DNA from: Candidatus Stygibacter australis
Lineage (GTDB): Bacteria > Cloacimonadota > Cloacimonadia > Cloacimonadales > TCS61
Assembly: GCA_030765845.1 (NCBI GenBank)
Contig: JAVCDJ010000235.1
Coordinates: 1 to 42,147, forward strand
Reading direction: 5' to 3'
Length of the DNA stretch: 42,147 nt
Positions within the stretch are counted from its first letter, which is position 1. The number at the start of each line of letters is the position of its first letter. The translations under genes were made by a program, and so were the position numbers. The notes below the pieces were generated by a model, which did no database searches, was not told the DNA's origin, and saw nothing but the letters and a program-made list of their open reading frames with translations. This document shows, in pieces, positions 1 through 42,147 of this stretch.

Positions 1-24
1 AGTTGCGGATTGAGAACGATTGTC

Positions 25-429
25 TTATTCTGGGGTGTTATCCTGCCAGTTTTCCTCGGTAATAGTTATTGTGCGTTCAATTTTGCCAAATAAATTACAA
101 TAGGCTATGACTGTAAGTTCATCTCCGGGATTAAGATCCCGCACCATGAAATTAGCTCTCTGTTCATTTCGGATAGGCTGGCTAAAGAATTTCTGTGTGA
201 TCAGCAATCTGTCTTCCAGTTCTAGTCCCTGGCGATTCATATATATTTCCAGATTATTGATATAGTGAACCGAAGTGGAATTCACTTTGTGATATACTAT
301 CACGGAAAGATCACCGCTAATGGCACTGTATTTGATCGTCATATCAGAAGGCTCATGGCAATGAGCCGCCGCTGCCAGCATCAAAAAGATCAGGCAGAAA
401 AACCAGGTTATACTTCTATTATTTATCAT
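25..429 (-). CDS. Small exported protein of unknown function
   Basis: Encodes 134 residues. An N-terminal signal peptide is visible: a short polar/basic start, a hydrophobic core (FFCLIFLMLAAAA, about residues 10-22) and a likely cleavage near AAHC. A Cys at about residue 24 lies close to that site, but the preceding residues are a poor lipobox, so periplasmic release is as likely as lipidation. The mature part is predicted all-beta and carries an HYINNLEIYMNRQG stretch. That stretch recalls small Ig-like exported proteins in which a conserved HYI segment precedes a beta hairpin (SoxZ/desulfoferrodoxin-like fold). This resemblance is an impression and not a firm assignment. It lies 65 bp downstream of the MalG-type permease on the same strand and could be the operon's last visible gene. 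Its function is unknown. Confidence 0.7.
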   Translation of the reverse strand: MINNRSITWFFCLIFLMLAAAAHCHEPSDMTIKYSAISGDLSVIVYHKVNSTSVHYINNLEIYMNRQGLELEDRLLITQKFFSQPIRNEQRANFMVRDLNPGDELTVIAYCNLFGKIERTITITEENWQDNTPE

Positions 430-494
430 TTTTTTATTCCATCATTTAATTGATAAAAAACATATTTAGAGCAATGTTATATCGTCAAGTAAAA

Positions 495-1481
495 TTATCC
501 CTTTAAGCCACTGGATACAAAGGATGACATGATCTGTCTCTGGGCAATCAGGAAGAGCAGAACCAAAGGCAGGATACTGAATGTGGAAGCAGCCATCAGC
601 AGGGCAGTTTGCGAACTGGCTTCTGCTGAGAAATATGATAGACCAACCTGGAGCACACGCAATTTGGGACTGTCTATCATTACCAGGGGCCACATAAAGC
701 TATTCCAGGAGCCAATAAAGGCAAAAATGGCAGCAGTTGCTATCACACCCTTGGAAAGTGGCAGCACGATCCTCCAGAGAGCACCAAAACGGCTGCAGCC
801 GTCAATTGAAGCAGCGTCAAAAAGTTCCTGCGGTAAAGATTTAAATTGCTGACGCAGCAGGAAGATCGTGAATATATTTGCCAGCCAGGGCACTATGAGC
901 GCATAATATGTGTTTAGCCAGCCAAGATGGTGAAGCAGAATATATGAGGGTATCAGATAAACCGGCTGAGGCACCATCATCATGGAAATAAAGAGATAGA
1001 AAATGAATTCTTTTCCCTTGAACCTCATTCGGGCAAATGCGTAGGCTGCCAGACTGCCGGTGATGATCACTCCCAATACACTGATACCGCTGACGAATAA
1101 AGTGTTGAGGAAATACCTGCCGAAAGGTACCTTTTTCCAGGCTTCAGCAAAATTACTGAAAAAGAATTTTATGCTTTTCTTGTGAGTAACTTTTGACGCC
1201 TGAACTTTAAGATAAGACGCTATTATCACATCATTTTCATCAAAAATATTGATCCAGAGACTGTCACCCGGAGCAGGTTTGAGGATTTTGCAGCGTAATA
1301 ATTCACCATCCCCAGCCAGATCAAGATAATCAGCTTCCACATAAGGGATAAACCCGTTATTTCCTTTATTGATCTCCAATTGCGCTTTTACAGATGTAGA
1401 CAGCATCCAGGCAAAGGGCATGATCATAAATAATCCGCATAAGCCCAGAATGATATAAGCAAATAATTTTTTGTCCTGCAT
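495..1481 (-). CDS. Sugar ABC transporter permease, MalG type
   Basis: Inner-membrane permease of a carbohydrate ABC importer (MalG/UgpE-like, binding-protein-dependent transport family). Visible features are TM1 near residues 9-30, a cluster of further hydrophobic segments in the C-terminal two thirds, and the cytoplasmic EAA loop DAASIDGCSRFGALWRI, which contacts the ATPase. At 328 residues it is longer than the usual ~275-290. The excess sits just after TM1: residues ~35-105 form a polar loop that should face the periplasm. It follows the MalF-type permease by 9 bp on the same strand, so the two are translated together and should form the heterodimeric channel. Neither the substrate-binding protein nor the ATPase is in the window, so the sugar is unknown; the upstream GH3 enzyme points to an amino sugar. 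Confidence 0.9.
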   Translation of the reverse strand: MQDKKLFAYIILGLCGLFMIMPFAWMLSTSVKAQLEINKGNNGFIPYVEADYLDLAGDGELLRCKILKPAPGDSLWINIFDENDVIIASYLKVQASKVTHKKSIKFFFSNFAEAWKKVPFGRYFLNTLFVSGISVLGVIITGSLAAYAFARMRFKGKEFIFYLFISMMMVPQPVYLIPSYILLHHLGWLNTYYALIVPWLANIFTIFLLRQQFKSLPQELFDAASIDGCSRFGALWRIVLPLSKGVIATAAIFAFIGSWNSFMWPLVMIDSPKLRVLQVGLSYFSAEASSQTALLMAASTFSILPLVLLFLIAQRQIMSSFVSSGLKG

Positions 1482-1490
1482 GCTCTATCC

Positions 1491-2426
1491 TTAGTAGTGT
1501 ACTTTTTTCTCCAGCCTTCTCTGGAATAGAGTGAGACTGAGAATAATGAAGAAAACAACCAGAGCAATGGCACTGGCATAACTGAGATTCTGGCTTTCGC
1601 CAAAACCCTGCTCAAAGAGATAATAGACTATCACCTTTGTGGTTCCCAATGGTCCTCCCACAGGAGGTCCGGTCATCAAGTAGATCTGTGAGAATACCTG
1701 GAATGTGGTTATAGTAGTCATCATCAGCACATAGAATGTAGTGGGGGATACCAGGGGTAATGTGATCTTAAAGAATTTGGTGAATTTATTTGCTCCATCA
1801 ATAGAAGCCGCTTCATAATATGTTTCGGGTATATTCTGTAAACCGGCAAGATAGATTATTGTATTATAACCCAGCCCTTTCCAGATTGTGAGAATAATTA
1901 TGGAAAAAAGTGCCAGTGAAGGTCCTCCAGCCCAGGCAGGAACAGCACTGCCGAACATCAACTGAAAAATACCGCGACTTTCTGCCAGCCAACCCAGAGG
2001 ATCTATGCCGATCAATCCCAGAAGATAGTTCATTAATCCTGTCTGCTGATTGAAAATGATCTTCCAGACAATAGAGACTGCCACCATTGAAGTGACTGTG
2101 GGGATGTAATATACGGTTCGGAAAAAGGCACGTAATTTTGTGATGCCATTCAGGAAATTGGCAAAAACCAGTGATAAAAACAGGCTGAGAGGTACTACGA
2201 AGATCACCAGATAAAGTGTATTTAACATGGATTGCCAGAATTCAGGATCAGTTAGCAATTTTTGATAATTAGCAAATCCTATGAAATCACCTGCACCATT
2301 AATTGTCCATTCATAAAAACTTACTACAAAGGATAAAACTATCGGTACCAGACGGAATACAATTATGATCACCAGTGCCGGAAGTAAATATAAATATGGA
2401 CCAATATCAAATTTCTTTTTTACCAT
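1491..2426 (-). CDS. Sugar ABC transporter permease, MalF/UgpA type
   Basis: 311-residue inner-membrane permease, the usual length for the UgpA/MalF-like sugar permease family. It begins with a short charged cytoplasmic segment and TM1 (YLYLLPALVIIIVFRLVP), has about six TM segments, and carries the EAA motif EAASIDGANKFTKFFKI followed by TLPLVSPT. It pairs with the MalG-type permease 9 bp downstream. The GH3 gene ends 37 bp upstream on the same strand, so the three genes probably form one transcript: periplasmic or outer-surface glycan trimming followed by import of the released sugar. The specific substrate cannot be read from the sequence. Confidence 0.92.
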   Translation of the reverse strand: MVKKKFDIGPYLYLLPALVIIIVFRLVPIVLSFVVSFYEWTINGAGDFIGFANYQKLLTDPEFWQSMLNTLYLVIFVVPLSLFLSLVFANFLNGITKLRAFFRTVYYIPTVTSMVAVSIVWKIIFNQQTGLMNYLLGLIGIDPLGWLAESRGIFQLMFGSAVPAWAGGPSLALFSIIILTIWKGLGYNTIIYLAGLQNIPETYYEAASIDGANKFTKFFKITLPLVSPTTFYVLMMTTITTFQVFSQIYLMTGPPVGGPLGTTKVIVYYLFEQGFGESQNLSYASAIALVVFFIILSLTLFQRRLEKKVHY

Positions 2427-2463
2427 TTCACCTCACTCGCTGGATAAAATCATTATAGGCATC

Positions 2464-3552
2464 TTAAATGTCAATAAATTTGGCTTTTAATCGTCTGATC
2501 CCCTGATATGATCGCTCTATGAGTGACTCGGGAATTTCTCCTGAATATACCAATTCGCGGGTTGTCTCCACTATCTGCTCAATTGTGAGTTGATTATTTG
2601 GTTTGCTGTTACCAAAAAGCAGCAGGTCATTACCTGCCAGAATTGCCAGCCTAAGAATTTCAGTAAGGCTATATTGATCAGCTACAGCTTTCATCTGCAA
2701 GTCATCAGTGATAATTACGCCCTGCCAGTTCAGCCGGTCTCGCAATAGAGAAGTGATAATATTTTTACTTAGTGAAGCAGGATAGTTCTCATCTAAATGC
2801 TTGTTCTGTATATGACTCACCATCACCATATCCGCAATGTTTTCTGGAATTAGCTGCTGATAGGGCTCAAGTTCAAGATCATTCCAGCTCTGGCTTACAT
2901 CAGCTTTATCATAATGAGAATCCGTGCTGGCTGAGCCATGACCAGGGAAATGTTTCAAGCAGTTATAAATTTTATAATTATTCATCATCTGGCAGAAAAT
3001 TCGAGCCTGAATAGTTACTAATTCAGGTAATGATGAAAAGCAGCGTTGATGCCTGCCAATAGCCGGGGAATCTGGATTTATATCCAGGTCGATAACGGGG
3101 GCAAGGTTGAGATTTATCCCATTTTCCTGAAGCTCTTTAGCAATGTTTCCTGCCCAGTTACTGGTGACAGATACCAGGTTTTGCTCTCCTATCTCTCTGG
3201 CACTTGCTGATGCCTGAAAACCATGTTCCGGCTTTAATCGGATCACTTTTCCACCTTCCTGATCAACAGCAATGAAAGGAGGAATTTTGGAATGCTGCTT
3301 AATGCAATTCGTGAGCCGGAGTAATTGAGCAGGGGATTTAATATTACCGGCTTCAGGATATGAAGGACGATTATAGAGTATCACACCACCAGGATTGTAT
3401 TTCTCCAGGGATGCAGCGAATTCCGGGTTAGATTCATCGTCACCCAAAAATCCCATGACCAGCATTTGGGCTATTTTGCTTTCCAGAGAAGATACTCGAC
3501 CAGTACTTAGTACTGATAACAGAATAATCACAATTAATATTAAAATTACCAT
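2464..3552 (-). CDS. Secreted GH3 beta-N-acetylhexosaminidase-like hydrolase
   Basis: Glycoside hydrolase family 3, NagZ-like, 362 residues. Residues 1-17 are an uninterrupted hydrophobic run that serves as a signal peptide or membrane anchor, so the enzyme should be exported, unlike cytoplasmic enterobacterial NagZ. Family landmarks are AVDQEGGKVIRL (~95-106), NLAPVIDLDINP (~149-160), KHFPGHG (200-206) followed by the TDSH acid/base dyad (D211, H213), and the nucleophile in ITDDLQMKA (D283). The residue after PGHG is Ser where Asp is usual, but the DSH dyad is kept. By family it should remove terminal GlcNAc (or a related sugar) from peptidoglycan- or chitin-type chains. It is first in a minus-strand run with two sugar permeases. 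The start lacks an obvious ribosome-binding site, so the exact N-terminus is the least certain part. Confidence 0.85.
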   Translation of the reverse strand: MVILILIVIILLSVLSTGRVSSLESKIAQMLVMGFLGDDESNPEFAASLEKYNPGGVILYNRPSYPEAGNIKSPAQLLRLTNCIKQHSKIPPFIAVDQEGGKVIRLKPEHGFQASASAREIGEQNLVSVTSNWAGNIAKELQENGINLNLAPVIDLDINPDSPAIGRHQRCFSSLPELVTIQARIFCQMMNNYKIYNCLKHFPGHGSASTDSHYDKADVSQSWNDLELEPYQQLIPENIADMVMVSHIQNKHLDENYPASLSKNIITSLLRDRLNWQGVIITDDLQMKAVADQYSLTEILRLAILAGNDLLLFGNSKPNNQLTIEQIVETTRELVYSGEIPESLIERSYQGIRRLKAKFIDI

Positions 3553-3673
3553 AGATACATTATTGTTGAGAGACAGAGAAAGTAAAGAAAAAAATCCGGG
3601 ATAGTAAGTTATTGCACTTTCCCAAGTTATATGTATATATTATAGGATAGTTCCTAAACATGTGAATTATTGG

Positions 3674-3693
3674 TTGACAATATATAAATTGTC
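3674..3693. promoter_or_regulatory. Dyad GACAAT-N6-ATTGTC overlapping a -35-like box
   Basis: In the divergent interval between the GH3 gene and the ferredoxin there is a perfect 6+6 bp inverted repeat (3676-3681 and 3688-3693) with a 6-nt A/T spacer. Its left half overlaps a consensus -35 hexamer TTGACA (3674-3679) oriented toward the ferredoxin. The matching -10 is weak. The arrangement suits a dimeric repressor or redox sensor, but no regulator is identified. Confidence 0.35.
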
Positions 3694-3720
3694 CTTCTGT
3701 ATTTGTTCAGGAGATAGAAA

Positions 3721-3903
3721 ATGATCGTGATTAAACCGGAATATTGTTCTAAAGACAATAAATGTCAGGTTATCAGTTTCTGCCCGGCAGAAGCTGTAAC
3801 CCATGAGCCGGGAAAGGTTCCACAGATAGATTATCAAAAATGTACTGAGTGCCGGAAATGTTTATATTTTTGCCCGGCATTCTGCGAGATAATCGAAGAC
3901 TGA
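3721..3903 (+). CDS. Small 4Fe-4S ferredoxin with an atypical first motif
   Basis: 60-residue iron-sulfur protein, presumably a soluble electron carrier. The second cluster motif is canonical: C41-x2-C44-x2-C47-x3-C51-P. The first is a wide-spaced variant with three cysteines (C9-x5-C15-x5-C21-P) in place of CxxCxxCxxxCP, and an extra Cys is present at 55. Two clusters are still possible if C51 and C21 cross over as in bacterial ferredoxins and C55 or C9/C15 complete the ligands; the sequence does not decide this. The start is supported by an AGGAG-like site (CAGGAGATAGAAA) just upstream. It precedes polA by 96 bp on the same strand, with no functional link expected. Confidence 0.85.
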   Translation: MIVIKPEYCSKDNKCQVISFCPAEAVTHEPGKVPQIDYQKCTECRKCLYFCPAFCEIIED

Positions 3904-3999
3904 TTCAGAGAAAGATAAGACATTTCATAAGTTAACGATATTTTTACTTTACAGAAATTTATAATCAGAGAATAAAAGCTTTAATACACAGGAGCAATA

Positions 4000-6702
4000 A
4001 TGAAAAAGAAGCTGTTTTTAATTGATGGTACCGCCCTGATCTATCGGGCCTATTATGGACTTATCCGTAATCCTCTTTATACTTCTACCGGCATTAATAC
4101 CAGTGCCATGTTTGGCACTTTCAATATGTTTCTCTCTTTTTTGCAACGCTATAATCCTGAGTATATGCTGATTTCATTTGATCTGAAGGAAAAAACCTTC
4201 AGATCTAAACTTGACCCTAATTACAAAATTAACCGTCCTCCAACTCCTCCGGAAATGATTGAGCAGTTTGAGCCGATCAGGGATTTCTTCGTGTTAGCTG
4301 GTGTGAAAGAAGTGAGTATCTCAGGATATGAGGCTGATGATATTCTGGGGTCGGTTGCGGAGCAATATAAAAGTGAGTTTGATGTTGTCATCGTTACTGG
4401 AGATAAAGATTTCGCTCAGATAGTGGATGACAATATTGTACTTTTTGATCCCAAAAAAGAAATCATTATCAATCGTGAGAAGGTAATAGAAAAATATGGT
4501 GTTACTCCTGAGCAGTTTATTGAATATCTGGCAATTTGCGGTGATAGTGCTGATAATATACCTGGAGTGAAAGGTATCGGTCCCAAAGGAGCAGAAAAGC
4601 TGCTTCAGGAATTTGGTGATCTTGATAATATCTATCAACATCTGGATGATATTTCCTCAAAAAGTATCAGAACAAAGCTGATTGAACACAAGGAAGATGC
4701 TTACTTATCCCGCAAACTGGCTACCATTATCCGTGATCTGTCTCTGAATATTGATCTTAAGGATTTGAAATTCACTAATGCCAGACTTTCCCATACTATT
4801 GATTTTTTGCGGAAATATGAACTGCAATCAATAATTAATAAAGTGCAGCCGCTTGAGCAGGATATATTCAGTATGCTCGATGATGAAGCTGCTGATGAAT
4901 CTGATCCTTTTAAAGCAGTGCTGATCAATGAAAATTCTGAATTTGATAAACTTATTGATCAAATAAAAAAACAGTCAGTTATTGCTATTGATACGGAAAC
5001 CACCTCCAAAGATCCGTTATTAGCTGAGCTGGTGGGAATATCTTTATGCTGGGAAGAAAATAAGGCATATTATCTGCCTATTGGTCATCAAATGGCAGTG
5101 AATCTTGATAGAGAAATAGTGCAGGAAAAACTGCAAAATGCCCTTAAAGGTAAAATCCTGATAGCTCATAATTATAAATATGATTTTCTGGTACTCAAAT
5201 CTGCCGGCTGGCAGCTTGATAATCAAGTTTTTGATACCATGATCGCTGATTATCTGCTGCATCCATCCGATAGACATAGCCTTGATCATTGTGCCCAGAA
5301 GTATTTCTCATATAAAATGATCCCTATTTCAGATCTGATTGGTAAAGGGAAAAAACAGGTAACTTTTGACCTGGTGGGTACCAGCCAGGCTTGCCGTTAT
5401 TCTGCTGAAGATGCCTGGGTCACCTGGAGATTATATCAATTGCATTCTACAGGAATTAAGGAATCTGAACTGGATAAGCTTTATTATGATCTGGAAATTC
5501 CACTCCTGTTTACCTTAGCTGAAATGGAAAGCAAAGGTGTCTATCTGGATCAAAAGTTTTTGAAGAAACTTTCATCCCAGGTTCAGGGAACTATTGGAAA
5601 ACTTACTAAGGAAATATATGAAATTTCCGAGGTGCAATTTAATCTTAATTCCACTCAACAATTGGGCAAAATCTTATTTGATAAGCTGGAAATCCCTCCG
5701 GTGAAGAAAACTAAATCAGGTTATTCCACTGATCAAAGCGTGCTTGAAAAGCTGGCACCAGAACATGAGATTGCCCGTCTGCTCTTAGAATACAGAATGC
5801 TCAATAAACTTCTGAATACCTATATTAATGCCCTGCCTGCTCTTGTGAATCCCCTTACCGGTAGGATTCATTCTTCCTTTAATCAGACAATTGCTTCCAC
5901 GGGCAGACTTTCTTCTTCTAATCCCAATCTGCAGAATATTCCTATTCGTACTAAATTAGGTAAGGAAGTTCGCAAAGCATTTTGTGCTTCACATAAGGGT
6001 TGGTCTATAGTTTCTGCTGATTATTCGCAGATCGAGCTTAGGATCTTTGCCATATTAACTCGTGATGATACTTTGATCAAAACCTTCCAGGCTGATAAAG
6101 ATATTCACAGTAAAACTGCCAGCTTGATCTATAAAATTGCAGAGTCTGAAGTTACTCCAGAACAGAGACGTTATGCAAAAATCATTAATTTTGGCTTGTT
6201 ATATGGCATGGGTGCTTACAGAATATCAAATGAACTCTCTATCTCTCGCAAAGATGCTCAGAAATTTATTGATGACTATTTCCAGAATTTCCCTTCTGTC
6301 AGGAACTTCATCGATGTTCATCTGCTGGAAGCTGCTGAAAAGGGATATGTGGAAACTATTCTAAGACGCAAACTCTCTTTACCTGATCTGAATAGCTCAA
6401 ACAGGCAATTACGCGAAGCTGCCCAAAGAGTAGCAGTGAATATGCCTGTTCAAGGTAGTGCTGCAGATGTTATCAAAATTGCCATGAATAGACTGCATAA
6501 GTTTTTCGAAAATAGACCTGAGATAAAAATGCTCATCCAGGTTCATGATGAACTGGTATTTGAGATCAGGGATGACGTGATGGATGAGGCATTGGAAGTG
6601 ATAAAAAATACTATGGAATCTGCCATACCAGATGAGTTTAAAGGGATTGTTCCTCTGAAAGTTGAAATCGGGGTAGGATCAAACTGGTTCGAAGCGCACT
6701 AA
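4000..6702 (+). CDS. polA: DNA polymerase I
   Basis: 900-residue, three-domain DNA polymerase I. Residues 1-~290 are the 5'-3' flap exonuclease (LIDGTALIYRAYY, YEADDILGS, GDKDFAQI, SADNIPGVKGIGPKGA). Residues ~310-490 are the 3'-5' proofreading domain with its carboxylates apparently intact: D331/E333 in IDTETT, D395 in AHNYKYD and D471 in YSAEDA. Residues ~510-900 are the polymerase: motif A SADYSQIEL (D674, steric-gate E679), motif B RRYAKIINFGLLYG (K727, F731) and motif C QVHDELVF (D850). It fills Okazaki gaps and acts in excision repair. The ATG follows an AGGAG site. The stop overlaps the stop of a decayed convergent lpxK fragment on the other strand. Confidence 0.98.
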   Translation: MKKKLFLIDGTALIYRAYYGLIRNPLYTSTGINTSAMFGTFNMFLSFLQRYNPEYMLISFDLKEKTFRSKLDPNYKINRPPTPPEMIEQFEPIRDFFVLAGVKEVSISGYEADDILGSVAEQYKSEFDVVIVTGDKDFAQIVDDNIVLFDPKKEIIINREKVIEKYGVTPEQFIEYLAICGDSADNIPGVKGIGPKGAEKLLQEFGDLDNIYQHLDDISSKSIRTKLIEHKEDAYLSRKLATIIRDLSLNIDLKDLKFTNARLSHTIDFLRKYELQSIINKVQPLEQDIFSMLDDEAADESDPFKAVLINENSEFDKLIDQIKKQSVIAIDTETTSKDPLLAELVGISLCWEENKAYYLPIGHQMAVNLDREIVQEKLQNALKGKILIAHNYKYDFLVLKSAGWQLDNQVFDTMIADYLLHPSDRHSLDHCAQKYFSYKMIPISDLIGKGKKQVTFDLVGTSQACRYSAEDAWVTWRLYQLHSTGIKESELDKLYYDLEIPLLFTLAEMESKGVYLDQKFLKKLSSQVQGTIGKLTKEIYEISEVQFNLNSTQQLGKILFDKLEIPPVKKTKSGYSTDQSVLEKLAPEHEIARLLLEYRMLNKLLNTYINALPALVNPLTGRIHSSFNQTIASTGRLSSSNPNLQNIPIRTKLGKEVRKAFCASHKGWSIVSADYSQIELRIFAILTRDDTLIKTFQADKDIHSKTASLIYKIAESEVTPEQRRYAKIINFGLLYGMGAYRISNELSISRKDAQKFIDDYFQNFPSVRNFIDVHLLEAAEKGYVETILRRKLSLPDLNSSNRQLREAAQRVAVNMPVQGSAADVIKIAMNRLHKFFENRPEIKMLIQVHDELVFEIRDDVMDEALEVIKNTMESAIPDEFKGIVPLKVEIGVGSNWFEAH

Positions 6703-6726
6703 AATATATTCAGCAAATCACCATTC

Positions 6727-6746
6727 ATAAGATAAAATTCTATTCT
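6727..6746. repeat. 20-bp direct repeat, left copy
   Basis: Perfect 20-bp direct repeat (begins ATAAGATAAAA) whose partner is at 6950-6969. On the minus strand both copies encode RIEFYL of the lpxK remnant. They flank the inverted-repeat element and could be a target duplication or the product of illegitimate recombination. Confidence 0.85.
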
Positions 6747-6752
6747 TACCAG

Positions 6753-6905
6753 CCAAAACCTTGCGAATGGTGCCTGCACCTCCGCAATGGTTGATCAGAG
6801 GGAAGAAGAACATAAACAAAAGCCAATATACGATTTAGCGTTATTAGTAGCTTGCTCATATCGGTCAACCATTGCGGAGGTCTATGGACCATTCGCAAGG
6901 TTTTA
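6753..6905. repeat. Inverted-repeat element (two ~43-bp arms)
   Basis: The left arm (~6754-6796) and right arm (~6863-6905) are inverted copies of each other. Each holds two perfectly complementary 17-bp blocks (AAAACCTTGCGAATGGT and ACCTCCGCAATGGTTGA) separated by an 8-bp poorly matched stretch. The 66-nt centre has no coding potential that I can see. It can fold as a long hairpin and resembles a miniature inverted-repeat element more than a terminator, since no T-tract follows. Copies elsewhere in the genome would decide its nature. Confidence 0.7.
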
Positions 6906-6949
6906 GAAAGTCTTCTCCGAAATTGGATATTTCCGTCCATTCTCCGCTA

Positions 6950-6969
6950 ATAAGATAAAATTCTATTCT
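6950..6969. repeat. 20-bp direct repeat, right copy
   Basis: Identical to 6727-6746. It lies 44 bp beyond the right arm of the inverted repeat, while the left copy lies 6 bp beyond the left arm, so the pair is not a textbook target-site duplication directly abutting the element. Confidence 0.85.
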
Positions 6970-7041
6970 AATAACAGCAATCGGCACTGATAAAGCCAGA
7001 TGCATAAGTTTTGTATAATCCTTCTCGGTGGTTAAAATGTA

Positions 7042-7986
7042 TGGCTCTCCGCAGAAATTAGTGGGTAGACAATAAAACAAAGGTCATCTGAATAGCTTCA
7101 AATTAGCAAAAGAAGTTTCAGTTACAAATTGGGGGATATGGGTGCAGAAGAATATCATGTTTTAGGTGAGGATGAAGATAAAAGTGAGAAATTGGAGAAA
7201 AAGCTTTTATTCAGTAGAAACGTTGCAGCAATATATGAAAATAATAATGATATTTTATATGGTGAAGAAGAATATTGATACACTTGTAACCCACAGGGAA
7301 CCCACAGGGAGGGTACAGGGAGAATAATTGGGACAGAGAAAATAGTTAAATAATGACATTTCAGATATTTATGATCAAAAAGCATATAAAATGAGATAAA
7401 ATGCGAAAAGTGTAACATATAGTCTAAAATATATAATGAGTAAAATTGTAAAGACAGGAAGTGAACGAGTGTATGGTGATATGATAAATAGCCGGGTATT
7501 TACTATGCGAAAGATAAATTACTAAATATAGTTCCTTGCGATAATTTTGAAATCTGCCACTAATTTTTGCTGAGAGCCAAATGTATTTTATCTGACTATC
7601 TTCTATGGCGAGTATATATTACGCCATTCTTCTAAATCAGGAACTTCAATCGGCTCTTTATTTTTATCTTAATCATCATACCACTTTATACGGGAAATAG
7701 AAAAATATCACTGTATTTTGTTTCAAGTTCAATTATTATTTTATACTATATATCACATTATTAACATTGTTAGATTATGTGAGATCATAAAAGATAAAAA
7801 AATAAAAAAATTGAGTGATGTTGTCACACTTTGGCAAATTCAGGGACTATATATATATAGAGATGATTTTAATTATAAGAATTTTTACGAGATTGTTAAT
7901 AGATTGATAGTTATTTTGAAGAAAATATCATTGGCAAGATGAAAATGATATTGCGATATAAATAAATTAAACAGGAGGTATTTAAA
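7042..7986. other. Gene-poor interval between the lpxK scar and the C25 gene
   Basis: No convincing full gene. It holds a short tandem repeat at 7289-7321 (separate entry). It also has a 46-codon plus-strand ORF at 7138-7278 ending in an acidic tail (NNNDILYGEEEY), without a well-spaced ribosome site. A minus-strand scrap at about 7690-7603 reads KWYDD, stop, DKNKEPIEVPDLEEWRNIYSP, stop, which looks like the broken C-terminus of a small protein. A TTG-initiated 74-codon ORF at 7718 is low-complexity Ile/Lys-rich and probably spurious. The block looks like decayed accessory DNA. Confidence 0.5.
7289..7321. repeat. 11-bp tandem repeat, three units
   Basis: Two perfect units ACCCACAGGGA (7289-7299, 7300-7310) and a diverged third GGGTACAGGGA (7311-7321). 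A degenerate copy of the same array lies at about 31488-31522 in another intergenic region, so it belongs to a dispersed intergenic repeat family. Confidence 0.75.
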
Positions 7987-10900
7987 ATGACAAAAGTTAG
8001 AATTAACAGAAATGAGTTTTTAGTTCTGATCTGCATGATTATGTTTACTCTGCTAAGTTATGATCTATTATGCGTTGATACATTAGGTAACCAGGATGTT
8101 ATTATTCCTGAAAAGTACAGTGCTGATGCAGAGACCATAATTACAGCGATGGAGAATACAAAACACGAAGATTCTCATCAAGAGCTGAGAGATAACCGAT
8201 TACTTAGTCCTGAATTAGTAATCATTACGACTGATGCACTGGAAACTGATTTTGAAGAGTTTGCTGAGCTCAAGACTGAAGAAGGAATAGTAACAGAAAT
8301 ATTCACATTGACAACCACGGGCACAACTTCAACTGCAATAAGAAGTTGGCTGGAAACTCGAAAAACAACATATGCAAGTTTGCAATATGTTATAATCGGA
8401 GGTAGTATTGATTTAGTTCCGGCACATCAAATAGTCTATGATCATGCAGGAAGTACCATTTCTGCATCAACTGATTTTTATTATAGTAATGTATTATCAG
8501 CCTGGCCCCAGAATGATGATATCATGGCAATAGTTACTGATATTGATCTTTATGTTGGTAGATTACCTGTACGGAATTCTGATGAAGTTGAGAATTTTAT
8601 AACTAAGTACCGGAATTATCGGACCAATTATATTGATAATACTGACAGGATGAGTTTTATATCCACTAATGTTCCTCGAGATGCATCATATGATTTATAC
8701 GATTCCTATGTAAGTGATATAATGACACATACCGGGGCTAATATTGTCAACGAATTCTTGTTATGTGAAGATTTAGTTGATATCGTTAATGGCGCCGCTA
8801 CTGAAGTAGTGAATGTGCTTCAGGACAGGGATTACTCTTTTTTATATGGAGTTTGGCATGGAGTGGATCAATTTACAATCCTGGACAGTGAGTTTGATCA
8901 TAACGATTCAGCATACTTGCAGGGTTTTGGGCCTCATATGCAATCTCTAAGCATAAATACTAATAGAGTGGAGGAAGGGAGTTGTGAATATGGGGAAGAG
9001 ATAAATGGCGAATGGCAATATTTCTACACAATTTCAGATGAATGTTACCTGCAGCTTGAAGACGTTTTACCAGAGACTTATGGGAATACATACGTTACCT
9101 GGATAGCATCCTGTAGGACAATGGATTTGAATTATGTAAGTTTTTCACAAGACTGTGCAAGAGATGAACAGGATGAGATTATCTGTAATTTGGATGAAAA
9201 TGGCTGGTCCGACTATTGGGTGAACACTGCACCTGTGACGGTCTATAATGATGAGAATTGCATAAATGAAGTATTTTTTAATCAGGTGGGAGGTCCAGTA
9301 GCAATATATGCGTCATCAACCACTGATTATCCGAGTATTTCACGATTTATAGTACAAGAATATATGGATTTACAGTTTATTGACGATGAACATACTATGG
9401 GATTTATCACTAATGAAGCCTGGAATTTATATGACAATCTATTTTCAATATATTTATACAAGTTAATATTTTTAGGTCATACATTATTCGGAGATCCAAG
9501 TATGGATGTATGGTCTGCTGAAGCCAAGCAACTTGTTCTTAGTAAAAATATCAGAGTATCTCCTGAAAGTCTATGGCCTGAATTTGAAGTTTTTGACACT
9601 CAGGGTAATCCTGTTGAAGCGCTTGTAAGTGTAATTGATGATGTAGGAGTGCTCCAGGGAAGAGGGATGTCACCTTTTCAATATAATGGCACAGTTGGTA
9701 ATGACTGGGTAATATCAGCCAACAAGGCAAATTACGTTCATGATATAAGGGAATACAGTTATTTGAAGACTAATGATACGGTACCTTATTCGATGGGATT
9801 CGAGGACGGGCTGGATAAGAATTGGAGAGTGGAATCTGATTTGCCTTATGGCAGAATTTTAGTTACTTCCGAGAATTCACCCCATAGTGGAAATATGCAT
9901 TTGACCATGGACACAAATACAAACTATGAATATGCACACAATAGTGCTGATTTACATCTAAATCTGACAGGAGAAGACAGACTAATGCTTGATTTCTGGT
10001 GGAAGGAATTTTATGATGAAGATAATGATTATGATGGCGTGTTCATATCAGATGACAATGGAGATAACTTCACCAAAATTTATTCACTAATAAATGGCAT
10101 TGGCTGGGAAAATATAATGATCGATCTGGATGCAGCAATATACACGGCAAGATTGGAATATAATAATAACTTTATTATCAGATTCCAGCAGTATGATAAT
10201 TTTCCAATTAGTAGCGATGGATTTGCTTTTGATGATATTCAAGTCTATTCAATGTATGCTGATCTTCCCTATAGTACGGGTTTTGAATCAGGCTTGGATG
10301 GTTACTGGGATACTGAATCGAGTAATGCACATGGTTATATTGAAGTCACCTCTGAAAATATGTATCCTCATGGAGGTCAAGAAGCTCTTGTTATGGCAGG
10401 TGATGGAAGTGGAACTTATGTGTATAACAGGGCATTTTTATATTTGAACCTGGAGAATGAAACTGATGTAGAACTTGATTTCTGGTGGAATGATTACAAT
10501 GATGAATATCAGGCTGGAGATGGAATATACTTATCTAAGAATGGTGGAATGAATTTTGTAAAAGTACACAATCTTAATGGAGAAACTCATGCTAATAAAG
10601 TGTGGACAAATATTGTGCTGGATATATCAGCTATTGCAGCCAATCTTACATGGGATTTAAATTCACATTATGTGATTAAATTTCAGCATTACGATAATGA
10701 GATCATCAATGAAGATGGATTTGCCTTTGATGATATTCAAGTGTATTCATCAGCAAGAGAAAAATCTGAAGAAAATTTTGGGAATGCAGTGACAAGTTTA
10801 AAAAGCTATCCTAATCCATTTAATCCTCAAACAACCCTTTCATTTAATTTGAATGAAAACACTGAAATAAATCTCAGTGTTTATAATATCAAAGGGCAAT

Positions 10901-11061
10901 TGGTCAGGGAATTGATCAATGAACATCTTGAAGAGGGCAATCATTCAGTAATCTGGGATGGCCGTAATGCTTCAGGTAAAACAACAAGCACGGGAATATA
11001 TTTTGCCAGATTGAAAGCCCGCAATCTTGATATTACCAAGAAAATCATATTAATCAAATAA
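7987..11061 (+). CDS. Secreted C25 (gingipain-like) cysteine protease with sorting domain
   Basis: 1024 residues. The signal peptide is about residues 1-30. The peptidase C25 region spans ~60-510 and includes VIIGGSIDLVPAHQI, the catalytic His in YGVWHGVDQ (H291) and the catalytic Cys in WIASCRTMD (C376). A beta-rich linker leads into two tandem MAM/jelly-roll-like repeats, each beginning PYS-GFE-GLD and ending GFAFDDIQVYS (~599-756 and ~760-922). Residues ~938-1024 form the YPNPFNPQT...GIYFARL domain typical of type IX-like secretion/FlgD-type C-terminal tails. Start chosen at an ATG preceded by AGGAGGT. By family it is a cell-surface or secreted endopeptidase. A second C25 gene follows 23 bp downstream on the same strand, so the two are probably co-expressed. 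Specificity is not predictable. Confidence 0.88.
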   Translation: MTKVRINRNEFLVLICMIMFTLLSYDLLCVDTLGNQDVIIPEKYSADAETIITAMENTKHEDSHQELRDNRLLSPELVIITTDALETDFEEFAELKTEEGIVTEIFTLTTTGTTSTAIRSWLETRKTTYASLQYVIIGGSIDLVPAHQIVYDHAGSTISASTDFYYSNVLSAWPQNDDIMAIVTDIDLYVGRLPVRNSDEVENFITKYRNYRTNYIDNTDRMSFISTNVPRDASYDLYDSYVSDIMTHTGANIVNEFLLCEDLVDIVNGAATEVVNVLQDRDYSFLYGVWHGVDQFTILDSEFDHNDSAYLQGFGPHMQSLSINTNRVEEGSCEYGEEINGEWQYFYTISDECYLQLEDVLPETYGNTYVTWIASCRTMDLNYVSFSQDCARDEQDEIICNLDENGWSDYWVNTAPVTVYNDENCINEVFFNQVGGPVAIYASSTTDYPSISRFIVQEYMDLQFIDDEHTMGFITNEAWNLYDNLFSIYLYKLIFLGHTLFGDPSMDVWSAEAKQLVLSKNIRVSPESLWPEFEVFDTQGNPVEALVSVIDDVGVLQGRGMSPFQYNGTVGNDWVISANKANYVHDIREYSYLKTNDTVPYSMGFEDGLDKNWRVESDLPYGRILVTSENSPHSGNMHLTMDTNTNYEYAHNSADLHLNLTGEDRLMLDFWWKEFYDEDNDYDGVFISDDNGDNFTKIYSLINGIGWENIMIDLDAAIYTARLEYNNNFIIRFQQYDNFPISSDGFAFDDIQVYSMYADLPYSTGFESGLDGYWDTESSNAHGYIEVTSENMYPHGGQEALVMAGDGSGTYVYNRAFLYLNLENETDVELDFWWNDYNDEYQAGDGIYLSKNGGMNFVKVHNLNGETHANKVWTNIVLDISAIAANLTWDLNSHYVIKFQHYDNEIINEDGFAFDDIQVYSSAREKSEENFGNAVTSLKSYPNPFNPQTTLSFNLNENTEINLSVYNIKGQLVRELINEHLEEGNHSVIWDGRNASGKTTSTGIYFARLKARNLDITKKIILIK

Positions 11062-11084
11062 AACAATTTAAACTGGAGGATAAA

Positions 11085-14000
11085 GTGAAGAAAAAAATAT
11101 TGGCAATGTTATTGTTGTTACCGTTATTTTTAAGTGCAATTACCAATCAGTTTCAAGTAGAAACTACTGTTGAAAAGACTATCCTGAGAATGCCTTTATA
11201 TAATTCAGAAGCGGATTCAGTATATCATCAGGTTCTGCCTGTGATAGACGGATGTGGATATAGTATAGATAATTCCATGAATTGTTCAGCAGCATTAAGC
11301 TCAGTTATGAAAATGCGGGATATGGAATTTACTGTACTAACTGTAGAACCTGAATTGGGATTAGTAAGTGGCGATACTATAAGTGTAGAATTAAGCGGCA
11401 GTAGCGAAGAGGGGATAACGTTTAATAACCCGGCAGGTTCATTTCTGAAGATGTATATCAGTATGTTTCCCGAAATGGCAGAACGTGAGAACTGGCGTGA
11501 TGTAGAACCAGCCCAGCCAAGTATTCTATATATATATCCTGATGATGCGAATGTATTGATTAATCTAAACTATCTTGTAGAATGGAAAAAACAGAAGGGA
11601 TATCTAGTAACTGTTGCTACTACAACCGAGACCGGAACAACCACGACCTCCATCAAGAATTATATCCAGAATGCTTACGATACCTGGGATGTGCCACCAG
11701 AGTATATTTGCCTGGTTGGAGATGCTAATGGCGATTACGCGATTCCCACCAACTTTTACTCACCCTTGAATGGCAATGGATCTGGAGAAGGAGACCATCA
11801 ATACACTCTGCTGGCAGGTGATGACGCTATCAGCGATGTTCATATTGGGAGATTATCTTTTAGCAGTGAAGAGGAATTGCAAATAATAGTATTCAAAACA
11901 AAAAAATATGAAAAAGAGCCATTTATAAACGATCTAAGCTGGTATAATCAAGTTCTATTAACTGGAGATCCAACTGATTCTGGCTTATCTTGTATTTATA
12001 CCTGTGTAAACATCAAAGAATTGATAAATAATAATCATCCTGAATATAGCTTTTTTGAAGTGTATGACGGCTCATTCGTACAACAAATGGAATCCTATAT
12101 TAATGGAGGAGTTAGCTTTTTCACCTACCGAGGATATAATAACATGAGTGGTTGGCAAGTTGCAACTGCGTGTACTTTATCTAATGGCTATATGATGCCT
12201 TTTGTAGTTATACCTACTTGTGATACTGGAAGTTTTTTTGATGACAATAATTGCCGTAGTGAATCATTCCTTCGAGCCGGATCTAACACACTTCCGCAAG
12301 GAGGAATCGGAGCTATAGGGACAGCAACAACTGAGACAAATACTTGTTTCAATAACTGTTTTGCTCAGGGAGTTGCTTATGGATTATATGCAGAGGATTT
12401 AAAAACTATGGGAGCTGCACATACAAGAGGAAAAGTTTCATTGTGGGAGGGTTATCCTGACAATCCAGATAATCAAACTGAAAAATTTAATTGCTGGAAT
12501 AACTTGATGGGTGACCCTTCTGTAGAAATCTGGATTGGTGAACCACTAAATCTTGTGGTTGAAAGCGAAGTGGATTACTCAAGTAATCAAAATGGTATAA
12601 TAATTTGTGCGGAAAACGACAATAACTACCCAGTAGAAGGTTTATATGCATGTCTTTATAATGAGCCCAATGATGAACAATATTTTTGTTTCACTGATGA
12701 AAACGGAAATGCTTTTTTTGATATTTCAGGATGTACATCTAATTTATTTAAACTGACGGTTAGCGGTAAAAATTATAATCCGGTACAGAGTGATATACAT
12801 CTGGTAAACCAGGAACTGGAAATAACTAATCTGACCTTTGCTAACATAGGCAATAATGAAAGTTTTGAACCAGGAGAAGAAGGAGAATTAACCTTTAATC
12901 TGTTTAATGATAGCGATGATGATATTTCACAGGTTGAAGTAACTATAGCGAGTATTTCAGATGAAATAACAATTGAAAATGGGGAAATAACGAACGTTAC
13001 GATTCCAGCGCAGCAATCAGTTCTTCTTGATGATATTATCATAAATTACCTGGGGGGGGCAGATATATCTGATTGTAGTATAAGTATCAGTATAGAATCC
13101 CTGGAATGTTCATACACAGACTCATATATTGTACCACTAACATTTCTGGAATTATCGTTATATAGTTGTGTAATTAATAATAATAATGATCCCGAACCCG
13201 GAGAAATAGTAGATTTTGATTTTGCAATAGAAAATACAGGTGATTATGAGATTAATGATATAGCTCTGGAACTAACCTGCAATAGTAACTTAATAACTAT
13301 TTCACCAAGCTCTTGTGACCCGATAGATCTGGACCCACAGGAAATTTATGAATCATTATTAGATCCTTTTTATATTGATATTGCTGATGAGTTTATTCCA
13401 GAAACGGATTCAATTTTCACCTTAACATTATCTAATGCAGCGGGATTTTGGCAGGAGATAGAAGTTATCCAGGCAATAGGAACCGCCGGGACAAGTGATC
13501 CTACAGGACCAGATGAATTTGGATATTGTATCTACGATGAAAATGATACCGGAGATCAATCGGTTAGTTATGTCTGGACTGAAATAAACACAACAACTGC
13601 TTTGCCTTTAGATCCAGAATATAATATTGGGGTAGGAGATCAAGGCACATCATGGCAGGTAAATCTTCCTTTTGATTTTCGTTTTTATGGTAAAAATTAT
13701 GATGAAATAACTATTTGCTCAAATGGCTGGGTAGCTCCTGGTTGTACGGAGAGTGTTTCTTATATGAACAGACCAATTCCCGGAGATGGAGGAGTGTCAC
13801 CAATGATAGCCGTATTCTGGGATGATCTTGTTATGAATGCAAATTCAGGAGTATATACAAGTTATCAAAATAACACACTTATTATTGAATGGGATAATCT
13901 GGAAAATGATTATGAGCAACCTGGAATAATCTATGAAGAAACCTTTCAACTAATCATCTATGACAGAGCTGAGCGTTCCACTTCCAATGGAAATAATGAA

Positions 14001-16178
14001 ATGAAGTTTCAGTATAATACATTTAATAATGTCAATGCTGGCTCCTATAGTGGTGGTAGTGCGGAACATGGTTTATATTCAACAATTGGGATCGAAGACC
14101 AGACAGGAACAATAGGAGTTCAATATTCATTTAATAATGAATATTTTGATACAGGAACCCAACTTGATAATCATACTGCTATACTGATCAGTGGAGTTAC
14201 TATACCTGCAAATTCCTGCTGGCTGGTAATGGAAGATTTGCATTACAACCAATCAGAGGAAGTTGTTCTACCAGGTACAACAATCAATCTTACTATTGAT
14301 TTAAAGAATTTAGGTAGTGTAGCCACCGGGGATATTTCTATTACTTTGTCATGTGATCATGAAGAATATGTTGAACTGACAACCAGCGAATATACAGCTT
14401 CTACAATAGCTTCAGGAAATACGGCAGTAATAACCGAACTTTCATTCGATGTTAGTGAGAATTTTCCACTAATGGAAACGTTAAGATTTAATCTTAATTT
14501 CCAATGTAATGGAATGAGTTGGGATTATATTTCAATTCCGGATATCACAGCATCCTCAATTAATATTTCTGAAAGCATTATTGATTACGGAGAAGTTTTC
14601 CGTAATTATGAGAAAGAGTATGTTTTGGAGATTGGAAATATTGGGGCAGTAGATTTGGAACTCACAGATATTTATTTAGACTGTACTGGGCTTCAAAGTG
14701 ATTTTGAACCTCAAACCATTGCACCAGGAGAAACTACAGAACTGTTACTCACTTATGAAAGCGAAGAATACGGAGAAATTGAGGGATCAATAACAATATC
14801 TAGCAATTCTGTAATTAATGATGAGTATGAAATTCAAGTAATCGGTACTGTTGTAGATCCTCCTGAAATTGAAGTACAAGAAATCACAGATTTTTCCGTA
14901 CTAATTGATGAACTTACAGATATCCCAATCTGTATCAGTAATGTCGGTCTGGCAAATTTTGATTTTTCAGCTCATTTGGAGGGTATTTATAATTATTGTG
15001 CAGATTTCAACAATGGATATTTGCAACTTAACCAATGTTTACTCACTGATGATGATTTTACCATAGAAGCCTGGGTAAGAGTTGATGGTGCCGCATACGG
15101 TGATCATGCAACTAATACTCTATATGAGCAGAGAAAAAATACTGCAACTGGAGGATATGGTGCAGTAATCTGCTTTTTTGTCAGAACAGCTAATGGTGAG
15201 ACTAAATTCATTATTAAGGGATCTTATAGTTCCGGTACCGTACTGACTGTTACCTCTGCCCCTGATTTGGGAGGATGGCACCATTATGCTGCTACGGTAA
15301 ATGATGACGATATTTATCTATATATTGATGGTGAAGTAAAAGCTCATGCAGAAAATGATGAGAGTGGTGACTATATTGCTGGAGTAGTGAATAAAGATCT
15401 GGGTGCTCATCGGTATTATCATGACGTTGATCAGGAATCCTTCTTGAATGGTGCAATGGATGAAGTACGCTTTTGGAATGATGTCCGTACTGTAGATGAA
15501 ATAAATGACAATATGTGTCAAGTTGTAGATCCCAGTGATGATGATCTGATTGCTTATTGGAGATTTGATGATACTAATAGCTGGTATGATCTGGTTCAAG
15601 GATACCCTCCCCTGAATGTAACACCGCACAACAATGTTAATTATCAAATTTCCGTGGTTCCAGGAATTTCCCTGGGAAATGATGACTTGGAGATTGTAAG
15701 TGGAGAAAGCAATGATTTAATTCTGCAAATTGATGGGTTTTTGCTGCAACCGAATCATGTATATGAAGCGAATATAATTCTGGAGGCAAATGATTATACT
15801 AACTATCCAGACATTGTATTTCCAATAACAATTACAGCAGTTGATAATGGTACGGGTACAGGAGAAGATATTATCTCTCATAACATAATAGAACAAAACT
15901 ATCCCAATCCTTTTATTGCAACTAACAATATAAGGACAGGGACAGTAATAGAATATGCCTTGCGCGATGATATAAGCAAAGCAGAAATTGCTATTTATAA
16001 TATCAAAGGACAAAAAGTGAGGAGCTATGTTTTGAATCCAGAAGAAAAGCGATGTGGAGAAATAATCTGGGATGGACGCAATAGCAGTAATGTTAAAGTA
16101 GGTACCGGTGTTTATTGTTATGGATTAAAAGCAGACGGAGTATTATCTGAATGCAGAAAAATGCTGTTGCTGCATTAG
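11085..16178 (+). CDS. Giant C25-family surface protein with LamG and sorting domains
   Basis: 1697 residues, GTG start behind CTGGAGGA. An N-terminal hydrophobic signal (LAMLLLLPLFLSA) precedes a pro-region and a C25-type domain (~150-500, starting near ILYIYPDD; LVGDANGDYAIPTNF, IGRLSFSSEEEL). The position of the usual catalytic His-Gly is YRGYNNMSGW (Y351), while the Cys is kept in PTCDTGSF (C379). Then follow a carboxypeptidase-regulatory-like segment, CARDB/Ig-like repeats and a beta domain (FRFYGKNYDEITICSNGWV). After these come an ASH/DUF1573-like domain (~1160-1255), a LamG/concanavalin-like lectin domain (~1303-1495; FTIEAWVRV, GGWHHYAATV, MDEVRFWNDVRT) and a C-terminal YPNPF sorting/FlgD-like domain (~1602-1697). 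It is probably an adhesin-protease that may be catalytically altered. A G8 tract lies in codons ~656-658. Confidence 0.85.
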   Translation: MKKKILAMLLLLPLFLSAITNQFQVETTVEKTILRMPLYNSEADSVYHQVLPVIDGCGYSIDNSMNCSAALSSVMKMRDMEFTVLTVEPELGLVSGDTISVELSGSSEEGITFNNPAGSFLKMYISMFPEMAERENWRDVEPAQPSILYIYPDDANVLINLNYLVEWKKQKGYLVTVATTTETGTTTTSIKNYIQNAYDTWDVPPEYICLVGDANGDYAIPTNFYSPLNGNGSGEGDHQYTLLAGDDAISDVHIGRLSFSSEEELQIIVFKTKKYEKEPFINDLSWYNQVLLTGDPTDSGLSCIYTCVNIKELINNNHPEYSFFEVYDGSFVQQMESYINGGVSFFTYRGYNNMSGWQVATACTLSNGYMMPFVVIPTCDTGSFFDDNNCRSESFLRAGSNTLPQGGIGAIGTATTETNTCFNNCFAQGVAYGLYAEDLKTMGAAHTRGKVSLWEGYPDNPDNQTEKFNCWNNLMGDPSVEIWIGEPLNLVVESEVDYSSNQNGIIICAENDNNYPVEGLYACLYNEPNDEQYFCFTDENGNAFFDISGCTSNLFKLTVSGKNYNPVQSDIHLVNQELEITNLTFANIGNNESFEPGEEGELTFNLFNDSDDDISQVEVTIASISDEITIENGEITNVTIPAQQSVLLDDIIINYLGGADISDCSISISIESLECSYTDSYIVPLTFLELSLYSCVINNNNDPEPGEIVDFDFAIENTGDYEINDIALELTCNSNLITISPSSCDPIDLDPQEIYESLLDPFYIDIADEFIPETDSIFTLTLSNAAGFWQEIEVIQAIGTAGTSDPTGPDEFGYCIYDENDTGDQSVSYVWTEINTTTALPLDPEYNIGVGDQGTSWQVNLPFDFRFYGKNYDEITICSNGWVAPGCTESVSYMNRPIPGDGGVSPMIAVFWDDLVMNANSGVYTSYQNNTLIIEWDNLENDYEQPGIIYEETFQLIIYDRAERSTSNGNNEMKFQYNTFNNVNAGSYSGGSAEHGLYSTIGIEDQTGTIGVQYSFNNEYFDTGTQLDNHTAILISGVTIPANSCWLVMEDLHYNQSEEVVLPGTTINLTIDLKNLGSVATGDISITLSCDHEEYVELTTSEYTASTIASGNTAVITELSFDVSENFPLMETLRFNLNFQCNGMSWDYISIPDITASSINISESIIDYGEVFRNYEKEYVLEIGNIGAVDLELTDIYLDCTGLQSDFEPQTIAPGETTELLLTYESEEYGEIEGSITISSNSVINDEYEIQVIGTVVDPPEIEVQEITDFSVLIDELTDIPICISNVGLANFDFSAHLEGIYNYCADFNNGYLQLNQCLLTDDDFTIEAWVRVDGAAYGDHATNTLYEQRKNTATGGYGAVICFFVRTANGETKFIIKGSYSSGTVLTVTSAPDLGGWHHYAATVNDDDIYLYIDGEVKAHAENDESGDYIAGVVNKDLGAHRYYHDVDQESFLNGAMDEVRFWNDVRTVDEINDNMCQVVDPSDDDLIAYWRFDDTNSWYDLVQGYPPLNVTPHNNVNYQISVVPGISLGNDDLEIVSGESNDLILQIDGFLLQPNHVYEANIILEANDYTNYPDIVFPITITAVDNGTGTGEDIISHNIIEQNYPNPFIATNNIRTGTVIEYALRDDISKAEIAIYNIKGQKVRSYVLNPEEKRCGEIIWDGRNSSNVKVGTGVYCYGLKADGVLSECRKMLLLH
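13052..13059 (+). repeat. G8 homopolymer within coding sequence
   Basis: Eight consecutive G in an AT-rich gene, read as CTG GGG GGG GCA (Leu-Gly-Gly-Ala). A one-base slip would frameshift after the C25 domain and remove the LamG and sorting domains, which is the pattern expected of a phase-variable contingency tract. Confidence 0.8.
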
Positions 16179-16547
16179 TATATCTAAGAATATTCCCAGT
16201 AAAAAATGAATTCAAGAGTTGTAGCTATACTTCTCACAAATTTTACTGGGAAATCTTGAAGCTTGTTATAACCTGAGAATTTCTGCATAACAGGCATTAA
16301 GAAAAGAGCTGAAAATTATGAATTAGGAGGATCAACAGGAAGCAAATTTATGCTGCTCAGATGCCCTGTTTATCCTCCTAATATAAAATTCTATTTTTTA
16401 TTTACTGCCAGGTTTGTAGAACTATTCAGATACTCATCCATTTTATTTGTAGTACCAAAATAAAACCCGATTCATTGATTTTCAATGACTTAGCAATTGT
16501 TTTTTGAAAGATGAGCTAAGATAATAGACATGAAATTAATATTAATA
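16179..16547. other. Intergenic region between convergent C25 and lpxK genes
   Basis: Three inverted repeats lie here. The first is a 12-bp perfect pair TTCCCAGTAAAA (16193-16204) with its complement at 16241-16252, with no T-tract. The second is an 18-bp hairpin at 16322-16382 (separate entry). The third is a small 7+7 bp palindrome at 16472-16488 (TCATTGA-TTT-TCAATGA), followed on the minus strand by a T-rich stretch that could help end lpxK transcription. No ORF of interest is present. Confidence 0.6.
16322..16400 (+). terminator. Long hairpin with T-rich tail, candidate terminator of the C25 pair
   Basis: Arms 16322-16339 (ATTAGGAGGAT...) and 16365-16382 pair over 18 bp with one mismatch around a 25-nt loop. 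The plus-strand tail ATAAAATTCTATTTTTTATTT contains a T6 run but does not begin with one. It lies 144 bp after the C25 stop. It could instead be a dispersed palindromic repeat. Confidence 0.4.
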
Positions 16548-17588
16548 TTAATGAATAACAATAGATGTTACGATGGCATCATCATTGAAAAGATAAAATT
16601 CAATTCTAATAACTGCACATGGCGCTGATAAGACCAGATGCTTGAGTTTAGTATAATCCTTTTCAGTAGTTAATATATAATCTATTTGACTTCCTTCTAT
16701 CTGATTTTCCATGGTTTGTTGATCATTAGTATTGGCAAAATGATAATGATCAGGAAATTTCAGATGAAACTGCCATTCAAGATTTAAATTTGATATGGTA
16801 GTTTCCAGAGAAAGAGGATCAGCTATTCCAGAAATGATACCTAACCTTCTGGATTTTAATTCTGACACTTCTATCCTGGTTTGGTTACTAACATAAATCC
16901 CTTCAACCTGATAACTTCCCTGATGAATATCTTTATTATACTTCGGGAAAGTTTCTGGTATATCACCTTCACCATTAAAGATGATCAGATCCGCATCTTT
17001 TATTGCTGATAATGGCTCCCGCAAAATACCGGCAGGCAGCAAAAACCCATTTCCTAATGGTTTTGCTGTCTTGAAGATCACAATATCAATATCGTGCTTT
17101 ACTTTGAGATGCTGAAAGCTGTCGTCCAAAATTATCATTTCCAGATCAGGATATGCCTCGCAAAGCATCTGGATTGATTTCCAGCGGTCTTTCCCGGCAC
17201 AGACTGGAATACCTGGCAGTTTCTCTGCCAATAATTGTGCTTCATCGCCAGCTTTTTTAGCTGCAGGTAATACATTATCTCTGTCTGATATCAGGGTATT
17301 ATTATTTTCAAAATCACCTTTATATCCTCGATGAGATACTGCAATTTTTCTGCCCTGCTGCATCAATTTTTTTGCCAGCCAGATGGTGAAAGGCGTTTTT
17401 CCGCTGCCCCCAGCAGTTATATTGCCTATAGAAATGATCTTTACATCAGCCTTTTTTGCCTTATAATGATGATACCATTCTCGCCTGCAACTCTGAATCA
17501 CTTGATTAATAAGTGATAATGGATATAAAATTATTGAGAGTATTGATCTATTCAGTAAATGGTGATTAATGAAGTCCTGACGGGTCAC
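16548..17588 (-). CDS. lpxK: Tetraacyldisaccharide 4'-kinase
   Basis: 346 residues, normal for LpxK, the inner-membrane kinase that adds the 4'-phosphate to the lipid A disaccharide. Visible features are an N-terminal amphipathic/membrane-associated segment (~15-30) and the P-loop SIGNITAGGSGKTPFTIWL (~53-71). The family motifs SHRGYKG, GDEAQLLA, DDSFQHLKVKHDIDIVI and LLPAGILREPLS also appear, with the C-terminal TTEKDYTKLKHL box. The GTG start overlaps the cobO stop by one base (TAGTG), so the two are translationally coupled. Its presence shows an outer membrane with lipid A. A decayed copy of its last ~40 codons lies at 6699-7041. Confidence 0.95.
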   Translation of the reverse strand: MTRQDFINHHLLNRSILSIILYPLSLINQVIQSCRREWYHHYKAKKADVKIISIGNITAGGSGKTPFTIWLAKKLMQQGRKIAVSHRGYKGDFENNNTLISDRDNVLPAAKKAGDEAQLLAEKLPGIPVCAGKDRWKSIQMLCEAYPDLEMIILDDSFQHLKVKHDIDIVIFKTAKPLGNGFLLPAGILREPLSAIKDADLIIFNGEGDIPETFPKYNKDIHQGSYQVEGIYVSNQTRIEVSELKSRRLGIISGIADPLSLETTISNLNLEWQFHLKFPDHYHFANTNDQQTMENQIEGSQIDYILTTEKDYTKLKHLVLSAPCAVIRIEFYLFNDDAIVTSIVIH

Positions 17589-18094
17589 TAAAATTCGATC
17601 CCTTTTCTACTCGCTACGCCTTGATTGAAATAATGCTTCTGCTCTCGCATCTCGGTAACCAGATCAGCTCTTGCTATCACCTGTTCATCGGCATAACGCC
17701 CGGTCATCACCAGTTCAGCCTTTCCTGCCAGATCACATAATTCCAATTGCTTTTCAACAGATAGAAGTTTCATAAATACTGCAACATTGATCTCATCAAG
17801 AACCACAAGCTGATATTTATCTGATATCAATATTTCTTTTGCCTTTGCCCATCCGGATTCAGCTTCCTGAAAGTCAATTGCTGCTGGATTTTTGGGATTC
17901 ACAAAATCTTTTGTACCGAATTGGAAAATATCCAATCCCTGCAGCTTACTCAAGGTTTTGATTTCTCCATAACTCCAGTCATTTTTCATGAATTGGATCA
18001 GACATACTCGCCAGTTATGACCTAATGCCCGGATGATCAGTCCCAGTGAACTGGTAGTTTTACCCTTACCGTTTCCCGTGTAAACCTGGATCAC
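17588..18094 (-). CDS. cobO: Cob(I)alamin adenosyltransferase, BtuR/CobO type
   Basis: 168 residues. ATP-dependent adenosyltransferase that transfers the 5'-deoxyadenosyl group to reduced corrinoid, giving adenosylcobalamin. The P-loop GNGKGKTT sits at residues 7-14, followed by the family signatures RALGHNWRVCLIQFMK, VLDEINVAV and MTGRYADEQVIARADLVTEM, and the C-terminal KGIEF. GTG start with a modest AGGAAC site. It is 15 bp after the TPR lipoprotein gene and overlaps lpxK by one base. No other corrinoid genes are nearby, so it may serve salvage for B12-dependent enzymes. Confidence 0.95.
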   Translation of the reverse strand: MIQVYTGNGKGKTTSSLGLIIRALGHNWRVCLIQFMKNDWSYGEIKTLSKLQGLDIFQFGTKDFVNPKNPAAIDFQEAESGWAKAKEILISDKYQLVVLDEINVAVFMKLLSVEKQLELCDLAGKAELVMTGRYADEQVIARADLVTEMREQKHYFNQGVASRKGIEF

Positions 18095-18109
18095 ATTAAG
18101 TTCCTGTTG

Positions 18110-18496
18110 TTATTTAAACATTTCTTCCTGAAGCTTCACTTGCAAAGTGTCTACTTCAATAGAAGAGGTATAACCCCATTGCTGAGCTCTACGAAAGCAG
18201 TCTTGTGCTTTACTTAGATTGCCCTTAATATGAGTGGTTGTTTCATCACTGGATTCGTTCATAAAGTAGTCTGACATTGCCAGGAGCATGTGGGTTCTCC
18301 CCTTGGCATACCAGGTTAAGGCATCTTGACGATTAAATGTCAATGCCTTGGCATAATGGGCTATTGCCATTTCATATTGCATATCTTGTTCAGCCTTTAA
18401 ACCCTTAATATAGTACCCTTCGGTCTCATCAGGTTTTTGACAACCGGCTAATAGCACAATGCCTATTACCAGGATCAATATTACATTCTTATACAT
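18110..18496 (-). CDS. TPR-type lipoprotein
   Basis: 128 residues with a clear lipoprotein signal: MYKNVILILVIGIVLLAGC, lipobox LAGC with Cys at 19. The mature part holds about two tetratricopeptide-like helical hairpins (GLKAEQDMQYEMAIAHYAKA, then ALTWYAKGRTHMLLAMSDYF) and a third weaker helix pair. It probably acts as a periplasm-facing scaffold or adaptor. It sits inside the minus-strand run between another lipoprotein and cobO with 15-46 bp gaps. No specific partner can be named. Confidence 0.8.
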   Translation of the reverse strand: MYKNVILILVIGIVLLAGCQKPDETEGYYIKGLKAEQDMQYEMAIAHYAKALTFNRQDALTWYAKGRTHMLLAMSDYFMNESSDETTTHIKGNLSKAQDCFRRAQQWGYTSSIEVDTLQVKLQEEMFK

Positions 18497-18542
18497 GATT
18501 TCACCTCAATCCTTGTGGATATTTTTTATAATTTTCGTTCAA

Positions 18543-19091
18543 TTATTCAATTTCGAGAGAATCAAAAAAATGATCTCCCACCTCGATTTCTTTATCTGAT
18601 ATTGAATATACATGGATCAGTTCTATTATTTTACCATCATAAATATATATCCTGCTTCGGGCATGATTAGTGCGCTTCACTAACTGCCATTCCTGCTCCT
18701 CCATCAGATGACCATTATCAAAAAGTCTTTGCATATTGATCTGCTTCGCTTCACTCAGAAAACCAATTGTTGGACGATCTACTTTGCCCAGCAATTCATC
18801 TGCTGTCATATTTTCATATCGGCTTTTTTCATAATTTGCCAGGATAATAAAAAACTGCTGATTTGATTTAGGATCAATCACGGTCCATTGATCATACTCA
18901 TCTTTATCTATAGATGAGTTGGTTGACATTGTGAAATGCCGGGGTTTTCCTGGAATCTGAATACTAAAACCCGCTTCAGTATTCTGAAATCCGTTCCATC
19001 TATGATATTTCCACATGGCGCAGCCAGTTAGCTGTGTGAGTAATAGGATCACTGATATTAACAGCAAAATATTAATTTCAACTTTTTTCAA
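18543..19091 (-). CDS. Lipoprotein of unknown function
   Basis: About 182 residues. The frame is open from an ATG at 19106, but I prefer the TTG at 19091. An AGGG site sits 8 nt before it, and the protein then begins MKKVEINILLLISVILLLTQ, a textbook lipoprotein signal ending in lipobox LTGC. The ATG has no visible ribosome site. The mature domain (FSIQIPGKPRHFTM, FFIILANYEKSRY, SRIYIYDGKIIELIHVYS, HFFDSLEIE) resembles small exported alpha/beta proteins that follow the pattern 'fsi.fPgkP...'; I cannot assign a function. It overlaps the end of the HD-GYP gene, indicating coupled translation. Confidence 0.75.
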   Translation of the reverse strand: MKKVEINILLLISVILLLTQLTGCAMWKYHRWNGFQNTEAGFSIQIPGKPRHFTMSTNSSIDKDEYDQWTVIDPKSNQQFFIILANYEKSRYENMTADELLGKVDRPTIGFLSEAKQINMQRLFDNGHLMEEQEWQLVKRTNHARSRIYIYDGKIIELIHVYSISDKEIEVGDHFFDSLEIE

Positions 19092-20289
19092 ACTCAAATC
19101 CCTCATCGATTATTTGCTGACATATTTCTACTATTTCAGGATGATAATGTTCTCCCTTGCGGTTAAATATCTCTTCCATGGCGATATCTATTCCAAGCGC
19201 TTTTCGATATGGTCTGGACAAGGTCATAGATTCTACAACATCTGCCACACCAAGTATTTGAGATTCCAGAAGTAATTCTGTGCTGTTCTTCCCTTCAGGA
19301 TAACCTTCTCCATTATACCGTTCATGATGCTCCAGAACCACTCTCGCAAGTGGCCAGGGAAAATCTATTGATTTTAATACTTCATATCCTGTCATCGGAT
19401 GACCGCGTAATATCTCCCAATCATCAATATCTAGTACACCTTCCTTTACCAGAAGCTCCATAGGTACTTTGATCTTACCGATATCATGCAGATATCCTGC
19501 AAGTTTCAGCATTTTACATGTCTCTGATGGCATACCCATTCTCTCTGCGATCAGCTTTGCCAGATCACCTACATTACGCGCATGACCTGCAGTATAAGCA
19601 TCTCTTAACTCAATAGTTGAGCTTAAGCTGCTTACGGTTTGTTCAAAAACTCTGTCCAGTCTTTCATAAGATTTTTGTAATTTTACTTCCGCTCTTTTTC
19701 GTCTTTGATTTTCATATTCCAAACTACGTAAAGTACCGTATGAACGTAAACCGCCAATCAAACTGGTGATCATCTTCTGGGCGGTCAGCTCTGTTTTCAG
19801 CTTGTAATCATCTATTTCATAATCCATGATCACTTTGCTCTCAGGTGCTTCTCCAGGCTGTCCGGTACGCAAAATCAAACGGGTAGTCCGATTGCCAAGC
19901 TCATCTCTTAGATAGCGCACTACTTCCAGTCCAGCATGAGATGTTTCCATCACCACATCAAGAAAAACTAAAGCTATATCCTCTGACTCTGCCAGTATTT
20001 TACACGCCTCAGCTCCGCTATAGGCATCAATGATTTCTACAGGTTTGTCCTGATAACTCACATCTTCAAAAAGCATACTCGTGATCGTATGCACATCTTC
20101 TTCATCATCTACAACCAGTATCTTCCAAATGGTAAAATCTGCTGATAATTCGCGTTCTACCTGGTTATTACTTTTTTGCTTCTTACTCTCTTCTACCGGC
20201 TTTTCTTCTTCCTGCTCAGGTGCAAAAAGTAATTCATCAGATTGTTCGGAATCTTCAAATTTAAAGATCTCACCATTTTTCTCAAACAT
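19078..20289 (-). CDS. Response regulator with HD-GYP c-di-GMP phosphodiesterase domain
   Basis: 403 residues. An acidic, Lys/Glu-rich N-terminal ~50 residues precede a receiver domain (~55-175). The receiver has acidic pocket D61/D62, phospho-acceptor D111 in VFLDVVMET, and the RTGQPGEAPE and DYKLKTEL segments characteristic of the DUF3369-associated receiver class. A coiled linker (~190-225) joins an HD-GYP domain (~225-400): HARNVGDLA, the HD pair in LHDIGKIKVP (H268/D269), RGHPMTGYEVL and the diagnostic HHERYNGEGYPEG (321-333). By family it hydrolyses c-di-GMP when phosphorylated. Its ATG is 4 bp after the STAS gene, with GAGGAC as ribosome site. No histidine kinase is in the window. Confidence 0.92.
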   Translation of the reverse strand: MFEKNGEIFKFEDSEQSDELLFAPEQEEEKPVEESKKQKSNNQVERELSADFTIWKILVVDDEEDVHTITSMLFEDVSYQDKPVEIIDAYSGAEACKILAESEDIALVFLDVVMETSHAGLEVVRYLRDELGNRTTRLILRTGQPGEAPESKVIMDYEIDDYKLKTELTAQKMITSLIGGLRSYGTLRSLEYENQRRKRAEVKLQKSYERLDRVFEQTVSSLSSTIELRDAYTAGHARNVGDLAKLIAERMGMPSETCKMLKLAGYLHDIGKIKVPMELLVKEGVLDIDDWEILRGHPMTGYEVLKSIDFPWPLARVVLEHHERYNGEGYPEGKNSTELLLESQILGVADVVESMTLSRPYRKALGIDIAMEEIFNRKGEHYHPEIVEICQQIIDEGFEFEKS

Positions 20290-20293
20290 CTAT

Positions 20294-20629
20294 TTAGTCC
20301 TCAAAGCCTTTTAAAGCATCTTCCAGGGTTGCGTACACCTTAGTGAATTTATCAAAGTGGGTAAGCTCAAATACTTTCTCAACTTTGCCATTGGGTGAAC
20401 ACACGGCCATTTCTCCACCTCGTTCTTCAAGAAGCTTCTGAAAACTTATTAATACTCCCAGACCTTTACTATCAACGTATTCTAATTCCTCACAGTCAAT
20501 TATCACCCGATTAGTTTTAGTAGAAAATTCCAGAAGCTTGTATTCCATCTGCATTACCTGTTCGCTATATAATTCACCATAGATATTGATCACAAGTATA
20601 TCACCGATAAATTTATGTCCTATTTCCAT
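20294..20629 (-). CDS. STAS-domain anti-sigma factor antagonist
   Basis: 111 residues, a single STAS domain (SpoIIAA/RsbV-like). The conserved phosphorylatable serine is S54 in YVDSKGLGVLISF. In partner-switching systems the unphosphorylated protein binds an anti-sigma kinase and is reactivated by a PP2C phosphatase. The gene immediately upstream (3 bp away) encodes exactly such a phosphatase, so the pair is a coherent switch module. The anti-sigma/kinase partner is not in the window. Ribosome site AGAGGTGA precedes the ATG. Confidence 0.92.
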   Translation of the reverse strand: MEIGHKFIGDILVINIYGELYSEQVMQMEYKLLEFSTKTNRVIIDCEELEYVDSKGLGVLISFQKLLEERGGEMAVCSPNGKVEKVFELTHFDKFTKVYATLEDALKGFED

Positions 20630-20632
20630 AAA

Positions 20633-22219
20633 TCACCTCTTTGGTTGCTTATCACTGATTTTAATCTTCAACTCCTGAAATCCGGTATAATTTATACTCT
20701 TAAAGGATATATTTAAACTACTGGACTCCGTGACAGGAATTTTCTCCAGGTTTGACTTTAAAAGAGTTTCTGGTGCCTTTGGTGTCATGAACCACAACGT
20801 GATCTCTAAATTATTACCTTCCGCTTCACTTATCTCTGATAAATAGCGGATTTCTTTATCTGGAATATCCATCTCCAGATTGATCAAACTACAGAACCAG
20901 TCATTACCCAATGATTCTATCCCTTTCACAAATTCGGCAGAAAGCTTCTTATAATTCGCAAATTTCACAAGCTGCTCTTTGATCAAGCACAATTCCGTCT
21001 TGATATTTCCCGAAAAAAATGTTAAACCCTCAGGACTATCAGCATCATGTATTTTACTGAAAGCTACTAAAGTGAAATCATCAGTGCTGATATCATAATT
21101 ATTTTCCACCAAAGTATTACGGATCATCAAAGGCAATACTACGGCAGGATATTTTCCTGCTTTCTTCTTTATAAACTTCTTTAATCCAGATATTCCTAAT
21201 TCTTCTCCAGCATCATTTTCACATTCAAATAAACCGTCTGTGTATAAAAAAAGGATCTCATGGGTATTAAAATCCATCCGGTTCTCTTCGTCTGGAGTAT
21301 ATAAATAATTTGGCAGCCAGCCAACTGGGATAGAACCTTCAGTTTTATGAGTTTTAATAGATTTTGTGGCTCTATTATAGATCAATATTGGTGGATGACC
21401 GGCATTCAGAGAACGAATATAATGCTCCTCGCAATTTATATAGCATAAAAGAAGGGTCATATAATCCCCCCTGAAAAGCTCCCTTGTCAATATCACGCTC
21501 AAACGGTTTAATATCTGATAGGGTTCCCGAAGCTTTTCATCTTCTATCACCCGGTTGATAGTAGTCTTTACCGCTGTCATAAGTAGTGCTGCTTTCACGC
21601 CATGACCGGAAATATCCCCGATATAACATATATATTCTGAATCAGAGATCTTGATTATATCATAAAGATCTCCACCTATTCTGCTTGAAGGAACATAAGT
21701 AGAGGTAAAAAACAGATCCTGCTCTATGATCAGATAATCAGGTAATAAATATTCCTGCACACTGCCGGCTGTTTCCAGATCTTTTACCAGAGCAGTATAT
21801 AATTCATTGATTTTGAGGGATTGCTCCTGTACTTTCTTATCCAGAATGATATTTGCTGCCAGATCCTCTACCAGTTTAAATAACTGCTTGATCTGAAATG
21901 GCTTTAATATATACCCATTTACTCCGATCTCGATTGCTTCCAAAAGCGAGCGTGTGTCACTATGAGCAGAAAGCATGATGATTTTAGTCGAACTCTTAAG
22001 CTTACGGATCTTATTTATCATCTCTAGACCATTCATCACCGGCATACGGATATCTGTAATCACCAGATCTGGTTCAATTTCCTTAAATACTTCATAACCC
22101 TCTTCACCGTTACTTGCAGTATAGATTCTGTTTACTCGTCTCCTAAGACTCTTAGCCATATTGTTGCGTATGTAATCTTCATCTTCTACATATAAAATTG
22201 AAATATCTAATTTATCCAA
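20633..22219 (-). CDS. Receiver-PP2C (SpoIIE-type) phosphatase
   Basis: 528 residues. The N-terminal receiver domain (1-~120) has E12/D13, phospho-acceptor D56 in VITDIRMP, and K106 in ILKPF. A helical linker (~120-165) leads to a PP2C/SpoIIE phosphatase domain (~165-385) with metal ligands D184 (GGDLYD), D202 (GDISGHG) and D328 (LYTDG), plus NAGHPPIL. The C-terminal ~140 residues are a separate alpha/beta region of unknown type, possibly a weak HATPase-like or second regulatory domain. It starts with TTG, supported by GGAGG 7 nt upstream. Expected role: dephosphorylation of the STAS protein encoded next, controlled by an unlinked histidine kinase. It heads the seven-gene minus-strand run. 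Confidence 0.92.
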   Translation of the reverse strand: MDKLDISILYVEDEDYIRNNMAKSLRRRVNRIYTASNGEEGYEVFKEIEPDLVITDIRMPVMNGLEMINKIRKLKSSTKIIMLSAHSDTRSLLEAIEIGVNGYILKPFQIKQLFKLVEDLAANIILDKKVQEQSLKINELYTALVKDLETAGSVQEYLLPDYLIIEQDLFFTSTYVPSSRIGGDLYDIIKISDSEYICYIGDISGHGVKAALLMTAVKTTINRVIEDEKLREPYQILNRLSVILTRELFRGDYMTLLLCYINCEEHYIRSLNAGHPPILIYNRATKSIKTHKTEGSIPVGWLPNYLYTPDEENRMDFNTHEILFLYTDGLFECENDAGEELGISGLKKFIKKKAGKYPAVVLPLMIRNTLVENNYDISTDDFTLVAFSKIHDADSPEGLTFFSGNIKTELCLIKEQLVKFANYKKLSAEFVKGIESLGNDWFCSLINLEMDIPDKEIRYLSEISEAEGNNLEITLWFMTPKAPETLLKSNLEKIPVTESSSLNISFKSINYTGFQELKIKISDKQPKR

Positions 22220-22616
22220 ATCTACCTCCAGATTGCCGTGTTTACCTGCATCTCAGAATTTAATCCATAAATTCTACTTAATACCTATTCAATTATTTCA
22301 TATTATTATGTAAAGCATTTTATTACCCGAATTAGTTCTCTCTTACCTCTTATATAAACTTCACTTCACATATTTCCCACCCATTTCCCGCATATTTACC
22401 GCTTGCACTCGAAACGACACCACATTTTTTTGTTGTGTCGTTTCGAGTGCGATTGGATGGGGATTTCTGTGATGCTGCTTTGTATTCACTTGCAGTATAA
22501 CAAAGATGCCTGAAGGGACTGAGAAATAACTGTTATGATTATTTTGATTGACTTATAGATTTAACTGGATAGAAAGTAAACATTATAAATTCAGGAATAA
22601 AAGCGGGGAGTTAAAA
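22220..22616. other. Divergent intergenic region between the signalling operon and ispD
   Basis: Nearly 400 bp with promoters expected in both directions. The notable element is the perfect 16-bp palindrome listed separately, placed almost midway between the two start codons. The frame of ispD stays open upstream to 22548, but the conserved protein begins at 22617. I see no other gene. Confidence 0.6.
22405..22450. repeat. Perfect 16-bp inverted repeat (palindromic hairpin)
   Basis: Left arm 22405-22420 (GCACTCGAAACGACAC) and right arm 22435-22450 are exact reverse complements, with a 14-nt spacer containing T7. A further 3 bp pair after one mismatch. No T-tract follows on either strand and the flanking genes diverge, so it is not a normal terminator. 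It is either an operator or regulatory hairpin or a dispersed palindromic repeat. Confidence 0.85.
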
Positions 22617-23288
22617 ATGAATGTGGCATTGATCATGGCGGGTGGCTCAGGCAGGCGCATGCAGAGTAATCTAAAAAAGCAGTATATTGAAATTCATGGA
22701 AAACCACTTCTGGCTTACACTCTGGCAAAATTTTGTGAACACTCTGAAATTGATAAAGTAATCGTTGTGTCTCCAGAAAATGATGTTAATGGCACTATAG
22801 CTATTTGTCAGGAATATTTTCCCCAGCAGGAAATTATGGTCATACCAGGTGGGGCAGAGAGACAGATTTCAGTAATTAATGGTTTGAAAGCATGTTCGCC
22901 AGATACATCTCTGGTGCTTATTCATGATGCGGTGCGACCTTTCGTTACCGCTGAGCTTATCTCGGAATTAATAGCTTTGGCAAAGATAAAAAAAGCTGTG
23001 ATACCCTGCAGTCCAGTGAGATATACAATTAAAAGAATAGCAGATGGCAGGATTTTGGAAACCGTTCCAAGGAGTGATCTATTTAATGCCCATACCCCGC
23101 AGGTATTTGATTATGAGCTTATTTATGAGTATCATCAGAAGGCCTTGCAGGTGGAGTATAAATTTACTGATGACAGCTCCATTCTGGAATATTTCCAGAT
23201 ACCGGTTTACTATCTTCCTTGTGATGACAGCAATTTTAAGATCACTCAACCGCAGGATCTGCAGCAGGCTGAACTAATTTTGAAGTAA
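22617..23288 (+). CDS. ispD: 2-C-methyl-D-erythritol 4-phosphate cytidylyltransferase
   Basis: 223 residues from the chosen ATG, which follows GGGGAG by 7 nt; the protein then starts with the expected MNVALIMAGGSGRRM. Third step of the MEP isoprenoid pathway: CTP plus MEP gives CDP-methylerythritol. Motifs include the nucleotide-binding AGGSGRRM with KKQYIEIHGKPLL, PGGAERQISVINGL, IHDAVRPFV, a DLFNAHTPQVF segment, TDDSSILE and the closing KITQPQDL. The length is typical. It shows the organism uses the non-mevalonate route. An exonuclease gene follows 30 bp downstream. Confidence 0.95.
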   Translation: MNVALIMAGGSGRRMQSNLKKQYIEIHGKPLLAYTLAKFCEHSEIDKVIVVSPENDVNGTIAICQEYFPQQEIMVIPGGAERQISVINGLKACSPDTSLVLIHDAVRPFVTAELISELIALAKIKKAVIPCSPVRYTIKRIADGRILETVPRSDLFNAHTPQVFDYELIYEYHQKALQVEYKFTDDSSILEYFQIPVYYLPCDDSNFKITQPQDLQQAELILK

Positions 23289-23318
23289 ATATTTAAAGAA
23301 TATTGAGGTAGGGATTGG

Positions 23319-23849
23319 ATGAATTACATTATAATTGATTTGGAAGCTACCTGCTGGAAGAATGATATGGATTTTACTAAGATGGAGACTATTGAGATAG
23401 GGGCTGTGAAGTTAGCTGGTGACAATCTGGAAGTTCTAAGTGAATTCTCTCATTTTGTGCGTCCTGTAGAAATCCCTCAGCTTAGTGATTTCTGCACAGA
23501 ACTCACTTCTATCACTCAGCAGGATGTTGATAAAGCTGAGCCTTTCAATATTGTTTTTCCTGAGCTGCTAAAGTGGATAGGTGAAGAAGATTACAAAATG
23601 GTCAGCTGGGGCAGTTATGATCTTACTCAATTTACGATAGACTGCCGGCGTCATGACATTAACCTGCCGGAAAGATTTGCAGAAGAGCATATTAATCTCA
23701 AGAAAGAATTTGCGAAGCTAAAGCAGCGTCGTCCCTGCGGCATGAAGCAGGCACTCAGGATCTTGAATATTCCCCTTGCAGGCACACATCACCGTGGCAT
23801 AGATGATGCCCGTAATATTGCCAAAATTGCCCAACACGTTTTTAAGTAG
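23319..23849 (+). CDS. DEDDh 3'-5' exonuclease, KapD/ERI-1-like
   Basis: 176 residues, a stand-alone RNase T/DNA polymerase epsilon-type exonuclease domain. Catalytic carboxylates are D7 and E9 in IIDLEATCW, the Asp in SWGSYDLTQF and the final Asp in THHRGIDDARN, with the preceding His giving the DEDDh subclass. The METIEIGAVKL segment and the wide Exo I sequence resemble KapD and eukaryotic ERI-1 nucleases, which trim the 3' ends of small RNAs or DNA; the physiological substrate here is unknown. It is probably co-transcribed with ispD and ends 15 bp from the convergent GH38 gene. Confidence 0.88.
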   Translation: MNYIIIDLEATCWKNDMDFTKMETIEIGAVKLAGDNLEVLSEFSHFVRPVEIPQLSDFCTELTSITQQDVDKAEPFNIVFPELLKWIGEEDYKMVSWGSYDLTQFTIDCRRHDINLPERFAEEHINLKKEFAKLKQRRPCGMKQALRILNIPLAGTHHRGIDDARNIAKIAQHVFK

Positions 23850-23864
23850 AGTGAAAAAAATATC

Positions 23865-26800
23865 CTATTTTCCGTATTTAAGTCGGAATGTTCTGATTTC
23901 AAAGGGTTCAAAGAATAAACTTGTTTCACGGGCATCTTTGCAATGAAGATACTGGCTGTTTTCCAGGAGATCCGTTTCTATGAATTCCTTCCAGTTCCTG
24001 TCAGATTTCAATTTGATCTCAGTTTGAGTTCCATAATATTCATATAACCTAAGGATGATACCATCGCCATCTTCGGCTGGTTTCACGCTTTCTATTTTGA
24101 CGTTTTTGCCACAGATAGAGAAATAAGCCTTTTCTAATTGTTCCGGCAATTCAGCTATTTTGTGCACGATCAGTTCGCTGTTGAATTCATGTGCTATGGG
24201 CAGTACTTGAGAATTGATCAGATTTCCTGAATGAGGCAGGAAACCATAACGGAAGGTATGCTCTCCGATATCAGCCGTATTATCTGGATATTGGGGACTT
24301 CGAAGCAGGGTGAGTTCCATAATATTATCTTTCACGTAATGACCATATTTGCAATCGTTGACAATTGCAAAACCACAATCAGACTGACTGAGGTCAGCAT
24401 AGCGATGTCCGCAAACCTCAAATTTTGCCTGTTCCCAGGTAGTATTATTATGGGTTGCGCGCGTGATATTGCCATACTGGATCTCAAAATTTGCTTTATC
24501 TGTTTTAATATCGGGGACAACGCGCATTCTGAGCATTTTGTTCTTCTCCTGCCAGTTTATGGATGTCCAGCATTCCAGTAGTTTAGAGTTTGTTTTCAGG
24601 CTGATGATCTGGCTGATAGTAGAATTACCGATAGTGAACTCCATACTTATAGCAGCCCAAAGGTAGTCATGTTCTACGAAGCTGATATTTGAAAGTTTTG
24701 CCTGTTCGGGCTGGGTTTCACGATAAAAGTGATTGATATCCCAGGCTCCCCAGTCGTTTGGCTTATCTTCATAAAGCAGGATAATATTTGCTGCTTCACT
24801 GAGCATTTCACGATGCAGTTCTTTGTCAAAAATACTGGAAATCACGCCCTGTTCATCAAATTCTACCCGTAGCAGATTATTTTCCAGCAGGTTTTCATTT
24901 ACCTTCATTTTACGAGTATTCCGGATGGTCATATCCACTTTCTGCAATTTGATCGTAGTATAACCCATCGGTGGCACTTCAATTTCTACCAGCATCAGGT
25001 TCTGCTTTAAATTTGCTGGTAATTGATTACCAAAAGCGTCAAGAGCAATCCAGTTTTCATTATCATCTGGCAATTCCAGATTGATCACATCTTTTCGTTT
25101 CCAGCTTAAAGTATTAAATATCTGGTAATGGAAATCTTTCTGCCCATCTTCAGCAGGCAGATTCAGTTCTGCCAGCAGAGAATTCTTCATTTCTCTTAAA
25201 GTACGCAGATTAGCTTCGCTTAGGGCATGGGCATCTTCATAAACCCATTTGATCGAAGAACCCGGTAATATATCATGGAACTGGTTAAGGAGTGTGTTTT
25301 TCCAGATACGGTCAATAACCTCTTTATTCATATTACCAGTTATTGCACCCAGGAATTCCACATCTCTCAGGTTAAGCTCCAGCTGACGATTATATTTTTT
25401 CATTAGTGCTTGAGTGGTATAAGTTCCGCGATGGAGTTCCAGATAAAGTTCACCTTTCCAGAGGGGTAATCTGGAGGCAGGTATCCTACCCATTCTTTTA
25501 AAGAAATCTTCTGCAGTAGAAAATATAAAATTCACTGCACCTTCGGTGTTTTGCTGACGCTTACCAAGCTCAATATGAATTCTGCCGGGTCCACCACCGC
25601 CATCTCCAATGCCATAAAGATTAAGGAATTCATCAGCCACATCACTTTGAGCAAAGCGTTCTTCGCTTTCCAGGAGCTGCTTAGGGAGATTTGAGCAGTT
25701 ATAATCATTTGTGGGCAGGAAATGAGTGGCGATCTTTGTCCCGTCTATTCCTTCCCAATAGAAGGAGTGATGGGGAAAGATATTAGTTTCATTCCAGGAT
25801 ATCTTCTGGGTCATAAAGTAATCAACTCCGCATTTTTTGAGGATTTGCGGCAAGGCAGCAGAATATCCAAATACATCAGGCAGCCAGAGATTATTAACAT
25901 CCTGGTCAAATTCTTCTTTCCAGAATTTCTTGCCATAAAGACACTGCCGCACCATGGCTTCTCCACCTATCAGGTTCATATCAGGTTCCACCCACATGGC
26001 ACCCTGGCATTCCCACCTGCCTTCAGAAATTCTATTTTTTATTTCCTGATATAATTTGGGATAATCTTCTTTGACCCATTCATAAAGCTGGGGTTGTGAA
26101 GAGCCGAATACATATTCAGGATATTCTTCCATCATTCTCAGCGCTGTTGCAAAGGTGCGTCCTGCTTTACGTCTGGTTTCACGTACGGGCCAGAGCCAGC
26201 CGAGATCGAGATGTGAATGACCTACGCTGTAAACGTTAATCGCGCTTTTGTTTGCTGGTATTGCCAGCAATTTTCCTGTAAGCTTCAGGCTGTTTTTAAT
26301 GCCTTTGCCATTCTCAAACAGATTAATGGCATCGTTCGAGATCCTGATCAGTTTCTGGCGTCTGGGAGAGCGTTGCGGCAGTTTTGATATCAGTGATGAT
26401 ATAACTTCCAGATCATAATATAACTGCCAGGCTTTGCTATCTATAAGGCATAATTCCGCCTGCTGCAATCTATAAAATTCCTGTCCGGCACCAAATAATC
26501 CATTTGCTCCACCTTCCACAAGAAGTTTAATATCTTCATTACCTTCTGCTTTTTGATTGATAATTATCAGGCGTTTGGCAGAGGTTACGTTCCAGTGGAT
26601 CTTATTTGTGAGACCCTGGTGAGGGGTACCATCTTTGAATAGACAGCCTTCAGCTTCCAGATCAATCAGAGCACCCACTTCTTTACCTTTCCAACCAGCG
26701 GGAATTTTGCCAGTGAATTTAAACCAGCTGCTGCCCCAGGTTTTGCCCCATTCTTCTCCCTGCCTGATTGGCTGGAAATGATAATTTTTATTATCTGAGG

Positions 26801-26969
26801 TAGTAATATCTTTTCTGGAGAAATCTTCCAGGTTTTTATCGTAAGTGATAGGATACTCCTGATCATATATATATTCAGCCTTAAGTGAAATATTATCAGT
26901 AAATCTCAATTGAGCAATTTCATTTTTAAAGCGCTCGATACGAGTGATATAGATTTTCTCATTTTGCAT
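23865..26969 (-). CDS. Alpha-mannosidase, glycoside hydrolase family 38
   Basis: 1034 residues, the full length of bacterial/class II GH38 enzymes. No signal peptide is apparent, so it is likely cytoplasmic. The N-terminal beta domain covers ~1-240. The catalytic domain begins at VGHSHLDLGWLWP (zinc ligands H253 and D255), with nucleophile D365 in LWLPDVFGYS and the later zinc His in NQFHDILPGSS (H565). The C-terminal beta-sandwich domains cover ~650-1034. It releases mannose from alpha-mannosides. A GGAGG site precedes the ATG. It lies 21 bp after a MATE transporter on the same strand, so the two are probably co-transcribed, though a functional link is unproven. Confidence 0.93.
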   Translation of the reverse strand: MQNEKIYITRIERFKNEIAQLRFTDNISLKAEYIYDQEYPITYDKNLEDFSRKDITTSDNKNYHFQPIRQGEEWGKTWGSSWFKFTGKIPAGWKGKEVGALIDLEAEGCLFKDGTPHQGLTNKIHWNVTSAKRLIIINQKAEGNEDIKLLVEGGANGLFGAGQEFYRLQQAELCLIDSKAWQLYYDLEVISSLISKLPQRSPRRQKLIRISNDAINLFENGKGIKNSLKLTGKLLAIPANKSAINVYSVGHSHLDLGWLWPVRETRRKAGRTFATALRMMEEYPEYVFGSSQPQLYEWVKEDYPKLYQEIKNRISEGRWECQGAMWVEPDMNLIGGEAMVRQCLYGKKFWKEEFDQDVNNLWLPDVFGYSAALPQILKKCGVDYFMTQKISWNETNIFPHHSFYWEGIDGTKIATHFLPTNDYNCSNLPKQLLESEERFAQSDVADEFLNLYGIGDGGGGPGRIHIELGKRQQNTEGAVNFIFSTAEDFFKRMGRIPASRLPLWKGELYLELHRGTYTTQALMKKYNRQLELNLRDVEFLGAITGNMNKEVIDRIWKNTLLNQFHDILPGSSIKWVYEDAHALSEANLRTLREMKNSLLAELNLPAEDGQKDFHYQIFNTLSWKRKDVINLELPDDNENWIALDAFGNQLPANLKQNLMLVEIEVPPMGYTTIKLQKVDMTIRNTRKMKVNENLLENNLLRVEFDEQGVISSIFDKELHREMLSEAANIILLYEDKPNDWGAWDINHFYRETQPEQAKLSNISFVEHDYLWAAISMEFTIGNSTISQIISLKTNSKLLECWTSINWQEKNKMLRMRVVPDIKTDKANFEIQYGNITRATHNNTTWEQAKFEVCGHRYADLSQSDCGFAIVNDCKYGHYVKDNIMELTLLRSPQYPDNTADIGEHTFRYGFLPHSGNLINSQVLPIAHEFNSELIVHKIAELPEQLEKAYFSICGKNVKIESVKPAEDGDGIILRLYEYYGTQTEIKLKSDRNWKEFIETDLLENSQYLHCKDARETSLFFEPFEIRTFRLKYGK

Positions 26970-26990
26970 AAAACCTCCAGAACTGGTAAA

Positions 26991-28346
26991 TTATATATCC
27001 GATGATTTTTTCATCGCGTTGATCTGTTTCCATAAAAATAATATTGTGATGATTACGGAGAAGTAATCAGAAATTGGATGTGCCATCCAGGCACCATTAA
27101 TGCCCATATACTTAGGTAATATCAGCAGCAGGGGGATGAGTATAAGCAATTGTCTGCTGACAGATAAAATGAAAGATGGCAGGGGCTTATTGATCGCCTG
27201 AAAGAAAGTAGCACCTACAACCTGAAATCCTATCACAAAAGTGCCTGCAAACATTATGCGGATACCATGAGCTGCCATCTCTATCAATTCAGCATCAGTG
27301 GTAAAAATGCTTATAATAAGCCGAGGAAAAAGCATCACAATGGCAAAGGCAGTTAATGAAATGAAGGACGCTCTAATGGAAGATAATTTCCAGGCTTCAA
27401 TTACTTTCTCAGTTCGTTTTGCGCCAAAATTGAAGCCTACTATCGGCTGCATACCCTGGGCAATTCCCACTACCGGCATAAAAGTAAAATGCAGAAAACG
27501 GAACATCACTCCGGCTGATGCCAGAGCCAGTGCACCTCCATAGAACCTGAGAACATTATTGAAAATGATCATCATCAAAGAACCAGCAGTATTCCTCAGG
27601 AATGATGCTACCCCAATTTTAACGATATTTTTTACGATAGAAAAATTGAATTCCCGAAACCCGAATTTATAAAGTAGAGCACTCCTGGGACTCTTAAAAT
27701 AGATATATTGATACACAGTTTGAAAAATCTGGGCAGTTACAGTAGCAATTGCTACTCCCTTCACGCCCATTTTGAATACCAGAATAAAAACAGCATCGAG
27801 AATAATATTGAGACCTGCCCCAGAGACCATGGAGATCATGGCGATCTTTGCCTGTCCTTCAGAGCGGATGATATTATTACCGGTCATGGCTGCAATTTGA
27901 AAAGTGGCACCCAGCATAATGATCCGCAGATATTGGCGTGAAAGAGGTAGAACTTCCGGACTGGCTCCAAACAAGATTATCACTTTGTCGAGGAATATTT
28001 GCAGGATGATAGTAAAAAATAAACCCAAAAAGAGAGCTATGAGCAGGGAATTATGGAAGATTCGGTTTGCTTTTTCCGGATTTTTCTCGCCCAGACTGAT
28101 TGAGATCAAGGCTGCTGAGCCTATCCCGTTCATGATCCCAAATCCCATCACGATCATTTGCATGGGAAAGGCTACAGTAAGGGCGGCAATGGCATTTGTA
28201 CCTACGAACCGACCCACAAAGATCGTATCCACCAGGTTATACATCGCCATCACGAACATGCCCACCATTGCCGGGATTGCCAGCTTCCAGTGCAGTCTAC
28301 CGATATTTTCATCAGCTAATATATGTTTTCTTTCAATTTCTTCCAT
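26991..28346 (-). CDS. MATE family efflux transporter
   Basis: About 451 residues with twelve predicted TM segments in two homologous halves, the MatE (NorM/DinF-like) architecture. Typical segments are LHWKLAIPAMVGMFVMAMYN, VDTIFVGRFVGTNAIAALTV and QGMQPIVGFNFGAKR. These transporters export cationic drugs or metabolites using Na+ or H+ gradients. The frame is open from 28382, but I chose the internal ATG at 28346: AGGGATGG sits 6 nt upstream and the protein then starts MEEIERKHILADENIGRL, common for the family. It is upstream of the GH38 gene in the same direction. Confidence 0.9.
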   Translation of the reverse strand: MEEIERKHILADENIGRLHWKLAIPAMVGMFVMAMYNLVDTIFVGRFVGTNAIAALTVAFPMQMIVMGFGIMNGIGSAALISISLGEKNPEKANRIFHNSLLIALFLGLFFTIILQIFLDKVIILFGASPEVLPLSRQYLRIIMLGATFQIAAMTGNNIIRSEGQAKIAMISMVSGAGLNIILDAVFILVFKMGVKGVAIATVTAQIFQTVYQYIYFKSPRSALLYKFGFREFNFSIVKNIVKIGVASFLRNTAGSLMMIIFNNVLRFYGGALALASAGVMFRFLHFTFMPVVGIAQGMQPIVGFNFGAKRTEKVIEAWKLSSIRASFISLTAFAIVMLFPRLIISIFTTDAELIEMAAHGIRIMFAGTFVIGFQVVGATFFQAINKPLPSFILSVSRQLLILIPLLLILPKYMGINGAWMAHPISDYFSVIITILFLWKQINAMKKSSDI

Positions 28347-28452
28347 TAGAAACCATCCCTGTTGATGCCCCAGCTTTGTCAATTAAATCATCGTGTAATT
28401 GGAGTAGAAATATTCAGTTTTTCATAGTAAATTATTTATTATTAAATAGAGT

Positions 28453-28486
28453 AAAAAAAATGCCCGGCAGAGAAATGCCGGGCATT
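28453..28486 (-). terminator. Intrinsic terminator of the tldD-pmbA operon
   Basis: A perfect 11-bp stem AATGCCCGGCA/TGCCGGGCATT (28459-28469 and 28476-28486) with a 6-nt loop. It is followed on the minus strand by a run of eight T. It lies 19 bp after the pmbA stop. Confidence 0.92.
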
Positions 28487-28504
28487 ATGAAATAGATTTT
28501 TCTA

Positions 28505-29791
28505 CTAAAACGAAGTAGTATCTACGAAATTAAAATCTTTAACCAGGAAGGTTGGTACTTTGCACCAGGTTTCAATAAGTTCGCTGGGTCCAGAGGCTAT
28601 AATGCGCCTGGTGACATCATGAAGTATCTCATTCCAGCGGAAATTATTAACTGAACTCACTATTTTGCCATCCTCAAAATAAAGTACTCCATCACGGGTA
28701 AGTCCAGTTTGAGTACCTTCTTTGCGGTCTATATTGCGGATATACCATAAATTATTAAGGATTACACCACGAGGTACCATTTTCATCATTTCTGCTTCAG
28801 TTGCATTTCCACCCTCTATCAATATGTTGTAAGGGCTATTAGGCTTGGAATTGGTCTTTTGTGCATACCAGCGGGAAGTGAACATATTCTCTATCACACC
28901 ATTCTTTATCCAGTCAATATTTTCTGTAGCCAGTCCTTCACCAGTAAATGGAGGAGCTGAAAGTCCGGGTACATCAAGAACAGATTTCAATGTAAAATCA
29001 TCACCAAAGAACTTTTTGCCTAATTGTCCTGAATATGGTGAAACACCTTCATCAGCACTACGTCTATCCAGCATCCAGAATAAGTATACAAACCAGTCAG
29101 CAACAGCCTGGGGACGCAAAATAACTGAAATCTTTCCAGGCTCAATGGGTTTGGGATCTGTCAGGCTGTCAAACTGAGTATTTAATTGAGCTATTATCTT
29201 ATCTACATCAAAATCTTTATAATCCAGCATGGAGCGATTGATCTTAGTTTCCACACCACCTTTTTTCATGGTCATGGAATGAGAAAAACTGGTAGATCTA
29301 TGGAATCCTTCAAAACCATTTTTGGTATATAAACTGTAAGAAGCTGCATCCTTTTCCGTCATACCAGATACTTTAGCATCTTTACTCACGGCATTTTTGA
29401 CGCATTTTTCTACTACATCAACTAGATCTGCGGAACTGAGATTTTCGGTAGCTTCAGAAAAATTATCCGTTACAGGTAATTCTTTTGCTGCTTCGGAAGT
29501 TACATATTCCGGGTCAGGCTGATTGCGTTTGGCAATAGTTTCTGCGGTTTCTATCAAATAGGCAAGTCCCTGCTCTGAAGTATCATTTACCGAAGCTGAG
29601 CCGGTTTGGGCATCAAAGGCTACTGAAAGAGAAATCCCATCTGAATCACCGGAAATATGCTGGGTGATCCCGTTCTGGGCAAACCTTGTGCGGGTATGAT
29701 TAGCGCTGCGGATGGAAAATGACCAGTCATGTGCCTGACAGTTTTTTCTAATATAATCAGCAGCTTTCTGCATTGTTTTATAGTCTATCAT
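28505..29791 (-). CDS. pmbA: TldE/PmbA-like metalloprotease subunit
   Basis: 428 residues, PmbA/TldE family. The N-terminal part carries the family's beta segment (TRFAQNGITQHISGDSDGISLSV). The C-terminal barrel lacks HExxxH, as expected for the TldE partner, and shows the family stretches VILRPQAVADWF, LIEGGNATEAEMMKMVPRG and TGLTRDGVLYFEDGKI. With TldD it forms a heterodimeric peptidase that degrades unfolded peptides or matures small modified peptides. The ATG overlaps the tldD stop (ATGA) behind GGAGG, so translation is coupled. No peptide precursor gene is evident nearby. Confidence 0.9.
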   Translation of the reverse strand: MIDYKTMQKAADYIRKNCQAHDWSFSIRSANHTRTRFAQNGITQHISGDSDGISLSVAFDAQTGSASVNDTSEQGLAYLIETAETIAKRNQPDPEYVTSEAAKELPVTDNFSEATENLSSADLVDVVEKCVKNAVSKDAKVSGMTEKDAASYSLYTKNGFEGFHRSTSFSHSMTMKKGGVETKINRSMLDYKDFDVDKIIAQLNTQFDSLTDPKPIEPGKISVILRPQAVADWFVYLFWMLDRRSADEGVSPYSGQLGKKFFGDDFTLKSVLDVPGLSAPPFTGEGLATENIDWIKNGVIENMFTSRWYAQKTNSKPNSPYNILIEGGNATEAEMMKMVPRGVILNNLWYIRNIDRKEGTQTGLTRDGVLYFEDGKIVSSVNNFRWNEILHDVTRRIIASGPSELIETWCKVPTFLVKDFNFVDTTSF

Positions 29792-31233
29792 TTTGAACCT
29801 CCCACTGTGATATTGCGGAATCTGGTGAGACTGGCACCATGGGTCATTCTACCACGCTGTCCCGGTTGTCCCTTGCCACAATTATTAACTCCGAAACTGC
29901 GGAAGAACCTCTCATCACAAATGGCATCTACGCTATTCCAGAATTCTGGATTATTACTGCGATAAATAACTTTCTTAAGCATTTTATGTTTTTTGCCGTT
30001 CTTGATCTCCCAGAATAGATCACCACCAAACTGGAAATTTACCCGATGCTGATCAATGGAAAAGGAGCCTTGACCTTCTATGTAGATAGCATTTTCTGTG
30101 TCAGATATCAGTTCCTGCGGAGTAAGTGGTTTTTTCCCTGGTTCAAGATACAGATTTGGTATCCGGTTGATCGGGAAATCATAGTAGTTAGTTGCCCGGT
30201 TGCAACCTCGTGACATATCAAGTCCGATAATTGGTGCAGTTGCTCGGGTTGTGCCATATTCATTTAAAATACCGTCTTTGACAATATACCACTTTTGATT
30301 AGGAACTCCATCATCATCATAACCGGCAGTAGCTAATCCGCCCTCTAAGGTATTATCACCCAGGAAGTTAACAATTGATGAGCCATACTGATAAGTTTTA
30401 AGTTTTTCTGGTGTGGCAAATGAAATCCCGGCAAAATCAGCTTCCCAGCCCAGCACGCGGTCAAGCTCAGTGGGATGACCTACTGATTCGTGCATGGTGA
30501 GTCCCAGATGAATGGGATCCAAAAGCAGGTCGCGTTTTTTTTCTTCTGTGAGAACTTCTGCTTCCAGTTTCATAATTGCTTCTTCAGCTACACGCGGAGC
30601 CTCATTAAGGAGATTTAAACCAAGTACATATTCCCAGCCACCTGCATAACCACCAAGATTAAAACTCCTGGACTGAGAATCATTATTTCCCACGGCATTT
30701 GCAGTAAAGGTGGGATATACAAAAGTAGTAGAAATATCGAGATTAGTACCGAGAGTGGAGGCAAAGAGCTTTTCATCCTTTTGGGCTTCAAACATAAATG
30801 TTGCCACCTTGACCTTGTCAAAATTCAATAAAGTCTTATTAACTTCCAGCATCAGATCAATTTTGTCATTAAGATCAACACAAAATGGATCAATTGTAAG
30901 CGGAGTACGGTAGGTATCGATATATGCCCGTTCGGTAGCAAGCTTCAATCCCTTGCCATAAGGCACACGAACGCTTTGCTGCGCTATCTCAAAAGCTTTG
31001 CGCACAGTAGATTTCACTGCATCTGCAGTAAATACATTGGAGTGGGCAAATCCCCAGGCTCCGTTTTTGAACACTCTGATACCATAACCATGAGTCAAGC
31101 TGTTTGAAGTGTTTTTTAAACTTAAATTGCGCAGGTAAATGAATTCCCGCCTGGTTTTCTGAACACGAATATCAGCATAGTCTGCACCCAGACTTACTGC
31201 CGCATTCATTGCTACATCAAGTAAATGTCTCAC
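29788..31233 (-). CDS. tldD: TldD-like metalloprotease
   Basis: 481 residues, TldD family. The zinc site is the HExxxH motif HESVGHPTELDR (H248, E249, H253), with a likely third ligand in the Cys-containing SFGVNNCGKGQPGQ near the C-terminus. The N-terminal domain (ADYADIRVQKTRREFIYLRN, GYGIRVFKNGAWGFAHSN) and VRKAFEIAQQS match the family. It starts with GTG, 4 nt after AGGAGG. It works with the PmbA-like protein encoded next (4-bp overlap) as an ATP-independent peptidase. Both are full-length. Confidence 0.95.
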   Translation of the reverse strand: MRHLLDVAMNAAVSLGADYADIRVQKTRREFIYLRNLSLKNTSNSLTHGYGIRVFKNGAWGFAHSNVFTADAVKSTVRKAFEIAQQSVRVPYGKGLKLATERAYIDTYRTPLTIDPFCVDLNDKIDLMLEVNKTLLNFDKVKVATFMFEAQKDEKLFASTLGTNLDISTTFVYPTFTANAVGNNDSQSRSFNLGGYAGGWEYVLGLNLLNEAPRVAEEAIMKLEAEVLTEEKKRDLLLDPIHLGLTMHESVGHPTELDRVLGWEADFAGISFATPEKLKTYQYGSSIVNFLGDNTLEGGLATAGYDDDGVPNQKWYIVKDGILNEYGTTRATAPIIGLDMSRGCNRATNYYDFPINRIPNLYLEPGKKPLTPQELISDTENAIYIEGQGSFSIDQHRVNFQFGGDLFWEIKNGKKHKMLKKVIYRSNNPEFWNSVDAICDERFFRSFGVNNCGKGQPGQRGRMTHGASLTRFRNITVGGSK

Positions 31234-31949
31234 ATTACCTCCTGATCTATTTATTAAAAATCTATCTCATTATATTCTTCATTTATGAATTACTCTTTTT
31301 CAAAAACAAAATTTGTCAACCCCTGAAAATAAATCAACCTAAAATTGCAATTACCTGAATTACACCCTTGGTATAATATAATATTGCCGGGACGATGGGT
31401 AAGAAGTAATTATTGGAAGAAAAAGCACTTTCCAATTGCAAACAAGTGTAATAATAATGGTCTGCAAGTCACAAATCACATAAATCAAGCCACAGGGAAC
31501 CCACTGTAGAGGTACTGAGAGATACCAGATGGTGAATTATAGATCGTAAAATATTGATATTAAGTAATTAATGAAGATAATGCGGAGAAAATCTGCATTT
31601 TTTTGCATAAATGCAGTTATGAAGATCAAAAAGTTTGATTTCAAAACAAACAGAGGAAATAATAATAACTATGAATTATTCTGGTTTGCAGTTGTTCGCC
31701 TATGTGTTTGTCCTGATTCTCTGGAGGTTGTCCTGCCTGATGTTTAATAAAGAAGAGGAAGAAGCGGAGGTACTGAATGGGAGATAACGGTCGTTATTTG
31801 CGCCTTACCTGGGAATACCCGGCGGTGCACATGCACTTAGCAGTATGAATTTATTTATTCCGGGGGGATGCGTGATAAATTTAAAAACTTGACTGGAAAT
31901 TGGTGCCCGGAAAGAAGTAATCTTTTGAAAAAGTTGTTAAGAGGTATCA
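31234..31949. other. Gene-poor interval between tldD and glyQ
   Basis: 716 bp between divergent genes. It holds a degenerate copy of the ACCCACAGGGA array at about 31488-31522. There is a 38-codon ORF at 31671-31787 with one hydrophobic segment and an acidic tail. A short overlapping ORF starts at 31777 and contains the palindrome-like GTGCACATGCAC. A G6 run is at 31862-31867. No tRNA or T-box structure was recognised. The glyQ ribosome site AGAGG lies at its end. I see nothing else. Confidence 0.5.
31488..31522. repeat. Degenerate copy of the 11-bp tandem repeat
   Basis: Reads as three diverged units (GCCACAGGGA, ACCCACTGTAGA, GGTACTGAGAGA) that align in order with the array at 7289-7321. 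The shared 14-mer CCACAGGGAACCCA is exact in both places. Confidence 0.6.
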
Positions 31950-32813
31950 ATGAATTTCCAGGATATAATATTAACTTTACAGCAGTTCTGGGCTGAAAAG
32001 GGTTGTAATATTATTCAACCTTATGATGAGAATGTGGGAGCGGGTACATTTCATCCCGAGACATTTTTTGGGGCATTGGGCAGCAAACCCGCATCCATTG
32101 CCTATGTTCAGCCGTGCCGTCGTCCCAAAGACGGGCGTTATGGTGAAAACCCTAACAGGTTACAGCATTATTATCAGTTTCAAGTAATAATAAAACCATC
32201 ACCAGATGATATCCAGACACTATACCTGGAAAGTTTGGAGGCAATCGGCATCGATACAGCACATCATGATATCCGGTTTGTGGAAGATGACTGGGAATCA
32301 CCTACACTGGGAGCCTGGGGGCTGGGCTGGGAAGTGTGGCTGGATGGTATGGAAATCAGTCAGTTTACCTATTTTCAGCAGGTAGGCGGATTGGAGTGTT
32401 TTCCGATCAGTGTAGAACTTACTTATGGTCTGGAAAGACTGGCAATCTATATTCAGGATGTAAATGATTTCAAAGAGCTTAAATATAATGATACAACGAG
32501 TTATGGAGAGTTATTTTTTCATCGTGAAGTGGAATTCAGCGAATATAATTTTAAGGCAGCCAATGTAGATATCCTGTTTAAGCATTTTGATGACCATGAG
32601 CAGATAGCAGGTGAATTATTAACCAGAAAGCTTGTATTTCCCGCTTATGATCATTTGCTAAAGTGTTCACATACCTTTAATCTGCTGGATGCACGGGGTG
32701 TGATCAGTGTTACTGAACGCGCAGCCTATATCGGCAGGATCAGAACCATGGCAAAAAGCTGTGCAACTTTATATGTGGCAAAATACTGTCAGTCAGACAA
32801 ACTGGAAAAATAA
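31950..32813 (+). CDS. glyQ: Glycyl-tRNA synthetase alpha subunit
   Basis: 287 residues, full-length catalytic alpha subunit of the bacterial alpha2beta2 glycyl-tRNA synthetase. Conserved stretches are the N-terminal [52 protein letters not shown] (motif 2 region), [11 protein letters not shown], and [20 protein letters not shown] with [10 protein letters not shown] (motif 3 region). It charges tRNA-Gly together with GlyS. The ATG follows AGAGG. glyS, usually adjacent, is absent here: the next genes are an ABC exporter pair starting 13 bp downstream. Confidence 0.97.
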
Positions 32814-32826
32814 ATAATCCTTTAAT

Positions 32827-34578
32827 ATGAAGATATTCTGGCGCGTATTTCCCATTCTCAAGAAGAATGCCCTGCCAATTCTGCTGGGATTATTTCTTTT
32901 GATGGTGGTGGATATAGTTCAACTTTACATACCCAAGGTATTGCAGATAGCCATTGATAAATTATCTGACCCGGGTTTTGTACGCGCAAATCTGGTTAAA
33001 TATGCCTTGATCATTGCCGGATTATCATTTTTGATGGCATTATTGCGTCGGTTGTGGCGCTTGGCTTTGATAGGTTCATCATTGCGATTGAGCCGTGATC
33101 TGCGTCAGATGTATTATGATCATCTACTGAAATTATCTCAGAATTTTTATAACCGGTCTCATACCGGAGATTTAATGGCTTATGCCATAAATGACCTGAA
33201 TGCGGTGCGAATGCTGTTTGGTTTTGGATTTGTGATCCTTGTAGAGATATGTTTCTTTTCGGTGGTGACCTTTATCTTTATGACTGATATCAATCTAAAA
33301 TTGACTCTTTTAGCTGTGACTCCGCTACCCATTCTTACATTGGTGATCACAATCTTTGGTCAGAAAATACATCATCGTTTCCGGCATGTGCAGCGGATAT
33401 TTGCCAATATGAGCGGCAGGGTGCAGGAGAGTATTTCCGGGATACGTGTAATCAAAGCATTTGTGCAGGAAGAAGCGGAGCGTGACAAGATATCGGAAGT
33501 ATCTTATGATTATGTAAAAAATAATATAGCACTGGTAAAATTATCAGCGATATTCCATCCATCCTTTGGATTCATAATTGGGATTTCAATGGGGATCGTA
33601 ATAATATTTGGTGGGATAAACGTGATCCAGGGTGAGATCACGATTGGTGAATTTGTAGCATTTTCCACTTATCTGGGTATGTTTGCCTGGCCAGTAATGG
33701 CAATTGGCATGGCAATCAATCTATATCAGCGTGGCAAGGCTTCCATGTTGAGGCTAAATTCCATTTTTGATATTCAGCCTGCAATAATCGATGATGAAAG
33801 AACAGATAGCAGCTTGAAGGGAGTAGAAGGTAGTTTGAAACTCAGTAATCTGAAATTCAAATATTCTGAAGAGTCACCTGAAATTTTTGATGATGTTAAT
33901 CTGGAATTGAACCAGGGAGAAACACTGGCGATTGTAGGCAGAACCGGTTGCGGGAAAACCACCTTAATAGATTTGATAACGAGAGTTTATAATCCTCAGG
34001 AAAATTCTGTGTTCATAGGTGGGCATGAGATTTATAAAATACCTTTGGATCTATTGCGTAAAACGATCATAACTGTTCCCCAGGATATATTTTTGTTTTC
34101 GGATACAGTAGCAAATAACATCCGCTTAGGGAAACTGGATGCAGATGATATTGAGGTGGAAAGAGTAGCGAAACTTGCCCAGGTGCATGAAGAGATTTTA
34201 GGTTTTGAAAAAGGTTATGAAACCGAAGTGGGTGAGAGAGGCGTAACGCTTTCCGGAGGTCAAAAGCAGCGGATAGCTATTGCCCGGGCAATCTTATCTG
34301 ATGCTGAAATACTGGTTTTTGATGACTCACTTTCGGCAGTGGATACTCAGACAGAGAAGCAGCTTCTGGAAAACCTGATCAAAGTAAGAAAAGGGAAAAC
34401 TACCATAATAATCGCTCATCGAATCTCTTCTTTACAGCATGCAGATAAGATCATCGTGCTGGATGAAGGAAAAATCGTGGAAAGCGGGAAACATAGCGAA
34501 TTGCTGCAGGAAGGTAAATTGTATTACAATTTGTGGGAAAAGCAGCAATTACAAGAAAAACTGGAGTCCAGGGACTAA
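32827..34578 (+). CDS. ABC exporter half-transporter, degenerate-site subunit
   Basis: 583 residues: six TM segments (~1-315) fused to an ATPase domain (~335-583). Walker A is GRTGCGKTT (~371-379), Q-loop VPQDIFLFS, intact signature LSGGQ (475-479), and switch His in IIIAHRIS. The Walker B reads VFDDS (D499-D500), so the catalytic Glu is Asp. That substitution, with the mirror-image changes in the next gene, matches heterodimeric exporters with one degenerate ATP site (TM287/288 and BmrC/BmrD type). The stop overlaps the next start (TAATG). Substrate unknown; lipids or drugs are typical of this group. Confidence 0.93.
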   Translation: MKIFWRVFPILKKNALPILLGLFLLMVVDIVQLYIPKVLQIAIDKLSDPGFVRANLVKYALIIAGLSFLMALLRRLWRLALIGSSLRLSRDLRQMYYDHLLKLSQNFYNRSHTGDLMAYAINDLNAVRMLFGFGFVILVEICFFSVVTFIFMTDINLKLTLLAVTPLPILTLVITIFGQKIHHRFRHVQRIFANMSGRVQESISGIRVIKAFVQEEAERDKISEVSYDYVKNNIALVKLSAIFHPSFGFIIGISMGIVIIFGGINVIQGEITIGEFVAFSTYLGMFAWPVMAIGMAINLYQRGKASMLRLNSIFDIQPAIIDDERTDSSLKGVEGSLKLSNLKFKYSEESPEIFDDVNLELNQGETLAIVGRTGCGKTTLIDLITRVYNPQENSVFIGGHEIYKIPLDLLRKTIITVPQDIFLFSDTVANNIRLGKLDADDIEVERVAKLAQVHEEILGFEKGYETEVGERGVTLSGGQKQRIAIARAILSDAEILVFDDSLSAVDTQTEKQLLENLIKVRKGKTTIIIAHRISSLQHADKIIVLDEGKIVESGKHSELLQEGKLYYNLWEKQQLQEKLESRD

Positions 34579-36689
34579 TGCCACGCCATAATTTTGATGT
34601 TAATGCCGATGATCTGCAGGGAAAGATCTATGATAGGGACCTTTTCAAGCGATTAGTAAGATATCTGAAACCGTATATGAAATATGTGGTTATCTCATTT
34701 ATCTTATTGGTCATTTTGGCATCCTGCACCTGGATAATTCCTGTGATCACCAAAACTATTGTGGATCGATATATAGTAAGTGACCGTAATTTGATAGAGT
34801 GCACCTCCAGCCAGCAGGCAGATGAGATCATCAAAGATAATCCAAGAGTGAAATTTGAGCAATATGACCAGTATTTGATCTATCAGGGTAATAAAGAGAA
34901 GTTTTTTACCAAAGATCAGATAGATAAATTTAAGCAGAGTACAAACTGGTGGAAAGACGTAGTTCTAGTCAATAATAGCGCTTTAGGAGTTCTACCAGAC
35001 AGTGTGAAAACTATTAAAGTCAGTATTGATAAATCTGCCATATTCAGAAGTTCATTTACCAAGCTTCAGCATAACTCTGACATTACAAATGAAAACCTTT
35101 CACTGTTACGTGAAGATGATATCAAAAATATCAAACATTTTGGGATCATATATCTGATTGTGATCACCGTGCAGCTGTTTGCTTCCTTCTTTCAGGTATT
35201 TTTTATCAATATCGCTGCCCAGCACGCTATGTTTGATCTGCGGATCGATCTCTTTGGTCATCTGGAAAAAATGCCAACTTCCTTTTTTGATAAAAATCCT
35301 GTGGGTAGGCTGGTAACTCGCGTGACCAATGACGTACGGACACTGGATGAGATGCTGGCTAATGGCTTGATCCAGATAATTCAGGATTTTGTGGTTGTGA
35401 TCGGGATCACTGTAACCATGTTCATCCTTTCCTGGCAATTGACTTTGGTCTGCATGATCATTGTGCCTATTGTGATATTTCTGCTGAAAATATTCCGTGA
35501 TAAAGTTCGAGTGGTTTATCGGGAAGTTCGCAAACGTACAGCTATCATCAATGCTACACTCTCAGAGGATATTTCGGGTATGAAGATCATAAAACTCTTT
35601 AATCTGCAATTACGCAAGCAAACCCAGTTCAAAGATAAAAATGATAAATTTCTGGATGCTTCTTTAAATGAGCTGAATCTTTATGCTGCTTTTAGACCTT
35701 TGATCTGGTCATTCAGCAGATTATCGGTGGCTATCATCCTTTGGTATGGTGGTGGACTGATACTCAAGGGTATCATTACTTTGGGAATATTTATGGCATT
35801 TCTAAGATATATGGAAAGATTTTTTAATCCGATAAACAGTATTGCTGAGCGTTTTAATATATTACAGGCGGCAATGAGCGGAGCTGAGAGGATCTTTGAC
35901 CTGATGGATCAGCCTTTGGAAGAGGAAGATATTGAATTTTCTAACGAAAAGCCTGATCTGGAAGGTAAGATAGATTTCCAGAACGTCTGGATGGCATATA
36001 ATGATGAGGACTGGATACTTAAAGACGTCTCTTTTTCGATCAAACCAGGAGAAAAAATTGCTTTAGTGGGGCATACCGGTTCTGGCAAGACCACTATTGT
36101 GAGTTTGCTTTCAAGACTATATCCCATTCAAAAGGGTGAGATTCTGATAGATGATAAACCCATCACCAGTCTCGCTATGCCGGATATCCGTTCCCAGATA
36201 GGAATAGTGCAGCAGGATGTATTTCTTTTTTCAGGTACAATCAGAGATAATATCAGTTTGAATAATAAGGATATATCCGATGATCGTTTACAGCAGGTAG
36301 CTCAGATGGTCAATGTGGATAGATTCATCGAGGGATTACCCCAGAAATATGATGAACCTGTGATGGAAAGAGGAGCTACTTTTTCTGTGGGACAAAGACA
36401 ATTGCTGGCTTTTGCAAGAGTTCTAGCTTATGATCCGGCAATTTTCATTCTGGATGAAGCTACTTCAAATATCGATACTGAAACTGAAATATTGATCCAG
36501 GATGCTCTTGGCAAAGTTATGGCTAATCGAACCTCGCTGATCATTGCTCACAGGCTTTCTACTATCAAGCATGTTGACAGGATCATCGTGCTGCATAAGG
36601 GTAAAATTGTAGAGATTGGCAGTCATGATGAACTTATATCTAATAAAGGTTTTTATTATGATCTATATCGGCTGCAATATGAACGCTGA
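34578..36689 (+). CDS. ABC exporter half-transporter, consensus-site subunit with extra loop
   Basis: 703 residues from the ATG at 34578, which shares a base with the previous stop. A GGAG lies about 12 nt upstream, and the open frame to 34533 lies inside the upstream gene. TM1 (~33-62) is followed by an unusual polar segment of ~110 residues (~70-180) before TM2, which should sit outside the membrane. The ATPase domain has Walker A GHTGSGKTT (498 onward), Walker B FILDEATSNID with catalytic E627, and the altered signature FSVGQ (602-606). Paired with the upstream subunit, the intact ATP site would use this Walker B with the partner's LSGGQ. Confidence 0.93.
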   Translation: MPRHNFDVNADDLQGKIYDRDLFKRLVRYLKPYMKYVVISFILLVILASCTWIIPVITKTIVDRYIVSDRNLIECTSSQQADEIIKDNPRVKFEQYDQYLIYQGNKEKFFTKDQIDKFKQSTNWWKDVVLVNNSALGVLPDSVKTIKVSIDKSAIFRSSFTKLQHNSDITNENLSLLREDDIKNIKHFGIIYLIVITVQLFASFFQVFFINIAAQHAMFDLRIDLFGHLEKMPTSFFDKNPVGRLVTRVTNDVRTLDEMLANGLIQIIQDFVVVIGITVTMFILSWQLTLVCMIIVPIVIFLLKIFRDKVRVVYREVRKRTAIINATLSEDISGMKIIKLFNLQLRKQTQFKDKNDKFLDASLNELNLYAAFRPLIWSFSRLSVAIILWYGGGLILKGIITLGIFMAFLRYMERFFNPINSIAERFNILQAAMSGAERIFDLMDQPLEEEDIEFSNEKPDLEGKIDFQNVWMAYNDEDWILKDVSFSIKPGEKIALVGHTGSGKTTIVSLLSRLYPIQKGEILIDDKPITSLAMPDIRSQIGIVQQDVFLFSGTIRDNISLNNKDISDDRLQQVAQMVNVDRFIEGLPQKYDEPVMERGATFSVGQRQLLAFARVLAYDPAIFILDEATSNIDTETEILIQDALGKVMANRTSLIIAHRLSTIKHVDRIIVLHKGKIVEIGSHDELISNKGFYYDLYRLQYER

Positions 36690-37006
36690 TAAACCGTAGG
36701 CGCAACTATCTTATTATAATTATTTATATTAGCCGGAATCGGTCATAATTTTGCCTGAAAATGGTCATCAGCAAATTTTTCTTGAAACCTGACAAAAAAA
36801 ATCAAGGGCTAAAAAGAGATTTATTCTAAGATTATTAAAAAATCATTGACAGATAACTATATATTTTATAGATAATTAATGTGATTTATCAGAAAGGTGC
36901 AATTATGTTAATCAAAAAAGAAATAATTTGGTATATTTATTGCTTTATATATTATTGAATTATATTGTAAAATAAGTGAATTTATAATAATGCAATAGGA
37001 GGAATA
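36690..37006. other. Intergenic region upstream of the LruC gene pair
   Basis: 317 bp, very A/T-rich, without a credible ORF. It holds the candidate promoter listed separately and, at its end, a strong ribosome site (AGGAGG) 5 nt before the lipoprotein start. No clear terminator follows the ABC operon. Confidence 0.6.
36846..36874 (+). promoter_or_regulatory. Candidate sigma-70-type promoter for the LruC genes
   Basis: Consensus -35 TTGACA (36846-36851), 17-nt spacer, then TAGATA (36869-36874) as a four-of-six -10. It lies about 130 bp before the start codon. Such matches arise by chance in A/T-rich DNA, so this is tentative. Confidence 0.4.
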
Positions 37007-38971
37007 ATGAAATTTTCATTAATATTTATAATGATTTCCCTGCTGCTGATGGCAGGATGTTCATTTAGTGATGACGAGGAGAATGTTGAGACCATTACAG
37101 ATCTGGAAATACCTGATGGTTTTGAATTTTCACTGGAAAATGATGTGCGAGTGGATATAACTCTCCAATCAAACCTGGGCGAACCCGTACCGGGGATAGT
37201 TTATGGATTATCTTATGTAGATAACAATGGCACTTATCAGTTCATCAGATCAAATATGACCAATACTGCTGGAGTGATAAACTCTATTCTTGACCTGCCA
37301 TCTTATGTGAGGAAAGTGTTTATTTCAGGTTTTATGAACAGCATTGAACTGGACATAATCAATAATGAAGTAGAGTATTCCTTTGTTCCGGGAGGACGAG
37401 AAATATTAGGTGATTTCACAGTTCCAGCTCCTTCCCGCAATTTCACATTTTTGGATGGTATCACATACAATAGTCAAGGGGTTCCCAATCCTTATGATAT
37501 GTTTCCTGTAACTGCTGAGATGCTTACGAGAGTAGATACTTCTTTGCCTGAGGGCGTTAGTTTACCAAATTCTCATCCCCAGTATCTGGAAGATGGGATC
37601 ACCACAAATTTTATAATCTCAGACAGCTCTGATGTGTGGGTGACCTTTATCACAGAGGGTGCGGGTTACAAAAATTCTTTAGGCTTTTATACCTATGATC
37701 AGGAAGCAGGAGCGCCGGATGATGCGAGCTCACTAGAGCATATCCTGCTATTTCCCAATACTTCTCTTGCGGGTAGTGGTGGAGGATTAGCTTCCGGGAT
37801 GCAGCTTTATATAGGCAGATTTGGGGCTGGCACAATAATGGGCTGGTTCCTGGTACAGGACGGCTGGGATTATGGTACTAATGTAGATGAAACTGCTCTA
37901 CGATTCTATAGTGACAGACAATATAATCCCGAAGAAGACGAAGAATACAACCAGCACCAGGTGCTGCTATTTGATGCAGAAACAGAATTATTTCTACTGG
38001 GATTTGATGATCAGGTGAGACCTGGTGGTGATAATGATTTCAATGATGCAGTATTTTTTGTAACTGCTAACCCTATAGAGAATATAGATACTTCTGGAAT
38101 TCCGCCAATAGATATACCTGTAGATTCTGATGATGATGGCGTAAATGACCCATTTGATGATTACCCTGATGATCCCGAACGGGCATTTGATGTATATTAT
38201 CCATCTTCCACTCAAACAGCAACGCTGGTTTATGAAGATATGTGGCCCCTTTATGGTGATTATGACATGAATGATATGGTGCTGGATTACCGTTATGTGA
38301 TGGTAACCAATGCAGATGATGAAGTGAAGGATCTTAATCTGGAATTCAGCTTAAGAGCTGCCGGCGCTTTTTATAATAACGGATTTAGTGTTCTGCTGCC
38401 ATTTGAATATGCTAATCTTACTTTAACTGAAAGCAGCGATAATATCTTCCCGGCATTAGTACAGGATGGAGAATACACTATTTTTGATCTGTTCCAGTCA
38501 ACTTCAATGATCACTGGTCTGCCGGCAGGTACCATATTTAATACTGAAACTGATGCTGTATATTATGATCCAGTTGACTTCAACGCAAAGGTGACGCTAA
38601 CTGATCCGATAGATATAGAAAGCCTGGATTTCTCCTTCCCCTTTAATCCATTTATCACAAGACAGGGAGCACAAAGCCATGAAATCCATTTGATGAATTA
38701 TGCACCTACAGGCAGACATGATTTTAATCTGTTCATGACAGATGATGATAATAGTAATCCTGATACGGGCTCCTATTACGTGTCACCCCTTAACCTGCCC
38801 TGGGGTTTGAATCTTCCCGAAAGCTGGAAGTATCCCATAGAAAGAAACACTATCACAGAGGCATATTTTAATTTTGCTGCCTGGGCAGAAAGCGGAGGAG
38901 AATCCTTCCAAGACTGGTTCCTCTATTTAGAAGATAGAGTTGACCCTGAAAAAATATATCAAACCCCATAA
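37007..38971 (+). CDS. LruC/DUF4842-domain lipoprotein (first paralogue)
   Basis: 654 residues. The lipoprotein signal MKFSLIFIMISLLLMAGC ends in lipobox MAGC. After an N-terminal Ig-like region comes a DUF4114-type domain (~200-360; AGTIMGWFLVQDGW, DAETELFLLGFDDQ and DNDFNDAVFF). A single thrombospondin-3/calcium-type Asp-rich segment follows (DSDDDGVNDPFDDYPDDP from D373). The LruC/DUF4842 domain comes next (WPLYGDYDMNDMVLDYRY). The C-terminus ends WAESGGESFQDWF. LruC proteins are outer-membrane or surface lipoproteins of Leptospira and Bacteroidota with unclear function. AGGAGG precedes the ATG. The paralogue follows 13 bp downstream. Confidence 0.85.
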   Translation: MKFSLIFIMISLLLMAGCSFSDDEENVETITDLEIPDGFEFSLENDVRVDITLQSNLGEPVPGIVYGLSYVDNNGTYQFIRSNMTNTAGVINSILDLPSYVRKVFISGFMNSIELDIINNEVEYSFVPGGREILGDFTVPAPSRNFTFLDGITYNSQGVPNPYDMFPVTAEMLTRVDTSLPEGVSLPNSHPQYLEDGITTNFIISDSSDVWVTFITEGAGYKNSLGFYTYDQEAGAPDDASSLEHILLFPNTSLAGSGGGLASGMQLYIGRFGAGTIMGWFLVQDGWDYGTNVDETALRFYSDRQYNPEEDEEYNQHQVLLFDAETELFLLGFDDQVRPGGDNDFNDAVFFVTANPIENIDTSGIPPIDIPVDSDDDGVNDPFDDYPDDPERAFDVYYPSSTQTATLVYEDMWPLYGDYDMNDMVLDYRYVMVTNADDEVKDLNLEFSLRAAGAFYNNGFSVLLPFEYANLTLTESSDNIFPALVQDGEYTIFDLFQSTSMITGLPAGTIFNTETDAVYYDPVDFNAKVTLTDPIDIESLDFSFPFNPFITRQGAQSHEIHLMNYAPTGRHDFNLFMTDDDNSNPDTGSYYVSPLNLPWGLNLPESWKYPIERNTITEAYFNFAAWAESGGESFQDWFLYLEDRVDPEKIYQTP

Positions 38972-38984
38972 AATGGAGAATAGA

Positions 38985-40952
38985 ATGAAGAGATTAATTT
39001 ACTTGCTCCTTATCACTATGCTGGTGCTGGTTTCCTGCACCTCAAATGATAATGACATTAACAAGGCACCAAATGGTATGCAGGAATTAGAAATTCCGGA
39101 TGGATTTGATTTTTCCTCAGAACAAAATGTAGACCTGTATATCAATATCCAGAATTATAATACTGCCCCGGTTGCAGGTATCGTTTTTGACATCGCCTAT
39201 GTGAATAGTGATAACGAAAATATGCATATTATGCAGGCAGTAACAAATGAAACTGGAATTATCGAAAGACAGCTTATTGTGCCTTCCTATGTTAATAAGC
39301 TATTTGTAAGTGGTCTTATGAGCAGTCAGGAACTGGAAATCATCAATGGAGAAGCAAGATATGAAATGGGTCCCGGTCAGGGATTCAGAAGTGATGCAAA
39401 TTATGAACCTCCTGCTGCAACCAGATCATTTTCTTATCTTCCTGGTGTTACCTATAATAGCCAGGGGGTACCCTCTCCCATAGATTTAATTGCTATTGAA
39501 CCGGAGGTTATAGCCCGTATTTCCACTTCCCTGCCTGAACATGAAGATGTGGGTACTACTCATCCTGAATATATAGCTGACGGAGTAGAATCAAACTTTG
39601 TTATTATTGAAGATGCGGATGTCTGGATAACGTTTGTAGCTGAAGGTGCCAGTTATCGAAATGCCTTTGGTTTTTATACATATCCTGTAGGGAATCCTCC
39701 TGCTGATCCTGCTTCTTTAGATCATACTATATTATTCCCCAATTGTTCATATCCCGGCTATGGTGGAGCTCTGGAATCGGGTTCCAAGATATATCTGGGA
39801 ACATTTACGGCAGGGACAGTAATAGGCTGGTTCCTGGTCCAAAATGGCTGGGAAGGATCGGCAAACGTCTCTGAAACTGCCCAGCGCTTTTATAGTGACA
39901 AGCAGTATAATCCCGAAGGTGCTCCTGATGATGAGCATACTGTTTTATTGTATGATGCCGAACATGAGCTTTTTGTGCTTGGCTTTGAAGATGTAAATCG
40001 CCAGGAAAGTTTTTGTGATCATGATTTCAATGATGCCGTTTTTATAGCTAATGCTAATCCCTTAAGTGGTATAGATAACACAAATATTCCCCCTATCGAC
40101 GTTCCTCCAGATACTGATGGTGATGGAGTAAGTGATCCTATTGATGAATTTCCAAATGATCCTGATCGTGCCTTTACTCAATATTATCCATCCACAGAAT
40201 ATGCCACGGTAGTTTTTGAAGACCTATGGCCCCATTATGGTGATTATGATCTTAATGATTTGGTTATTGACTTCCGTTATCAAATAGTAACAAATGCCGC
40301 TGGTTTGATGAAGGATATTGATGTTTTAGGACGACTCAGAGCAGTAGGTGCCAGCAATAATAATGGTCTTTCTATTGAATTTCCTTTTACTTATAGTGAT
40401 GTAACGATCACGGGATATAGTGATAATCTCACACCAGCACTGGTTGAAGATAACTATACGATACTTGATCTATTCAGCAACACCACATCATTGACAGGTC
40501 AGCCGGTGCCGGCGGCATATAACACAAATATGGACCTGCCAACTCATGCTCCGATAGAATTCTACTGTAATATGACCTTAGCCAGTCATCTGGATTTATC
40601 AGCATTGGATTTCCTGCTGCCATTTAATATTTTTATGATCCAGCAGGGCGATGTATCTCATGAAATCCATCTCATCAATCATAGTCCCACTGGAAGAGCC
40701 GATCTTAACTTATTTGGAACTCATGATGACGCTTCAGTTCCTTCTCTGGATAGTTATTATCTCTCTATCACAAATCTACCCTGGGCATTGAATATGCCGG
40801 AAAGCTGGCATTACCCCGCAGAGCAAAACAGCATAATTGAAGTATATGATCAGTTTGCCGGCTGGGCAGAAAGCGGTGGCATTTCTAACCAGGAATGGTA
40901 TTTATTCCAGAGCGATCGTGTGGATATGGATAAGGTGTATATAGATCATTAA
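38985..40952 (+). CDS. LruC/DUF4842-domain lipoprotein (second paralogue)
   Basis: 655 residues from the ATG at 38985, chosen because GGAG lies 7 nt upstream and the protein then begins MKRLIYLLLITMLVLVSC, a proper lipoprotein signal. The frame is open back to 38940 inside the previous gene. It aligns end to end with the preceding protein, with the same order: DUF4114-like domain (AGTVIGWFLVQNGW, HDFNDAVFI), an Asp-rich segment (DTDGDGVSDPIDEFPNDP from D376), LruC domain (WPHYGDYDLNDLVIDFRY) and a C-terminus with WAESGGISNQEWY. It is thus a diverged tandem duplicate, presumably co-expressed. A terminator follows. Confidence 0.85.
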   Translation: MKRLIYLLLITMLVLVSCTSNDNDINKAPNGMQELEIPDGFDFSSEQNVDLYINIQNYNTAPVAGIVFDIAYVNSDNENMHIMQAVTNETGIIERQLIVPSYVNKLFVSGLMSSQELEIINGEARYEMGPGQGFRSDANYEPPAATRSFSYLPGVTYNSQGVPSPIDLIAIEPEVIARISTSLPEHEDVGTTHPEYIADGVESNFVIIEDADVWITFVAEGASYRNAFGFYTYPVGNPPADPASLDHTILFPNCSYPGYGGALESGSKIYLGTFTAGTVIGWFLVQNGWEGSANVSETAQRFYSDKQYNPEGAPDDEHTVLLYDAEHELFVLGFEDVNRQESFCDHDFNDAVFIANANPLSGIDNTNIPPIDVPPDTDGDGVSDPIDEFPNDPDRAFTQYYPSTEYATVVFEDLWPHYGDYDLNDLVIDFRYQIVTNAAGLMKDIDVLGRLRAVGASNNNGLSIEFPFTYSDVTITGYSDNLTPALVEDNYTILDLFSNTTSLTGQPVPAAYNTNMDLPTHAPIEFYCNMTLASHLDLSALDFLLPFNIFMIQQGDVSHEIHLINHSPTGRADLNLFGTHDDASVPSLDSYYLSITNLPWALNMPESWHYPAEQNSIIEVYDQFAGWAESGGISNQEWYLFQSDRVDMDKVYIDH

Positions 40953-40987
40953 TGAAATGATATTTTAAATCATGTGATAAAAAATAC

Positions 40988-41029
40988 AGGCAGCAGGATA
41001 AAGAAATTTATTATGCTGCCTTTTCTTTT
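40988..41029 (+). terminator. Intrinsic terminator after the LruC pair
   Basis: Stem AGGCAGCA/TGCTGCCT (40988-40995 and 41014-41021), inner pairing ATAAA/TTTAT, then TTTCTTTT. It lies 35 bp after the second LruC stop and only a few bases before the next gene's ribosome site. Confidence 0.8.
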
Positions 41030-41046
41030 AATAGTGGGGAATGATC

Positions 41047-42147
41047 ATGGAAAATAAAATTAAAGAAGCTCTTAATGATCCCGAAGCCCTGGAACAACTT
41101 TACCGGCAGGACAAGCATGGATTTAAATCAGCCTTTCAAAAAGTAACTTCAGAAGTTTTGCCTTCTGACCTGATCCACTTCTGGCAAGTCAGACTACAGG
41201 ACACAATTGAACAGAAAGTTAATTTCACTCCTCTCATCATATCACTTATTGCAGTTATTTTTCTGGCTCGAATTCCCCAGATATTTGGCTTTTCTGATTC
41301 GATGAAAGAATTATTTGAAATAAAAAATCTTTTATTGATAGCCTTTGCTGGTATCACTTTTTATGAACTGCTCCGCAAAGAAAACAGTAAACTGTTCTTC
41401 TGGCTGGGATTTCTGTTTTTTTACAGTTTGATGACATTGCATCTGAACAGTCTCAGCGGATACCCTGAAGGGCAGACATTTATCCTGGCATTATTACATG
41501 CCCCCATACTCTTCTGGTTTATGTTCGGTTTAGCATTTAATATCGGTAAATCAAATGATTCCAGAGCCTGGACAGGATTCCTGCGCTATAATGGTGACCT
41601 GCTGCTCTTTACGGGACTGGTAATGATCTGCTGGACTATTCTGCTGGGGATTACTATCAGTCTGTTTGAATCGATGGATATCAAATTCAGTGATATGATG
41701 GTTCTGGATCTGTATATTAACGCAGCAATTATATCACCTCTGATTGCCAGCTTTGCCATTGAACGCATACCAACTCTCACTAATAAAATAGTTCCCCTCA
41801 TCGCCAGAATATTCAATCCTGTGCTCCTGATCGTTCTGATCATCTATCTGATCACCATTGCCCAGGCAGGAAAAAACATCTATGCTGAACGCGAATTCCT
41901 GATCGTTTTCAATATTATACTATTCACTGTGCTGTCAGTTACAATATTTTCGCTTAGTAATATTACTGGGACAAAAAAGGATAAATTCCAATTTATTGTC
42001 CTTTATTTTCTCACTCTATTTGCCTGCGTCTTGAATTTGATCGCGCTTTCGGCTATACTCTACCGCCTTTTCACTTATGGCATCACACCCAATAAACTGG
42101 CAGTAACCGGAATGAATCTGATAATATTCGCCAACCTGATCACGATC
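41047..42147 (+). CDS. Multi-pass membrane protein, DUF4153-like (3' end outside window)
   Basis: The frame is open from 41041 to the window end with no stop, 367 residues visible. I chose the ATG at 41047 because GGGGA (41036-41040) is 6 nt before it, whereas the ATG at 41041 directly abuts that site. A ~65-residue soluble N-terminus (EALNDPEALEQLYRQDKHG) precedes about ten hydrophobic segments. The motifs FLRYNGDLLLFTGLVMI and LYRLFTYGITPNKLAVTG resemble the DUF4153 membrane family, whose role is unknown. It is separated from the LruC pair by a terminator, so probably has its own promoter. Confidence 0.75.
   Translation, partial: MENKIKEALNDPEALEQLYRQDKHGFKSAFQKVTSEVLPSDLIHFWQVRLQDTIEQKVNFTPLIISLIAVIFLARIPQIFGFSDSMKELFEIKNLLLIAFAGITFYELLRKENSKLFFWLGFLFFYSLMTLHLNSLSGYPEGQTFILALLHAPILFWFMFGLAFNIGKSNDSRAWTGFLRYNGDLLLFTGLVMICWTILLGITISLFESMDIKFSDMMVLDLYINAAIISPLIASFAIERIPTLTNKIVPLIARIFNPVLLIVLIIYLITIAQAGKNIYAEREFLIVFNIILFTVLSVTIFSLSNITGTKKDKFQFIVLYFLTLFACVLNLIALSAILYRLFTYGITPNKLAVTGMNLIIFANLITI

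Follow-up and report, generated by a model that had tools for sequence, protein, structure and literature searches.

How did a piece of lpxK come to lie against the 3′ end of polA in a genome whose intact lpxK is 9.5 kb away, and what does the perfect 20-bp direct repeat in that piece record? We addressed this in a window of 42,147 nt, one contig (C235) of the 3.8-Mb, 278-contig genome of Candidatus Stygibacter australis (G000). The genus, described from an Antarctic lake (PMC8542988), was sampled with three genomes: G000 itself, G001, and G002, the last taken as the sister species Candidatus Stygibacter frigidus (Cloacimonadota). A scan of contigs from named genomes for lpxK returned only Candidatus Stygibacter frigidus, at 83% (contig C103 of G002). 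The genes that frame the locus are these:

4000 to 6702, plus strand: polA (DNA polymerase I), from the ORF list; the lpxK remnant is convergent to its 3′ end.
7987 to 11061, plus strand: C25 (gingipain-type) peptidase with a Por secretion tail.
11085 to 16178, plus strand: second C25 peptidase, multidomain.
16548 to 17588, minus strand: intact lpxK (Pfam PF02606, E 1.6e-76), in the gene order cobO-lpxK, which is conserved in G000, G001, G002 and G015.

The minus strand at 6952-7041 aligned with 16590-16679 of the intact lpxK at 82% identity over 90 nt (E ~1e-20) and with lpxK of the sister species at 89% over 88 nt, and tblastn paired 26 of 34 residues with LpxK (76%, E 9e-11). This similarity is far beyond chance, and the remnant is genuine. 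The first-pass annotation had placed an lpxK remnant on the minus strand beside polA and had suggested aligning it with lpxK; the alignment bore this out, and the match, spanning 6952-7041, reaches beyond the 20-bp repeat, whose coordinates had also been given exactly. The remnant is made up of three fragments:

6699 to 6746, minus strand: fragment A, RIEFYLMNGDLLNIF-stop, read from the sequence; its stop codon overlaps that of polA by 2 nt.
6950 to 7042, minus strand: fragment B, ...ILTTEKDYTKLMHLALSVPIAVIRIEFYL, with nucleotide and protein matches to lpxK.
7579 to 7606, minus strand: fragment C, IEDSQIKYI, which continues the frame of fragment B when a 536-bp element and one target duplication are left out.

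Fragment A matched the intact lpxK at 26 of 30 nt over part of its length and has a positional counterpart in G002. Fragment C was 85.7% identical to G002 lpxK over 28 nt; it directly adjoins fragment B in lpxK coordinates, with the order kept. After the RIEFYL codons the two tails differ, reading MNGDLLNIF-stop beside polA versus ISGEWTEISNF... on the fragment B side. The codons of the remnant correspond to the end of LpxK, the tetraacyldisaccharide-1-P 4′-kinase (PF02606), in G000 and its congeners, but homology begins only at about codon 297 and the kinase core is absent. We found the hallmarks of a pseudogene, namely a frame disrupted by two insertions and a missing 5′ part; what is left is a C-terminal end only, while the full PF02606 domain resides in the intact copy. 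Judged by its sequence, the remnant is probably a non-functional, decayed second lpxK 3′ end convergent to polA, with probably no product. The lipid A 4′-kinase step is supplied by the intact lpxK in the cobO operon. The earlier proposal that an lpxK copy once sat convergent to polA thus stands for the 3′ end, of which G002 also holds a trace, and not for a full gene, as only about the last 38 codons and the tail remain.

Fragments B and C are separated by a single insertion:

7043 to 7578, no strand: 536-bp MITE-like element with 23-nt inverted arms (7042-7064 and 7557-7579) and ends GGCTCT...
7035 to 7042 and 7579 to 7586, no strand: copies 1 and 2 of a perfect 8-bp target duplication, AAATGTAT.

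This is the region's only clean insertion. The element has terminal inverted repeats, a target duplication and no ORF longer than 87 aa, being too short to encode a transposase, and it is multi-copy, with two other near-full-length copies (C218 and C205, 87-88% identical) and several partial ones. No autonomous transposon with its ends (GGCTCTCCGCAGAAATTAGTGG) was seen among the copies examined. With the element and one duplication removed, the joined frame is open, reads IEDSQIKYILTTEKDYTKLMHLALSVPIAVIRIEFYL, and aligns with lpxK of G000, G001 and G002.

The break between fragments A and B is of another make, and it is here that the 20-bp repeat lies:

6727 to 6746 and 6950 to 6969, no strand: copies 1 and 2 of the direct repeat ATAAGATAAAATTCTATTCT, the RIEFYL codons of lpxK plus 2 nt.
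6747 to 6910, no strand: truncated copy of a hairpin MITE, recognized from genome-wide repeat matches and its fold.
6755 to 6794, no strand: left arm of a 40-nt inverted repeat, itself an imperfect palindrome.
6865 to 6904, no strand: right arm of the same inverted repeat.
6911 to 6949, minus strand: 39 nt without a genomic repeat match, which may be filler or fragment B's native tail (RIEFYL-ISGEWTEISNF...) and which resemble the polA flank of the sister species.

A search of the genome with 6690-7100 gave 80 matches, most of them to the hairpin MITE, whose inverted symmetry often let a single copy match twice. It is also present in G001 and G002, hence in all three genus genomes. Each copy has a pair of palindromes as arms, oppositely oriented (ACCTTGCGAATGGT...ACCTCCGCAATGG), and the single-strand fold stood well apart from shuffled sequences (z = -9.6). 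Intact members are 279-305 bp long (C260, C194 and C113), their ends being GAGACTGTTCAA...TTGAACAGTCTC. A further subfamily that shares the GAGACTGTTCAA ends, 329-334 bp in length, is bounded by perfect (8/8) 8-bp target duplications: ATTCTACA in C228, CACCTGTA in C202, CTTGTGAC in C130 and CCTTCACA in C136. We observed no autonomous partner of the GAGACTGTTCAA family among the stretches examined. Alignment with the intact copies showed that approximately the first 16 nt and approximately the last 100 nt are missing from the window copy, so that the copy at 6747-6910 shows neither terminal inverted repeats nor a target duplication of its own. Since both ends are gone and intact relatives make duplications of 8 bp, the 20-bp repeat cannot be the target duplication of this MITE, and that origin was ruled out.

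What the repeat does represent became apparent from its sequence, AGAATAGAATTTTATCTTAT on the minus strand. The intact lpxK genes of G001 and G002 share its first 18 nt (AGAATAGAATTTTATCTT) exactly, and the intact lpxK of G000 itself has one mismatch to them. On both sides, the 20-mer is lpxK coding sequence, and the repeat is not specific to the polA-side locus. Because it spans the conserved RIEFYL codons, any two lpxK tails lying side by side would yield such a repeat. Two tails, or the repair of a break, account for it no less well than a clean insertion. A perfect direct repeat around an insert is not necessarily a target duplication when it falls on conserved codons.

We therefore weighed how two tails could have come together. 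The best explanation, to which we assign a probability of about 0.7, is that a second lpxK 3′ end convergent to polA decayed and was hit by two unrelated elements, and that two tails were joined by deletion. The polA-side sequence would have parted from the intact gene around the split from the sister species and would then have decayed, and two unrelated non-autonomous elements would have struck the decaying remnant. The 536-bp element did jump into the codons now at 7579-7606 and 6950-7042, as the 8-bp duplication left on its two sides shows; the hairpin MITE came to the RIEFYL codons, where its copy is now truncated at both ends. Deletion is the most likely cause of the meeting of the two lpxK tails, the one abutting polA and fragment B's own. 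The MITE end contains TTCAATTCT, nearly the same as lpxK TTCTATTCT, and the MITE meets the polA-side tail exactly there; the DNA between the MITE end and that tail may have been lost at this shared TTC(A/T)ATTCT microhomology. The remnant is ordinary genome decay with two MITE insertions. We note that the identity of the two 20-mers, and the fact that only 39 nt are left unexplained, leave this explanation open to challenge by a single capture, and that the likeness of the two lpxK tails past the RIEFYL codons is weak.

In such a capture, a single lpxK tail would have been broken at RIEFYL, the cut being staggered by 20 nt, and the sealing in of 203 bp made of the MITE fragment and the 39 nt would have duplicated the 20 nt. 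The perfect identity of the 20-mers fits such a capture, as does the finding that the codons are open to the stop beside polA once one copy and the insert are skipped. Against it, intact family members make 8-bp duplications and the window copy lacks both ends, which is not ordinary transposition, and the identity of a 20-mer that is conserved lpxK coding sequence is uninformative. Moreover, the 39 nt resemble a separate lpxK tail when compared with the polA flank of the sister species. The score of that local alignment was equalled by 24 of 3000 shuffles when the YL codons were left out and by 1 of 3000 when they were included. We consider a single capture unlikely. The first-pass annotation had regarded excision of one 20-mer with the intervening DNA as a precise reconstruction of one event, and this did not hold up, the insert being a MITE truncated at both ends plus 39 nt in a family whose duplications are 8 bp. 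Three things lay outside its account: the dispersed MITE between the repeats, the continuation of the remnant at 7579-7606 past the second element, and the occurrence of the 20-mer beyond this locus.

We next consider whether an lpxK tail was present beside polA in relatives. In G002, the antisense strand of the polA flank reads YLIGGALAEIF-stop, with the stop overlapping the polA stop as it does in G000. Compared with the tail of fragment B, this flank scored 40, a value reached by 1 of 3000 shuffles, although the trace is short (approximately 32-45 nt). By the same shuffle test, the polA flanks of G001 and G015 had no likeness to an lpxK tail. An lpxK-type tail at polA is thus probably older than the divergence of G000 from G002, going by this resemblance. 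Over 117 nt, the remnant differed from G002 lpxK at 20 positions and from the intact lpxK of G000 at 27, and the two intact genes differed from each other at 19. Third codon positions held 11 of the 20 and 16 of the 27 differences, and such a preponderance is as expected under selection for much of the remnant's history. In trees of 114 nt the remnant grouped with G002 at 74-81% support, with informative sites split 3:3:1; at this length the support is weak, and we dropped the tree as a means of dating or placing the remnant.

The two genes themselves are not neighbors elsewhere. No polA adjoined lpxK in 40 relatives and in 40 family genomes, where the two were on different contigs or far apart; only G000 has them close together, and in G051 they share one contig approximately 249 kb apart. 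Contigs of G002 that carry polA and lpxK had no common k-mers at their ends. An ancestral polA-lpxK adjacency was accordingly left without support by either set. The uninterrupted lpxK next to polA that the first-pass annotation had proposed to look for in relatives did not turn up among the family genomes searched.

This distribution bears on an alternative in which a DNA circle bearing the C25 peptidase genes together with part of lpxK entered lpxK by one recombination, so that one side would have received a complete gene and the polA side a 3′ end lacking its 5′ part. The 9-kb peptidase block does lie between direct copies of the lpxK 3′ end, and an accessory secreted-protein gene also follows polA in G002. 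However, the copies differ by approximately 18%, more than one recent crossover inside a single genome would leave, unless DNA of another species came in; the polA-side homology ends approximately 38 codons before the tail; and polA and lpxK were not found as neighbors in the relatives searched. We regard this history as more doubtful still than the single capture.

The polA orthologues of the two congeners have 90% and 78% identity. The DNA after polA differs in all three genomes: two C25 peptidase genes in G000, a gene for a 2338-aa secreted protein in G002, and CRISPR-Cas genes (Cas6, Cas3 and Cas1) in G001. Within the genus, this DNA varies; the spot has the look of a recurrent breakpoint, rearranged among these genomes, and the debris at the 3′ flank of polA is consistent with this. 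One could go further and propose that the lpxK 3′ end beside polA is a preferred landing site at which accessory blocks (secreted-protein genes, CRISPR-Cas) arrive repeatedly, with the arriving DNA supplying a new lpxK tail on every occasion. Integrating elements that rebuild the 3′ end of the gene they target are a partial likeness to this proposal, which we consider very improbable. Least probable of all is an artefact of assembling a metagenome-derived genome, as the 278 contigs and the richness in repeats might suggest, because the polA-side tail is also present, independently, in the sister species, the 8-bp target duplication makes biological sense, and the remnant has no 100% match elsewhere in the genome.

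We also compared the two elements with known repeat systems. Like bacterial MITEs, both are short, multi-copy and from families with inverted-repeat ends, and 8-bp target duplications accompany the 536-bp element and the intact relatives of the hairpin element; the point of difference is that the stretches examined held no autonomous partner with matching ends. A literature search found no paper dealing with both Cloacimonadota and miniature inverted-repeat elements. What the locus offers is a record of a decaying gene fragment and of two MITE families in Candidatus Stygibacter, and it has little import beyond this genome. A search of Rfam gave only sub-threshold matches, to eukaryotic families, and a known RNA was set aside. 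REP/REPIN palindromes carry a GTAG or CGTC tag and are associated with RAYT transposases (PMC3733652). Neither tag occurs in the arms listed, which begin ACCTTGCG..., and no hairpin arm lay within approximately 1-2 kb of the five Y1_Tnp ORFs of the genome. We rejected a RAYT/REPIN system since Y1 transposases are present but none is flanked by these palindromes. The hairpin element does share with REP/REPIN (compare PMC3733652) paired imperfect palindromes in opposite orientation and many copies, and differs in that its palindromes sit within a larger element with terminal repeats of its own. In the seven contexts examined, it was found mainly between ORFs.

The element at 7043-7578 of the window is MITE-like and 536 bp long, with inverted ends of 23 nt and an 8-bp target duplication, AAATGTAT. 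Two further near-full-length copies and several partial copies were found elsewhere in the Ca. Stygibacter australis genome, and both congeners (G001 and G002) also hold matches to it. A 33-nt stretch within the element (about 7288-7320) has ~30 matches at about 90-100% in Ca. S. australis and G001, and is perhaps a smaller repeat nested in the larger one. At one Ca. S. australis locus (L154; contig C51:878-925), two ends of the element are separated by just 48 bp, a minimal hairpin form.

A second MITE subfamily, 329-334 bp long and represented by five copies, has the ends GAGACTGTTCAA in common with the hairpin MITE. We observed a perfect 8-bp target duplication in 4 of the 5, and in copies L129 and L130 the interior was seen to be a long GC-rich palindrome around CCTCCCCCAAACACCGGC.

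Copies of the second MITE subfamily in Ca. S. australis
L129, contig C228
L130, contig C37
L137, contig C202
L155, contig C130
L156, contig C136

In G001 (L048, contig C123), a cluster of CRISPR-Cas genes (Cas6, DevR/Csa2-type, Cas3 and Cas1) comes after polA. Two further members of the family carry Y1-type transposase genes near lpxK, or near cobO-lpxK.

Y1-type transposase genes near lpxK or cobO-lpxK
G012, contig C19:22832-23125
G007, contig C123:3393-3572

Elsewhere in the window, positions 7987-16178 hold two adjoining genes for C25 gingipain-type peptidases whose C-terminal domains are of the secretion type. An imperfect palindrome of 46 nt (83%) occupies 22405-22450, between an rsbU-like gene and ispD. 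The two adjoining similar genes at 37007-40952, with about 67% nucleotide identity over 720 nt, are a tandem duplication of secreted proteins.

Follow-up and report, generated by a model that had tools for sequence, protein, structure and literature searches.

A probable REPIN-like pair of inverted hairpins downstream of polA in Candidatus Stygibacter australis

Introduction

A short and strongly palindromic element is found downstream of polA in the genome of Candidatus Stygibacter australis, in a stretch derived from lpxK. What kind of element is it, and how did it come to this place? It lies in a contig of 42,147 bp, the whole length of which is called the window here. The first-pass annotation described two arms around a non-coding core and offered either a miniature inverted-repeat or other non-autonomous mobile element, or a structured RNA.

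A REPIN is a doublet of REP sequences forming a hairpin, as described in the account of Bertels and Rainey (2011, PMC3116915). We consider it likely that the window element is REPIN-like, consisting of two inverted copies of one REP-like hairpin about 72 bp apart, with mobility of the type driven by a RAYT (REP-associated tyrosine transposase). Observed directly are the anatomy and the number of copies, a position outside open reading frames (ORFs), covariation within the hairpin and, in relatives, the flanking of some RAYT genes by the same hairpins. The many copies, unrelated flanks and empty sites support a non-autonomous mobile element, but it is not a MITE in the usual sense. The two arms are REP-like hairpins in their own right, which are also found alone and in arrays in other genera and, in some, beside RAYT genes; they are not the terminal inverted repeats on which a DDE transposase acts.

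Anatomy of the window copy

Both block pairs reported at first pass are present, with their hinges and distances as claimed. Positions 6755-6771 are complementary to 6888-6904 and positions 6778-6794 to 6865-6881, each perfectly over 17 bp, and the hinges at 6772-6777 and 6882-6887 stay unpaired. Folded as single-stranded DNA, the segment 6740-6915 reaches -41.6 kcal/mol, compared with -16.2 +/- 3.1 kcal/mol for 200 shuffles (z -8.3), none of which equals it. A mechanical frame of 64 amino acids on the minus strand (6746-6940) covers the element, and nothing marks this frame as a gene. No tRNA was found in the window. The features are collected in Table 1. Both window arms are among the 41 arms from which the covariance model of the arm (R1) was built.

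Table 1. Features of the window copy and its insertion site, and RAYT genes flanked by arms in relatives
Feature	Position or gene	Strand	Remarks
Left REP-like hairpin (arm)	6755-6793	+	R1 match 58.8 bits; loop 6773-6776
Core between arms	6794-6865		alignable to other copies; mean pairwise identity 0.55 vs ~0.80 for the arms
Right REP-like hairpin (arm), inverted	6866-6904	-	R1 match 64.1 bits
Right tail	6905-6949		first ~10 bp resemble other copies; remainder without match in the own genome (E up to 0.001)
Inserted stretch, 203 bp	6747-6949		not present at the end of the lpxK paralogue or downstream of polA in G001/G002
Direct repeat, left copy, 20 bp, target-derived (end of lpxK 3' fragment)	6727-6746		exact repeat ATAAGATAAAATTCTATTCT
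Direct repeat, right copy, 20 bp	6950-6969		exact repeat ATAAGATAAAATTCTATTCT
Duplicated lpxK 3' fragment, insertion target	6952-7041	-	74/90 bp (82%) identical to intact lpxK
Intact lpxK, paralogue of the target, naturally without interruption	16584-17537	-	identified within the window
Arm-flanked subtype RAYTs (1)	G034:C340, G024:C13, G021:C129 (at 14869), G034:C34, G015:C58
Arm-flanked subtype RAYTs (2)	G030:C135, G023:C25, G034:C85, G021:C164, G027:C175

The arm as structured unit

Each arm is by itself an imperfect hairpin of about 35 nt with small bulges, ACC.TTGCG..ATGGT[loop]ACC.TYCGCAA.TGGT, and it is the face-to-face arrangement of two copies of this one hairpin that produces the long arm-to-arm palindrome of the first-pass annotation. 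In a MAFFT alignment of 41 arms, chosen by hand from several genomes, 95% of the cells pair. Both sides of a pair are changed in 27 cells, where shuffles give 11.3 and none of 500 reaches 27, while the number of pairs with such two-sided change is ordinary (3 vs 2.5; 246 of 500). The 64 arms of the own genome, 61 of them distinct, give 60 two-sided-change cells vs 19.5 in shuffles (0/500 as high), spread over 7 pairs vs 3.2 (1/500), in an alignment that was fitted to the structure and is biased towards it. The pair closing the loop is C-G in 24, G-C in 21 and U-A in 9 of the own-genome arms. At one site in the stem, close to the inner bulge, 35 of 61 arms have no pairing.

Compensatory change, which the first-pass annotation had expected between diverging arms, is thus seen inside each arm, but none is demonstrated between the two arms of one copy. 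The arm similarity within a copy is 0.833 and between copies 0.822, and 705 of 5000 permutations are as high; this comparison used 19 copies, 4 of 23 having been left out for long inserts or gaps. Since the arms of one copy are no more alike than those of different copies, the long hairpin is not demonstrated as a selected structure. It is the single arm, then, that forms the structured unit.

Most arms have a 14-6-14 layout, in which two half-sites enclose a short centre, and this would also suit a site for site-specific recombination of the dif or attC kind. We regard such a site as extremely improbable, as the centre varies like a loop, with a compensating closing pair, and varies in length as well.

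A GT[AG]G foot 5' of the hairpin is found in none of the 64 arms, and therefore the arm is not classed as a canonical GTAG REP. A CGTC tag, searched on the 5' side, is likewise found in 0 of 64. The motif C[CT][AG]A stands before the stem in 50 of the 64 arms and, by analogy, could serve as a guide.

Copies in the own genome

The first-pass annotation had proposed to look for the arm blocks in this genome and its relatives, and for copies with the same arms in variable flanks. Both are found: the element is multicopy in its own genome rather than single, with similar arms in unrelated flanks, and relatives have matches too. Searching the own genome (3.8 Mb in 278 contigs) at the DNA level yielded 83 matching pieces. 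The 24 paired copies align over the arms, the core and about 10-25 bp outside, beyond which the flanks are unrelated. Among 23 of them (L018 was left out) the mean pairwise identity is 0.81 and 0.78 in the arms and 0.55 in the core; outside the arms it is 0.59 in the adjacent DNA and 0.32-0.34 farther out. The REPs are therefore more conserved than the spacer, as in REPINs.

At a threshold of E 0.01, R1 gives 112 matches in the own genome, with 150 of 1422 candidates scored and one site (C64) counted on both strands. When C64 is excluded, 27 of 32 neighbouring pairs less than 300 bp apart are inverted like the window copy, and in 18 of these 27 the gap is 68-74 bp.

In the gene-context count, from which L018, L029, L041, L043 and some additional single arms were left out, none of 36 places has its midpoint within an ORF of at least 100 amino acids, compared with 77% of random places. 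This placement, the strong covarying hairpins and a start about 45 bp after polA could point to a cis-acting structured RNA or terminator, non-mobile and selected near gene ends. Such a role is very improbable in our view. Rfam, searched at gathering scores, has no match for the element, which leaves the structured RNA suggested at first pass without a counterpart there. The 33 places that could be classified comprise 23 tandem, 7 divergent and 3 convergent gene arrangements and show no clear orientation bias; they track the intergenic background of 67, 23 and 11%, estimated from crude ORF calls. Furthermore, the element is absent after polA in the congeners G001 and G002, and arms are linked to RAYT genes.

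MITE ends beside the arms

A second type of mobile sequence is found in the same genome. The pattern GAGACTGTTCAA occurs exactly 29 times in it and the reversed pattern 0 times. Eleven candidate MITE elements were inspected, and in four of them (L098, L092, L097 and L090, 329-334 bp) the interior is free of arms and the target is duplicated over 8 bp. The right-hand 110 bp of these four match the right-hand ends of the arm-bearing L013, L024, L025 or L026 at 74-90% over 29-102 bp, with the exception of one 14-bp exact piece. The motif GACTGTTCAAT, with 2 mismatches allowed, lies within 40 bp outside 21 of the 64 arms, compared with 47 of 7800 random 40-mers. From these shared right ends and neighbouring motifs, we infer that part of the arm population of this genome is joined to a MITE family; its ends and duplications suggest that this family is of the DDE type. 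Together with L087, the same four elements form a family with GAGACTGTTCAAT ends, which has 8-bp duplications in 4 of 5 members and several other palindromes inside.

It could then be argued that the window element itself is a classical MITE, in which the terminal inverted repeats GAGACTGTTCAAT are the substrate of a DDE transposase and the palindromic arms are carried along. In addition to the ends and duplications above, the flanking repeats of L013 (10 bp) and L021 (11 bp) lie at or near MITE ends, and repeats of such length are rare between mismatched flanks (at least 11 bp in 6 of 552 pairs). However, repeats of 9-10 bp are common by chance: at least 9 bp is reached in 133 of 552 mismatched pairs, which is the chance rate for the 8 of 24 paired copies with such repeats (20 bp in the window copy, 9-12 bp in the others). 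L024, L025 and L026, which have arms and both MITE ends, show no matching flanks. No GAGACTGTTCAA is found in 6700-6960, and the left end of the window copy has only a weak resemblance to TTCTATTCT; 43 of 64 arms have no motif nearby. Conservation is highest in the arms and not at the outer ends, and in other genera the arms stand as singles or in arrays, some of them adjoining RAYTs. On balance we think a classical MITE unlikely.

A transposase within MITE ends was looked for by reading the ORFs next to 14 single ends by eye, and only L095 has an apparent fragment nearby; this fragment carries a DUF772 domain, and a second end is missing. By eye, the core of L012 seems to be flipped with respect to the ends, as recombination between the arms would produce.

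Distribution across genomes

With strict filters, R1 matches are found in 31 of 59 genomes (own genome included) and in 15 of 38 genera. In an exact-pattern scan of species genomes, 79 of the 80 matches listed are in records titled Cloacimonadota, Cloacimonetes, Candidatus Stygibacter, Tenebribacter or Zophobacter, the last three of which belong to Cloacimonadota according to NCBI. The other one among these 80 (L208, 1418-1448) is in a record titled Armatimonadota, perhaps by a binning error or by transfer. Viral contigs have 0 exact matches to the arm pattern. Arms in other genera also occur singly or in arrays, the latter in G015 and G045. In G007, two arms (L074, 1653-1692 and 4925-4962) are followed by a T run, which makes them look like an intrinsic terminator. 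Among the papers listed by a literature search with incomplete journal coverage, none was recognised as treating REPs in Cloacimonadota.

RAYT genes in relatives and in the own genome

Under the REPIN-like reading, a RAYT, a single-tyrosine HuH endonuclease, would recognise the hairpin in its folded state, together with a short unpaired foot, in single-stranded DNA, and would copy or move the doublet into new sites. Y1_Tnp genes are present in 44 of the 59 genomes. A subtype was delimited with an alignment of seven rows (A1), and 30 genes reach at least 200 bits. An R1 match (E up to 1e-3) lies within 500 bp of 10 of these 30 RAYT genes, as counted by hand from the coordinates, and on both sides in 7 of them (Table 1). 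G023:C25 has a clear layout with hairpins on both sides of the gene; in G024:C13 the arms are on one side only. The first-pass annotation had suggested looking for a transposase with similar ends. Such genes are thus found in relatives, but none is arm-flanked in the own genome.

Among 34 control loci one is arm-flanked, made up of 1 of the 22 best-scoring Y1_Tnp loci (L123, of L105-L126) and 0 of 12 lower A1 loci (L166-L177). The difference between 10/30 and 1/34 gives a Fisher p of 0.0014, a value that is too good because related genomes are not independent and the A1 rows were partly chosen by their arms, 4 of 7 (L144, L143, L067, L070) having been picked after arms were noticed beside them. 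The other 20 of the 30 subtype genes have no arm within 500 bp; some have other repeats, and a few are at contig ends. Two broken RAYTs below 200 bits (G045:C272 and G030:C22) have arms on both sides, and at L137, which is outside both counts, the arms are about 670 bp distant. When 33 RAYTs are placed on a tree, the 7 rows that were labelled arm-flanked at that stage require 3 changes, and none of 500 shuffles gives so low a number; the tree does not include five arm-flanked genes recognised afterwards.

Against the PDB, the best match of the A1 profile is 4er8 at 1.3e-7, which we take to be the E. coli TnpA_REP, and the next chain is 2xm3 ('transposase') at 0.026. A PDB search with one RAYT sequence gave no match. 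For four subtype proteins, REP_Tyr_transpos is the sole NCBIfam family, with 2 of the 4 exceeding the 80-bit cut-off. The subtype has the motifs NH[YF]H and YIH.NP. Several other RAYTs are flanked by different hairpins, consistent with one repeat family for each RAYT. The G001:C52 RAYT (L170) has a different hairpin, in repeated copies, on its flanks.

In the own genome, which is 95% complete, no RAYT of this subtype was found (best A1 match 43.6 bits), and at this completeness a RAYT gene could have been missed. The congeners G001 and G002 (the latter 67% complete) have none either, their best A1 matches being 158 and 136 bits. RAYT frames of other types are present in the own genome (C93, C133 and C243), among which G000:C93 is an intact frame of 247 amino acids; none of the three has arms nearby. 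Of two further Y1_Tnp genes, C170 (IS200-like by NCBIfam) and C216, the former has a weak arm match of 25 bits about 560 bp away. Two own-genome RAYTs (L128, 1414-1956, and L129, 1159-1803) are each flanked on both sides by their own different repeated hairpins.

The arm population of the own genome is thus probably an orphan. With the matching RAYT missing, it would be, probably, a decaying relic, or it may have moved lately by another route, such as homologous exchange or the MITE ends found beside a third of the arms.

Comparison with known systems

The element shares with REPINs the inverted REP pair, the less conserved spacer, the mostly non-genic placement, the many copies and, in relatives only, the flanking of RAYTs. 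It differs from them by the missing GT[AG]G foot and by a host genome in which no matching RAYT was found. The arm family probably fits the broad definition of a REPIN; its foot diverges, and the population is probably an orphan.

REPs are called species-specific in PMC6006769, whereas here one model recognises one hairpin in 15 of 38 genera. The same account ties each RAYT to its own REP family and describes REPtrons with atypical hairpins (TnpA_Y1 2.6 and 3). Like these, the RAYTs here are flanked by recurring hairpins of a non-GT[AG]G kind. The foot of class 3 is given there as CnGA, similar to the C[CT][AG]A of 50 of our 64 arms. The RAYTs differ from the TnpA_Y1 subclasses in having FE where table 1 of PMC6006769 lists a W motif. 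As judged by eye, they match no class of that table exactly and resemble part of subclass 2.1; for 2.1 the account reports that no REPs were found. PMC3733652 and PMC8049555 were also consulted.

The alternating orientation of REPs and the arrays in G015 and G045 are reminiscent of BIMEs, but the own genome has mainly single doublets, with a near-fixed spacing, and single arms. MITEs with 8-bp duplications and GAGACTGTTCAAT ends are similar in that such ends lie beside a third of the arms, and dissimilar in that the window copy has no GAGACTGTTCAAT ends.

A more far-reaching scenario is tentative, and we hold it to be doubtful though worth stating. The REP family would be specific to Cloacimonadota and have a foot, C[CT][AG]A, and RAYT lineages of its own. 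Its hairpin would have stayed near-constant over at least 15 genera, and in the genus of the window the family would have outlived its transposase through takeover by a DDE-type MITE. This would be a hybrid of single-strand and double-strand transposition. A hairpin family over many genera, in which some genomes have the RAYT and others the repeats only, allows one to ask for how long such repeats last without their enzyme. It also raises the questions of which foot is read by a non-GTAG RAYT and whether a REPIN can be taken over by a second transposase.

Insertion site

The window copy begins about 45 bp downstream of polA. The 'lpxK scar' of the first-pass annotation is only a duplicated 3' fragment, and an intact lpxK lies in the same window. 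As annotated, the arms are separated from the 20-bp repeat by 6 bp and 44 bp. Positions 6717-6746 are identical to the intact lpxK end at 26 of 30 sites. The element is absent from the end of this intact paralogue, and it is absent from the DNA downstream of polA in G002 (polA 85% identical) and G001 (76%). The left end of the element is similar to TTCAATTCT, which is also found in the intact lpxK end. The 44-bp right tail was considered as a part of the element and rejected, as it is missing from all the other copies.

The window copy landed in a stretch that had already been duplicated from lpxK, leaving a 20-bp duplication. It is the only one of 24 copies with flank repeats of at least 15 bp, compared with 0 of 552 mismatched flank pairs. 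Such a duplication does not follow from the action of a RAYT. IS200/IS605 elements produce no larger target duplication according to the account in PMC2817692, and so the window copy, with its 20 bp, may have come by microhomology or exchange. Positions 6927-6958 are similar to the DNA downstream of polA in G002 (81% over 32 bp; 11 of 2000 shuffles as good). This likeness of the tail hints at a target duplication that was possibly longer than 20 bp. The left and right stretches beyond the 20-bp repeat show no match to one another, with 674 of 2000 shuffles scoring equally well.

The lpxK 3' end is thus duplicated beside polA (6717-7041), with the intact lpxK about 9.5 kb off. Two large C25-peptidase genes lie between the fragment and the intact gene, as if inserted with a duplication. 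Their products, encoded at 7987-11061 and 11085-16178, are large Peptidase_C25 (gingipain-like) proteins, both with FlgD_ig domains, and the protein encoded at 7987-11061 has a Por secretion tail as well.
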